Source: an uncultured Eubacteriales bacterium
GTDB lineage: Bacteria; Bacillota; Clostridia; Oscillospirales; Oscillospiraceae
Length of the DNA: 40,425 nucleotides
Assembly (NCBI GenBank): GCA_900543085.1
Contig: UQQF01000016.1
Span: 1 to 40,425 of the forward strand
Reading direction: 5' to 3'
Within the stretch, counting starts at the first letter, position 1; each line of letters opens with the position of its first letter. The position numbers were made by a program, and so were the translations under genes. This document shows, piece after piece, positions 1-40,425 of this stretch. Below the pieces are notes generated by a model. The model was not told the DNA's origin, did no database searches, and saw only the letters and a list, made by a program, of their open reading frames with translations.

Positions 1-562
1 GCGAAAGGAAATTGAAAAGCAGAACCGGCATCGTGGCGTTTTTACGCCCACCGACCGCAAGGCATATTATGAAACGATCGCGGTAAACGGCTTTCCCTGC
101 CTGATCGTGCGAGAGCATCCGAAGCCGTCCGAGCGCGCAATTCTCTATTTCTTTGGCGGCGGCATGGTGATCGGCCCCGATAAGGGCGACCTGCCTGTGA
201 TGCGCAAGCTCTGCCGCGAGACCGGCTGTGATGTGTGGTTTCCGTTTTACCCGCTCTGCATGGAACACTGCATTACTGAAACCTACGCGATGGTGTACGA
301 ATGTTATCGAAAAATGATTACGCTGTACGGCGGCGGAAATGTCAGTACCTGCGGCTTTTCCTCCGGCGGTGCGCTGGCGCTTGGCATTGCGGCGCATAAC
401 AACGCCCAGCCAGAGCCACTGCCGTAACCGAGGCACATTGTCGCCGTATCCCCCGGCGAGGTGCCGTGGAACGATGCGGAAAGGGCGCGGATGCAGGCAC
501 TCAATAAACGGGACGTTTCCATCGACTATTGCGACTACTTTATTACCGGAAACAGAGAATAA
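1..562 (+). pseudogene. Alpha/beta hydrolase (esterase) remnant, partial, in-frame stop
   Basis: An open frame enters from the left edge of the window (codons in phase with position 2) and encodes an alpha/beta hydrolase of the HSL/carboxylesterase type. Visible are an oxyanion-hole run (YFFGGGMVIGP) and a nucleophile elbow (GFSSGG). A TAA at 425-427 interrupts it. The same frame then continues as recognisable protein (RHIVAVSPGEVPW) to a second stop at 560-562. The C-terminal part that should carry the catalytic Asp and His is missing. The gene is therefore probably inactive: truncated at the 3' side and broken by a nonsense codon. The start lies outside the window; the GTG at 107 is internal. 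A strong terminator follows at once. The family call is good, the substrate is unknown. Confidence 0.7.
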
Positions 563-566
563 ACGG

Positions 567-607
567 AGAAGCTCGTATCGGTCAATAGCTGATACGAGCT
601 TCTTTTC
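567..607 (+). terminator. Rho-independent terminator between convergent genes
   Basis: A perfect 13-bp stem (567-579 with 591-603; arm AGAAGCTCGTATC) encloses an 11-nt loop and is followed by TTTTC and another T-rich stretch on the plus strand. It ends the esterase remnant. It probably also limits read-through from the ABC operon that converges from the right, although the minus-strand T-run is weaker. Confidence 0.8.
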
Positions 608-629
608 ATATTTTTTAGATTGTGTTTCT

Positions 630-2361
630 TCAGACCTTCCACCCGGCGGCCTGCTGCCGCTCCACCACGAAGCGGCGGTAGAGCCCGTCAACAGCAACCA
701 GCTCGTCGTGGGTGCCCTGCTGGACGATCTCACCGTGATCGACAACGAATATTTTGTCGGCATGGCGCACGGTTTTCAGCCGATGGGCAATCATGATGAC
801 CGTCTTATCATGGGTCAGCTCGGAGACGGCCTCCATCAGCTCTTTTTCATTTTCTGGGTCAACATTGGCAGTGGCTTCGTCCAGAATGATGATAGGCGCG
901 TCCTTCATAATTGCCCGGGCTGGAAATGCGCTGGCGCTCGCCGCCGGAAAGCGAGCTGCCTGCCTCGCCGATGACGGTGTCAAAGCCGTCCGGCAGTGCC
1001 ATGATAAAGTCGTAGCACCGCGCCTTCTTTGCAGCGGCCTGCACCTCCTCCATGGAGGCGTCGGGCTTGCCAAAGCGGATATTGTTGGCGATGGTGTCGG
1101 AGAACAGATAGACCCGCTGAAACACAAAGGAGAAATTGCGGATGAGGCTGTCGTAGCTGTACTCCCGCACATCCCGTCCGCCGAGGCGCACGCTGCCGCC
1201 CTGCACGTCCCAGAACCGCGCCATGAGATTGCACAGCGTGGTCTTGCCACTTCCGGACGGACCGACGATGGCCACGGTGGTTTTCTCCGGGATGGTCAGG
1301 GACACATCGTGCAGGATGGGCTTGCTGTCATAGGAGAAATCCACATGGGACAGGGTGATGTCCTCCCGTTCCGGCGAAAGCTCCTCCCCGTCAATGTCCA
1401 TGGGTTCTACGCGCAGAATTGCGCTTGCCTTATCTACGCCGATGTCGATGGAGCGGAACAAAGCCGAAAAGCTTCCGGCGCTGTCCAGCTGCTCAAAGAG
1501 GATGAACGAGCAGATCAGCATCAAAAGACAGTTTGTCAGCTCCATGGTGCCGCTGAAGTAAAAGACGATAGCGGCCGCGCAGACGGCAACGCCGGTGAGC
1601 TTGTTGACGATGAACTGCGCCAGCATATAAAGCACCGACGGGATCTCCATAGCAAAGGACGCCCTGCGGGCTTCCTCCACAGCGCCGTGTACCTGCGTGG
1701 CAGAGTCGTGGGTCAGGTCGAAATTCTTGACCTCGGCGATGCCCTGCACATATTCCAGCACCTTGGACACAAGGCGCTCATCGGCATTGAACTTCCGCTG
1801 GGAAAGGGTCTGCTCCGAGCGCTGCATGGCGGCGTTGACGGCAAAGAACAGCACCAGTCCCGTCAGTGTGATCAGCCCCATGCGCCAGTCAAAGAGGAAC
1901 ATCATCGCTGCGATGATGCCGGAGGTCAGAAAGCCGCGGGTCGTGACCATAACGACGCGGGTAGCCACATTCGCCATGTTTTCCATGGTGTTGGTGGTGA
2001 CGGACGTGACCTCGCCGAGGCTGTTGTCATTGAACCAGCCCATAGGCAGGTAGCGCAGGTGCTCGGCGATCTCGATGCGTTTGTTGGCGCAGGCGCGGTA
2101 GCCCGCACGGGTCTGGAGCATGGTAGCCTTCATGTTGATGGCAATCGTAATGATCAATGAGATCACGATAATGCCGAGGCTCGTCCATAAAGTTGCCATA
2201 GTGACGTTCCTTTCCAGCAGCGCCTGAATGACGATGGCGGCTGCCGGAATACGCATGGCAGAGCAAATGGCGCTGACCACGCCCAGCCAGATAGATGTTA
2301 TAAACAGCCTGCGGTTGTCCACCCCGCAGAAGGCAAAAAATTTTTTCAGTGTCTTGAGCAT
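630..2361 (-). pseudogene. ABC half-transporter (permease-ATPase), second subunit, frameshifted
   Basis: Start ATG at 2361 (protein begins MLKTLKKFF), overlapping the stop of the upstream partner as TAATG. The N-terminal 300 residues form the six-helix membrane domain and the rest is the ATPase, with Walker A GPSGSGKTT near residues 367-375 and signature LSGGERQRIS near 471-480. Directly after the signature the frame is lost near 921. Where ISIARAIMKD is expected, two bases are missing and the frame runs to a premature stop at 859. Walker B (IIILDEAT), D-loop and H-loop continue in another frame down to the stop at 630. Repaired, the protein would have about 578 residues, normal for the family. 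It would form a heterodimer with the gene at 2361-4118. As read it cannot hydrolyse ATP at this site. A sequencing error is possible because everything else is intact. Confidence 0.8.
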
Positions 2362-4118
2362 TACGCCACCTCCCCGTCGTCTTTGACGCTGATGTGGGCC
2401 TCCCACATGGTTTGATAAAGGGGGCAGGACGCAAGAAGCTCCGCCTGCGTGCCGGTCGCTTCGATCTTGCCTTGATTGACAACAATGATCTGATCGGCGT
2501 CCGCAATGGTGGACAGCCGGTGGGCAATGACCAGCAGCGTCTTGCCCCGCACCAGCCTTCCCAGTGCCGACTGGATGACCGCCTCGTTTTCCGGGTCTGT
2601 ATAGGACGTTGCCTCGTCGAGAATGACGATCGGCGCGTCCTTCAGCATGGCACGGGCAATGGAGATGCGCTGCCGCTCACCGCCGGACAGGTGACCGCCG
2701 GATGCACCGCATACGGTCTGATAGCCGTTCTCCAGCCCCATTATGAACTCGTGGCAGCCGCATTTCTTCGCGGCGTCAATGACCTCCGCATCGGTCGCGC
2801 CCTTTCTGCCCATGCGGATGTTGTCCATCACCGAAAGGTCAAAGAGATAGTTGTCCTGGGATACATAGGCGATGCGCTTCGTACACTCCGCCAGCGGCAG
2901 CGTACGGATGTCCACGCCGCCCAGCTCAATGGCACCGTCCTTTACATCCCACAGGGAGGCGATGAGCCGGGCGATGGTGGATTTTCCACTGCCGGAAGGC
3001 CCGACCAATGCGTTGACCGTCCCCGGGGCAATGTGCAGATCGATTCCGTGCAGTACCTCCTTGTCGTGATAGGCAAAGCGGACATCTTTCAGCTCGACGG
3101 CGTTGTCCGCAGGCAGCTTTTCCGCACGTTCCGGACGCTGCATATCCTCGCCGGACAGCACCTCCGCCACCTCACCCACGATGGTCGTCACCTGCGCGAT
3201 GTCATCGGTGTAGGAAAAAGCGGTGATCAGCGGCTGCATAACGCCGAAGGACAGAACAATGACCGCGAGAAACGTCTCCGCCGACAGTGTGCCGTGCATA
3301 TAGAGAAGGCAGCCTACCGGCAAAATGCCGAGAAGTGTTGAGGGGAATATCACCATTCCGGCTACCTGCCCGAAGAGGCTGCCCCGCATCCAGTCAATGA
3401 AGCAGTCCGCGCCTTCCTTTGCGGCGGAGACAAACTTTGCGTAGCTGGTTCCGGACTGACTGAAAGCCTTGATGACTTCGATGCCGTTGATGTATTCCAC
3501 GGCGGTGTCGTTCAGTGCTTTTGTGGCGGTGACGGTGCGCTGGAATTTTTCTTCGTAGCCGCTGAACATGGACATGAAGCAGATAATGCCCAGCGGCACG
3601 ACAATCAGCATGGAAAGCCCCATGCGCCAGTCCTCGATAAACAGCAGCACCAGCACCGCCAGCGCGCCCACAATGTTGGCAGTCATTTCCGGCAGCAAAT
3701 GCGCAAGGGTGGTTTCGATGGAGTCCACCCGCTCCACGACAATGTTCTTATACGAGCCGGAGGAACGATCCAGCACCGTACCCAGCGGCAGCGTCGCTAG
3801 CTTGTCCAGCAGCCGGACGCGGGTATTGGCCAGCACATGGAACGTCGCATGGTGGGAGAGAGAGGTGGACACGCTGTGCAGCGCATAGCGCAGCACCCAA
3901 AAGCCCGCCATCCACGCGCAGAGGGTCAGGCAGCGGGGAAGCTCCGCCGTGCCGTTTACCAGTGCGGTGATAAGCCGGATGATGATGAAATACGGAATAA
4001 GAGAGCAGGCAACGCCCAGCAGCGCCGTAAGGACGCTCAAAGCGTACTCGCCGTACCGCCCTTTTGCCAGCTCTGCCAGCCACGAGGCGGCGGAGCGATT
4101 TGGCTCAATTTCTTTCAT
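2361..4118 (-). CDS. ABC transporter ATP-binding/permease protein, first half of heterodimer
   Basis: 585 residues, full length for a half-size ABC transporter. The membrane domain covers roughly residues 20-310 with the usual six helices. The ATPase has Walker A GPSGSGKST (373-381), signature LSGGERQRIS (from 477), Walker B IVILDEAT (from 497) and an H-loop histidine in VIAHRLS. The stop overlaps the start of the second half-transporter, so the two are translated together. Upstream are an ECF substrate component and an ECF energising module on the same strand. Paired half-transporters of this shape include exporters as well as the YbtPQ/IrtAB importers of metal-chelates. The ECF neighbours make import plausible, but direction and substrate are inference. 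Confidence 0.9.
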   Translation of the reverse strand: MKEIEPNRSAASWLAELAKGRYGEYALSVLTALLGVACSLIPYFIIIRLITALVNGTAELPRCLTLCAWMAGFWVLRYALHSVSTSLSHHATFHVLANTRVRLLDKLATLPLGTVLDRSSGSYKNIVVERVDSIETTLAHLLPEMTANIVGALAVLVLLFIEDWRMGLSMLIVVPLGIICFMSMFSGYEEKFQRTVTATKALNDTAVEYINGIEVIKAFSQSGTSYAKFVSAAKEGADCFIDWMRGSLFGQVAGMVIFPSTLLGILPVGCLLYMHGTLSAETFLAVIVLSFGVMQPLITAFSYTDDIAQVTTIVGEVAEVLSGEDMQRPERAEKLPADNAVELKDVRFAYHDKEVLHGIDLHIAPGTVNALVGPSGSGKSTIARLIASLWDVKDGAIELGGVDIRTLPLAECTKRIAYVSQDNYLFDLSVMDNIRMGRKGATDAEVIDAAKKCGCHEFIMGLENGYQTVCGASGGHLSGGERQRISIARAMLKDAPIVILDEATSYTDPENEAVIQSALGRLVRGKTLLVIAHRLSTIADADQIIVVNQGKIEATGTQAELLASCPLYQTMWEAHISVKDDGEVA

Positions 4119-4139
4119 GGTGAACGCCTTTCGACTGCA

Positions 4140-4715
4140 TTACGCAGCAAGGTGTTTTTTCACGATCCGCTTGCCGATCATTGCGCCGATAAAGGCCGCC
4201 ACGATCACACCGGCCACCAGCGCCACAGACACCCAGGACTGCAGCATCTGGGATGCGGCAAGGATGGCGTCCTGACGGCCATCGGTGACCATCTGATCCG
4301 TCATAGCCTTGGCAGCGATCGCATAGGGAATGATGGTGCTGCCGAATGCAGCCAGCACCTGATTGATGACATAACTGACGGTCAGCGCCTTCGCGTTGCC
4401 GTAGCCCATCTTCCACAGCAGCAGCTCGGCAATGGCACCGGAGAGAATAAAGAGGATGATGTACGGCAGGTATCCGCCCATAATGGCGCGGACAATGCTG
4501 TAAATGAGGAACGCACCGGGCTTTTTCACCTTCGTGCCGATGATGAAGTAGACGATGCCCTCCAGCAGGGCGAAAAACACCGGCATCAGAATGATGGTAA
4601 TGGGCGTTGCGTACAGGACGGAGCTGGCGAAGAAAATGACCACATTGATCAGAGCCAGCAGGACAACGGTGATGATGTCCTTGATTTTCAGTTTATTGGG
4701 GTTTGCAGTACTCAT
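4140..4715 (-). CDS. MptD-family putative ECF transporter S component
   Basis: 191 residues from ATG 4715, preceded by AAAGGAGT. The longer open frame upstream overlaps the next gene and has no ribosome binding site of its own. The protein is almost entirely hydrophobic with about six membrane segments (for example VVLLALINVVIFFASSVLY and YIILFILSGAIAELLLW), plus a basic C-terminus (GKRIVKKHLAA). Length and pattern fit the MptD / Trep_Strep family of ECF substrate-binding components. It lies between the energising module (4769-6931) and the ABC half-transporter pair, spaced 53 and 21 nt, in one apparent operon. The substrate of this family is not established. Confidence 0.8.
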   Translation of the reverse strand: MSTANPNKLKIKDIITVVLLALINVVIFFASSVLYATPITIILMPVFFALLEGIVYFIIGTKVKKPGAFLIYSIVRAIMGGYLPYIILFILSGAIAELLLWKMGYGNAKALTVSYVINQVLAAFGSTIIPYAIAAKAMTDQMVTDGRQDAILAASQMLQSWVSVALVAGVIVAAFIGAMIGKRIVKKHLAA

Positions 4716-4768
4716 GGTTAAAGACTCCTTTTTGAATGGAATATGGTTGAACGTCGCAGAGACGGCGA

Positions 4769-6931
4769 TCACAGGATAAGGCCGGCGGCGATCGATGCCG
4801 CCAGCAGGACGCAGAACACAGCATCCCACGCAGAAAACCGAAGCGACAGATAGTTGCTTTTGCGGCGGGTTAAGTCGATGCCCCGTGTTTCGGCGGAGGC
4901 GGACAGCGTTTCGGCGATGCGGATAACGCGCAAAGCCATCGGCACGGTCAGTATTTCGATATAGGATGGCAGCGCACGCAACTTTTGCCATGGCGTCACA
5001 AACGCGCCCCGGGTGCGGATGGATTGCCGCAGCAGCTTCATGTCTCCCGACAGAACGGGGAAGAAGCGGAAAATCACCGCCACGATCATGATCAGCCGCT
5101 CCGGTAGGCGCAGATTGCGCAGCGCTGCCAGGGTACGGCTGGCTTCATTTCGTCCAATCATCGTCCGCATGGAAATGCCAACGGCAATGATCCGCGGGAA
5201 CAGCACCAGCATAAAGGAAAACACCGTGCCCGGCAGCAGAGCGTTTGCCGCCCACAGCAGCCCAAAGCTCATCCCGCCTGCCAGCGCCGTTCCGAGCCAG
5301 CCGTCCGCTGCGGTCAGCAGGATCAGTGCCGTATATACGGCATAAACTAAGTGGTTGTTGGATGTGGAGATCACGACCAGCAGGGCCAGCCAGTAAAGCA
5401 GCTTCGTTGCCGGGTGGAATCGTTCTTTATGCTGTTTTTTCGCAGGAGCATTGGAAAGATGGAAGCGCTCCATATATTGCCGTACCGCTTGCAAATCTCG
5501 TTCCGAATGAACGGGAAATTCTATTTCTGCATGCCCATCCGACAGCCCAATGCAGCGGTCACACGCACCTGCAATTAGCTCAGGGTCGTGGGTGATGATG
5601 AGAACAGTCTTTTCTTTCCGCATCTCCCGGATCAGCGCTGCGCACCGCTCCAGACTTTCCGCGTCCTGTCCTGCTGTCGGCTCGTCCAGTATGACGATCG
5701 GCTTGTCGGATAGATACGCCATCATCAGCGTCAGACGCTGCATCTGCCCGCCGGAGAGGGAAAAGGGATGCCGGTTGCGGCAGTCCCACATATCCATACT
5801 TTTCAGCAGCGCTTCCGTTTTTGCTTCAAACTCCGGTGTCACCGCATGGCCGTATTGCAGTTCGTGCAGGACGGAGCCTGTGAAGAACTGGAACTCCGCC
5901 TCCTGAAGGATGAACAGCACTTGCTTTTGCAGCTGCTTTGGATTTTGCGACTTTCCGAAAAGCATTATCCTGCCGCCGGAGGGGCGGTAAAGCCCTGCAA
6001 TCAGCTTGCCGATGGTCGTTTTGCCGCAGCCGTTTGCGCCCACAAGGCCGACGATCTCATGCTCACGGACGGAAAAGCTGACACCAGAGAGGGTATCTCC
6101 GGCCTTCCTGCCGTATGTATAGCAGATATCTGAGACGGCAAGCGCCGTCGGCGCGGTTTTCGGCAGCGGCTCTTTCTCCGGCACGGTGATCTCCGCAAGG
6201 TCGAGCGTGCGCAGAGAAAGTGTTTGTCTCCGCTCCACTGAGAACGCCTTTGCCTCTGCGGCAGTATATTTTCCTTTGATCTCGCCGTCTGCCATGACCC
6301 AAAATTCGTCGGCAATGTCGGCAAGATAGTAGAGTCGGTGCTCGCTGAGCAGCAGCGTTTTGCCCTGCTTTTTCAGGGCAAGCAGAATCTCTTTTAACTG
6401 CTGCGTGGCTGCAAAGTCCAGATTGGCCGTGGGCTCATCCAGCAGAAAAATATCTGTGTCCATTGCCCACGCGGACAAGATGGAGATGAGCTGTCGCTCG
6501 CCGCTGGACAACTCGTAGACATTGCGATCCTTCAGCCGCTCCAGATGAAAGATCCGGAAGGCCTCATCTACCCGCCGTCGGATTTTATCTTGCGGCAGAC
6601 CGTGATTTTCAAGACCGAAGGCCACTTCATTGGAGCTGTTCACGGTGAAAAACTGGCTGCGAGGATCCTGAAAGACCGAGGCGGCCAACTCGCCGATCTC
6701 GCCGATACGTATTCCGGCGGTGTCCTGCCCATTCAGGCGGCAAAAGCCTTTTAGCTCTCCCTCGTAAAACTGGGGGATTAATCCGTTGATGCACCGTAGC
6801 AGTGTGGACTTTCCGCAGCCGCTGCCGCCGCAGAGCACCACACAGCGTCCGGCTGGGATGCTGCCGCCGACTTTTTGCAAGGTGGGCTGCTTTTCTTCTG
6901 CATATTGAAATTCAAATTCAAAATCTATCAT
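4769..6931 (-). CDS. ECF transporter energising module: ATPase-ATPase-EcfT fusion
   Basis: 720 residues combining parts that are usually separate proteins. ATPase 1 (about 1-235) has Walker A GGSGCGKST, signature LSSGERQ and Walker B IFLLDEPT. ATPase 2 (about 265-480) has GANGCGKTT, LSGGQMQR and IVILDEPT. The C-terminal region (about 500-720) has several membrane segments and two Arg-Gly coupling motifs (IRTRGAF and SAETRGID) typical of the EcfT/CbiQ transmembrane component. Both ATPase sites look intact. The product should therefore be a one-chain energising module for the S component encoded 53 nt downstream. It is the first gene of the transport operon, and an inverted repeat lies just upstream (6952-6967). 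Confidence 0.88.
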   Translation of the reverse strand: MIDFEFEFQYAEEKQPTLQKVGGSIPAGRCVVLCGGSGCGKSTLLRCINGLIPQFYEGELKGFCRLNGQDTAGIRIGEIGELAASVFQDPRSQFFTVNSSNEVAFGLENHGLPQDKIRRRVDEAFRIFHLERLKDRNVYELSSGERQLISILSAWAMDTDIFLLDEPTANLDFAATQQLKEILLALKKQGKTLLLSEHRLYYLADIADEFWVMADGEIKGKYTAAEAKAFSVERRQTLSLRTLDLAEITVPEKEPLPKTAPTALAVSDICYTYGRKAGDTLSGVSFSVREHEIVGLVGANGCGKTTIGKLIAGLYRPSGGRIMLFGKSQNPKQLQKQVLFILQEAEFQFFTGSVLHELQYGHAVTPEFEAKTEALLKSMDMWDCRNRHPFSLSGGQMQRLTLMMAYLSDKPIVILDEPTAGQDAESLERCAALIREMRKEKTVLIITHDPELIAGACDRCIGLSDGHAEIEFPVHSERDLQAVRQYMERFHLSNAPAKKQHKERFHPATKLLYWLALLVVISTSNNHLVYAVYTALILLTAADGWLGTALAGGMSFGLLWAANALLPGTVFSFMLVLFPRIIAVGISMRTMIGRNEASRTLAALRNLRLPERLIMIVAVIFRFFPVLSGDMKLLRQSIRTRGAFVTPWQKLRALPSYIEILTVPMALRVIRIAETLSASAETRGIDLTRRKSNYLSLRFSAWDAVFCVLLAASIAAGLIL

Positions 6932-6951
6932 CGCAAACTCTTTTTTTATTA

Positions 6952-6967
6952 GTTAGCAGTCTCTAAC
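6952..6967. promoter_or_regulatory. Operator candidate GTTAG-N6-CTAAC, site 1
   Basis: A 16-bp inverted repeat, GTTAG CAGTCT CTAAC, 20 bp upstream of the ECF fusion gene start (6931). The same 16-bp architecture occurs at 10481-10496 and, with one altered half-site, at 10571-10586 before the methyltransferase cassette. The spacing is typical of a dimeric TetR-type regulator site. Which protein binds is not known; the nearest regulator (7019-7627) has a different palindrome at its own promoter. Confidence 0.5.
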
Positions 6968-6983
6968 CAGCGGCCGTAAGAAA

Positions 6984-7002
6984 CGGACGGATGGACCGTC
7001 CG
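6984..7002 (-). terminator. Rho-independent terminator after tetR
   Basis: A 7-bp stem (CGGACGG paired with CCGTCCG, 5-nt loop), followed on the minus strand by TTTCTTA. It lies 17 bp past the TetR stop and before the operator of the ECF operon, so it separates the two transcription units. Confidence 0.65.
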
Positions 7003-7018
7003 AATTAACTTTTCGGAT

Positions 7019-7627
7019 TTATTGCAAGGTATCGCATAGCTGCCGCCAGCCAGCGTTGGTGAAATCAAGGACTGCCTGTAAGCAGGTAAGCATTCTGCCT
7101 TCCTCCATATGCTGATCCAGCAGCTGGCTTAAGTACCAGAACTGTGAGCCCATCAAAAGACGGATCGCATCGGCATTTGGCGCTTTTCCATAGATATGCG
7201 AAAAGAATTCCACCGTTTGTTCCGCTTTACGGTTCATCAGTTCATGCAGCACGGTTTCAATGGAGCTGCCATCGCTGCGGCAGAAAAATAAAGTGCAGTC
7301 ATTGCAGTGCTCGGTCAGCAGTTGAAAATATACCTGTTCTTCGGCGTTTATGGCGCGGAGGATATCCTCCGGCTGCGCGCTGCACTTTGCTTTTTCGTAT
7401 TCTTCTGCGACGGGGGTAAAGAGAACCTGCATCGTCTCAAAAAAATCCTGAAGCAGACTGGCAAACAACGCGTCTTTGTTTTTGTACCTTGTGTAGATTG
7501 CCCCCGTAGTAACACCGGCTTTTTCGGCGATCTTGTGCAGAGAGGCTTTCTGAAAGCCGTAAGCAAGAAATTCCGAATAAGCAGCCTGAATGATCCCATC
7601 ATCCAGGGAATGATCCCTATTGGCCAT
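7019..7627 (-). CDS. TetR/AcrR family transcriptional regulator
   Basis: 202 residues. The N-terminal third (about 8-60) is a TetR helix-turn-helix, with the usual pattern KIAEKAGVTTGAIYTRYKNKDALFA. The rest is a helical ligand-binding and dimer domain of unknown specificity. ATG 7627 is preceded by GAGGAGTGAAGAC. It has its own sigma-A promoter (7679-7707) overlapped by a 34-bp near-palindrome, the usual arrangement for self-repression. It lies between the hydrolase/methyltransferase cassette upstream and the ECF/ABC transport operon downstream, all on the same strand, so one or both are likely targets. Confidence 0.9.
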   Translation of the reverse strand: MANRDHSLDDGIIQAAYSEFLAYGFQKASLHKIAEKAGVTTGAIYTRYKNKDALFASLLQDFFETMQVLFTPVAEEYEKAKCSAQPEDILRAINAEEQVYFQLLTEHCNDCTLFFCRSDGSSIETVLHELMNRKAEQTVEFFSHIYGKAPNADAIRLLMGSQFWYLSQLLDQHMEEGRMLTCLQAVLDFTNAGWRQLCDTLQ

Positions 7628-7645
7628 GTCTTCACTCCTCTGGGC

Positions 7646-8590
7646 CTAAATAATAACATCATTATCGATAACGACATTATTATAGCGTTCTTTTTGCTGC
7701 TTGTCAATGCGAATTGCACACTGCTTTGCAAAAACACTCCTTGACAAATCTCGTCTCAGATCTGCGTACTGTTCCAGCCGCACCATCAGCGCCAGGTGGC
7801 CGCCGGTCAGGTCGGTGACCACCGTGGGACTTGGCATCAGGGCGATCAGGTCCTCCCGGCAGGCCGGGGTGAAGGTGGTGTCGTCCTCGGACAAAATCAG
7901 CAGCACCCGCCCCTCCCACGGGGCAAAATCATTGCGGGTCATGCCAAAGTAGTGTTCTGCGTCACAGAGAAAGTCAATCATGTGCTGTTCATAGGGCTTG
8001 GTGAGCAGTTCCATCATAGCGCCGCACAGTTCCTCCATAGCGGCCTTTTCCTGGGCTGTAAAGCCATCGGTTTTCTTTTTCATCACCGCCCATCTCATCA
8101 TCCGCTTGATGAGCGGAAACGGCAGGAAGGCAAGCCATTTTTTGAACTTCCGCTGGCTTTCGATTATCTTCATCAGATCCTGATACCCGGCCTTGCTCAT
8201 GTTGCCGGACAGCGAGCAGGTGTTGGAGAGGACCAGCCCCTCCACCACTTCCGGGTGGCGGGAGGCGATGACCTGGGCCACTACGCCGCCCAGGGACTGT
8301 CCCACCAGCCAGACCTTTTCCTTCAGGTGGCGGAGTAGTTCAGCCACGGCATCGGCAAACTCGCCGTTGTCCCCGAACTGGAGCTGATAGTCAAAGGTCA
8401 GCACCGAAAAATCCCTGGCGAACCGGGCAAAGTGCTTATAAAACAGGTCGGACAGCCCAATGCCGCCCGTGAGCAGGACCAGCGTGGCTTTGGCCTGGGG
8501 ATTTTGATAGTAGCGATAGGTAAAGAGTTTCCCGCTGCTGACCGTGAAGGCAGCGGTTGGATAAACCCGGCGAAATTCTGCAAGTGTCAT
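7646..8590 (-). CDS. Alpha/beta hydrolase
   Basis: 314 residues, ATG 8590 preceded by AGGAGGAG. The fold is shown by an early strand and oxyanion region (LVLLTGGIGLSD), the nucleophile elbow GQSLGG in WLVGQSLGGVVAQ, an acid-containing strand VLLILSEDD, and a late histidine in TGGHLAL. These give a plausible Ser-Asp-His triad. The last roughly 30 residues (from about SVFAKQ to the stop at 7646) are encoded by the tetR promoter and operator, so this tail is probably an add-on rather than part of the domain; related proteins usually end earlier. It is the last gene of a four-gene operon, 13 nt after the small membrane protein. The substrate is unknown. Confidence 0.85.
   Translation of the reverse strand: MTLAEFRRVYPTAAFTVSSGKLFTYRYYQNPQAKATLVLLTGGIGLSDLFYKHFARFARDFSVLTFDYQLQFGDNGEFADAVAELLRHLKEKVWLVGQSLGGVVAQVIASRHPEVVEGLVLSNTCSLSGNMSKAGYQDLMKIIESQRKFKKWLAFLPFPLIKRMMRWAVMKKKTDGFTAQEKAAMEELCGAMMELLTKPYEQHMIDFLCDAEHYFGMTRNDFAPWEGRVLLILSEDDTTFTPACREDLIALMPSPTVVTDLTGGHLALMVRLEQYADLRRDLSRSVFAKQCAIRIDKQQKERYNNVVIDNDVII
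7650..7683. promoter_or_regulatory. TetR operator candidate, 34-bp near-palindrome
   Basis: A dyad centred on TTATC|GATAA (7662-7671), with 14 of 17 positions symmetric on each side out to 7650 and 7683. It overlaps the -10 box and the expected start point of the tetR promoter. This position fits autorepression by the adjacent TetR protein. It also lies at the very 3' end of the upstream hydrolase gene. Confidence 0.75.
7679..7707 (-). promoter_or_regulatory. Sigma-A promoter of tetR
   Basis: On the minus strand: TTGACA (7707-7702), exactly 17 bp, then TATAAT (7684-7679), a full consensus match. The transcript would start near 7672, about 45 nt before the tetR start codon. The promoter is embedded in the last codons of the hydrolase gene. 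Confidence 0.85.
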
Positions 8591-8603
8591 GGAACTCCTC
8601 CTT

Positions 8604-9095
8604 TCAGATCCAGGTGAGCAGATACCCGTTGATTAAAGCAACAGCCAAAAACAGAAGAACTCCCCGCAGGAAAGCGTAAAAGTGTTTGCGGGGGTCCGCA
8701 TATAATTCCGGACTTTCCTCGGTGCCGGAAAACCGCACCCGTTTTGTGTGCCGCCACCAAAGCAGGTCGATCACCAAAAAATCAAACAGATTCAGCGCCT
8801 GTCCTAAAAGCAGAGTGTTCAAAAAGTTGCCTGCAAAATATTCCTGCCGGGTGAGAAGCCCCATCGCAAACAGGAGCGCAGTAAACAAAAGCAGATTTCC
8901 AGCGAAGATGGCCGCAGGACCTCGCTGCCGAATATTTCCTGATAGCTCCGGGCGGGCTTTCACAATCTTCTGTACCTCGTCCGGGTAAGTAGAAAAATTA
9001 CGGATGTTTTTCTCGTCGCTCCCGGTGCCCAGCCAGCAAAAAGCCCAAAACAAGGAACACAGGAGCATACCCTCTGCCAGCAGCATTTGAACCAT
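8604..9095 (-). CDS. Small multi-pass membrane protein, paralogue of 9945-10457
   Basis: 163 residues with about four membrane segments (residues about 3-23, 62-82, 88-110 and 141-160). I do not recognise a named family. It shares a pattern with the other membrane protein of this operon: an early YP-x-x-x-x-K stretch, then D-x-x-W, a short basic run, F-S-GTE-x-x-P and a final hydrophobic helix, so the two are probably paralogues. The start could be ATG 9095 or ATG 9086, where the GGAAG spacing is better. It follows the methyltransferase by 14 nt. Its function is unknown; it may form a complex with its sister protein or with the methyltransferase. Confidence 0.75.
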   Translation of the reverse strand: MVQMLLAEGMLLCSLFWAFCWLGTGSDEKNIRNFSTYPDEVQKIVKARPELSGNIRQRGPAAIFAGNLLLFTALLFAMGLLTRQEYFAGNFLNTLLLGQALNLFDFLVIDLLWWRHTKRVRFSGTEESPELYADPRKHFYAFLRGVLLFLAVALINGYLLTWI

Positions 9096-9109
9096 CTTCC
9101 ATCTCCCGA

Positions 9110-9925
9110 TTATTTGCGCCCCGCCAGCATCCGGGAGTCGCCCAGCATCATCATGGCCGCCCGCCGGCGGGAACCGAAAGCCTCCTGGGCCGTGTCGATG
9201 AGCTGCACATCCTCATACCCCATATCCCGCAGCTCCTGGGCGAAGGCTTCCATGTCCCCGTACATGTGGGGCTTCATCTCATCGTTAAGGGCGAACACGC
9301 CGCCCTTTTTCAGCACCCGCAGGGTCTCCCGCAGCAGGGCCCGCTTGTCCGCGCCCGTGATATTGTGATAGACATAATTGCTCACCACGGCGTCGAAGCT
9401 CTCATCCGGGAAGTCCAGCCTATTTGCGTCCCCATGCTGGAACCGGCACCGGGCGGCTACGCCCTCGCTCTCGGCATTTTTCTCGCACATGGCCTGACCA
9501 TAGCCGTAGGCAGAGCCCCAATAGTCGATGCCCACCACCTGGGCCGCCCTCCAGGTGAGGGCCGCCCGGATGGATAGAGCCCCGGAACCGCACCCCACAT
9601 CCAGAAGCTGTCCCTGCCCGTCAAAATCCAGATGGGAGAGGACGACCTGGTGGACCTGCTCCATCATGCCGCCGCCCCCGAAGGCATACTGCCGCCTGAT
9701 CCAGGTGATCCATAAGAGCAGCGCCAGCAAAAGAAGGGCGGCAATCACGAACACCACACCAAGCGCCGTGATATGGAACACCGCAAAGGACAGTACCGCC
9801 AGTACCACAGACAACGCCAAAAGGGCGCCTACCACATAGAAAACAGGGTTTGACATCCAGCTCCCGTAATGTTCCCCATGCGTCCCAAGGCGGATTTCTT
9901 TTTGCTGAACTTGATTTTGCTTCAT
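9110..9925 (-). CDS. Membrane-anchored class I SAM-dependent methyltransferase
   Basis: The longest frame starts at 9934, but AAGGAG abuts that ATG; the ATG at 9925 has a proper 9-nt spacing and is preferred (271 residues). Two membrane helices (about residues 31-52 and 55-78 of the long form) precede a Rossmann methyltransferase domain. Motif I is LLDVGCGSGAL, followed by the acidic motif II region (VVGIDYWG), FDAVVSNYVYHN and a post-motif LRVLKKGG. It acts at the membrane, on an unknown small molecule or lipid. It lies between two related membrane proteins (10 and 14 nt gaps), with a hydrolase downstream. Confidence 0.85.
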   Translation of the reverse strand: MKQNQVQQKEIRLGTHGEHYGSWMSNPVFYVVGALLALSVVLAVLSFAVFHITALGVVFVIAALLLLALLLWITWIRRQYAFGGGGMMEQVHQVVLSHLDFDGQGQLLDVGCGSGALSIRAALTWRAAQVVGIDYWGSAYGYGQAMCEKNAESEGVAARCRFQHGDANRLDFPDESFDAVVSNYVYHNITGADKRALLRETLRVLKKGGVFALNDEMKPHMYGDMEAFAQELRDMGYEDVQLIDTAQEAFGSRRRAAMMMLGDSRMLAGRK

Positions 9926-9944
9926 TTGAACCATCTCCTTATTA

Positions 9945-10457
9945 TCAAATTTTTTGCAGCAGCAGACACAATCCCGCCTGGGCCGCCGCCATGAGGGGGC
10001 ACAGCAAGAGCGGCCACTGGAGCAGATGCTCCGGCAGAGCGTATTCCTTCATCCAGGCTTTGAACCCATAGCCTGGGAGCCCTTCGGTTCCTGAGATGAT
10101 AAAACGGCGTTTTGCTTTTTTCTGTATCAGCCAGAAGTCCAGAAAAAGCAGATCACAGACATTAACGACCATCCACTGGATATACCCCGTCAGGGCCAGA
10201 CGCCAGAAGCCTGTTGTCCCGCCCTCCACAGTACTGACCGCACCATAAAGGAGGAGGGGCAGCAACTCCCCAAAGCAGATCCAAAGCCAGTAAAAACGAT
10301 TTTCGGCCTTTGTCGGCGGTTCTTCTGCCGCCTTGATGATGGCGGGCGGATAGCAGGGAAACATCAGCCGGGGCTTATACAGCGCCACCGCCGCGGCGAA
10401 CAGGTTAAAATAGGCCGCCATGGCAATCCCGTCCAGGATGGTGCGCATCCAGTTCAT
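9945..10457 (-). CDS. Small multi-pass membrane protein, first gene of the cassette
   Basis: About 170 residues with roughly four membrane segments. ATG 10463 is possible, but the AAAGGGGG touching it is correctly spaced (6 nt) for ATG 10457. The pattern CYP-x-x-x-x-K, D-x-x-L/F, KKAKRR and SGTEGLPGYG parallels the protein at 8604-9095, so these are two copies of one unrecognised family flanking the methyltransferase. Transcription probably starts at the promoter at 10565-10593, leaving a leader of about 100 nt that contains one GTTAG-N6-CTAAC site. No function can be assigned. Confidence 0.75.
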   Translation of the reverse strand: MNWMRTILDGIAMAAYFNLFAAAVALYKPRLMFPCYPPAIIKAAEEPPTKAENRFYWLWICFGELLPLLLYGAVSTVEGGTTGFWRLALTGYIQWMVVNVCDLLFLDFWLIQKKAKRRFIISGTEGLPGYGFKAWMKEYALPEHLLQWPLLLCPLMAAAQAGLCLLLQKI

Positions 10458-10480
10458 ATACATCCCCCTTTCACTTATAA

Positions 10481-10496
10481 GTTAGTATTCGCTAAC
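10481..10496. promoter_or_regulatory. Operator candidate GTTAG-N6-CTAAC, site 2
   Basis: GTTAG TATTCG CTAAC, the same 16-bp inverted repeat as at 6952-6967. It sits 24 bp upstream of the cassette's first start codon, in its untranslated leader. Binding here could block elongation or cooperate with site 3 at the promoter. Confidence 0.5.
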
Positions 10497-10564
10497 CAAT
10501 ATGCGCTTAGTATCCAGTATTCCGCCATCCCACTTAACTGCGCTGGGAGGGGAGTTCTTTCTTT

Positions 10565-10593
10565 ATTATAGTTAGCCGTAGGCAACTGGTCAA
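10565..10593 (-). promoter_or_regulatory. Sigma-A promoter of the membrane-protein/methyltransferase operon
   Basis: On the minus strand: TTGACC (10593-10588), 17 bp, TATAAT (10570-10565). The spacer contains GTTAG CCGTAG GCAAC (10571-10586), a variant of the 16-bp inverted repeat seen at 6952 and 10481. An operator in the spacer would fit direct repression. Confidence 0.75.
10571..10586. promoter_or_regulatory. Operator candidate, variant site 3 in the promoter spacer
   Basis: GTTAG-N6-GCAAC, with one half-site identical to sites 1 and 2 and one changed at a single position. It lies exactly between the -35 and -10 boxes of the cassette promoter. Confidence 0.4.
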
Positions 10594-10774
10594 GATGTGG
10601 ATTCGAAAAAGAGGAGAACTCTATACCGGCACAGCCTGGGCCGATTGCACGTCCATTTTGTGCCGTAACGCAAGGAAAGAATCAGACTGGATGGCTATCC
10701 ACCTGGCCATCCAACCATCCAAATCCAATACATTTAAACGGGAACAGGCTATCCATGTGGATAGTCTGTTCCTC
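10594..10774. other. Intergenic region with two hairpins, no gene
   Basis: Between the cassette promoter and the stop of the zinc-ribbon gene I see no credible coding sequence. It holds two hairpins. GGATGGC pairs with GCCATCC at 10689-10712. A longer one at 10741-10772 (GGAACAG-x-CTATCCA with TGGATAG-x-CTGTTCC) lies 2 bp past the zinc-ribbon gene and probably acts as its terminator, although its T-run is short. Confidence 0.5.
10741..10772 (-). terminator. Hairpin terminator candidate after the zinc-ribbon gene
   Basis: A stem of 14 pairs with one internal mismatch and a 2-nt centre, immediately after the stop codon on the minus strand, followed by CCGTTTAAATG. The weak T-run lowers confidence. 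Confidence 0.5.
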
Positions 10775-11800
10775 TTACCCGCCGCAAATTTCCTGAATAA
10801 TAGCCTCTTGCCCAATCATCCAGTTCATAAATTGTACCGTAGATAACTCCCCGTTCTGAATCTGTTTTTTGCGCTGGCCAGCTTCCTTTCGGAATTGTTT
10901 TAGCGCACTTTGCGCTTTCTCCAATTGCTCCCTTGAGACATGGTTCTTTTCCAGCTTCTTGACGCGGTTGTACCAGAACATATACTCTCGCTTGTAGGCC
11001 TGCTCATACTCCGCCTCTTTGGATTTGCGGTCAAAACTCTTTCTTGCCGCCCTTTTACTGGCCTTGCGGCACCGTTCACTGCACAAGTTACTGCGGGCAT
11101 CCGGGGCGAAGAACACCCGCCCACATTGGTTGCAGGTGCGCATGACCATGCCGGCATCCAGTATCCGCTGTCGGTAATAGATAAGAGCCGGCCGCAGGGA
11201 ACCGCTTACCACCGCACATTCAAAGGGAACTTCTCCATGGGGATACCAAATCTCCAGCTTGGCGTCTTCCCGAGCATTCCACACGGGTACGACAGTCTTT
11301 CCCCATTTCCAGTTAGCCATCTCCGGCGAGTATTCCCCAAAGGGCAAGATCAGCAGCTGCGCATACTCCCGCAGGGCTGCTTCCGCTTTATGTTTGTCCC
11401 TTCCTCGACAGCAGCGCAGGTACATCTCCCAAATCTGAATGGCAGCATACAGGGCGGCGGCATTTCCAACGGTCAGCCGGGAGAGAAGCTCTGCCGCTTT
11501 TTGCTCTTGCTCGTCACGCTCTACCGTTTTCCTCGCCGACAGTGCCTCACAAAGGGTCCAAACAGCTTCTGTCCAGCCCTCGGCGGAGCTTTTCCCGAAC
11601 TCGCACCAAAACGCCCCCAGCGGGCGGGTTTGGGCCAGATACAAGGGTTTATCCAAACTACGCAAAGCGGTCCCTACCTCGTATTCTGTTCCCAGCCACA
11701 AATGTTCCTTCAGCTGTTTGGTATTGACTCTCAACGCTAAGACTACACCGTAACCGTCCACCGGGACGGACAGCTGGCATTCAAATTCCAGACGGGGCAT
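10775..11800 (-). CDS. Zinc-ribbon protein of unknown function (DUF6076-like)
   Basis: 341 residues. The central-to-C-terminal part has a clear zinc-ribbon, CNQC-x13-C-x3-C (near residues 222-243), followed by a very basic stretch (RKASKRAARKSFDRK) and a long charged helical region likely to form a coiled coil. The N-terminal 200 residues are mixed alpha/beta with no motif I can name. The layout resembles Firmicute proteins annotated DUF6076, a comparison from memory that a profile search would settle. The basic ribbon suggests nucleic-acid binding. ATG 11800 has only a weak ribosome binding site. It stands alone between two terminators. Confidence 0.7.
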   Translation of the reverse strand: MPRLEFECQLSVPVDGYGVVLALRVNTKQLKEHLWLGTEYEVGTALRSLDKPLYLAQTRPLGAFWCEFGKSSAEGWTEAVWTLCEALSARKTVERDEQEQKAAELLSRLTVGNAAALYAAIQIWEMYLRCCRGRDKHKAEAALREYAQLLILPFGEYSPEMANWKWGKTVVPVWNAREDAKLEIWYPHGEVPFECAVVSGSLRPALIYYRQRILDAGMVMRTCNQCGRVFFAPDARSNLCSERCRKASKRAARKSFDRKSKEAEYEQAYKREYMFWYNRVKKLEKNHVSREQLEKAQSALKQFRKEAGQRKKQIQNGELSTVQFMNWMIGQEAIIQEICGG

Positions 11801-11835
11801 GAGATGCTTGAATAAGAATCAATTTTATTAAAAAA

Positions 11836-11864
11836 GGGGGCGGAAGGTTTCCGTCCCCTTTACT
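11836..11864 (-). terminator. Rho-independent terminator of hxlR-family gene
   Basis: On the minus strand, GGGGACGGAA pairs with TTCCGCCCCC and is followed by TTTTTT (11835-11830). It lies 2-30 bp past the HxlR stop, a textbook terminator. Confidence 0.85.
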
Positions 11865-11865
11865 A

Positions 11866-12219
11866 TTATGGAATGTATTTCATCCCCCACTGTGAAATAG
11901 CATAAAACACTGGCAATAAGTCCTGCCCTTTCTCTGTGAGGGAATACTCCACCCGCAGCGGCATCTCATTATATTGAATGCGCTGCACCAGTTCATCCTT
12001 TTCCAATTCTTTGAGCGCATTGGTTAGCGCCGTATTGGTGATGGGCTTGAGCAGCTTTTTGAGTTCGCCAAACCGCATGGGAGACTTGATGCACAGCTCA
12101 TAGAGGATCTGGAGCTTCCACTTACCCTGCAGCATCTGCACCACCGGCATAACAGGGCAATTGCCACTCTCCGTAAGAATGACGTCGCTTACCTTTTCTT
12201 TGAATTCCTCGTAAGTCAT
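11866..12219 (-). CDS. HxlR family transcriptional regulator
   Basis: 117 residues with the family pattern: a cysteine in GNCPVMPVVQML, then GKWKLQILYEL, MRFGELKKLL, a recognition helix in ITNTALTNALKELEKDELV, and the wing RVEYSLTEKG. HxlR/YodB-type regulators are small winged-helix repressors, several of which sense electrophiles through the N-terminal cysteine; that role here is inference. It is divergent from a flavin reductase gene, and nested GTAC-containing repeats fill the 150-bp gap, so it very likely controls that gene and itself. Confidence 0.92.
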   Translation of the reverse strand: MTYEEFKEKVSDVILTESGNCPVMPVVQMLQGKWKLQILYELCIKSPMRFGELKKLLKPITNTALTNALKELEKDELVQRIQYNEMPLRVEYSLTEKGQDLLPVFYAISQWGMKYIP

Positions 12220-12260
12220 TGTTGATTCCCCACTTTAGACAGGTATTGTTTTTGATACCA

Positions 12261-12317
12261 GGTACAAACAATTTGCGTACTTGATTTATTATGACAATCA
12301 AGTACAATAATTGTACC
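12261..12317. promoter_or_regulatory. HxlR operator candidate, nested inverted repeats
   Basis: A perfect 10-bp inverted repeat GTACTTGATT ... AATCAAGTAC (12277-12286 and 12296-12305) sits inside an outer repeat GGTACAA ... TTGTACC (12261-12267 and 12311-12317). The repeated GTAC half-sites fit one or two dimers of a winged-helix repressor. The block lies midway between the divergent HxlR and flavin reductase genes and covers the plus-strand promoter. Confidence 0.75.
12281..12308 (+). promoter_or_regulatory. Promoter candidate of the flavin reductase gene
   Basis: TTGATT (12281-12286), 16 bp, TACAAT (12303-12308). Both boxes fall inside the HxlR operator candidate. The start point would be near 12315, leaving a leader of about 55 nt with AAAGGATG before ATG 12370. 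Confidence 0.5.
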
Positions 12318-12369
12318 AGCAGAAGCTGGATATGTCAATCTCCAAATCACTCTGAAAGGATGAAACACG

Positions 12370-12873
12370 ATGAGAGAACTGAACATTATGGAGGCCACTG
12401 TCTATTCTTCCCCCAATCCGCTGACTTTGATCTGTTCTTTGAATGAAGATGGCACCACCAACCTGACCCCCATCTGCTTTGTCTCCTATCTCTCTTTCAA
12501 CCCGCCGATGGTGGGATTCGCCGCCGGAAAGCAGTCCCACACCGGCAAGCGTGTGCGGGAGACTGGAAAAGTCATCGTCACGGTCCCCGGTGAAAGTCTG
12601 GCTGGCGCAGTGATGGCCTGCGGCACCTCCACCGGCGCCAAGTTAAACAAGGTGGCCGAAAATCACATCGAAATGAAGTCGGTGGACGGCAGCGACATTC
12701 AGATTCCAGCGGACACCCGGCTGGCTATGGCGGCGACCCTGCAGCAGTCCGTGGAGGTGGGCGACCACATCCTGCACATCTGCCAGGTGGACAAGTTCCT
12801 GGGCGATGAGGACAAGAAAGGTCTGTATGCTTGGAACGGCTTTGGAAAGGTCGCATCTGCGGCAGAAGGTTGA
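12370..12873 (+). CDS. Flavin reductase family protein (FMN-binding split barrel)
   Basis: 167 residues. The pattern NPLTLICSLNEDGTTNLTPICFVSYLSFNPPMVGFAAG matches the flavin-reductase-like domain, in which the S/N-x-x-P region binds FMN. No membrane segment or signal is seen, so it should be a soluble flavoprotein. ATG 12370 is preceded by GAAAGGATGAAACACG. The divergent HxlR regulator suggests induction by reactive or electrophilic compounds. The radical-SAM pair begins 28 nt downstream on the same strand and may be co-transcribed. The physiological substrate is unknown. Confidence 0.88.
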   Translation: MRELNIMEATVYSSPNPLTLICSLNEDGTTNLTPICFVSYLSFNPPMVGFAAGKQSHTGKRVRETGKVIVTVPGESLAGAVMACGTSTGAKLNKVAENHIEMKSVDGSDIQIPADTRLAMAATLQQSVEVGDHILHICQVDKFLGDEDKKGLYAWNGFGKVASAAEG

Positions 12874-12901
12874 ATCTTAAAGCAGGAAGGAGGCGTCAGC
12901 G

Positions 12902-13591
12902 GTGGCCATCTGCATCAAGGACTGTATTCAGAATATGAATCTGGTGATCGGCTGTCCCATTGGCTGCAGCTACTGCTACGCCAGAAACAATGTCCGCCGG
13001 TTCCACATGATCGACGACTTTGAAAAGCCGGAGTTCTTCCCAGGTAAGCTGCGGCTGATGGAGAAGAAGCGTCCTCAAAATTTCCTGCTCACCGGCATGA
13101 GCGATTTTGCCCACTGGCAGACAGAGTGGCGAGATCAGGTATTTTCCAAAATGGCTGAAAATCCACAGCACCAGTATCTGTTCTTGACCAAGCGGCCGGA
13201 GGACATCGTCTTTTCCACCCCATTAGACAATGCCTGGTTCGGCGTGACTGTGACTTCCAGCAGGGAGAAAGGCCGCATCCAGACTTTACGGGAGCACATC
13301 CGCGGCGGGCATTACCATGTGACCTTTGAACCCATGTTTGACAACATCGGTACAGTAGACCTCACTGGCATCGAATGGATCGTCATTGGTACTGAGACTG
13401 GACGCAGGAAGGGCAAGGCCGTCTCCAAACCGGAGTGGGTGTGGAATTTGACTCATCAGGCTCACGCACTTGGTACTCCTGTGTTCATGAAGGAAGATCT
13501 GCTTCCTATCATTGGCGAGGAAAGCATGACACAAGAGCTGCCCCCGGCCTTCTGCCGGGTATTGGAGGAACAGAAAGCATGGCGGAAATAG
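12902..13591 (+). CDS. Radical SAM / DUF5131-like protein, first of the pair
   Basis: 229 residues from GTG 12902, preceded by AAGGAGG. The 4Fe-4S/SAM cysteines are C18-x3-C22-x2-C25 in GCPIGCSYCYARNN. Later segments (FLTKRPE, WFGVTVTSS, VTFEPMFDNIG, WIVIGTETGRRKGKAV) match the DUF5131 / phage Gp37-Gp68 type of radical SAM protein. In many Firmicutes such a gene travels beside a spore-photoproduct-lyase-like radical SAM gene as a mobile pair, and that partner is the next gene, overlapping by 13 nt. The pair's reaction is not known to me. Confidence 0.85.
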   Translation: MAICIKDCIQNMNLVIGCPIGCSYCYARNNVRRFHMIDDFEKPEFFPGKLRLMEKKRPQNFLLTGMSDFAHWQTEWRDQVFSKMAENPQHQYLFLTKRPEDIVFSTPLDNAWFGVTVTSSREKGRIQTLREHIRGGHYHVTFEPMFDNIGTVDLTGIEWIVIGTETGRRKGKAVSKPEWVWNLTHQAHALGTPVFMKEDLLPIIGEESMTQELPPAFCRVLEEQKAWRK

Positions 13592-14489
13592 TGGAAAGCG
13601 GTGTCCTGATCCGGGATGTGGAAACGAAAAACATCATGACCAAATCCACCCTTCCAGTGGGCGGCTATTCGGTGAACCCCTATGTAGGCTGCACCCACGG
13701 CTGTAAGTACTGCTACGCCTCGTTTATGAAGCGATTTACCGGGCATACCGAACCATGGGGCACCTTTCTGGATGTGAAACACTGGCCTGCCATTAAAAAT
13801 CCCCGGAAGTATGCCGGGCAGCGTGTAGTCATCGGCTCGGTGACAGACGGATACCTGCCTCAGGAGGAGCAGTTCGGCAATACCCGCAGGCTGTTGGAGC
13901 AGCTGAAAGGCAGCGGCGCGGAGATTCTGATCTGTACCAAATCCGACTTGGTGGTGCGGGACATCGACTTGCTGAAAGAGATGGGAAAAGTCACTGTTTC
14001 CTGGTCGATTAACACGCTGGATGAGGGTTTCAAAAATGACATGGACAATGCCGTCAGCATCCAGCGGCGGTTGGACGCCATGAAGCAGGTCTATGATGCA
14101 GGCATCCGCACCGTGTGCTTTACCGCTCCGGTTTTTCCCGGTATCACGGATTTCGAGGCCATCTTCCACCGGGTGAAAGACCAGTGCGACCTGGTGTGGC
14201 TGGAAAATCTGAATTTGCGGGGCGGCTTCAAAAAGACATCCTGGCCTATATTCAGGAGAAATACCCTGACCTCATGCCGCTGTACAACGCCATCTATACC
14301 AGAGGAGACAGGGGCTATTTCCGGGAGTTGGAGGAGCGGGCAGAGCGCCTTGCGAGAGAATATGATTGTCCCTTTGTGGACAACGAACTCCCCTACGGCC
14401 GGGCAGAGCCGGGGCATCCGGTCATCGTGGATTACTTTTATCACGAGGAAGTGCGCGGCTCGGAGAACACCGGCCTCAGGAATCGGTGA
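13579..14489 (+). pseudogene. SPL-like radical SAM protein, second of the pair, frameshifted
   Basis: ATG 13579, with GGAGGAA upstream, overlaps the end of the first gene. The cluster C38-x3-C42-x2-C45 lies in NPYVGCTHGCKYCYA, followed by GSVTDGYLPQEE and a TIM-barrel pattern like the spore photoproduct lyase family. At the A-run 14230-14234 (five A) the frame changes. With six A the protein continues smoothly as FKKDILAYIQEKYPDL to the stop at 14487-14489, about 303 residues. As read, the original frame carries on to a stop near 14568 with an unrelated tail. The change could be a homopolymer sequencing error, a true mutation or ribosomal slippage on the A-run. Confidence 0.8.
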
Positions 14490-14506
14490 ACCCCCTTGGC
14501 GCAAAG

Positions 14507-14540
14507 TGAACCCCCTGACGCCCAAAGGGGGTTCATTTGT
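14507..14540 (+). terminator. Rho-independent terminator after the radical-SAM pair
   Basis: TGAACCCCC (14507-14515) pairs with GGGGGTTCA (14527-14535), followed by TTTGT. A second copy of the left arm lies 20 nt upstream (14487-14495, overlapping the stop codon) and could compete for the same right arm. Confidence 0.75.
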
Positions 14541-14567
14541 ATCACAATTAGGGTCATTTGCCAAATA

Positions 14568-14605
14568 GTGAAAAACATCAACCCGCATGGTTGCTGTTTT
14601 TTCAC
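14568..14605. terminator. Bidirectional hairpin terminator
   Basis: A long stem: GTGAAAAACA-x-CAACC pairs with GGTTG-x-TG-T6-CAC around a CGCAT loop. The core (CATCAACC/GGTTGCTG) is followed by T-runs on both strands, so it can end transcription in either direction. Confidence 0.65.
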
Positions 14606-14862
14606 TTATTCATGCGTGTTTACGATCTTATTGTCAATTTGTGTTTATCATCATATTCCGAACTTTTAAAGTCAAATTCAGACAAACGAATTAGCACAAA
14701 AGTTCAAAAATGCTAATGACTTTTGCTAACAAAAAGATGTCAACCGCAGTTACACTTTCAAGAGTTTAAGGGTAGTGCAAATAGGCACCATGTATGTAAT
14801 ACATTGTTTTAAGCGGAGTCTCTCTGCCCAATCCCCATTATTTATCCGGCGCCTTCAGCCTA
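14606..14862. other. AT-rich gene-free stretch at the accessory/core boundary
   Basis: No credible coding sequence. The first 190 bases are distinctly AT-rich compared with both sides, and GC-rich sequence resumes near 14840. A near-palindrome TTAGCaCAAAAGT ... ACTTTTGCTAA lies at 14691-14729. There is no integrase, tRNA or clear att repeat, so a mobile-element end is only a possibility. Confidence 0.4.
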
Positions 14863-15477
14863 CTATCTGTTTTTTGCGGTTTGAGCACATCCGGCGCCTT
14901 GCCTTGTTATCCATCCCACCGCATACAGCCACGGGAGCTTCTCCTCGAGGCTGTCCGAAGCCTTCAGCCCCGTCATGGGTATCGATATTCCGGCCTCCTC
15001 CATGGCGCGGCTGAGCGCGTCCATGAACAGCCCCATCCCAGCCGTCTCCATGTTCCCGGCCGAGGTCGTCTCCACGCCGCAGTTGGGCGAGCGGTTGGCG
15101 CCTATGACGCCCAGGATCTCAAACCCGTGCCTGTGATACTCGCCTATCTGCCACATCACCTGCTCCGCAAGCGCCGTCAGACGTCCGTGCGCGCGAGGCT
15201 TTTGCATTTCAGCACGGATGCGCGTGTTCTCCTCAAGAACGTCTCGCTGCCCGCCCGCCTCGTCGCCGCGGTCAAGCCCCAGGCAGCACAGCTCCGGGCA
15301 CGGCATCTGGACTATGCCGATCTCGCGCTCGAGCAGCGCATACGCGAGCTGTTCAAAGGCCGCAGGCCGGACCGCCGTGCCGTCGGATATGGCGTTCTGA
15401 TTCAAAAGGCAGTGCGCTATGAATACCACTTTTTTACTTCTTCCGTCTTCAAACAAAGCTTCCACCCCGGCTTTCAC
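14863..15477 (-). CDS. TudS/DUF523-related putative Fe-S desulfidase
   Basis: 204 residues from GTG 15477. Conserved cysteines lie in AHCLLNQN (C23), MPCPELCCLGLDR (C60, C64, C65) and GANRSPNCGVE (C133), the pattern of DUF523/TudS-type proteins, which bind a 4Fe-4S cluster used in desulfuration of thio-compounds. The HCLLNQN opening fits the branch NCBI names CD3072-family TudS-related (from memory). A -10 box (TATAAT, 15492-15487) lies only about 10 bp before GTG 15477. Translation may therefore begin at the in-frame GTG 15429, just before VFIAHC, with GAAGAAG upstream. It is single-gene, minus strand, and opposite to the spo0A-like gene. Confidence 0.78.
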   Translation of the reverse strand: MKAGVEALFEDGRSKKVVFIAHCLLNQNAISDGTAVRPAAFEQLAYALLEREIGIVQMPCPELCCLGLDRGDEAGGQRDVLEENTRIRAEMQKPRAHGRLTALAEQVMWQIGEYHRHGFEILGVIGANRSPNCGVETTSAGNMETAGMGLFMDALSRAMEEAGISIPMTGLKASDSLEEKLPWLYAVGWITRQGAGCAQTAKNR

Positions 15478-15486
15478 TGTGCTCTC

Positions 15487-15515
15487 ATTATACCACAGCC
15501 CGTCCCCTGTGCAAA
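15487..15515 (-). promoter_or_regulatory. Promoter candidate of the TudS-like gene
   Basis: On the minus strand: TTTGCA (15515-15510), 17 bp, TATAAT (15492-15487). The start point would be near 15480, which argues for an internal start codon in the gene. Confidence 0.55.
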
Positions 15516-15630
15516 GCCTCGGCCGCGCATGTGTGACACTCCCCCAACAGCCGCCCGTGGTTCTCGTGCAAAGTTAATTAAAAAAACGAAAATATGTATT
15601 GTAATGCGTGGAGTTTTTCGCTCGTTTCCG

Positions 15631-15636
15631 TATAAT
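15631..15636 (+). promoter_or_regulatory. -10 box before the structured region
   Basis: A perfect TATAAT, but no convincing -35 box at 16-18 bp. Another sigma factor or an activator may be needed. Confidence 0.35.
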
Positions 15637-15642
15637 TGTTCC

Positions 15643-15855
15643 CGACAGGTGATTTACAATGCCAGGGGCGAGGGCTTTGGCAGGATGGTTGCAATTGTAC
15701 CGGAGAACTGCGTGACAGAGCCGGTTCGGAGCTGCTGTCGAAATAAGGACAAGTGTAGAAATCGTACAGTCGGGGCGCCGCCGCACATAACAGCGCAAAC
15801 TCTCTGAGCGGCGTCAGGTATCGGCACGCCAGCTTCGGAAGCTTCTGGACTTTAA
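15643..15855 (+). ncRNA. Candidate structured RNA or leader upstream of the spo0A-like gene
   Basis: About 210 nt with no coding potential, between a TATAAT box and the ribosome binding site of the next gene. Several local helices can be drawn. GACAG/CTGTC closes an inner AGC/GCT stem (15714-15739). A TGTA/TACA hairpin lies inside a GAC/GTC closing pair near 15748-15772. CGCCGC/GCGGCG spans about 15776-15813, and AGCTT-CGG-AAGCT lies at 15831-15843. The density of helices suggests a functional RNA or cis-regulatory leader. I cannot assign a family; the clostridial raiA motif is one candidate to test. Confidence 0.4.
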
Positions 15856-15878
15856 AAGAGAGTTGGAGTGACAGAAGA

Positions 15879-16274
15879 ATGAACAGCGAGATTTTCAGCT
15901 TATTACACCGCCTTGGTATCACGCCTAACTACGCCGGCTATTTTCAGACGGCGCAGGCCGTGGAGCTGTGTGTGGAAGATCCGGAACGGCTGACGCTCGT
16001 CACAAAGCTGGTGTACGCCGAGGTGGGGAAACGCTACGGCGCCTCCTGGAAGACCGTGGAGCGCAACATTCGCACCGTGTCAATAATCGCCTGGGAACGC
16101 AGCCTGCCTGCGCTGGAGGAGCTGATGGGCTGCACCCTCGACTCACGCCCGCACACCTCGCAGTTTCTCGCCGCCCTCACCGAGCGGGTTCTGTACGGTC
16201 TGTCGTCGCGAGCCGCCCTGCAAAACCTCAGCCCCCAGCAGGGCAGCGGCGCGCCGCCCCTATCCTTCAGCTAA
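15879..16274 (+). CDS. Spo0A C-terminal-domain protein (DNA-binding, no receiver)
   Basis: 131 residues. The whole protein corresponds to the sporulation factor Spo0A DNA-binding domain: LHRLGITPNYAGYFQTAQAVEL, then ITK/YP-like LVTKLVYAEVGKRYG, the recognition helix SWKTVERNIRTVSIIAW, and HTSQFLAALTERV. Spo0A itself is about 260 residues with a phospho-receiver domain in front; none exists here, so this is a stand-alone DNA-binding paralogue, not Spo0A. ATG 15879 has a weak GGAG upstream. The long structured leader suggests post-transcriptional control. It may act on Spo0A-type boxes; its targets are unknown. Confidence 0.85.
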   Translation: MNSEIFSLLHRLGITPNYAGYFQTAQAVELCVEDPERLTLVTKLVYAEVGKRYGASWKTVERNIRTVSIIAWERSLPALEELMGCTLDSRPHTSQFLAALTERVLYGLSSRAALQNLSPQQGSGAPPLSFS

Positions 16275-16307
16275 AAGCGTACAGAATTTCCATTGCTAAA
16301 CAATTAC

Positions 16308-16337
16308 TTGACGTATTCCTGACGCGCGTGTTATGAT
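16308..16337 (+). promoter_or_regulatory. Promoter of the FadR-family regulator
   Basis: TTGACG (16308-16313), 18 bp, TATGAT (16332-16337). It is followed by an imperfect inverted repeat TAAG-x-TATC ... GATATCTTA (16342-16370) around the start point, a possible autoregulatory site. Confidence 0.6.
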
Positions 16338-16409
16338 AACTTAAGTATCTGTCATTCATATGATATCTTACATGCGGTCGGCTGTAGTACAAAGCGGGAG
16401 GGATGCGTC

Positions 16410-17135
16410 TTGGCGGAACAGGCAAAATATCTCAAGAACCTCAAAAGCGAGTCTGTGGTTCAGCAGGTTATAAACTGCCTGACTGACGGCATGGTCTCCG
16501 GCGAGCTCAAGCCCGGCGACCGCCTGCCGAGCGAGCCTGAACTTGCCGCCCAGCTGGGCGTTGCGCGCACCAGCGTGCGTGAGGCCACGAAGATACTCGC
16601 CTATCTGGGCGTCCTGGAAAGCCGCCGGTCCGAGGGCACATTCGTTGCCAACGGATTCCGGGAGAGCATGATCGACCCGATGGTCTACGGCGTCATACTC
16701 AACGGCGCCCGGGATTTTGACAGCCTTATGGAGCTGCGCGAGCTGATAGAGGTCGGCATCATGCGCCTCGCTGTCAAGAAGGAGAACCCGGAGCAGCTGG
16801 CCGACATCCGGCTCAAGCTGGAGGACTTCGAGGCCGCCGCCTCCGGCGCGGCCGGCGAGGACATAGTCGAAGCCAGCTTCCGCGCAGACGACGCCTTTCA
16901 CGAGGCGGTGTCCGCCCTGTGTCAAAACGAGCTGGTCGACAAGATAAACCGGGTCGTCCGCACCCTCACCTATTCCGTGCGCCACAAAACCGTCGAGACC
17001 ATGATAAAAACCGGCCGCAGCCGAGAGCACATCGACGTCCATTGGATGATGTACGACATGCTCGCCAGCAAAAATCTGGACGGCCTGGAGGAATTCATAC
17101 ACAGCACCTACTTCCTCGATGTTGTCAAGGAATAG
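16410..17135 (+). CDS. FadR/GntR family transcriptional regulator (FCD domain)
   Basis: 241 residues from TTG 16410, with GGGAGGG 8 nt upstream; the nearby ATG 16403 is out of frame. The N-terminal winged helix (about residues 12-80) shows the GntR pattern LKPGDRLPSEPELAAQLGVARTSVREATKILAYLGVLESRRSEGTFV. The C-terminal FCD helical domain has D-x2-H in FRADDAFHEAVS and a later H in REHIDVHW, the usual metal/carboxylate ligands. Such regulators usually repress sugar-acid or carboxylate pathways and release DNA on binding the substrate. The TRAP/transketolase operon downstream is the likely target, with a perfect family-type operator at 17292-17302. Confidence 0.92.
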   Translation: MAEQAKYLKNLKSESVVQQVINCLTDGMVSGELKPGDRLPSEPELAAQLGVARTSVREATKILAYLGVLESRRSEGTFVANGFRESMIDPMVYGVILNGARDFDSLMELRELIEVGIMRLAVKKENPEQLADIRLKLEDFEAAASGAAGEDIVEASFRADDAFHEAVSALCQNELVDKINRVVRTLTYSVRHKTVETMIKTGRSREHIDVHWMMYDMLASKNLDGLEEFIHSTYFLDVVKE

Positions 17136-17156
17136 ACAATAGTGTCGAAAAAACCT

Positions 17157-17200
17157 AACCGTCAGCCCCTGTTAACAGGGGCTGACGGTTCTTTTCTTGT
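17157..17200 (+). terminator. Rho-independent terminator after the FadR-family gene
   Basis: A 34-bp perfect palindrome (17157-17190, arm AACCGTCAGCCCCTGTT) followed by CTTTTCTTG. It isolates the regulator gene from the TRAP operon, which has its own promoter. Confidence 0.85.
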
Positions 17201-17260
17201 AAGTTGTGAACAAATTTCTAATGAAATAATTGGTTGAAAGCGAGAATCGTTTTTTCAAGG

Positions 17261-17290
17261 TTGACGCGGGTTTTCTGAGCGTGTTAACAT
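17261..17290 (+). promoter_or_regulatory. Promoter candidate of the TRAP operon
   Basis: TTGACG (17261-17266), 18 bp, TAACAT (17285-17290). The start point would fall in the operator at 17292-17302. Confidence 0.5.
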
Positions 17291-17291
17291 G

Positions 17292-17302
17292 TTGTCTGAC
17301 AA
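17292..17302. promoter_or_regulatory. FadR/GntR-type operator TTGTCTGACAA
   Basis: A perfect 11-bp palindrome with a central T that matches the TNGTNNNACNA consensus of the FadR subfamily. It lies 2 bp after the -10 box, where binding would block transcription. The regulator is encoded immediately upstream. Confidence 0.7.
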
Positions 17303-17319
17303 AAGACATATTACAGCAG

Positions 17320-17349
17320 TTGAAAGTCTTTTGTCGGGAGACTTTTCAA
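17320..17349 (+). promoter_or_regulatory. Hairpin in the TRAP operon leader
   Basis: TTGAAAGTC pairs with GACTTTTCAA (one bulged base) around TTTTGTCGGGA, in the leader 36-65 nt before dctP. It may stabilise the mRNA or modulate it; nothing more can be said. Confidence 0.4.
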
Positions 17350-17384
17350 GCAGAGATTGAGAAAACCAATCAGGAGGGAGAAAA

Positions 17385-18410
17385 ATGAGAAGAAAAGGAC
17401 TGAAGCTCGCCTGTCTGGCGATGGCTATCGTCATGCTGCTGAGCGGCTGCTCCACTGCCGTCGATGACGAACGTGCCGAGGGCGAGTACCAGACCATCGA
17501 GCTGACGATGGCCGTCAACGGCACGGACACTCAGATCGATGCGCGCGTCGCCGACTACTTTGCCGCTCTTGTCGAGGAGCGCTCCGGCGGCAACGTGACC
17601 GTCGCCGTGTTCCCGAACGACCAGCTGGCCAACGGCAACGCCTCCCGAGGCATCGAGATGATAGCCTCCGGCAGCGTGGATCTCGCGGCCTATGCCACCT
17701 GCACTCTCGCCGTCATAGACGAGAAGCTGCCTGTGGCCACCATTCCCTGGATATTCGAGGACTACGACGAGGCCGTCGCCGTCATCGACTCCACCGGCAA
17801 GGACTACTACGCCGAGCGTCTGGCCATGAAGGGCATGACCTACCTCGGCAGCTTCCACAACGGCTTCCGCCAGTTGACCAACTCCAAGCACGAAGTCCGC
17901 ACTCCCGAGGCCGTCGAGCACCTGAAGATCCGCGTCCCCGGCAGCGTCGTCTTCATGGGCTTCTTCAACGCCCTGGGCGCCGACCCCACCGCCATGAACT
18001 GGTCTGAGGTCTTCACCGCGATACAGCAGGGCACCCTCGACGGGCAGGAGAACGGCGTCTCCATCACCGATTCCTCCAAGATGTACGAGGTTCAGGACTA
18101 TCTGACCCTCTGGAACTACTCCTACGAGAGCGACCTCTTTATCGCCAACACCGAGGTCTGGGAGAGCCTTGAGCCCAAGACCCAGGAGCTCCTCGCCGAG
18201 TGCGCCAGCGAGGCCTGCGACTGGGGCCGCGAGACCCTCGTCAACGAGGAGGCCGCGACCATTGAGAAGTTCAAGGAGGAAGGCATGACCGTCACCTACC
18301 TCACCGACGAGGAGATGGCCGCCTTCGAGGAGGCCGTCGCCGACTTCAAGCAGGAGATGTTCGACTACTTCGGAGCTGACGCCTGCGCGGCCTTCGGCAT
18401 CGAAGCCTGA
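17385..18410 (+). CDS. dctP: TRAP transporter substrate-binding lipoprotein (DctP family)
   Basis: 341 residues. A lipoprotein signal with lipobox LLSGC (C22) anchors it outside the membrane. The mature part has the DctP fold pattern: GNASRGIEMIASGSVDLAAYA, then LKIRVPGS with the conserved carboxylate-binding arginine, and MNWSEVFTAIQQGTLDGQENG. ATG 17385 is preceded by AGGAGGG. It is the first gene of a dctP-dctQ-dctM set and should capture an organic or sugar acid for sodium-coupled uptake. The exact ligand cannot be read from the sequence. The downstream transketolase and dehydrogenase suggest a sugar-derived acid. Confidence 0.93.
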   Translation: MRRKGLKLACLAMAIVMLLSGCSTAVDDERAEGEYQTIELTMAVNGTDTQIDARVADYFAALVEERSGGNVTVAVFPNDQLANGNASRGIEMIASGSVDLAAYATCTLAVIDEKLPVATIPWIFEDYDEAVAVIDSTGKDYYAERLAMKGMTYLGSFHNGFRQLTNSKHEVRTPEAVEHLKIRVPGSVVFMGFFNALGADPTAMNWSEVFTAIQQGTLDGQENGVSITDSSKMYEVQDYLTLWNYSYESDLFIANTEVWESLEPKTQELLAECASEACDWGRETLVNEEAATIEKFKEEGMTVTYLTDEEMAAFEEAVADFKQEMFDYFGADACAAFGIEA

Positions 18411-18425
18411 CGGGAGGTATGCGAG

Positions 18426-18926
18426 ATGTTCAACAAGATACTTGACTCCATAGAGGAGATAATCTGCATTATCTGCACTGTAGTGATGGTCTGCATCACC
18501 TTTGCAAACGTCATATGCCGCTGGACCGGCATCGGCTCGCTGGCCTTCTCCGAGGAGATAGCCACCTACCTGTTCATACTGCTCAGCATGATGGGCACCG
18601 CGATCGCCGCCAAGCGCCGCGCGCACCTCGGCCTCACGATACTTCCCGACGCCGTAAACTTCAAGGCTCGCAAGGCGCTGCTCGTCTTTGTCTACGCCCT
18701 GTGCACCGTCTTCTCCGCCGTACTCTGCTACTACGGCGTGCTGATGGTCATCAACCAGTACAACCTCGGCATGGTCACCGCCGCCATGCAGTGGCCCGAG
18801 TGGATTTACGCCACCTTCGTCCCCTTCGGCGCTGTATTCATCACGATACGCTTCGCGCAGGCGACGATAGAGGAAGCGAAAGTCAAACCCGAGTCCGCTG
18901 ACGGAAAGGAGGCCATAGAGAAATGA
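18426..18926 (+). CDS. dctQ: TRAP transporter small permease subunit (DctQ)
   Basis: 166 residues with four membrane segments. The family pattern is visible in VICRWTGIGSLAFSEEIATYLFILLSMMGTAIAAKRRAHLGL. The C-terminus is charged and cytoplasmic. It starts 16 nt after dctP (AGGTATGCGAG before ATG 18426), and its stop overlaps the start of dctM as ATGA, so the two permease subunits are translationally coupled. Confidence 0.92.
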   Translation: MFNKILDSIEEIICIICTVVMVCITFANVICRWTGIGSLAFSEEIATYLFILLSMMGTAIAAKRRAHLGLTILPDAVNFKARKALLVFVYALCTVFSAVLCYYGVLMVINQYNLGMVTAAMQWPEWIYATFVPFGAVFITIRFAQATIEEAKVKPESADGKEAIEK

Positions 18927-20212
18927 TAGCTGCCGTACTGTTCATAAGCTTCGCCCTGCTTCTCATAATGGGCGCGCCGATAGCCGTCTGCCTCGGCGTA
19001 TCCAGCATTGCAGCCATGCTCGTCCAGGGCGCCGGCCGTCCGCTGGACACCGTCATGAGCGCCATGCCGCAGATGTTCAGCTCGTCCATGAGCAAGTTCG
19101 TCCTGCTGGCCATCCCCTACTTCATCCTCGCCGGCAACATCATGGATAAGGCGCAGATATCCAAGCGCTTGATCAACCTCGCAGAGGCCTGCGTCGGCCA
19201 CCTGCGCGGCGGCCTCGCCATCGTCTGCGTCATCGTCTCCTGCTTCTTCGCCGCGATTTCCGGCTCCGGCCCGGCCACCGTCGCCGCCCTGGGTCTGGTC
19301 ATGATCCCCGGCATGATCCGCTCCGGCTACAGTCCCAGCTTCTCCGCCGCGCTCATGGCGAGCGCCGGCGCCATAGGCGTCATAATCCCGCCCAGCATCA
19401 CCTTCGTCGTGTACGGCTCCATTGCCTCCGGCGTCGGCATCGGCGACCTTTTCAAGGCCGGCGTCATCCCCGGACTGATTATGGGCGCGGCTCTTATCGC
19501 CGCAGCTCTCATCCTCGGCCGCAAGGCCAACCTCGTCAAGCTGCCGAAGGCCAGCTGGCATGACCGCTGGGTCGCCTTCAAAGAGGCCTTCTGGGGTCTG
19601 CTGATGCCCGTCATCATCCTCGGCGGCATCTACGGCGGCATCTTCACCCCGACCGAGGCCGCGGCTGTCTCCGTCGTGTACGGCCTGATCGTCGGCGTGT
19701 TCGTGTACAAGACCATCAAGCTCAAGGAGCTCAAGGCCATCATCATCGATTCGGCCAGCACCAGCGCCACCGTCCTCTTTATCACGGCGACGGCCAGCAT
19801 GTTCTCCTACGTCCTCACCCGCAGCCGCCTCGACCTCGCCATCTCCGGCGCGCTCACCGACCTCACCGGCGGCAGCACCATCATATTCTTCATCATCGTC
19901 AACATCCTGCTGCTGATAGCCGGCTGCTTCCTCGACTCCACCAGCGCGCTGTACATCTTCACCCCGCTCTTTGTCCCGGTTGCCCAGGCTCTCGGCATAG
20001 ACCTCATCCATCTCGGCGTCGTCATGATAGTCAACCTCGCCATCGGCCTCTACACGCCTCCTGTCGGCGTCAACCTGTACGTGGCCTGCGGCGTCGCCAA
20101 GGTGAACCTGAAGCAAATATCGAGAGCCGTCGTACCGTTGATATTAGCCTCGATACTCGTCCTGCTGATCATCACGTACATCCCCGGCATCTCCACCATC
20201 TTCACATCCTGA
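18923..20212 (+). CDS. dctM: TRAP transporter large permease subunit (DctM)
   Basis: 429 residues, about 12 membrane segments, normal for DctM. Characteristic stretches are SKFVLLAIPYFILAGNIMDKA, ISGSGPATVAALGLVMIPGM, IIPPSITFVVYG, GIFTPTEAAAVSVVYG and LGLYTPPVG-like IGLYTPPVGVNLYVACGVA. It forms the sodium-dependent channel with DctQ. It overlaps dctQ by 4 nt and is followed 29 nt later by the transketolase genes. Confidence 0.94.
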   Translation: MIAAVLFISFALLLIMGAPIAVCLGVSSIAAMLVQGAGRPLDTVMSAMPQMFSSSMSKFVLLAIPYFILAGNIMDKAQISKRLINLAEACVGHLRGGLAIVCVIVSCFFAAISGSGPATVAALGLVMIPGMIRSGYSPSFSAALMASAGAIGVIIPPSITFVVYGSIASGVGIGDLFKAGVIPGLIMGAALIAAALILGRKANLVKLPKASWHDRWVAFKEAFWGLLMPVIILGGIYGGIFTPTEAAAVSVVYGLIVGVFVYKTIKLKELKAIIIDSASTSATVLFITATASMFSYVLTRSRLDLAISGALTDLTGGSTIIFFIIVNILLLIAGCFLDSTSALYIFTPLFVPVAQALGIDLIHLGVVMIVNLAIGLYTPPVGVNLYVACGVAKVNLKQISRAVVPLILASILVLLIITYIPGISTIFTS

Positions 20213-20241
20213 GCGCCTCTATTTAAAGAAAGGTGATTGAC

Positions 20242-21084
20242 ATGAAAGAGCAAATGAGCATAGCTCAGCTTCAAAACACCTGCATAGACCTTAAAAAGCA
20301 CGTCATCGACATGATATACAAGGCGCAGTCCGGCCACCCCGGCGGCTCCCTGTCCGTCGCCGAGTTCGTCACCGCCTGCTACTTCCGTGAGATGAACGTC
20401 GACCCCGAAAACCCCAAGTGGGAAGACCGCGACCGCTTTGTCATGAGCAAGGGTCACGTCTGCCCGGCGCAGTACGCCGCCCTGGCCATGCGCGGCTTCT
20501 TCCCCATGGAAGTGCTGGACACCCTCCGCAAGGAGGGGTCCATGCTCCAGGGTCACCCTGACATGAAAAAGTGCCCCGGCATCGACATCTCCACCGGCTC
20601 GCTCGGCCAGGGACTGGCCTGCGGCGTGGGCATGGCCATCGCCGCCAAGATGGACGGCAGGGACTACCGCGTCTTCGTGGCCGTCGGCGACGGCGAGTGC
20701 AACGAGGGCGAGATCTGGGAGGCCTGCGGCACGGCGTACAAGTATCAGTGCGACAACCTCATCGTCTTCGTCGACTACAACAACCTCCAGCTTGACGGCA
20801 CCTGCGACGAGATAATGCCCCCCGTGAACCTCGGCGACAAGTTCAAGGCCTTCGGCTTCGACGTGTACGAGATAAACGGCAACGACATGGGCGAGATGGT
20901 CGCCGCGCTCGACCTGGCCGTGAGCGTGAAAAACGGCAAGCCCAAGTGCATCTTCGGCCACACGGTCAAGGGCAAGGGCGTCTCCTACATGGAAAACCAG
21001 GTCGGCTGGCACGGCACCGCCCCCAACAAGGAGCAGTACGAGCAGGCCATGGCCGAGCTTGAGCAGCAGTACGTGCGCGCTTGA
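20242..21084 (+). CDS. Transketolase, N-terminal (TPP-binding) subunit
   Basis: 280 residues from ATG 20242, which has AAAGG 8 nt upstream; GTG 20233 is too close to it. It carries the pyrophosphate-binding half of transketolase: SGHPGGSLS near the N-terminus, SKGHVCPAQYA, STGSLGQGLACGVGMA, and the TPP motif VGDGECNEGEIWEACGTA ... DYNNLQLDG. It ends where the second half begins in a separate gene 14 nt downstream. The reaction is transfer of a two-carbon ketol unit between sugars. Its place in the TRAP operon suggests a dedicated catabolic enzyme rather than the housekeeping one. Confidence 0.93.
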   Translation: MKEQMSIAQLQNTCIDLKKHVIDMIYKAQSGHPGGSLSVAEFVTACYFREMNVDPENPKWEDRDRFVMSKGHVCPAQYAALAMRGFFPMEVLDTLRKEGSMLQGHPDMKKCPGIDISTGSLGQGLACGVGMAIAAKMDGRDYRVFVAVGDGECNEGEIWEACGTAYKYQCDNLIVFVDYNNLQLDGTCDEIMPPVNLGDKFKAFGFDVYEINGNDMGEMVAALDLAVSVKNGKPKCIFGHTVKGKGVSYMENQVGWHGTAPNKEQYEQAMAELEQQYVRA

Positions 21085-21098
21085 AGGAGGGTCTTGAA

Positions 21099-22031
21099 AT
21101 GAGTGAAATTGTGAAAAAGGCTACCCGCGACGGCTTCGGCGACGAGATAGTCGAGCTGGGACGCGAAAACTCCAACGTCCTCGTCGTAGACGTGGACATC
21201 GGCAAGAGCTGCAAGACCGGCGCCTTCCGCAAGGAGCTGCCCGCGCAGTACCTGAACGTCGGCATAGCCGAGCAGAACGCCGCCGGCGTCGCCGCCGGCC
21301 TGGCCACCTGCGGCAAGATCCCCTTCGTGGTCACCTACGCGGCCTTCGGCAGTATGCGCATGGTCGAGATGATACGCCAGGAGATATGCTATCCCCACCT
21401 GAACGTTAAGATTGCCTGCTCCCACGGCGGCGTGACCCCCGCCAACGACGGCGCCAGCCACCAGTGCATCGAGGACATGGGCATCCTCTCCACCATCCCC
21501 AACATGAACGTCATCATGCCCGCCGACTACTACGCGGCGCGCAAGCTCGTGCGCGCCGCGGCCGAGCTGCCCGAGCCGGTCTACCTGCGCTTCACGCGCG
21601 ACGCAGTTCCGGTCATATACGGCCCCGGCGAGGAGTTCGTGATAGGCAAAGCCAAGCTCCTGCGCGACGGAACTGACGCCGCCATCATCGCCAACGGCGA
21701 CACGGTGTGCATCGCCCTCGCCGCCGCCGAAGCCCTCGCGGCCAGGGGCATAAACGCCCGCGTGCTGGACATGCACACGGTCAAGCCCCTCGACACCGAG
21801 GCCGTGGCCGCCGCCATAAACGACTGCGGCAAGATTGTCACCGTGGAAGACCACAACATCATCAACGGCCTTGGCAGCGCGGTGGCCTGCGTCGCCGCCG
21901 ACATGGGCAAAGGCCGCGTGAAGCGCATCGGCATCCTCGACCAGTTCGGTCAGAGCGCGCCGTATGAGCGCCTGCTCGCCATGAACGGCATCACCGCGGA
22001 AAACATCGTCGAGACCGTTCTCGCGATGTGA
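21099..22031 (+). CDS. Transketolase, C-terminal (pyrimidine-binding) subunit
   Basis: 310 residues from ATG 21099, with AAGGAGG spaced 8 nt; the upstream in-frame TTG is inside the previous gene. It contains the second TPP domain (VDVDIGKS, YLNVGIAEQNAAGVAAGLA with the catalytic glutamate, SHGGVTPANDGASHQCIEDMG) and the C-terminal domain (VLDMHTVKPLDTEAV). It should pair with the subunit encoded at 20242-21084. Split transketolases are common in Clostridia. Its donor and acceptor sugars are unknown. Confidence 0.93.
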   Translation: MSEIVKKATRDGFGDEIVELGRENSNVLVVDVDIGKSCKTGAFRKELPAQYLNVGIAEQNAAGVAAGLATCGKIPFVVTYAAFGSMRMVEMIRQEICYPHLNVKIACSHGGVTPANDGASHQCIEDMGILSTIPNMNVIMPADYYAARKLVRAAAELPEPVYLRFTRDAVPVIYGPGEEFVIGKAKLLRDGTDAAIIANGDTVCIALAAAEALAARGINARVLDMHTVKPLDTEAVAAAINDCGKIVTVEDHNIINGLGSAVACVAADMGKGRVKRIGILDQFGQSAPYERLLAMNGITAENIVETVLAM

Positions 22032-22054
22032 CGCGGAGCAAGGAGGACATTGAC

Positions 22055-23083
22055 ATGAAAGTATTCCTCATCGGCTGCGGCGACATCGCCCGCCACCACG
22101 GCCGCGCGGTCGTCCGCCTGGGCGGCAGCATCAACGGCTGCTTCGACATAAGCGAGGCCAACGCCAAAATAGTCTCCGACGAGTTTGGCTGCCCCGCCGT
22201 CGGCTACGACGAGATCGAAGCCCTCTGCGCGCAGGCGGACTACGCCGTGATCTCCACCCCGCCCACGAAGCGCCTCGACTACGTGGAGATGGTGCTCAGG
22301 CACCACGTCCCCCTCTACCTTGAAAAGCCCGTGAGCGTCACCATCGAGGACGCCATGAAGCTCAAGGAGATGGCGGAGAAGTACGACGGAAAGATAATGG
22401 TCGGCTTCGCGCACTACTACCGCCCGGCGTATCAGAAGATGCTCTCTCTGGTCAAGACCGGCATGTTCGGCGAGCCTGTGGACATAGCCTTCTCCCGCCT
22501 CAGTCCCGGCTTCGGCTTCCACGCCAAGAACCTTGGCGCATCCTGGCGCACCGACCCCGACCTGGCCTGCGGCATGACCGTGGAGAGCGTCAGCCACGAC
22601 TGGAAGCTCATAACCGCCATGGCCGGCGGCTTCGACACCATCAGCTGCAACTACACCGGCACCATCGCCAGCGTGCCCAAGTTCGACAACCACACCAGCA
22701 TCTCCATCCGCCTGCGCAACGGCGCCATCGGCACCATCGCCGCCAGCTGGGCCTGTGACATCCCCACCTGCTCTCGCGCCTATATCGGCACCAAGGGCAG
22801 CATCTTCCTGACCGGCGAGGGCATGTTCGAGTTCACGAACCTCACCTGGAAGACCGAGGATATGCCCTACGCAGAGAGCATAAAGTTCAACGACAGCTAC
22901 GACCTCGCCACCGGCGACGTCATCTTCTACGCGCACGAGGCGTTCCAGAAGTGCCTGAGGGAAGGCAGAGAGTTCGACACTCCCCTCTCCGACGGCATCA
23001 GCGCCCTCATCTACTCCCTCGCCGCCAAGAAGTCCAGCGAGGAGCAGATAACCGTCAAAGTCCCCGACTGGGGCGTAGTGTAA
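22055..23083 (+). CDS. Gfo/Idh/MocA family NAD(P)-dependent oxidoreductase
   Basis: 342 residues from ATG 22055, preceded by AAGGAGG. An N-terminal Rossmann fold (KVFLIGCGDIARHHGRAV) is followed by the family lysine motif YLEKPVSVT, then MVGFAHYYRPAYQKM and a C-terminal alpha/beta domain that binds the sugar. Members oxidise or reduce hydroxyls on sugars, inositols or sugar acids. As the last gene of the TRAP operon (24 nt after transketolase, terminator 22 nt downstream), it probably performs one step in converting the imported compound. Confidence 0.9.
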   Translation: MKVFLIGCGDIARHHGRAVVRLGGSINGCFDISEANAKIVSDEFGCPAVGYDEIEALCAQADYAVISTPPTKRLDYVEMVLRHHVPLYLEKPVSVTIEDAMKLKEMAEKYDGKIMVGFAHYYRPAYQKMLSLVKTGMFGEPVDIAFSRLSPGFGFHAKNLGASWRTDPDLACGMTVESVSHDWKLITAMAGGFDTISCNYTGTIASVPKFDNHTSISIRLRNGAIGTIAASWACDIPTCSRAYIGTKGSIFLTGEGMFEFTNLTWKTEDMPYAESIKFNDSYDLATGDVIFYAHEAFQKCLREGREFDTPLSDGISALIYSLAAKKSSEEQITVKVPDWGVV

Positions 23084-23104
23084 ACCTAAAACCGCAACGA
23101 AAAA

Positions 23105-23135
23105 CCCCCTCGGCTCAATGCCGAGGGGGATTTAT
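23105..23135. terminator. Bidirectional terminator between TRAP and purine operons
   Basis: A 10-bp stem CCCCCTCGGC/GCCGAGGGGG with a 5-nt loop (23105-23129). On the minus strand it is followed by TTTTTCGTT, and on the plus strand by ATTTATT. It serves both convergent operons, more strongly the purine operon. Confidence 0.88.
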
Positions 23136-23145
23136 TGTGTTTGAA

Positions 23146-26100
23146 TCACTTGAAATACTCGACGCCGCCTTCAAAGATGGGCTGGAAGGCTTCGCCCGGG
23201 ACGTTGGCGTACATCCCGTTGCCGGAGCGCTCGCTGTGACCCATCTTGCCGAACACGCGGCCGTCGGCGCTGGTTATGCCCTCCACGGCCAGCACGGAGC
23301 CGTTGGGGTTGTAGCGCAGGTCCATGCTAGGCTCGCCGTCCAAGTCCACGTACTGGGTGGCGAGCTGTCCGTTGGCGCGCAGCGTCTCCAGCAGGGCGTC
23401 GGGGCAGACAAAGCGTCCCTCGCCGTGGGAAATGGCGACCGTGTGTATGTCGCCCACGGAGCACTTGCTCAGCCAGGGGCTGAGGTTGGAGGCAACGCGG
23501 GTGCGCACAAGGCGGCTCTGGTGACGGCCTATGGCGTTGTAGGTCAGAGTCGGGCAGTTGGCGTCCGTGGCCACTATGCGCCCGAAGGGCACCAGGCCGA
23601 GCTTTATCAGCGCCTGGAAGCCGTTGCAGATGCCGAGGATGAGTCCGTCGCGGTTATTCAGCAGCTCGTGCACGGCGTCGGTGAGCTTCTCGCGCCGGAA
23701 GAAGGCGTTTATCAGCTTGCCGCTGCCGTCCGGCTCGTCGCCGCCGGAGAAGCCGCCGGGGAACACCAGCATCTGGCTGCGCGCTATCGCGGCGGCCATG
23801 CGCTCCAGGCTCTCCTCTACGTCGGAGGGCGTGAGGTTGCGTATGACCAGTATCTCCGGCTCGGCTCCCGCGCGCTCGAGGGCGCGGGCGGTGTCGTATT
23901 CGCAGTTAGTGCCCGGGAAAACGGGTATCAGCGCGTGCGGCCTGGGCGTGCGCGTGAGCGGCTTTACGCGGGCGGCAGCTTCGTGGCTGAGTTTCTCCAC
24001 GCCGGCGGCCTCGCTGCCGGGGGCGGTGAGGTGACGGTACACGCCCTCGAGCCGCGTCTCCCACGCGCGCTGCACATCGGCGATCGCGGCGCTCTCTCCG
24101 GCGGCGGAAACGGCGTATGCGGCTGTGACAACGCCCAGGGTCTCCCCTGCCGTGCAGTCCGGCTCGACCTCGAGGATGTAGCCGCCGAAGCTCCAGCCAA
24201 AGAGCCTCGCGGCGTCAAAGCCCGCGTCCAGCTCCACGCCGAGGCGGTTGCCGAAGCACATCTTGCAAAGACCCTCGGCTATGCCGCCGGTGCCGGCGGA
24301 CCAGGCCGCGTGCACCTTGCCTGCGCGCATCAGCGCGCCTATCTCCGCCCACAGCGCCCTGGTCGCCTCCGCGTCGAAGGGGTCGGCGTACATGTAGGCC
24401 ACGCGGCTTCCCACGCGCTTGAACTCGGGACTGACGGCGCAGTCAGTCTTGCCGGCCGTGACCGCGAAGCTCACCAGCGTGGGCGGGACGTCCAGGTCTT
24501 CAAAGCTGCCGGACATGCTGTCCTTTCCGCCTATGGCTCCCGCACCGAAGGCGATCTGCGCGTCCAGCGCGCCGAGCAGCGCCGCGAAGGGCTTGCCCCA
24601 GCGCTCCGGCGCGGTGCGCAGCCGCTCGAAATACTCCTGGAAGCTCAGATACACGTTCTCGTGGCCGAAGCCGCTGGCCACCAGGCGGGCAATGCTCTCG
24701 TACACGGCTAGGTATGCGCCGCGGTAGGGGTTCTGCTCGCTGACGCGCGGCTCAAAGCCCCAGGCCATGGCCGAGCAGGTGGTCGTCTCCCCGCTCACCG
24801 GCACCTTGGCCGCCATGCACTGCGCGCTCGTGAGCTGGTACTCGCCGCCGAAGGGCATGAGCACCGTGGCCGCGCCGATGGTGGAGTCAAATCGCTCGGC
24901 CAGACCGCGGCGCGAGCAGCACTCCAGCGAGCCCATCAGGCTCTCGAGCTTTTCGCCGAGCGTATTGCCGCTCACCTCCGGCGAGCGGTCGGCGACGCTC
25001 ATGGGCGCGACGCGCACGCGCGCGTGCTTCTCCGCGCCGTTGGTGTCGAGGAAGGCGCGGTCAATGTCGCAGATTATCTGGCCGCGCCAGGTCATGCGCA
25101 GCCTGGCCTCGGCGCTGACTGTGGCGACGGTAGTGGCCTCCAGGTTCTCGGCCTCGGCGGCGGCGAGGAAAGCCCTCTCGTCCCGGGCGGAGACCACGAC
25201 GGCCATGCGCTCCTGGCTCTCGGATATGGCCAGCTCCGTGCCGTCCAGGCCTTCGTACTTGCGCTTGACGCGGTCGAGGTCTATGTCCAGCCCCGGAGCC
25301 AGCTCGCCTATGGCGACGCTGACGCCGCCCGCGCCGAAGTCGTTGCAGCGCTTTATCATGCGCGTGACGTCGCCGTTCCTGAATAGGCGCTGGAGCTTGC
25401 GCTCCACGGGCGCGTTGCCCTTCTGCACCTCGGCTCCGCAGTCGGTGAGGCTGTGGGAGTCGTGCGCCTTGCTGGAGCCGGTGGCTCCGCCCATGCCGTC
25501 GCGGCCGGTGCGTCCGCCCAGCAGTACCACTACGTCGCCCGGCTCGGGGCGGGCGCGCACCACGTTCTTCTCGGGAGCCGCGGCGACCACCGCGCCTATC
25601 TCCATGCGCTTGGCCACGTAGCCGGGGTGGTATATCTCGTCGACCAGGCCGGTAGCCAGGCCTATCTGGTTGCCGTAGGAGCTGTAGCCCGCCGCCGCGC
25701 CGGTGCAGAGCTTGCGCTGCGGCAGCTTGTTGGGCAGGGTGTCCTCCACGGGCACGGTGGGGTCGCCCGCGCCGGTTATGCGCATCGCCTGATAGACGTA
25801 GGCGCGGCCGGAGAGCGGGTCGCGTATCGCGCCGCCGATGCAGGTCGCCGCGCCGCCGAACGGCTCTATCTCCGTCGGGTGGTTGTGCGTCTCGTTCTTG
25901 AACATCAGCAGCCACGGCTCCTCCACGCCGCCGTTGTCCACCGTGATATGTACGCTGCAGGCGTTTATCTCCTCGCTCTCGTCCAGGGCGCGCAGCGCAC
26001 CGGTGTGCTTGAGGTACTTCGCGCCGATGGTGGCGAGATCCATGAGCGTGACGGGCTTGCTCTCGCGTCCCAGCTCGCGGCGGATGCGCAGGTAGTTCTC

Positions 26101-26832
26101 ATAGCTCTCGCGCACCTCGATGTCCTCAAGCTGCGCCTCGTCTATGATCGTGCCGAAGGTGGTGTGGCGGCAGTGATCCGACCAGTAGGTGTCCAGCACT
26201 CGCAGCTCGGTGACGCTCGGGTCGCGCCCGGCGCGCGCGAAGTAGTCGCGGCAGAACTCCGCGTCGTCCGCGTCCATGGCCAGACCCATCCCGGCTATCA
26301 GCGCCTCGAGTCCCGCGCGGTCGAGCTTTGTAAAGCCCTCCACGCGCTTTACGTCGGGCGGCTCGGGGTAGTCGGCGGCGAGGGTCTCCCTCGCCGCGAG
26401 AGCGGCCTCGCGGCTCTCCACGGGGTTTATGACGCTGTGCTTCACGGCCGCGAGCGCGGCCTCGTCCACCTCGCCGTACAGCAGGTAGACCTTGGCGCTG
26501 AGCACGCTCGGCCGCTCCGCGCCGGATATCAGCTGGATGCACTCGGCGCAGCTGTCGGCGCGCTGGTCGAACTGTCCGGGCAGGTATTCGACGGCGAAGA
26601 CCGCGTCGGACTCCGGCAGCTCGTAGAACACGTCGTCCACCTGCGGCTCGCTGAACACGACGGGCAGGCACTTTTCAAACAGCGCGGCGTCCACGCCCTC
26701 AACATCATAGCGGTTCAAAAGCCGCAGCCCGGTCAGGCCGGAGACGCCGGGCAGAGCGTTGAACTCCTCCAGCGCGCGCTGAGCCTCCTCGTCGTAGGGC
26801 GCGCGCTTTTCCACATATACTCTGTAGACCAT
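23146..26832 (-). CDS. purL: Phosphoribosylformylglycinamidine synthase, single-chain clostridial type
   Basis: 1228 residues: an N-terminal PurS-like domain (about 1-90), a linker, two synthetase domains (for example TYWSDHCRHTTFGT, LLMFKNETHNHPTEIEPFGGAATCIGG and GGKDSMSGSF) and a C-terminal glutamine amidotransferase (from about 960) with catalytic cysteine in ILGICNGFQALIKLG and histidine in VAISHGEGRF. It converts FGAR, glutamine and ATP to FGAM, the fourth step of purine synthesis. The size and domain order match the clostridial PurL clade, so no separate purS or purQ is needed, and none is present. It is the last gene of the operon, 2 nt after purD. Confidence 0.96.
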   Translation of the reverse strand: MVYRVYVEKRAPYDEEAQRALEEFNALPGVSGLTGLRLLNRYDVEGVDAALFEKCLPVVFSEPQVDDVFYELPESDAVFAVEYLPGQFDQRADSCAECIQLISGAERPSVLSAKVYLLYGEVDEAALAAVKHSVINPVESREAALAARETLAADYPEPPDVKRVEGFTKLDRAGLEALIAGMGLAMDADDAEFCRDYFARAGRDPSVTELRVLDTYWSDHCRHTTFGTIIDEAQLEDIEVRESYENYLRIRRELGRESKPVTLMDLATIGAKYLKHTGALRALDESEEINACSVHITVDNGGVEEPWLLMFKNETHNHPTEIEPFGGAATCIGGAIRDPLSGRAYVYQAMRITGAGDPTVPVEDTLPNKLPQRKLCTGAAAGYSSYGNQIGLATGLVDEIYHPGYVAKRMEIGAVVAAAPEKNVVRARPEPGDVVVLLGGRTGRDGMGGATGSSKAHDSHSLTDCGAEVQKGNAPVERKLQRLFRNGDVTRMIKRCNDFGAGGVSVAIGELAPGLDIDLDRVKRKYEGLDGTELAISESQERMAVVVSARDERAFLAAAEAENLEATTVATVSAEARLRMTWRGQIICDIDRAFLDTNGAEKHARVRVAPMSVADRSPEVSGNTLGEKLESLMGSLECCSRRGLAERFDSTIGAATVLMPFGGEYQLTSAQCMAAKVPVSGETTTCSAMAWGFEPRVSEQNPYRGAYLAVYESIARLVASGFGHENVYLSFQEYFERLRTAPERWGKPFAALLGALDAQIAFGAGAIGGKDSMSGSFEDLDVPPTLVSFAVTAGKTDCAVSPEFKRVGSRVAYMYADPFDAEATRALWAEIGALMRAGKVHAAWSAGTGGIAEGLCKMCFGNRLGVELDAGFDAARLFGWSFGGYILEVEPDCTAGETLGVVTAAYAVSAAGESAAIADVQRAWETRLEGVYRHLTAPGSEAAGVEKLSHEAAARVKPLTRTPRPHALIPVFPGTNCEYDTARALERAGAEPEILVIRNLTPSDVEESLERMAAAIARSQMLVFPGGFSGGDEPDGSGKLINAFFRREKLTDAVHELLNNRDGLILGICNGFQALIKLGLVPFGRIVATDANCPTLTYNAIGRHQSRLVRTRVASNLSPWLSKCSVGDIHTVAISHGEGRFVCPDALLETLRANGQLATQYVDLDGEPSMDLRYNPNGSVLAVEGITSADGRVFGKMGHSERSGNGMYANVPGEAFQPIFEGGVEYFK

Positions 26833-26834
26833 TT

Positions 26835-28121
26835 TCAGCCCTCCAATGCCGCAAGCGCCCGGGCGCCTATGTCGCGGCGGCAGTGCATATCTTCAAAGCT
26901 TATTTTCCCGGCCTCGGCGTAGGCCTTGGTCACGGCGTCCTTGAGCGTGGGCGCGGTGACGCTCACACCCAATACGCGGCCGCCGTTGGTGACCAGCGTG
27001 CCGTCGGGGAGCTTCTTCGTCCCGGCGTGGAACACCTCGGCCTCGCTTCCGGGTATCTGTCCGTCCACGAGTCCGGAGATGGGCAGACCCTTTCTGTAGC
27101 TCTTGGGATAGCCGCCGGAGGCCAGAACCAGGCAGCAGCAGGCCTTGTGCGACCACTTGACCTCCACTTCGGACAGGCGTCCGGCCGTCACGGCCTCCAT
27201 GATGGTCAGCAGATCGGTCTCCAGCAGCGGGAGCACCACCTGCGTCTCCGGGTCGCCGAAGCGGCAGTTGTACTCGATGACCTTCGGGCCGGACTTCGTC
27301 AGCATCAGCCCGAAGTACAGGCAGCCGCGGAACGGGCGGCCTTCGGCGTTCATGGCGCGCACGGTCGGCAGGAATATCTTCTCCATGCACTCCGCGGCCA
27401 CTTCGGGGGTATAGTAGGGGTTGGGCGCTATGGTGCCCATGCCGCCGGTGTTCAGGCCCTCGTCGCCGTCCATCGCGCGCTTGTGATCCATGCTGGACAC
27501 CATCGGCACCAGCGTGTTCCCGTCGGTGAAGCTCAGCACGCTGACCTCGGGGCCTTCGAGGTACTCCTCGATGACCACGCGCGCGCCGCTCTCGCCAAAG
27601 GCGCGGTCGAGCATCGCGCTCTTTACGGCCTCGACGGCCTCCTCGCGCGTCATGGCTACCACGACGCCCTTGCCCAGCGCCAGACCGTCGGCCTTGACGA
27701 CGATGGGCACGCTCGCGCTCTCCACGTATCCCAGCGCGGCCTCGGCGTCGTCAAAGACCTCGTAGGCGGCGGTGGGGATGCCATATTTCTTCATCAGCCC
27801 CTTGGCAAAGACCTTGCTGCCCTCTATCATGGCCGCGCGCTTTTCAGGTCCGAAGCAGGGTATGCCCTCGGCCTCCATCGCGTCCACCATGCCCAGGCAG
27901 AGCGGATCGTCGGGCGTGACCACGGCGTAGTCTATGCCGTGGTCTTTGGCATAGGCGACGGCGCCGTCTATGTCCGTCGCGGCTATATCCGCGCAGATCG
28001 CGTCCTCGGATATGCCGCCGTTGCCGGGCAGGACGTGTATCTCGGCGACCCTCGGACTTTTCTTGAGCGCACGCACGATCGCGTGCTCACGCCCGCCGGA
28101 ACCGATAACGAGTAGTTTCAT
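26835..28121 (-). CDS. purD: Phosphoribosylamine-glycine ligase
   Basis: 428 residues, the usual GARS length. The N-terminal domain opens MKLLVIGSGGREHAIVRAL. The ATP-grasp core has GPEKRAAMIEGSKVFAK, VKADGLALGKGVVVA, MSSMDHKRA-like VSSMDHKRAMDGDEGLNTGGMG and VIEYNCRFGDPETQ. It makes GAR from phosphoribosylamine, glycine and ATP. ATG 28121 is preceded by GGAGGG. It follows the AICAR formyltransferase by 57 nt; that gap holds a GC-rich hairpin. Confidence 0.97.
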   Translation of the reverse strand: MKLLVIGSGGREHAIVRALKKSPRVAEIHVLPGNGGISEDAICADIAATDIDGAVAYAKDHGIDYAVVTPDDPLCLGMVDAMEAEGIPCFGPEKRAAMIEGSKVFAKGLMKKYGIPTAAYEVFDDAEAALGYVESASVPIVVKADGLALGKGVVVAMTREEAVEAVKSAMLDRAFGESGARVVIEEYLEGPEVSVLSFTDGNTLVPMVSSMDHKRAMDGDEGLNTGGMGTIAPNPYYTPEVAAECMEKIFLPTVRAMNAEGRPFRGCLYFGLMLTKSGPKVIEYNCRFGDPETQVVLPLLETDLLTIMEAVTAGRLSEVEVKWSHKACCCLVLASGGYPKSYRKGLPISGLVDGQIPGSEAEVFHAGTKKLPDGTLVTNGGRVLGVSVTAPTLKDAVTKAYAEAGKISFEDMHCRRDIGARALAALEG

Positions 28122-28178
28122 ACTTATCCCTCCATGATGGATTGTGCCACCGTCGCCGGCGGCGGGGTCAGTGTCAGA

Positions 28179-29291
28179 TCAATGGTGGAACAGCCTTATC
28201 CCGGTAAACGCCATGACCATGCCGTACTTGTCGGCGGTCTCGATCACGTTGTCGTCGCGGATGCTGCCGCCCGGCTGGGCGACGTATTTGACGCCGCTTT
28301 TCGCCGCGCGCTCTATGTTGTCGCCGAAGGGGAAGAACGCGTCGCTGCCCAGCGACACGCCGGTGAACCTGGCGAGGAAGTCGCGCTTTTCGTACTCGGT
28401 CAGCTCCTCGGCGATGAAGCGGTCTATCTCGTTGTCCCGCTCGGCGCGCTTGAGCGCGGCGTCGAACTTCAGCTCGAGCACCTTCGGGTGGCGACGCAGG
28501 TGCCAGATGTCGGCCTTGTCGCCCGCCAGGCGGGTGCAGTGTATGCGGCTCTGCTGTCCGGCGCCGACGCCGATGGTCTGGCCGTCCTGAGTGTAGCAGA
28601 CGCTGTTCGACTGCGTGTACTTGAGCGTGATGAGCGCCAGCAGCAGATCGTCCACCGCGCCCTCGGGCAGGATCTTGTTCTCGGTGACGATGTTCTCCAG
28701 GCACTCGCGGGTGATGGGCAGGGAGTTATAGCCCTGCTCGAAGCGGATGCCGAAGATGTCGCGCTGCTCTACGGCCTTCGGCTCGTAGTCGGGGTCGATC
28801 TTCACGACGTTGTAGCCGCCCTTGCGCTTGGTGCGGAGTATCTCCAGCGCCTCGTCGGTGTAGCCGGGGGCGATTATGCCGTCGCTCACCTCGGGGACGA
28901 GCAGACGCGCCGTCTCGGCGTCGCAGACATCGCTGAGCGCCGCCCAGTCGCCGTAGGAGCAGAGCCTGTCGGCGCCGCGCGCACGGGCGTAGGCGGTGGC
29001 TATCGGCGAGAGATCGCCCTCGGCGAAGAACACACGCCTGTCCTCGTCGGACAGCGGGCTTGCGATAGCCGCTCCGGCGGGCGAGACGTGCTTGAAGCTG
29101 GCCGCCGCCGGCTTGCCGGTGGCGCGCTTGAGCGCGCGCACGAGCTGCCAGGAGTTGAGCGCGTCCATGAAGTTGATGTAGCCGGGACGGCCGTTCATGA
29201 CCTCCACGGGCAGCTCGCCGCCGTCGGACATGAATATGCGCGCCGGCTTCTGATTGGGGTTGCAGCCGTACTTCAGCTCAAGCTCCTTCAT
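28179..29291 (-). CDS. AICAR formyltransferase, stand-alone domain
   Basis: 370 residues that correspond only to the formyltransferase half of PurH: ELKYGCNPNQKPARI opens the domain, the catalytic Lys-His pair is in SFKHVSPAGAA, and LRTKRKGGYNVVKID and the late GQQSRIHCTRLAGDKAD and FFPFGDNIE segments follow. The N-terminal IMP cyclohydrolase domain of ordinary PurH is absent. It formylates AICAR with 10-formyl-THF to FAICAR. The missing ring-closing activity is supplied by the preceding gene, whose stop codon abuts this start. Confidence 0.93.
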   Translation of the reverse strand: MKELELKYGCNPNQKPARIFMSDGGELPVEVMNGRPGYINFMDALNSWQLVRALKRATGKPAAASFKHVSPAGAAIASPLSDEDRRVFFAEGDLSPIATAYARARGADRLCSYGDWAALSDVCDAETARLLVPEVSDGIIAPGYTDEALEILRTKRKGGYNVVKIDPDYEPKAVEQRDIFGIRFEQGYNSLPITRECLENIVTENKILPEGAVDDLLLALITLKYTQSNSVCYTQDGQTIGVGAGQQSRIHCTRLAGDKADIWHLRRHPKVLELKFDAALKRAERDNEIDRFIAEELTEYEKRDFLARFTGVSLGSDAFFPFGDNIERAAKSGVKYVAQPGGSIRDDNVIETADKYGMVMAFTGIRLFHH

Positions 29292-29981
29292 TTACGCTTC
29301 CTCCTCGTACTTGTTGATTATAACCTCGTCTCCGCCCACACAAACATAGAGAGAGACGCGGTTGTCCGCGTTGAGAGCCGCCCACAGCTTGCCTGCAAGC
29401 CCGGCGGAGCTAAGCTCGGGCACCGCGACCTCCACAGGCTCGCCGTGGAAGCTGGGCAGCGGGTCGCCGAAGCCCTCGTAGGTGCTGATAAAGCGGCCTG
29501 CGCCGGGGACGGTCTGCTCATACTCGTAGAAGTACCTCAGGCAAGGCGCGCCGTCGGCCGTGCCGGCCTTGAGTATGGAGAGCTTGTAGCTCCCGTCCGG
29601 GCTGAGCAGGCCGGAGATGCGCGGCGTATAGTTGGGCGCGTCCGGCTCGAACTCCCGGCTGCGCAGCGCCTCGGCGAAAGTTCTGCCCTCGAGGAGGCAG
29701 TCACGCAGCGTGTCGGTCTGGTCGCCGTTGGTGACGATAAGTCCGCGTCCCACGCGGCGCACGGGGTGGTATATGATGAGGCTGGGGTCGGTCATCTTGC
29801 TCTCGTCATAGGCGCGGGTGCGGATGCCGTCGTCGGTCTTTTCAAAGACGCGGTTGCGGCTGTTGGCGCTCCTGCCCATGATGAAGTACGCCACGGCGCT
29901 CTTGCCCGAGGGCGTCATGCCGAGCATTATGCCGCGTCCCGGGTAGGGGCGCTCTGCCAGGTATTCAAAGAGGTCGATCAT
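29292..29981 (-). CDS. IMP cyclohydrolase, archaeal PurO-like family
   Basis: 229 residues. YPGRGIMLGMTPSGKSAVAYFIMGRSANSRNRVF at the N-terminus and PSLIIYHPVR and TNGDQTDT in the middle match the IMP_cyclohyd/PurO family, first known from archaea. It closes the ring of FAICAR to IMP. It starts in an ATGA overlap with purN and abuts the AICAR formyltransferase, so the last two steps are encoded by adjacent separate genes in place of bifunctional PurH. The family call rests on motif memory and on position. Confidence 0.85.
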   Translation of the reverse strand: MIDLFEYLAERPYPGRGIMLGMTPSGKSAVAYFIMGRSANSRNRVFEKTDDGIRTRAYDESKMTDPSLIIYHPVRRVGRGLIVTNGDQTDTLRDCLLEGRTFAEALRSREFEPDAPNYTPRISGLLSPDGSYKLSILKAGTADGAPCLRYFYEYEQTVPGAGRFISTYEGFGDPLPSFHGEPVEVAVPELSSAGLAGKLWAALNADNRVSLYVCVGGDEVIINKYEEEA

Positions 29982-30568
29982 TGCTCACTTCTCCCTTCAA
30001 GCTGCTTTGCGACGGCCTCGGCCGCCTCGGGAAGTATTATCCACTCCGCCTGTTCCATCACGCGGCGCTGCAAGACCTCGGGCGTGTCCCCGGGCAGCAC
30101 CTCCACCGCGCGCTGGGCGATTATCTCCCCGCCGTCGGGGATCTCGTTTACAAAGTGCACCGTCGCGCCGGTGAGCTTCACGCCGCGGGAGAGCGCGGCC
30201 TCGTGCACGCGCAGTCCGTAGTAGCCGGAGCCGCAGAAGGCCGGGATGAGGCTCGGGTGGATGTTTATTATCCTCCCCGCCCAGCGCCGGGTGAAGTCGG
30301 CGCTGAGTATGCGCAGGAAGCCCGCGAGGACGATGAGGCCGATGCCCTCCCCGTCCAGCAGAGCCTGAAGCCGCTCCTCAAAGCCGGGCTTCTCCACGTA
30401 TTCGGCGCGTATCCCGGCCTTCCTCGCCCGCTCCAGGGCAAATGCGCCGGAGTTATTGGACACCACCAGCGCCAAGTCCACGTGCGGCATCTCGCCGCGC
30501 GCGGAGGCGTCTATCAGCGCCTGGAGGTTGGTGCCGCCGCCGGAGACGAATACCGCCGTCCTCAGCAT
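29978..30568 (-). CDS. purN: Phosphoribosylglycinamide formyltransferase
   Basis: 196 residues from ATG 30568 (MLRTAVFVSGGGTNLQAL), which overlaps the purM stop by 7 nt; the open frame extends further upstream but that part is a shadow of purM. It has the GART core: VVSNNSGAFAL, LAGFLRILSADF, the catalytic NIHPSLIPAFCG with Asn and His, and TGATVHFVNEIPDGG with the conserved Asp. It uses 10-formyl-THF to formylate GAR. Overlaps on both sides imply tight translational coupling. Confidence 0.96.
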   Translation of the reverse strand: MLRTAVFVSGGGTNLQALIDASARGEMPHVDLALVVSNNSGAFALERARKAGIRAEYVEKPGFEERLQALLDGEGIGLIVLAGFLRILSADFTRRWAGRIINIHPSLIPAFCGSGYYGLRVHEAALSRGVKLTGATVHFVNEIPDGGEIIAQRAVEVLPGDTPEVLQRRVMEQAEWIILPEAAEAVAKQLEGRSEQ

Positions 30569-31602
30569 AGCTCGACCGCCCCGTCGGCGCTCTTGACTAT
30601 CTCGCCGCAGACGTATGCGTCGCCCGCTCCGTTGGCCGCGAGCGCAGCGAGGGCGTCGTCCGCGTCCTCCTTCGCCACTACGGCACACATGCCGACGCCC
30701 ATGTTGAAGGTGTTGTACATATCCCGCTCGGGGATGCCGCCCTCGCGAGCCAGGATGTCGAATACCGGCGGGGTCTTGATCGCCGCCTTTTCTATGCGCG
30801 CGCACAGCCCCTCGGGGATGGAGCGCGGCACGTTCTCGTAGAATCCGCCGCCGGTGATGTGGCTCAGCGCGCGCACGCGCGCGGCCTTGAGCATGGCGAG
30901 CGCCGGCTTGACATAGATGCGCGTCGGCGTCAGCAGCGTCTCGCCGAGCGTGCCGGACAGCTCATCATAGCGCCTGGTGAGGGCGCCGTTTTCCACGTCG
31001 AACACGCGCCGCACCAGCGAAAAGCCGTTGGAGTGCACGCCGCTGGACGGGATGGCTATCACCACGTCGCCGGGCAGCATGGCGGTGTTGTCCAGGATTT
31101 TGGCCTTGTCGACTATGCCGACGGCGAAACCGGCGAGGTCGTACTCGCTCTCGCCGTAGAAGCCGGGCATCTCGGCGGTCTCGCCGCCGATGAGCGCCGC
31201 GCCGGACTGCACGCAGCCCTCGGCCACGCCGGAGACGATGTCCGCAATGCGCTCGGGCACGTTCTTGCCGCAGGCGATGTAGTCGAGGAAGAAAAGCGGC
31301 TGCGCGCCGGAGCATATCACGTCGTTGACGCACATGGCCACGCAGTCTATGCCCACGGTGTCGTGCTTGTCCATGAGAAAGGCTATCTTGAGCTTGGTGC
31401 CCACGCCGTCTGTGCCGGAGACCAGCACAGGCTCGGCCATGCCGGTCAGATCCGGCTGGAACAGCCCGCCGAATCCGCCCAGGCCGCCGAGGACGCCGGG
31501 GGTGTTGGTGCGCTGTACGTGCTTTTTCATCAGCTCCACGGCCTTGTAGCCGGCGGTGATGTCCACGCCGGCGGCGCGGTAGCTCGCGCTCTCGCTTATC
31601 AC
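30562..31602 (-). CDS. purM: Phosphoribosylformylglycinamidine cyclo-ligase
   Basis: 346 residues, start GTG 31602 with AGGAGG 8 nt upstream, directly after the purF stop. Typical AIR synthetase segments are SYRAAGVDITAGYKAVELMKK, LVSGTDGVGTKLKIAF, IGGETAEMPGFY, SSGVHSNGFSLVR, and THITGGGFYEN-like SHITGGGFYENVPRSIP. It closes FGAM to AIR using ATP. It lies inside the operon in the order purF-purM-purN. Confidence 0.97.
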   Translation of the reverse strand: MISESASYRAAGVDITAGYKAVELMKKHVQRTNTPGVLGGLGGFGGLFQPDLTGMAEPVLVSGTDGVGTKLKIAFLMDKHDTVGIDCVAMCVNDVICSGAQPLFFLDYIACGKNVPERIADIVSGVAEGCVQSGAALIGGETAEMPGFYGESEYDLAGFAVGIVDKAKILDNTAMLPGDVVIAIPSSGVHSNGFSLVRRVFDVENGALTRRYDELSGTLGETLLTPTRIYVKPALAMLKAARVRALSHITGGGFYENVPRSIPEGLCARIEKAAIKTPPVFDILAREGGIPERDMYNTFNMGVGMCAVVAKEDADDALAALAANGAGDAYVCGEIVKSADGAVELC

Positions 31603-33042
31603 TTAGGCATCCTCCTTCTCGCGCTCGCTGAGCTTCTGCTCAAAGCGGCTCTTGGCGGCTTTCTTGGGTATCTCGCAGGGGTACTCGCCGGTGAAGCAGG
31701 CCGCGCAGAAGTTCAGCTTTGCATTGTCGGCCAGCTTGTGTACGTTTTCGCAGCTGAGATAGCCGATGGAGTCCACGCCGATTATCTCGCGTATCTCCTC
31801 TATCGAGTGCTGCGCGGCTATCAGGTTGTCGCGGCTGTCTATGTCCGTGCCGAAGTAGCAGGGATAGAGGAAGGGCGGCGCGCTCAGGCGCACGTGGACT
31901 TCCTTGGCTCCCGCCTCGCGCAGCAGCTCAACTATGCGGGCTATGGTCGTGCCGCGGACTATGCTGTCGTCCACCAGAATGACGCGCTTGTCGCGCACGG
32001 TGGAGGCTATGACGTTCAGCTTGATGCGCACGGCGTTCTCGCGCTTGGTCTGTCCCGGCTGGATGAAGGTGCGGCCGATGTACTTGTTCTTCACAAAGCC
32101 CACGCCGTATGGTATGCCGCTCTGCCGGGCGTAGCCCAGCGCGGCGTCGAGGCCGGAGTCGGGCACGCCTATGACGACGTCCGCCTGCACGGGGTGCTCC
32201 AGCGCGAGGAATGCGCCGGCGCGCTGGCGCGCGGTGTGCACGCAGCTGCCGTCTATGACGGAGTCCGGGCGCGCGAAGTAGATGAACTCAAACACGCACT
32301 CGGCGCTCGGCCCGCCGCAGTGGCTGCGGTCGGACTCTATGCCGTCGCGGGAGATGGTGACTATCTCGCCCGGCTCCACGTCGCGCAGGAACTTGGCGCC
32401 GATGGCGTCCAGTGCGCAGCTCTCGCTGGCGACCGCCCAGCCGTCCTCAAGCTCGCCTATGCACAGCGGGCGGAAGCCCAGCGGGTCGCGCGCAGCGATG
32501 AGCTTGCGCGGGGACATGATGGCCAGGGAGTAAGCGCCCTTGAGGCTGTCCATCGCGGAACATACGGCCTCCTCTATGGAGCCGGTGCGCAGCCGCTCGC
32601 GCGTTATGACGTAGCTTATGACCTCGCTGTCGGAGGTGCTGGAGAATATGGCGCCGTTGAGCTCCAGCTGCGTGCGCAGCTCGCTGGCGTTGGTGAGGTT
32701 TCCGTTGTGCGCGAGCGCCATACCGCCCTTGATGTGGCGGATGACTATGGGCTGGGCGTTCTCGCGGGTGCGGCCGCCGGTGGTGCCGTAGCGGCAGTGG
32801 CCTATGGCCATCTGACCGGCGGGCAGCTTGCGCATGACGTCCTCGGTGAACACCTCGTTCACCAGACCCACGTCCTTGTAGCCGGTGATGACGCCGTCGT
32901 CGTTGACGGCGATGCCGCAGCTCTCCTGGCCGCGGTGCTGCAGCGCGTAGAGCGCGCGGTAGGTCATGGGCACGACGTCCTCGCCCGAGCGGGTAATGAC
33001 GCCGAACACGCCGCACTCCTCGTGCAGCTTGTCAAAAATCAT
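31603..33042 (-). CDS. purF: Amidophosphoribosyltransferase
   Basis: About 479 residues from ATG 33042, chosen because GGAGAG is spaced 6 nt; in-frame ATG 33054 and GTG 33066 lack a good site. After a short propeptide (MIFDKLHEE) the N-terminal nucleophile cysteine opens CGVFGV. Glutaminase and phosphoribosyl domains follow, with VILVDDSIVRGTT as the PRPP motif. Cysteines in ECVFEFIYFARP, PPFLYPCYFG and FCAACFTG match the four ligands of the 4Fe-4S cluster in the Bacillus subtilis-type, oxygen-labile enzyme. It catalyses the committed step from PRPP to phosphoribosylamine. Confidence 0.96.
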   Translation of the reverse strand: MIFDKLHEECGVFGVITRSGEDVVPMTYRALYALQHRGQESCGIAVNDDGVITGYKDVGLVNEVFTEDVMRKLPAGQMAIGHCRYGTTGGRTRENAQPIVIRHIKGGMALAHNGNLTNASELRTQLELNGAIFSSTSDSEVISYVITRERLRTGSIEEAVCSAMDSLKGAYSLAIMSPRKLIAARDPLGFRPLCIGELEDGWAVASESCALDAIGAKFLRDVEPGEIVTISRDGIESDRSHCGGPSAECVFEFIYFARPDSVIDGSCVHTARQRAGAFLALEHPVQADVVIGVPDSGLDAALGYARQSGIPYGVGFVKNKYIGRTFIQPGQTKRENAVRIKLNVIASTVRDKRVILVDDSIVRGTTIARIVELLREAGAKEVHVRLSAPPFLYPCYFGTDIDSRDNLIAAQHSIEEIREIIGVDSIGYLSCENVHKLADNAKLNFCAACFTGEYPCEIPKKAAKSRFEQKLSEREKEDA

Positions 33043-33062
33043 TTCTCTCTCCATGCCGTGTC

Positions 33063-33773
33063 TCACTCGCCGATTATGCGGCGCATGACCTCCTGATAGG
33101 CGTCCTCGACGCCGCCCATGTCGCGGCGGAAGCGATCCTTGTCCAGCTTTTCGTGGGTCTCGACGTCCCAGAAGCGGCAGGTGTCAGGGCTGATCTCGTC
33201 GGCGAGGACGATGGTGCCGTCGGCGAGCTTGCCGAACTCGAGCTTGAAGTCCACGAGCTCGATGCCGTGCTGGAGCAGGAAAGCCTTGAGCACCTCGTTT
33301 ATCTTGAAGGAGTAGGCCTTGATGGTGTCTATCTCCTCCTGCGTGGCGAGCTTGAGCGCGAGGGCGTGGTAGCTGTTCATCAGCGGATCGCCCAGCTCGT
33401 CGTTCTTGTAGGAGAACTCGATGGTGGGCTGCTCGAACACGATGCCCTCCTCCACGCCGTAGCGCTTGGCGAAGCTGCCGGCGGAGATGTTGCGGATGAT
33501 GACCTCGAGGGGGACTATGCTCACGCGCTTGACCAGGGTGTCGCGCTCGCTGAGCTCCTCCACGAAGTGGGTGGGGATACCGTTTTCCATCAGCAGGCGC
33601 ATCAGGCGGTTGGTGAGGCGGTTGTTTATGACGCCCTTGCCCATGATGGTGCCGCGCTTTTCGCCGTTGAAGGCGGTGGCGTCGTCCTTATAGGAGACTA
33701 TGCAGAGAGTGGGGTCGTCGGTGGCGTAGACCTTCTTGGCCTTGCCCTCGTACATCTGTTCGCGCTTTTCCAT
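33063..33773 (-). CDS. purC: SAICAR synthetase
   Basis: 236 residues, normal length. It begins EQMYEGKAKKVYATDDP and contains FNGEKRGTIMGKGVINNRLTNRLM, VEELSERDTLVKRVSIVPLEVIIRNISAGS and DEISPDTCRFWD, all typical of PurC. It joins CAIR and aspartate using ATP. ATG 33773 has GGAGGG upstream (GGAGGGTATAGAA). It lies 21 nt after purE. Confidence 0.97.
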   Translation of the reverse strand: MEKREQMYEGKAKKVYATDDPTLCIVSYKDDATAFNGEKRGTIMGKGVINNRLTNRLMRLLMENGIPTHFVEELSERDTLVKRVSIVPLEVIIRNISAGSFAKRYGVEEGIVFEQPTIEFSYKNDELGDPLMNSYHALALKLATQEEIDTIKAYSFKINEVLKAFLLQHGIELVDFKLEFGKLADGTIVLADEISPDTCRFWDVETHEKLDKDRFRRDMGGVEDAYQEVMRRIIGE

Positions 33774-33794
33774 TTCTATACCCTCCGTTTGAAA

Positions 33795-34295
33795 TTAAGA
33801 ATTCAGCTTATCCTGAAGCGCCGCGTCCTTGGCCAGGGTGGCGGCGCACATGTCTTCTCTCATTTTGTCCAGCTTGGCGGCCAGCTCGTCATCGGCCGCG
33901 GCGAGGATCTCGGCGGCGAGGAGCGCTGCGTTCTGCGCCCCGTCGATGGCCACGGTGGCCACGGGGATGCCCGAGGGCATCTGCACGGTGCTCAGCAGGG
34001 CGTCCAGGCCGTCCAGCGTGCTGCTCTTTACGGGGATGCCAATGACCGGCAAAGTGGTGTTCGCGGCGAGCGCTCCGGCGAGGTGCGCGGCCTTGCCGGC
34101 GGCGGCGATGATGGCGCCGAAGCCGTTCTTGCGCGCGTTCACGGCGAACTCTCGAGCCTGCTCCGGCGTGCGGTGCGCGCTCATTACGCGAACCTCAACG
34201 CCTATGCCAAGCTCCTTGAGCTGCCTGACGGCCTTCTCCACGACCGGCCAATCGCTGTCGCTGCCCATGATGACGGCAACCTTTTTCTCTTGCAT
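33795..34295 (-). CDS. purE: N5-carboxyaminoimidazole ribonucleotide mutase (PurE, class I)
   Basis: 166 residues from ATG 34295, preceded by GGAGGAGAG. The signature GSDSDWPVVEKAVRQLKELGIGVEVRVMSAHRTPEQ has the catalytic SAHR. AAAGKAAHLAG and PVIGIPVKSS follow. It rearranges N5-CAIR to CAIR. No purK is seen in the window. It is the first structural gene of the operon; the hairpin and T-run just upstream (34309-34349) suggest attenuated transcription into it. Confidence 0.96.
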   Translation of the reverse strand: MQEKKVAVIMGSDSDWPVVEKAVRQLKELGIGVEVRVMSAHRTPEQAREFAVNARKNGFGAIIAAAGKAAHLAGALAANTTLPVIGIPVKSSTLDGLDALLSTVQMPSGIPVATVAIDGAQNAALLAAEILAAADDELAAKLDKMREDMCAATLAKDAALQDKLNS

Positions 34296-34308
34296 GCTCT
34301 CTCCTCCG

Positions 34309-34349
34309 AAAAAAGATGTCAAGGCCACGGCGCCGAGGCCGTGACCTTG
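34309..34349 (-). terminator. Attenuator-like terminator before purE
   Basis: On the minus strand a 12-bp stem (CAAGGtCACGGC with GCCGTGgCCTTG, one G-U pair) and a 6-nt loop at 34349-34320, then ACATC and a T6 run (34314-34309). It ends directly at the purE ribosome binding site, 11 nt after the leader ORF, so it must be read through for purine synthesis. The 5-nt gap before the T-run is slightly unusual. Confidence 0.7.
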
Positions 34350-34360
34350 CAATAAGCACG

Positions 34361-34453
34361 TTATTCTGCATACTCTCCGCCCATGAAAAGGGCGTACATC
34401 GGGAAGAAAAGGGCGCACTTATCCCCTATCCCAAGCGCTCGCAGTCGGGTCAT
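34361..34453 (-). CDS. Small leader ORF of the purine operon (30 residues)
   Basis: ATG 34453 to TAA 34361, with a strong AGGAGG (34468-34463) spaced 9 nt. The peptide starts MTRLRALGIGDK and ends FMGGEYAE, with a hydrophobic aromatic middle (CALFFPMYALF). It lies between the operon promoter and the attenuator hairpin, whose stem begins 11 nt after its stop codon. Translation or stalling here could change folding of the hairpin. It could instead be a functional microprotein. I recognise no family. Confidence 0.6.
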   Translation of the reverse strand: MTRLRALGIGDKCALFFPMYALFMGGEYAE

Positions 34454-34469
34454 GCGCACCGCCCTCCTT

Positions 34470-34515
34470 CGGTAGAGTATACATAGATTTTACCGTTTTC
34501 CGACGAAAAACACAA
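34470..34515 (-). promoter_or_regulatory. Purine operon promoter with inverted repeat
   Basis: On the minus strand: TTGTGT (34515-34510), 17 bp, TAAAAT (34492-34487). An inverted repeat CGGTA ... TACCG (34470-34474 and 34491-34495) spans the -10 box and start point and could be an operator. No purine riboswitch aptamer is visible. Confidence 0.5.
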
Positions 34516-34638
34516 CCTGTTTTCCCGCTTGCGAGAATTTTCGGATACTTACACAACTTTTGTCCCCCCACCGGCGCGGTTTATGCCGAAATTCACGTGG
34601 CCGCCGCCGTGTTCGCAGACTGTGCGGAAAACAGGCGC

Positions 34639-34667
34639 TTGCATTTTCGCGCGCCCCCTGCTATAAT
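34639..34667 (+). promoter_or_regulatory. Promoter of the aminotransferase/cyclodeaminase operon
   Basis: TTGCAT (34639-34644), 17 bp, TATAAT (34662-34667). The start point would be near 34674, giving a 138-nt leader. Confidence 0.75.
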
Positions 34668-34673
34668 AGCACA

Positions 34674-34811
34674 CGAACTCAATAAAAGTCCTCGCGCGCC
34701 ACCGGGTGCGCGGTCAACGGGCATCCAAAACTCCGCCGTAGGTACGGCGCGCTTAGCGCGTTATAAGGCAGGGTCTTGGATGCCCGTTTCGCTTTAGAAA
34801 GGAGAATGACA
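34674..34811 (+). promoter_or_regulatory. Structured multi-helix leader, riboswitch-like
   Basis: A first hairpin at about 34690-34712 (CC-GCGC paired with GCGC-GG) is followed by a perfect 13-bp helix between 34716-34728 and 34776-34788. Inside this helix lie CGCCGT-AGGT-ACGGCG (34734-34749) and GCGC-TTA-GCGC (34749-34759), plus about 16 unpaired nt. The long helix is followed by TTTCGCTTT and then the ribosome binding site. The form is that of a ligand-binding junction or a conditional terminator. I know no named class that fits. Confidence 0.55.
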
Positions 34812-35948
34812 GTGAAAATCAAGCCCTTTGCCGTCGAGGAGTGGATGAACGCCTACGAGACCCAGGCCAGGTACAACATCGCCGAGACCTGCGTGGACTC
34901 CGTGTCCATCGACGAGCTGTTCGCTCGGTGCGGCGCGGACGCGGACGCATTCTGGCACGGCTTCGCCTCGCGGCGTCTGACCTACGGAGACATCGAGGGT
35001 GCGCCGGAGTTCAAGCGCGGCATATGCAAATTGTACAAAACGCTCCGCCCCGAGGAGATAGTCACCACGCACGGAGCCTCCGGCGCCAACCACCACGTGT
35101 TCTACACGCTGATAGAGCCGGGCGACCGCGTGGTCAGCCTGGTGCCGAGCTATCAGCAGCTCTATTCCATACCCGAGAGCTACGGCGCGGACGTCCGGCT
35201 GCTGCACCTGGAGCCGGAAAACGGCTATCTGCCCGACCTCGGCAAGCTGCGCGAGCTGGTCACGCCGGACACCAAGCTCATCTGCATGAGCAACCCCAAC
35301 AACCCCACGGGCGCGCTGATGGGCGCGGACATGCTGCGCGAGATCGTGGACATCGCCAAGTCCGCCGGAGCCTACGTCCTCTGCGACGAGGTGTACCGCC
35401 ACCTCACGCAGGACGACGAGTGGAGCGAGTCCATCGTCGACCTCTACGACAAGGGCATATCCGTCAGCAGCATGTCAAAGGTCTTCTCCCTCGCCGGGCT
35501 GCGCCTTGGCTGGATAGCCACGCACGACGCCGCGCTTGTCAAGAGCCTGCTCTCGCACCGCGACTACAACCTGATAAGCTGCGGAATGTTCGACGAAGCC
35601 CTCGCCGCCATAGCGCTCGAGCACAGCGACGCGCTGCTGAGCCGCAGCCGCGCCATCGTGCGCGGCAACCTCGCCGTGCTGTCTGCCTGGGTGGATGCCC
35701 ACAGCCACATCAGCTTCGTCAAGCCCCAGGCCGGCACCACCGCCCTGGTGAGCTACGACTTCGATATCCCCTCCATGGAGTTCTGCACCAGGCTATTTAA
35801 GGAGACGGGCGCATTTGTGACTCCGGGCGAGTGCTTTGACGAACCTCACTGCTTCCGCATCGGCTACGCCAGCGACGCCGGGACGCTCGCGGCCGGGCTG
35901 GAGGCCATGGACAACTTTATGCAGAAACTTGAAAAGGAGAGTGTGTAA
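34812..35948 (+). CDS. PLP-dependent aminotransferase, class I/II fold
   Basis: 378 residues. GTG 34812 (VKIKPFAVEEW) is chosen because AGGAG lies 7 nt upstream; ATG 34806 is too close, and the longer frame overlaps the leader helix. Fold-type I features are THGASGANHHVF, SNPNNPTG (about 160-167), CDEVYR with the PLP aspartate, and the Schiff-base lysine in SSMSKVFSLAGLRLGW (K223). The sequence resembles aminotransferases annotated near capreomycidine synthase, but that is only similarity in style. It is paired with an ornithine-cyclodeaminase-family gene 2 nt downstream, so both likely act on one amino or imino acid. Confidence 0.9.
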   Translation: MKIKPFAVEEWMNAYETQARYNIAETCVDSVSIDELFARCGADADAFWHGFASRRLTYGDIEGAPEFKRGICKLYKTLRPEEIVTTHGASGANHHVFYTLIEPGDRVVSLVPSYQQLYSIPESYGADVRLLHLEPENGYLPDLGKLRELVTPDTKLICMSNPNNPTGALMGADMLREIVDIAKSAGAYVLCDEVYRHLTQDDEWSESIVDLYDKGISVSSMSKVFSLAGLRLGWIATHDAALVKSLLSHRDYNLISCGMFDEALAAIALEHSDALLSRSRAIVRGNLAVLSAWVDAHSHISFVKPQAGTTALVSYDFDIPSMEFCTRLFKETGAFVTPGECFDEPHCFRIGYASDAGTLAAGLEAMDNFMQKLEKESV

Positions 35949-35950
35949 CC

Positions 35951-36967
35951 ATGTCTGAAATCAGGATACTCAGCGCCGCGCAGGTGGACAAGCTGTTCAC
36001 TGTGGAGATGGCCATGCAGGCCGTGGAGGACGCCTACACGCAAAAGTGCAGCGGCGCCGGCGGCGTCTGGCCGATGGTCTTCCACGAGTTTGAGCACGGC
36101 GTGGCGGACTTGGACATCAAGTCCGGCGACTTGGGTGCAAAGCAGATCTTCGGCCTCAAGCTGGTGTCGTGGTACGGCAAGAACCCGGAGCGCGGCCTGC
36201 CGGAGCTGTTCGGCACCCTGCTGCTGTGTGACCGCGAGACCGGCGCTCCCGTCGCGCTGATGAACGCCGGCCCCATAACCGGGCTTCGCACCGGCGCGGC
36301 GGCGGCCGTGGGCGCGAAATACCTGGCGAGGCCGGACTCAAAGCGCCTCCTTATGGTCGGCTGCGGCGCGCAGAGCGCGTACATGACCGCCGCCACGCTC
36401 TACGCCATGCCGGGGCTGAGTCATGTAACGCTGGCCAATCCGCGCACCCCGGGCAAGGCCGCCGTGCGCCTGCCCGCCTTCGCGGCGAGGGTGAGCGCGC
36501 TGCTGGACGGCTGCGGCGTCGAGCGGGAGGTCGCCTTTGAGAGCGCGTGGGACTTTGAGTCCGCCGTGCGCTCAGCCGACGTCATACTCACCGCCACCCC
36601 CTCGCGCGAGCCGCTGATAAAGCGCGACTGGGTGCAGCCCGGCACGCATCTGAGCTGCATCGGCGCGGACATGTCCGGCAAGCAGGAGCTGGAGTCAGCT
36701 CTCCTCGGCTCGGCCAGGGTCTTCGGCGACGACGCCGGACAGTGCTTCGCCGTGGGCGAGTGCGAGATACCGCACCGCGAGGGCGTGCTCGACGCGCTGA
36801 CCGCCGAGATAGGCGACGTGATACTCGGCCGCGCGCAGGGTCGCGTCTCCAACGAGGACATCACGGTCTTCGACTCCACGGGCATAGCCCTCCAGGATCT
36901 GGCCTCCGGCGCCGTAATACTCGAGCGCGCACGCGAGCTTGACGTGGGACTGGTCACCGAGCTTTAA
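35951..36967 (+). CDS. Ornithine cyclodeaminase / mu-crystallin family protein
   Basis: 338 residues. The N-terminal half has GLKLVSWYGKNPERGLPELFGTLLLCDRETGAPVALMN and TGLRTGAAAAVGAKYLA. The Rossmann half opens RLLMVGCGAQSAYM and contains DVILTATPSREPLI, GTHLSCIGAD and VFDSTGIALQD, all typical of the family. Members act as NAD(P)-dependent cyclodeaminases, ketimine reductases or alanine dehydrogenases, so the reaction cannot be fixed from sequence. It starts 2 nt after the aminotransferase stop, with AAGGAG inside that gene. A perfect terminator follows. Confidence 0.9.
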   Translation: MSEIRILSAAQVDKLFTVEMAMQAVEDAYTQKCSGAGGVWPMVFHEFEHGVADLDIKSGDLGAKQIFGLKLVSWYGKNPERGLPELFGTLLLCDRETGAPVALMNAGPITGLRTGAAAAVGAKYLARPDSKRLLMVGCGAQSAYMTAATLYAMPGLSHVTLANPRTPGKAAVRLPAFAARVSALLDGCGVEREVAFESAWDFESAVRSADVILTATPSREPLIKRDWVQPGTHLSCIGADMSGKQELESALLGSARVFGDDAGQCFAVGECEIPHREGVLDALTAEIGDVILGRAQGRVSNEDITVFDSTGIALQDLASGAVILERARELDVGLVTEL

Positions 36968-36971
36968 AGCG

Positions 36972-37006
36972 AAAGCGCCGGGCACAGTGTGCCCGGCGCT
37001 TTGACG
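36972..37006. terminator. Terminator after the cyclodeaminase-family gene
   Basis: A 15-bp perfect stem (AAAGCGCCGGGCACA with its complement, 1-nt centre) at 36972-37002, ending in TTT. It is shared by the convergent gene at 37007, which ends 4 bp away. Confidence 0.8.
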
Positions 37007-37444
37007 TCATGACTTGTTCTCTCTGGCCTTGAGCGCGTCGAGGACTGCCTTCTGCACCGGCATCCGCTCGCGCTTGGGGTACTCGCCCTCGAACCACGCG
37101 CGCAGCGCGGCTGCACGGCTCGCCGGCAGCCGCTCCACCAGCGGCAGAGCGTAGGCGTGCGAAGCCAGCAGCATCCAGTAGGCGTCGCCGGACTTTTTGT
37201 GTTCGTGCGCCTGTGAGAGGATGTAGCGCGCGGCCTCCTCCGTCTCGTCCTCGCCCGGCTCGGAGGCGGTGAAGTCCTCCACGGCGGCGTGCAGCGCGGC
37301 CATAAAGGCGTCCTGACAGCGCTCCCGGTCGGTGTCCCGGCTCAGACCCAGGAGCTTGTCCATGGCGCGCCGGGCTTTTTTGCTGTCGTCCATGCCGCCC
37401 AGGTAGTCGGCGTAGGCTTTGACTATGCTCTCCGGTACGGCCAT
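37007..37444 (-). CDS. Hypothetical protein, 145 residues
   Basis: A soluble, charged, mostly helical protein. It opens AVPESIVKAYADYLGGMDDSKKARRAMDKLLGL and continues with acidic and basic helical stretches, including YPKRERMPVQKAVLDALKA near the C-terminus. No signal peptide or membrane segment, and no family recognised. ATG 37444 lacks a good ribosome binding site of its own. It overlaps the stop of a 21-codon mini-ORF as TGATG, so translation is probably coupled to it. The codon pattern is that of the surrounding GC-rich genes, supporting a real gene. Confidence 0.7.
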   Translation of the reverse strand: MAVPESIVKAYADYLGGMDDSKKARRAMDKLLGLSRDTDRERCQDAFMAALHAAVEDFTASEPGEDETEEAARYILSQAHEHKKSGDAYWMLLASHAYALPLVERLPASRAAALRAWFEGEYPKRERMPVQKAVLDALKARENKS

Positions 37445-37509
37445 CAGCTCAGTCGGGTCGCGGAACCGTTGCAGTCCCTGTGGCGGATGTCTCTGGTGTC
37501 AGTGCTCAT
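37444..37509 (-). CDS. Mini-ORF coupled to the 145-residue gene
   Basis: ATG 37509 to TGA 37446-37444: 21 residues beginning MSTDTRDIRHRDCNG. GAGG lies 8-9 nt before the ATG. Its stop shares a base with the start of the next gene (TGATG). It sits in the leader transcribed from the promoter at 37566-37594. It may serve only to deliver ribosomes to the weak downstream start; a peptide function is unproven. Confidence 0.45.
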   Translation of the reverse strand: MSTDTRDIRHRDCNGSATRLS

Positions 37510-37565
37510 ATCTGTACCTCACTGCTCGGGATTTGGGGCTGTGAGCGCGCTTCGCCCCTCTCGCT

Positions 37566-37594
37566 ATTATAAGCTCGCCGCGCCGCGTTTTCAA
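37566..37594 (-). promoter_or_regulatory. Promoter of the mini-ORF/hypothetical gene
   Basis: On the minus strand: TTGAAA (37594-37589), 17 bp, TATAAT (37571-37566), near consensus. The start point would be about 50 nt before the mini-ORF. Confidence 0.75.
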
Positions 37595-37616
37595 CCGCGC
37601 GAGCCGTAAATTCATG

Positions 37617-37644
37617 TTGCGCGCGCAGCCAGGTGTGGTAAAAT
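37617..37644 (+). promoter_or_regulatory. Promoter candidate of galM
   Basis: TTGCGC (37617-37622), 16 bp, TAAAAT (37639-37644). It is divergent from, and 23 bp away from, the previous promoter. Confidence 0.5.
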
Positions 37645-37676
37645 AGGGGTACGAAGATTCTTCGAGGAGGGGTAAT

Positions 37677-38699
37677 ATGAAAATCACCAACCGGCCTTTC
37701 GGCGTAACGTCGCGCGGAGAGGCCGTAACAGCCTGGGAGCTTGAAAACGCCTGCGGCGCCAAGGCCGTACTGCTCGACTACGGCGCGACCGTACAGAGCC
37801 TGATAGTTCCCGACCGCGACGGTCAGGGCGTGGACGTGGCTCTGGGCTACGACACGCTGGCCGAGTACGAGGCCAACGGCGACTACCTCGGCGCGACCAT
37901 CGGCCGCGTCGGCAACCGCATCGCCCGCAGCCGCTTCTCCCTTGACGGCCGTGAATACGTGCTGGCCGCAAACGATGGCGAGAACCACCTGCACGGCGGC
38001 ACGTGCGGCTTTGACAAATGCGTCTGGGACGCGGCGGAGCGCGACGGGAAGCTGGTGTTCTCCCGCCTCTCCCCCGACGGCGAGGAGGGCTATCCCGGCA
38101 ACCTGAGAGTGAGCGTGAGCTTTGAGCTGACCGACGACAACGAGCTTTTTATCGTCTACGACGCCGACACCGACGCTCCCACGCCCGTCAGCCTGACCAA
38201 CCACACCTACTTCAACCTGGCCGGCGGCGGGGACATCCTCTCGCACCGCCTGACCATGAACTCCGAGGCCTTCTGTGAAGCGGCTCCCGACTGCCTGCCC
38301 ACCGGCAGGCTCCTGGGCGTGCGGGACACGCCCTTCGACTTCCGCGCCGGTCAGTCCCTGGCCGACGCCCTCGCCGCCGAGCACGAGCAGACGGCACTGT
38401 TCGGCGGCTTCGACCACAACATGGTGCTCGCCGGCACCCACGCGGCCGAGCTGGTCTGCCCCGAGACCGGCATTGTCATGGAGGTATTCACCACTCTGCC
38501 CGGCATGCAGCTCTACACCGCCAACTCCCTCACCGAGCGCGCCGGCAAGCGCGGCACTACCATGGGGCGGCACGGCGGAATATGCCTGGAGACGCAGCTC
38601 CACCCGGACGGGATGAACCACTACGGCTTCCCCTCCCCCATCCTGCACCCGGGCGAACACCTGCACACCGCCACGCTATATGCCTTTATGACAGAATAG
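37677..38699 (+). CDS. galM: Aldose 1-epimerase (mutarotase)
   Basis: 340 residues, normal for GalM. It interconverts alpha and beta anomers of galactose, glucose and similar sugars. Catalytic elements are visible: GENHLHGGTCGFDK with the substrate-binding histidine, SLTNHTYFNLAGG with the acid histidine, DHNMVL, and the base glutamate in GICLETQLHPDG. ATG 37677 follows GAGGAGGGG. It is a single-gene unit with its own promoter and terminator; no galK or galT is nearby. Cytoplasmic, no signal peptide. Confidence 0.96.
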   Translation: MKITNRPFGVTSRGEAVTAWELENACGAKAVLLDYGATVQSLIVPDRDGQGVDVALGYDTLAEYEANGDYLGATIGRVGNRIARSRFSLDGREYVLAANDGENHLHGGTCGFDKCVWDAAERDGKLVFSRLSPDGEEGYPGNLRVSVSFELTDDNELFIVYDADTDAPTPVSLTNHTYFNLAGGGDILSHRLTMNSEAFCEAAPDCLPTGRLLGVRDTPFDFRAGQSLADALAAEHEQTALFGGFDHNMVLAGTHAAELVCPETGIVMEVFTTLPGMQLYTANSLTERAGKRGTTMGRHGGICLETQLHPDGMNHYGFPSPILHPGEHLHTATLYAFMTE

Positions 38700-38717
38700 A
38701 GCCGATTTGTACGGATA

Positions 38718-38752
38718 ATCCCCCGCAGCCAGCGTGCTGCGGGGGATTTTTA
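38718..38752 (+). terminator. Terminator after galM
   Basis: An 11-bp stem ATCCCCCGCAG/CTGCGGGGGAT (38718-38747), followed by T4 and AC. It lies immediately before the convergent regulator gene. Confidence 0.85.
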
Positions 38753-38754
38753 CA

Positions 38755-40212
38755 TCATATCAGCTCAATTCCGTGGGTGAGGAAGTCGATCACCCTCTCG
38801 CCGCGGAGGGCATATTCATCGGGCAGGTTCTCAAGATGGTCGTAAAACTCGTTCATCGCATCTATCAGGCGCGTGGAGGTGAAGGCATAGGTGGGCGGCT
38901 CCGGCTCGCCGCGCTTGGACAGTCCCCTGGCAAACACGGCTCCGTCGCTCAGGTAGACGCTTATTCCCAAATCGCTGCGCCGCATTATGGGGTTGTCGTC
39001 CTCTATGATGGTCAGACTCAGCCCCTGCTCGGTCTTGAGGGCCTCTATCAGCCCGCGCAGATGGCGTATGCGCTCCGACTTGGTCAGCGTGAAGGTGCGG
39101 TCAAAGAGCGTTATCGCGCCGTCGTACAGGTAGCTCATCATGGCCGACTTGTAGATTACCGCGCGCCTCGGCAGTGTGAAGGTCTTTTCTGTAAAGCCGA
39201 CGCTCCACTCCTGACCGCGCGACGGGCGCATGTGCGTCTCCGCTATCTCATGAAGCGTGCCCGGCTCCATGCTTATCGGGTGCATGGTTGCCAGCAGATA
39301 GCGGAAGGAGCCGTGCATGAGGTAGTTCATATAATACTGCGACGCATACAGCTCCGCGTTCGTGCGCCGCTCTATCAGCGCCCGGCGTGTGCGCACATAG
39401 TTGGACATGCCCAGATACAGTTCATTGACCAGGTCGCGCTGGCGTGTAATCACCATGTACGGGGAGTTTGAAAACGGCACGTTCAGCCACTGTGAGTATA
39501 TCCCGTCCCTGATTATCATTGCCGCGCTGCGCTCGGCGAAGCTCTCTTTTATCTCGTAGAAGTCATAGTGCAGGTCGTCCGGGTCGCGGCTGAGGAAGAA
39601 GCACACCGTGCGGCAATACTCGTCCACGTGCCGGCGCAGGTTCTCAAAGTGTATGAACTGGCTGATGTGTATAGGTCTCTCGCTCGGCACCTCGCGCCGC
39701 AGTACGTCGAAGAACTCGCGGTCACGGTTGGTCAGATAGTGCAGCGGCGTGAGCGTGAACATCTCCAGCGCCCCTGTCGTGCCGTCCCGGCCCACGTCCC
39801 TGGCCGCGGAGGCGATAAGCTCCCAGGTGTGCTCGCTGTCCAGGCCGCGGACTATCTCGCAATTCCCGCCGAACGTCCTCTCGCCCCTCGCGGCTCCGGA
39901 GCCGCTTTGAGCCGAGTACGCCTCGCTCAGCAGCCGGGTCAGCGCATCTATCAGGGCGGCGTGAGAGGAATACGTCTCGTCCTCGAGCGAGTACCGCCGC
40001 CGCAGCTCGTCAAGCTGGGGCTGGGCGCTGTTGGAGACGAAAAACCTGGCTATACTGCGCAGCAAGTCCTCGTTGTTCTTCAGTGAGGGCAGCTTTACCC
40101 CATTGACCCAGCGGCTGATATACGACGTGTCGTACCCCAGGGCGCTGGCCATATGTCCGCTTTTGAGGTGCGTGATATATAAAAGCTCACGCAGAAGTTC
40201 TGCAAATTCCAT
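38755..40212 (-). CDS. Large XRE-type helix-turn-helix regulator
   Basis: 485 residues from ATG 40212 (MEFAELLRELLYI), with GGGGG spaced 7 nt; the longer frame to 40242 has no ribosome binding site. The first 60 residues form a Cro/C1-type HTH (SGHMASALGYDTSYISRWVNGVKLPS). The remaining 420 residues are unlike any sensor domain I can name. They are rich in aromatic and charged residues, with no membrane segment, and could bind a ligand or partner. Two inverted repeats upstream (40246-40261 and 40265-40289) are candidate autoregulatory sites. Confidence 0.8.
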   Translation of the reverse strand: MEFAELLRELLYITHLKSGHMASALGYDTSYISRWVNGVKLPSLKNNEDLLRSIARFFVSNSAQPQLDELRRRYSLEDETYSSHAALIDALTRLLSEAYSAQSGSGAARGERTFGGNCEIVRGLDSEHTWELIASAARDVGRDGTTGALEMFTLTPLHYLTNRDREFFDVLRREVPSERPIHISQFIHFENLRRHVDEYCRTVCFFLSRDPDDLHYDFYEIKESFAERSAAMIIRDGIYSQWLNVPFSNSPYMVITRQRDLVNELYLGMSNYVRTRRALIERRTNAELYASQYYMNYLMHGSFRYLLATMHPISMEPGTLHEIAETHMRPSRGQEWSVGFTEKTFTLPRRAVIYKSAMMSYLYDGAITLFDRTFTLTKSERIRHLRGLIEALKTEQGLSLTIIEDDNPIMRRSDLGISVYLSDGAVFARGLSKRGEPEPPTYAFTSTRLIDAMNEFYDHLENLPDEYALRGERVIDFLTHGIELI

Positions 40213-40245
40213 TGCTCGCCCCCCTTTACTCCACGATAACACTTA

Positions 40246-40289
40246 TTGCCCAAAAAGGCAACAACAATTCAAGCAAGTTGTCTGAATTG
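40246..40289. promoter_or_regulatory. Inverted repeats upstream of the XRE-type gene
   Basis: TTGCC-N6-GGCAA (40246-40261) and CAATTCA-N11-TGAATTG (40265-40289) lie 34-77 bp upstream of the start codon. The first would sit within a possible TTGTTG-N17-TGTTAT promoter on the minus strand. Confidence 0.4.
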
Positions 40290-40293
40290 AAAC

Positions 40294-40321
40294 GCACCCG
40301 GACGCATATGCGTCCGGGTGC
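40294..40321 (-). terminator. Palindromic terminator after the SDR gene
   Basis: A 28-bp perfect palindrome centred on GCATATGC, followed by GTTTCAATTC on the minus strand. The T-run is weak. A second hairpin, CTGTGTCC/GGACACAG (40338-40355), lies between it and the SDR stop. Confidence 0.6.
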
Positions 40322-40366
40322 TTCCATATGAGAGGGACTGTGTCCACGGACACAGAAAACATGGGC

Positions 40367-40425
40367 TTAGTGGCAGGTATGCCAGCCGCCGTCGACGGGG
40401 ATGCAGCAGCCGTTGATGTACTTGG
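40367..40425 (-). CDS. Short-chain dehydrogenase/reductase, C-terminal end (partial)
   Basis: The minus-strand frame enters from the right edge and ends at TAA 40367. The visible 18 residues, KYINGCCIPVDGGWHTCH, match the typical SDR C-terminus (Y-I-N/T-G-x-x-I-x-V-DGG). Most of the gene lies outside the window, so the substrate and full length are unknown. Confidence 0.65.
   Translation of the reverse strand, partial: KYINGCCIPVDGGWHTCH

Follow-up and report, generated by a model that had tools for sequence, protein, structure and literature searches.

A short reading frame with a predicted polymerase pause precedes the purine operon in Oscillospirales relatives and suggests a ribosome-coupled attenuator

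A 40,425-nt stretch of DNA from an uncultured Eubacteriales bacterium, referred to here as the window, carries a purine operon in the order purE-purC-purF-purM-purN-(purO-like)-purH-purD-purL, and between the promoter and purE, its first gene, lie a short open reading frame (ORF) and an intrinsic terminator. What does such a leader sense, and how could it choose between termination and transcription of the operon? Comparing the leader with those of its relatives, we propose, at a probability of about 0.5, that it is a transcription attenuator in which ribosome and polymerase are coupled, as in pyrBI, with a GTP-dependent pause.

Re-examination of the window sequence confirmed every coordinate that a preliminary description had given for the leader (Table 1). 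All these elements lie on the minus strand, the transcript is expected to start near position 34480, and 11 nt separate the stop codon of the leader ORF from the hairpin.

Table 1. Features of the purE leader in the window
Feature	Position	Strand	Basis
-35 element TTGTGT	34515-34510	-	sequence; genus comparison
-10 element TAAAAT	34492-34487	-	sequence; 17 nt from -35
P1 long-range helix, 5′ strand TGTATACTCT	34474..34483	-	fold; pairs with 34376-34367
Leader ORF Shine-Dalgarno (SD) AGGAGG	34468-34463	-	sequence; purine-rich SD in genus rows
Leader ORF, 30 codons including stop, MTRLRALGIGDKCALFFPMYALFMGGEYAE	34361..34453 (ATG 34453)	-	start codon and frame comparison
Match to RNA-polymerase pause consensus, GGGATAAGTGCG (G-11 G-10 T-3 G-2 C-1 G+1)	34414..34425	-	consensus PMC6062546
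Anti-SD segment TGCGCCCTTTTC, pairs with SD region	34406..34417	-	predicted duplex; mostly made after the pause
P1 3′ strand AGAGTATGCA, within last ORF codons	34367..34376	-	fold; permutation test
Intrinsic terminator hairpin, 12 bp	34349-34320	-	terminator scan; core pairs kept in 13/13
Terminator T6 run	34314-34309	-	sequence; ACATC between hairpin and T6
purE	33795..34295 (ATG 34295)	-	NCBIfam TIGR01162, 199.5 bits; own SD after T6

To follow the leader through its relatives, we used a PurE genome scan of 80 loci, mostly from Clostridia, including Oscillospiraceae and Ruminococcus (three are labelled Treponema), in which L015 and L021 are the closest relatives of the window. The genomes of these two led to the 13 genomes that make up the window's genus. 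The genus alignment holds 13 leaders, from the window and 12 genomes, and leaves out the 13th genome (L115). All 13 leaders have equivalents of the sigma-A-like promoter described earlier, with a -10 element (TAAAAT, TAGAAT or TTAATA) 30–34 nt 5′ of the start codon and TTGWGT or TTGTTT 16–17 nt upstream of it (the best among four spacings tried); a promoter scan did not list the purE leader promoter (0 found). In a terminator scan of 2 kb the purE leader terminator was the sole find (1, against a shuffle mean of 1.5), so that the terminator taken by itself could be due to chance, unlike the comparative evidence. The hairpin core is retained in every one of the 13 leaders, as anticipated. RNAalifold adds two further stem pairs (TG with CA) around a bulged A, and with the stem thus extended the T-rich tract nearly abuts it. 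The terminator arms are also conserved as sequence, beyond their pairing (12 of the 13 genus leaders have CAAGGTCACGG, and several other genera have CAGGCTRTCTG-like arms), which exceeds what termination alone needs.

The surroundings of the leader have features of their own. Just 5′ of the purE promoter, a GTTGTTCAAGTATATGAAAATT-like block at 34532-34560 (minus strand) recurs across the genus, where 12 of 13 upstream regions contain TGAAAAT or CGAAAAT and L082 has TGAAAAAT; this block may serve as an operator or UP element. A long inverted repeat, GGGCATCC...GGATGCCC, lies in the leader of the divergent aminotransferase gene (PRK07324; 34680-34793, plus strand), ends close to that gene's ribosome site and has no Rfam match at gathering score. 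Within the operon, a purO-like gene for an IMP cyclohydrolase of archaeal type (29292-29981, minus strand; its 53.9 bits fall below the cut-off of 150) adjoins a stand-alone AICAR transformylase, in place of a bifunctional PurH.

Searches for known purine regulators gave little. An Rfam scan of the window returned no family at gathering score, with three chance-level matches only, and Rfam found nothing at any of 20 loci with leaders of the ORF type, in agreement with the earlier remark that no guanine-binding aptamer is evident. Across the 13 genus genomes, PurR_Bsub exceeded its cut-off in none (weaker partial matches occur in all, the best at 64.2 versus 258.7 bits), and the ZTP riboswitch had no match (150 candidates scored in 12 of the 13). 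Purine riboswitches are present in eight of these genomes, on contigs other than that of purE.

The arrangement is widespread among relatives. Of 400 genomes sampled from the family, 311 have purE, and leaders were taken for the best 147 of these 311 PurE matches. Altogether 231 distinct related purE leaders fall into 64 with an ORF and terminator, 60 with a ZTP riboswitch by pattern and 107 with neither, so the leader ORF beside a terminator, first described at a single locus, recurs ahead of many purine operons. The ORF-plus-terminator detector matched 1 of 462 shuffled leaders and none of the 60 ZTP leaders, and an Rfam scan confirmed ZTP at all 20 pattern-positive loci tested. In 31 of the 107 unclassed leaders an open frame ends close upstream of purE, and purE may therefore be internal to an operon there. 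Three detector matches judged coding or spurious (L001, L026 and L223) were removed before ORFs were counted; inspection by eye contributed four further ORFs (L042, L149, L186 and L215), six by-eye candidates were left out (L014, L016, L045, L053, L076 and L126), and L083 and L085 are second copies from the genomes of L015 and L021. Over 61 leaders of the ORF class the distance from stop to hairpin runs from -14 to +14 nt; as the detector allowed -14 to +24 nt, the upper bound is informative and the lower is not. By a 27-nt limit that comes from E. coli, a ribosome at the end of the ORF is within masking distance of the hairpin. These comparisons are strong evidence that the architecture of promoter, ORF and terminator is real and repeated across relatives. 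The leader was also sought elsewhere in the genome. A loose pattern for second copies matched in 12 of 13 genus genomes, and a reversed-pattern control also gave matches; among the matches listed, seven are true leaders, all at purE, and the remainder resembles background. The region before purB, inspected at 2 of 10 loci, has no leader of the purE type.

The genus leaders reveal which property of the ORF is kept. At the homologous start codon nine leaders have ATG, three TTG and one GTG; stops are absent from frame 0 in all 13, and present in frame 1 in 11 and in frame 2 in 4. The stop codon lies 11–12 nt from the hairpin in 11 leaders and 3–4 nt in two. On the evidence of start codons, SD and open frame, the ORF looks translated. 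Its peptide drifts: over codons 2–16, within the genus, pN/pS is 0.97 in frame 0, compared with 1.17 and 1.13 for the two alternative frames (0.99, 1.01 and 1.29 among the ten closest leaders). The open frame is thus preserved and the peptide is not, and on the near-neutral value a conserved leader peptide was rejected; the excess of synonymous over non-synonymous changes that the preliminary description had looked to was not found. Conservation is instead seen in individual bases. One block is notable, in which GCGCC keeps a constant distance from the start codon and bases are conserved regardless of codons: codon 10 is NGG (once GGA) with its first base free, and codons 13 and 14 end in C in all 13 leaders. 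In L115, the most distant genus member, the leader has an unrelated 40-codon ORF and a terminator, and its SD region GGAGGTGCAAAAAT is complementary to a later ATTTTTGCACCCTCC, save for one extra C.

A leader ORF ahead of a biosynthetic operon calls to mind classical amino-acid attenuation, in which a repeated control codon would be expected, but none is seen in the leader peptides. No run of one amino acid was found, as already remarked for the window, and the peptides of 55 cluster representatives resemble translations of the other two frames, save for a surplus of G, K, T and Y and a deficit of P. We consider this explanation hardly credible.

The conserved bases match a consensus of another kind. 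The extended pause consensus for RNA polymerase has been given as G-11G-10T-3G-2Y-1G+1 (PMC6062546); its core bases G-10 and Y-1G+1 are likewise given in PMC12288461, and PMC10268239 describes -10G, -1Y and +1G together with -9G, including one class in which T is as common as G at +1. The window leader matches this consensus inside the ORF, with the predicted paused RNA end at 34415, ORF nt 39. The 13 genus leaders match at six of six sites in 11 cases and at five of six in two, and in every one the predicted RNA end falls at ORF nt 39; a motif search recovered 11 of the 13, where 200 shuffles gave a mean of 1.0 and a maximum of 5. Outside the genus, GGN6TGYG occurs in 26 of 52 leader ORFs (shuffle mean 3.6, maximum 9), or in 24 of 48 without the four ORFs added by eye; the other 26 of the 52 have no six-of-six match. 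The enrichment is absent from ZTP leaders (8 of 60, against 6.1 shuffled) and not clear in unclassed leaders (12 of 107, against 8.6), and in 81-nt segments of coding DNA the motif was found in 49 of 930 from purE-gene DNA and 150 of 2,878 from DNA behind purE. The spacing has a peak as well: a gap of 6 matches 21 of 44 non-genus cluster representatives, gaps of 5 and 7 match 11 and 10, and gaps of 2–4 and 8–11 match 3–8, with shuffles at about 3. Among the genus representatives (n = 11), gap 6 matches nine, gap 5 eight and gap 7 seven, the near equality being due to a G run.

The motif is found in all three reading frames, and the conserved ORF signal reads as a predicted RNA-polymerase pause that is independent of reading frame. 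The published accounts of the consensus concern E. coli (PMC6062546, PMC6336406); the consensus pause is reported to be conserved among diverse bacterial polymerases (PMC6336406), and NusG of B. subtilis prefers a different motif, TTNTTT (PMC12288461). Downstream of the pause match, leaders outside the genus (L116, L132, L140, L172, L198 and others) usually have NCCAAA directly 3′ of it, and at 23 non-genus sites C occupies +3 in 16 and A occupies +5 in 19.

The same nucleotides could be taken for a site on the peptide. In other genera a block GGN NNN NNT GYG NCC AAA stands late in the ORF, in 13 of 26 rows beginning exactly 9 codons ahead of the stop, and encodes a G-x-x-[A-like]-[PSTA]-[KN] string. 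Together with short ORFs that end just 5′ of a terminator, this string would suit an arrest peptide whose nascent chain binds a ligand of the purine pathway, of the type exemplified by TnaC. The third positions of the string, however, are nearly fixed (G 22/25, C 24/25; Lys always AAA), in rows picked by an amino-acid pattern that constrains first and second codon positions and not the third. Pause-like nucleotides are present in all three frames, and purifying selection on the peptide was not found in the genus, which makes an arrest peptide quite improbable. Peptide drift and a frame-independent pause match argue against a nascent-chain ligand and favour coupling of transcription and translation; from the signals first suggested for the leader this leaves a nucleotide or the rate of translation. 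The accompanying idea, that peptide-coupled termination is a different form of purine control, is supported as regards a leader ORF beside a terminator and not as regards a conserved peptide.

GGN6TGYG could also mark an internal start site, from which PurE would be extended at its N terminus through the terminator (ORF 33795-34418); in the window the purE frame is indeed open from a GTG at 34418. This we regard as very improbable, given that C occupies -4 in 3 of the 23 sites outside the genus, that Y-1 and G+1 would be left unaccounted for, and that the open frame varies between 168 and 237 aa in the nine closest relatives.

As the motif had first been noticed in the first-set sequences, only a held-out test is free of that bias. 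The test was fixed beforehand and used an order-level sample of 106 loci, of which 102 were distinct once the duplicates L280, L314, L343 and L349 had been taken out; L281, known from before, was excluded as well. The unchanged detector classed these 102 leaders as 17 ORF, 46 ZTP and 39 neither, with no matches among shuffles (two for each leader); one of the 46 ZTP leaders passed the ORF detector too. The six-of-six motif was found in 8 of the 17 ORFs (shuffle mean 1.3, maximum 5 in 200 shuffles) and was missing from nine, again in all three frames and with gap 6 the highest, and the controls gave 4 of 46 ZTP leaders (3.3 shuffled) and 5 of 37 unclassed leaders (2.5 shuffled). Three of the eight matches, in L317, L322 (near copies of each other) and L331, are related to first-set L039 and L019, both of which are without a six-of-six match, and this reduces our confidence. 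Excluding relatives of the first set, the motif remains in 5 of 14 held-out ORFs, a count reached by 2 of 1,000 shuffle sets. Distances from the held-out sites to the end of the ORF range from 12 to 56 nt, and the sites are less regular than those of the first set.

The RNA structure of the leader bears on how a ribosome might gain access to the ORF. In all 13 genus leaders the SD region is predicted to form a duplex, at -13.8 to -23.9 kcal/mol, with the TGCGCC segment that lies at the predicted pause and 3′ of it. Mean SD openness in the genus is 0.135, compared with 0.251 for shuffled ORFs (p 0.016), with three of the 13 (L081, L015 and L021) contrary in that their SD is not less open. As a general rule SD sequestration was rejected: outside the genus it reaches p 0.10 (54 leaders, including L083 and L085), in addition to the three exceptions within. 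The P1 helix joins the 5′ leader to the end of the ORF, and P1 partners pair better than swapped ones in the genus (319 of 20,000 permutations were as good). A helix between the 5′ leader and the ORF end is likewise unsupported as a general rule, with a median z of 0.04 over 41 non-genus leaders, 2 of 41 at p ≤ 0.05.

These folds could instead belong to an undescribed riboswitch, with the P1–P3 structure as aptamer and the ORF incidental. The window leader folds better than its shuffles (z -3.2 with the terminator and -2.2 without), and the matching of P1 across genus members would suit such an aptamer. By eye, however, no pairing alternative to the terminator is apparent, start codons and frame are preserved in the genus, the P1-type helix is missing outside it, and RNAalifold on the automatic genus alignment did not recover P1, retaining a few pairs of the SD hairpin and the terminator. 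A riboswitch of this kind is improbable.

From these sequences we infer polymerase pausing and GTP sensing at the leader, and the coupled attenuator would work as follows. In the window's genus, polymerase would pause at ORF nt 39, when the ribosome site would be just outside the polymerase and the anti-SD still unavailable. About 14 nt of RNA is held inside a paused polymerase, so that at nt 39 the SD would be free and the anti-SD would not, making the pause a boarding stop for a ribosome. GTP would be the nucleotide required for exit from the pause. With purines scarce, a long pause would let a ribosome load and trail the polymerase closely; standing at the stop codon as the terminator emerges, it would block the hairpin, and the purine operon would be transcribed. 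With purines plentiful, polymerase would escape early, the anti-SD and P1 would sequester the SD, no ribosome would follow, and transcription would terminate. Low GTP would thus bring a long pause, a ribosome aboard and readthrough, the correct sign for purine synthesis. Two points count against this scheme: a hairpin 11–12 nt past the stop, as in most genus leaders, lies at the edge of the cover of a ribosome on the stop codon, and the polymerase of B. subtilis tends to outpace ribosomes.

Published work describes several of these steps elsewhere. GTP ends the consensus pause, with a bypass fraction in vitro of about 22% at 100 µM and 7% at 10 µM (PMC6336406). With a stop codon placed 5 bp before the tR2 terminator, about 90% termination fell to less than 10%, uncoupling translation removed this repression of the terminator, and in E. 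coli the ribosome no longer represses a terminator past 27 nt (PMC4824070). The same source holds it unlikely that a ribosome catches polymerase within the first 100 bp, except at pausing sites as in pyrBI.

All the architectural evidence would fit equally well a coupled attenuator in which the pause merely synchronises and translation itself is sensed, through initiation rate, ribosome supply or ppGpp, and the SD/anti-SD hairpin of the genus could make ribosome loading limiting. Low GTP would be expected to slow initiation, however, which gives the wrong sign unless another signal dominates, and we think this version rather unlikely. For the GTP-dependent pause, two broader claims can be made tentatively: that one frame-independent pause in a throw-away ORF serves as a GTP meter and governs the purine operon in many Oscillospirales relatives, and, with similar reserve, that such a leader is the purine counterpart of pyrBI and substitutes for the ZTP riboswitch of relatives.

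If the proposal holds, a large group of gut bacteria would control purine synthesis through a race between polymerase and ribosome, without repressor or riboswitch. Bacillota are thought to be largely uncoupled; the leader would show coupling-based control there and offer a natural test of transcription-translation coupling in the phylum. It would also explain the near-exclusion of ZTP riboswitch and leader ORF (co-occurrence in 0 of 60 and 1 of 46 leaders). Elemental pauses are mostly held to be too brief for regulation (PMC12288461), and would gain a conserved regulatory job.

A search of the open-access literature found no report of such an ORF-plus-pause purine leader, and the available text of a structured-RNA survey that also reports uORFs gives none for purines (PMC6429828). 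Known systems resemble the purE leader in part. In related leaders the position ahead of purE is taken by the ZMP/ZTP riboswitch (RF01750), a ligand-binding RNA that almost never coincides with the ORF detector's matches. A purine nucleotide, ATP, is among the signals proposed for the mgtCBR leader of Salmonella. That leader likewise ties short ORFs to attenuation-like control (PMC3641672), but there stem-loops sensitive to ORF translation decide, whereas the purE leader shows no alternative pairing for its terminator, and the genes differ. In the tlrB leader of B. subtilis a programmed pause also buys time for leader-peptide translation before attenuation, but the pause is a NusG-dependent one at TTNTTT and the control is of a resistance gene and depends on tylosin; the vmlR leader is described as similarly complex (PMC12288461). 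The closest likeness is to the pyrBI attenuator of enterobacteria, in which there is a leader ORF, pausing sets the distance between polymerase and ribosome (PMC4824070), and the ribosome represses an intrinsic terminator ahead of the biosynthetic operon for the sensed nucleotide. The two differ in phylum and in pathway, pyrimidine there and purine here, and in the window's genus the SD is predicted to be locked by an anti-SD. The pyrBI attenuator senses UTP and its pausing is U-rich; the purE leader has GGN6TGYG with GTP next and no U-rich pause tract. With that tract absent and the nucleotide dependence inferred, the purE leader would work like pyrBI without being a member of its class: the kind of mechanism is known from pyrBI, and what would be new is its application to purines.
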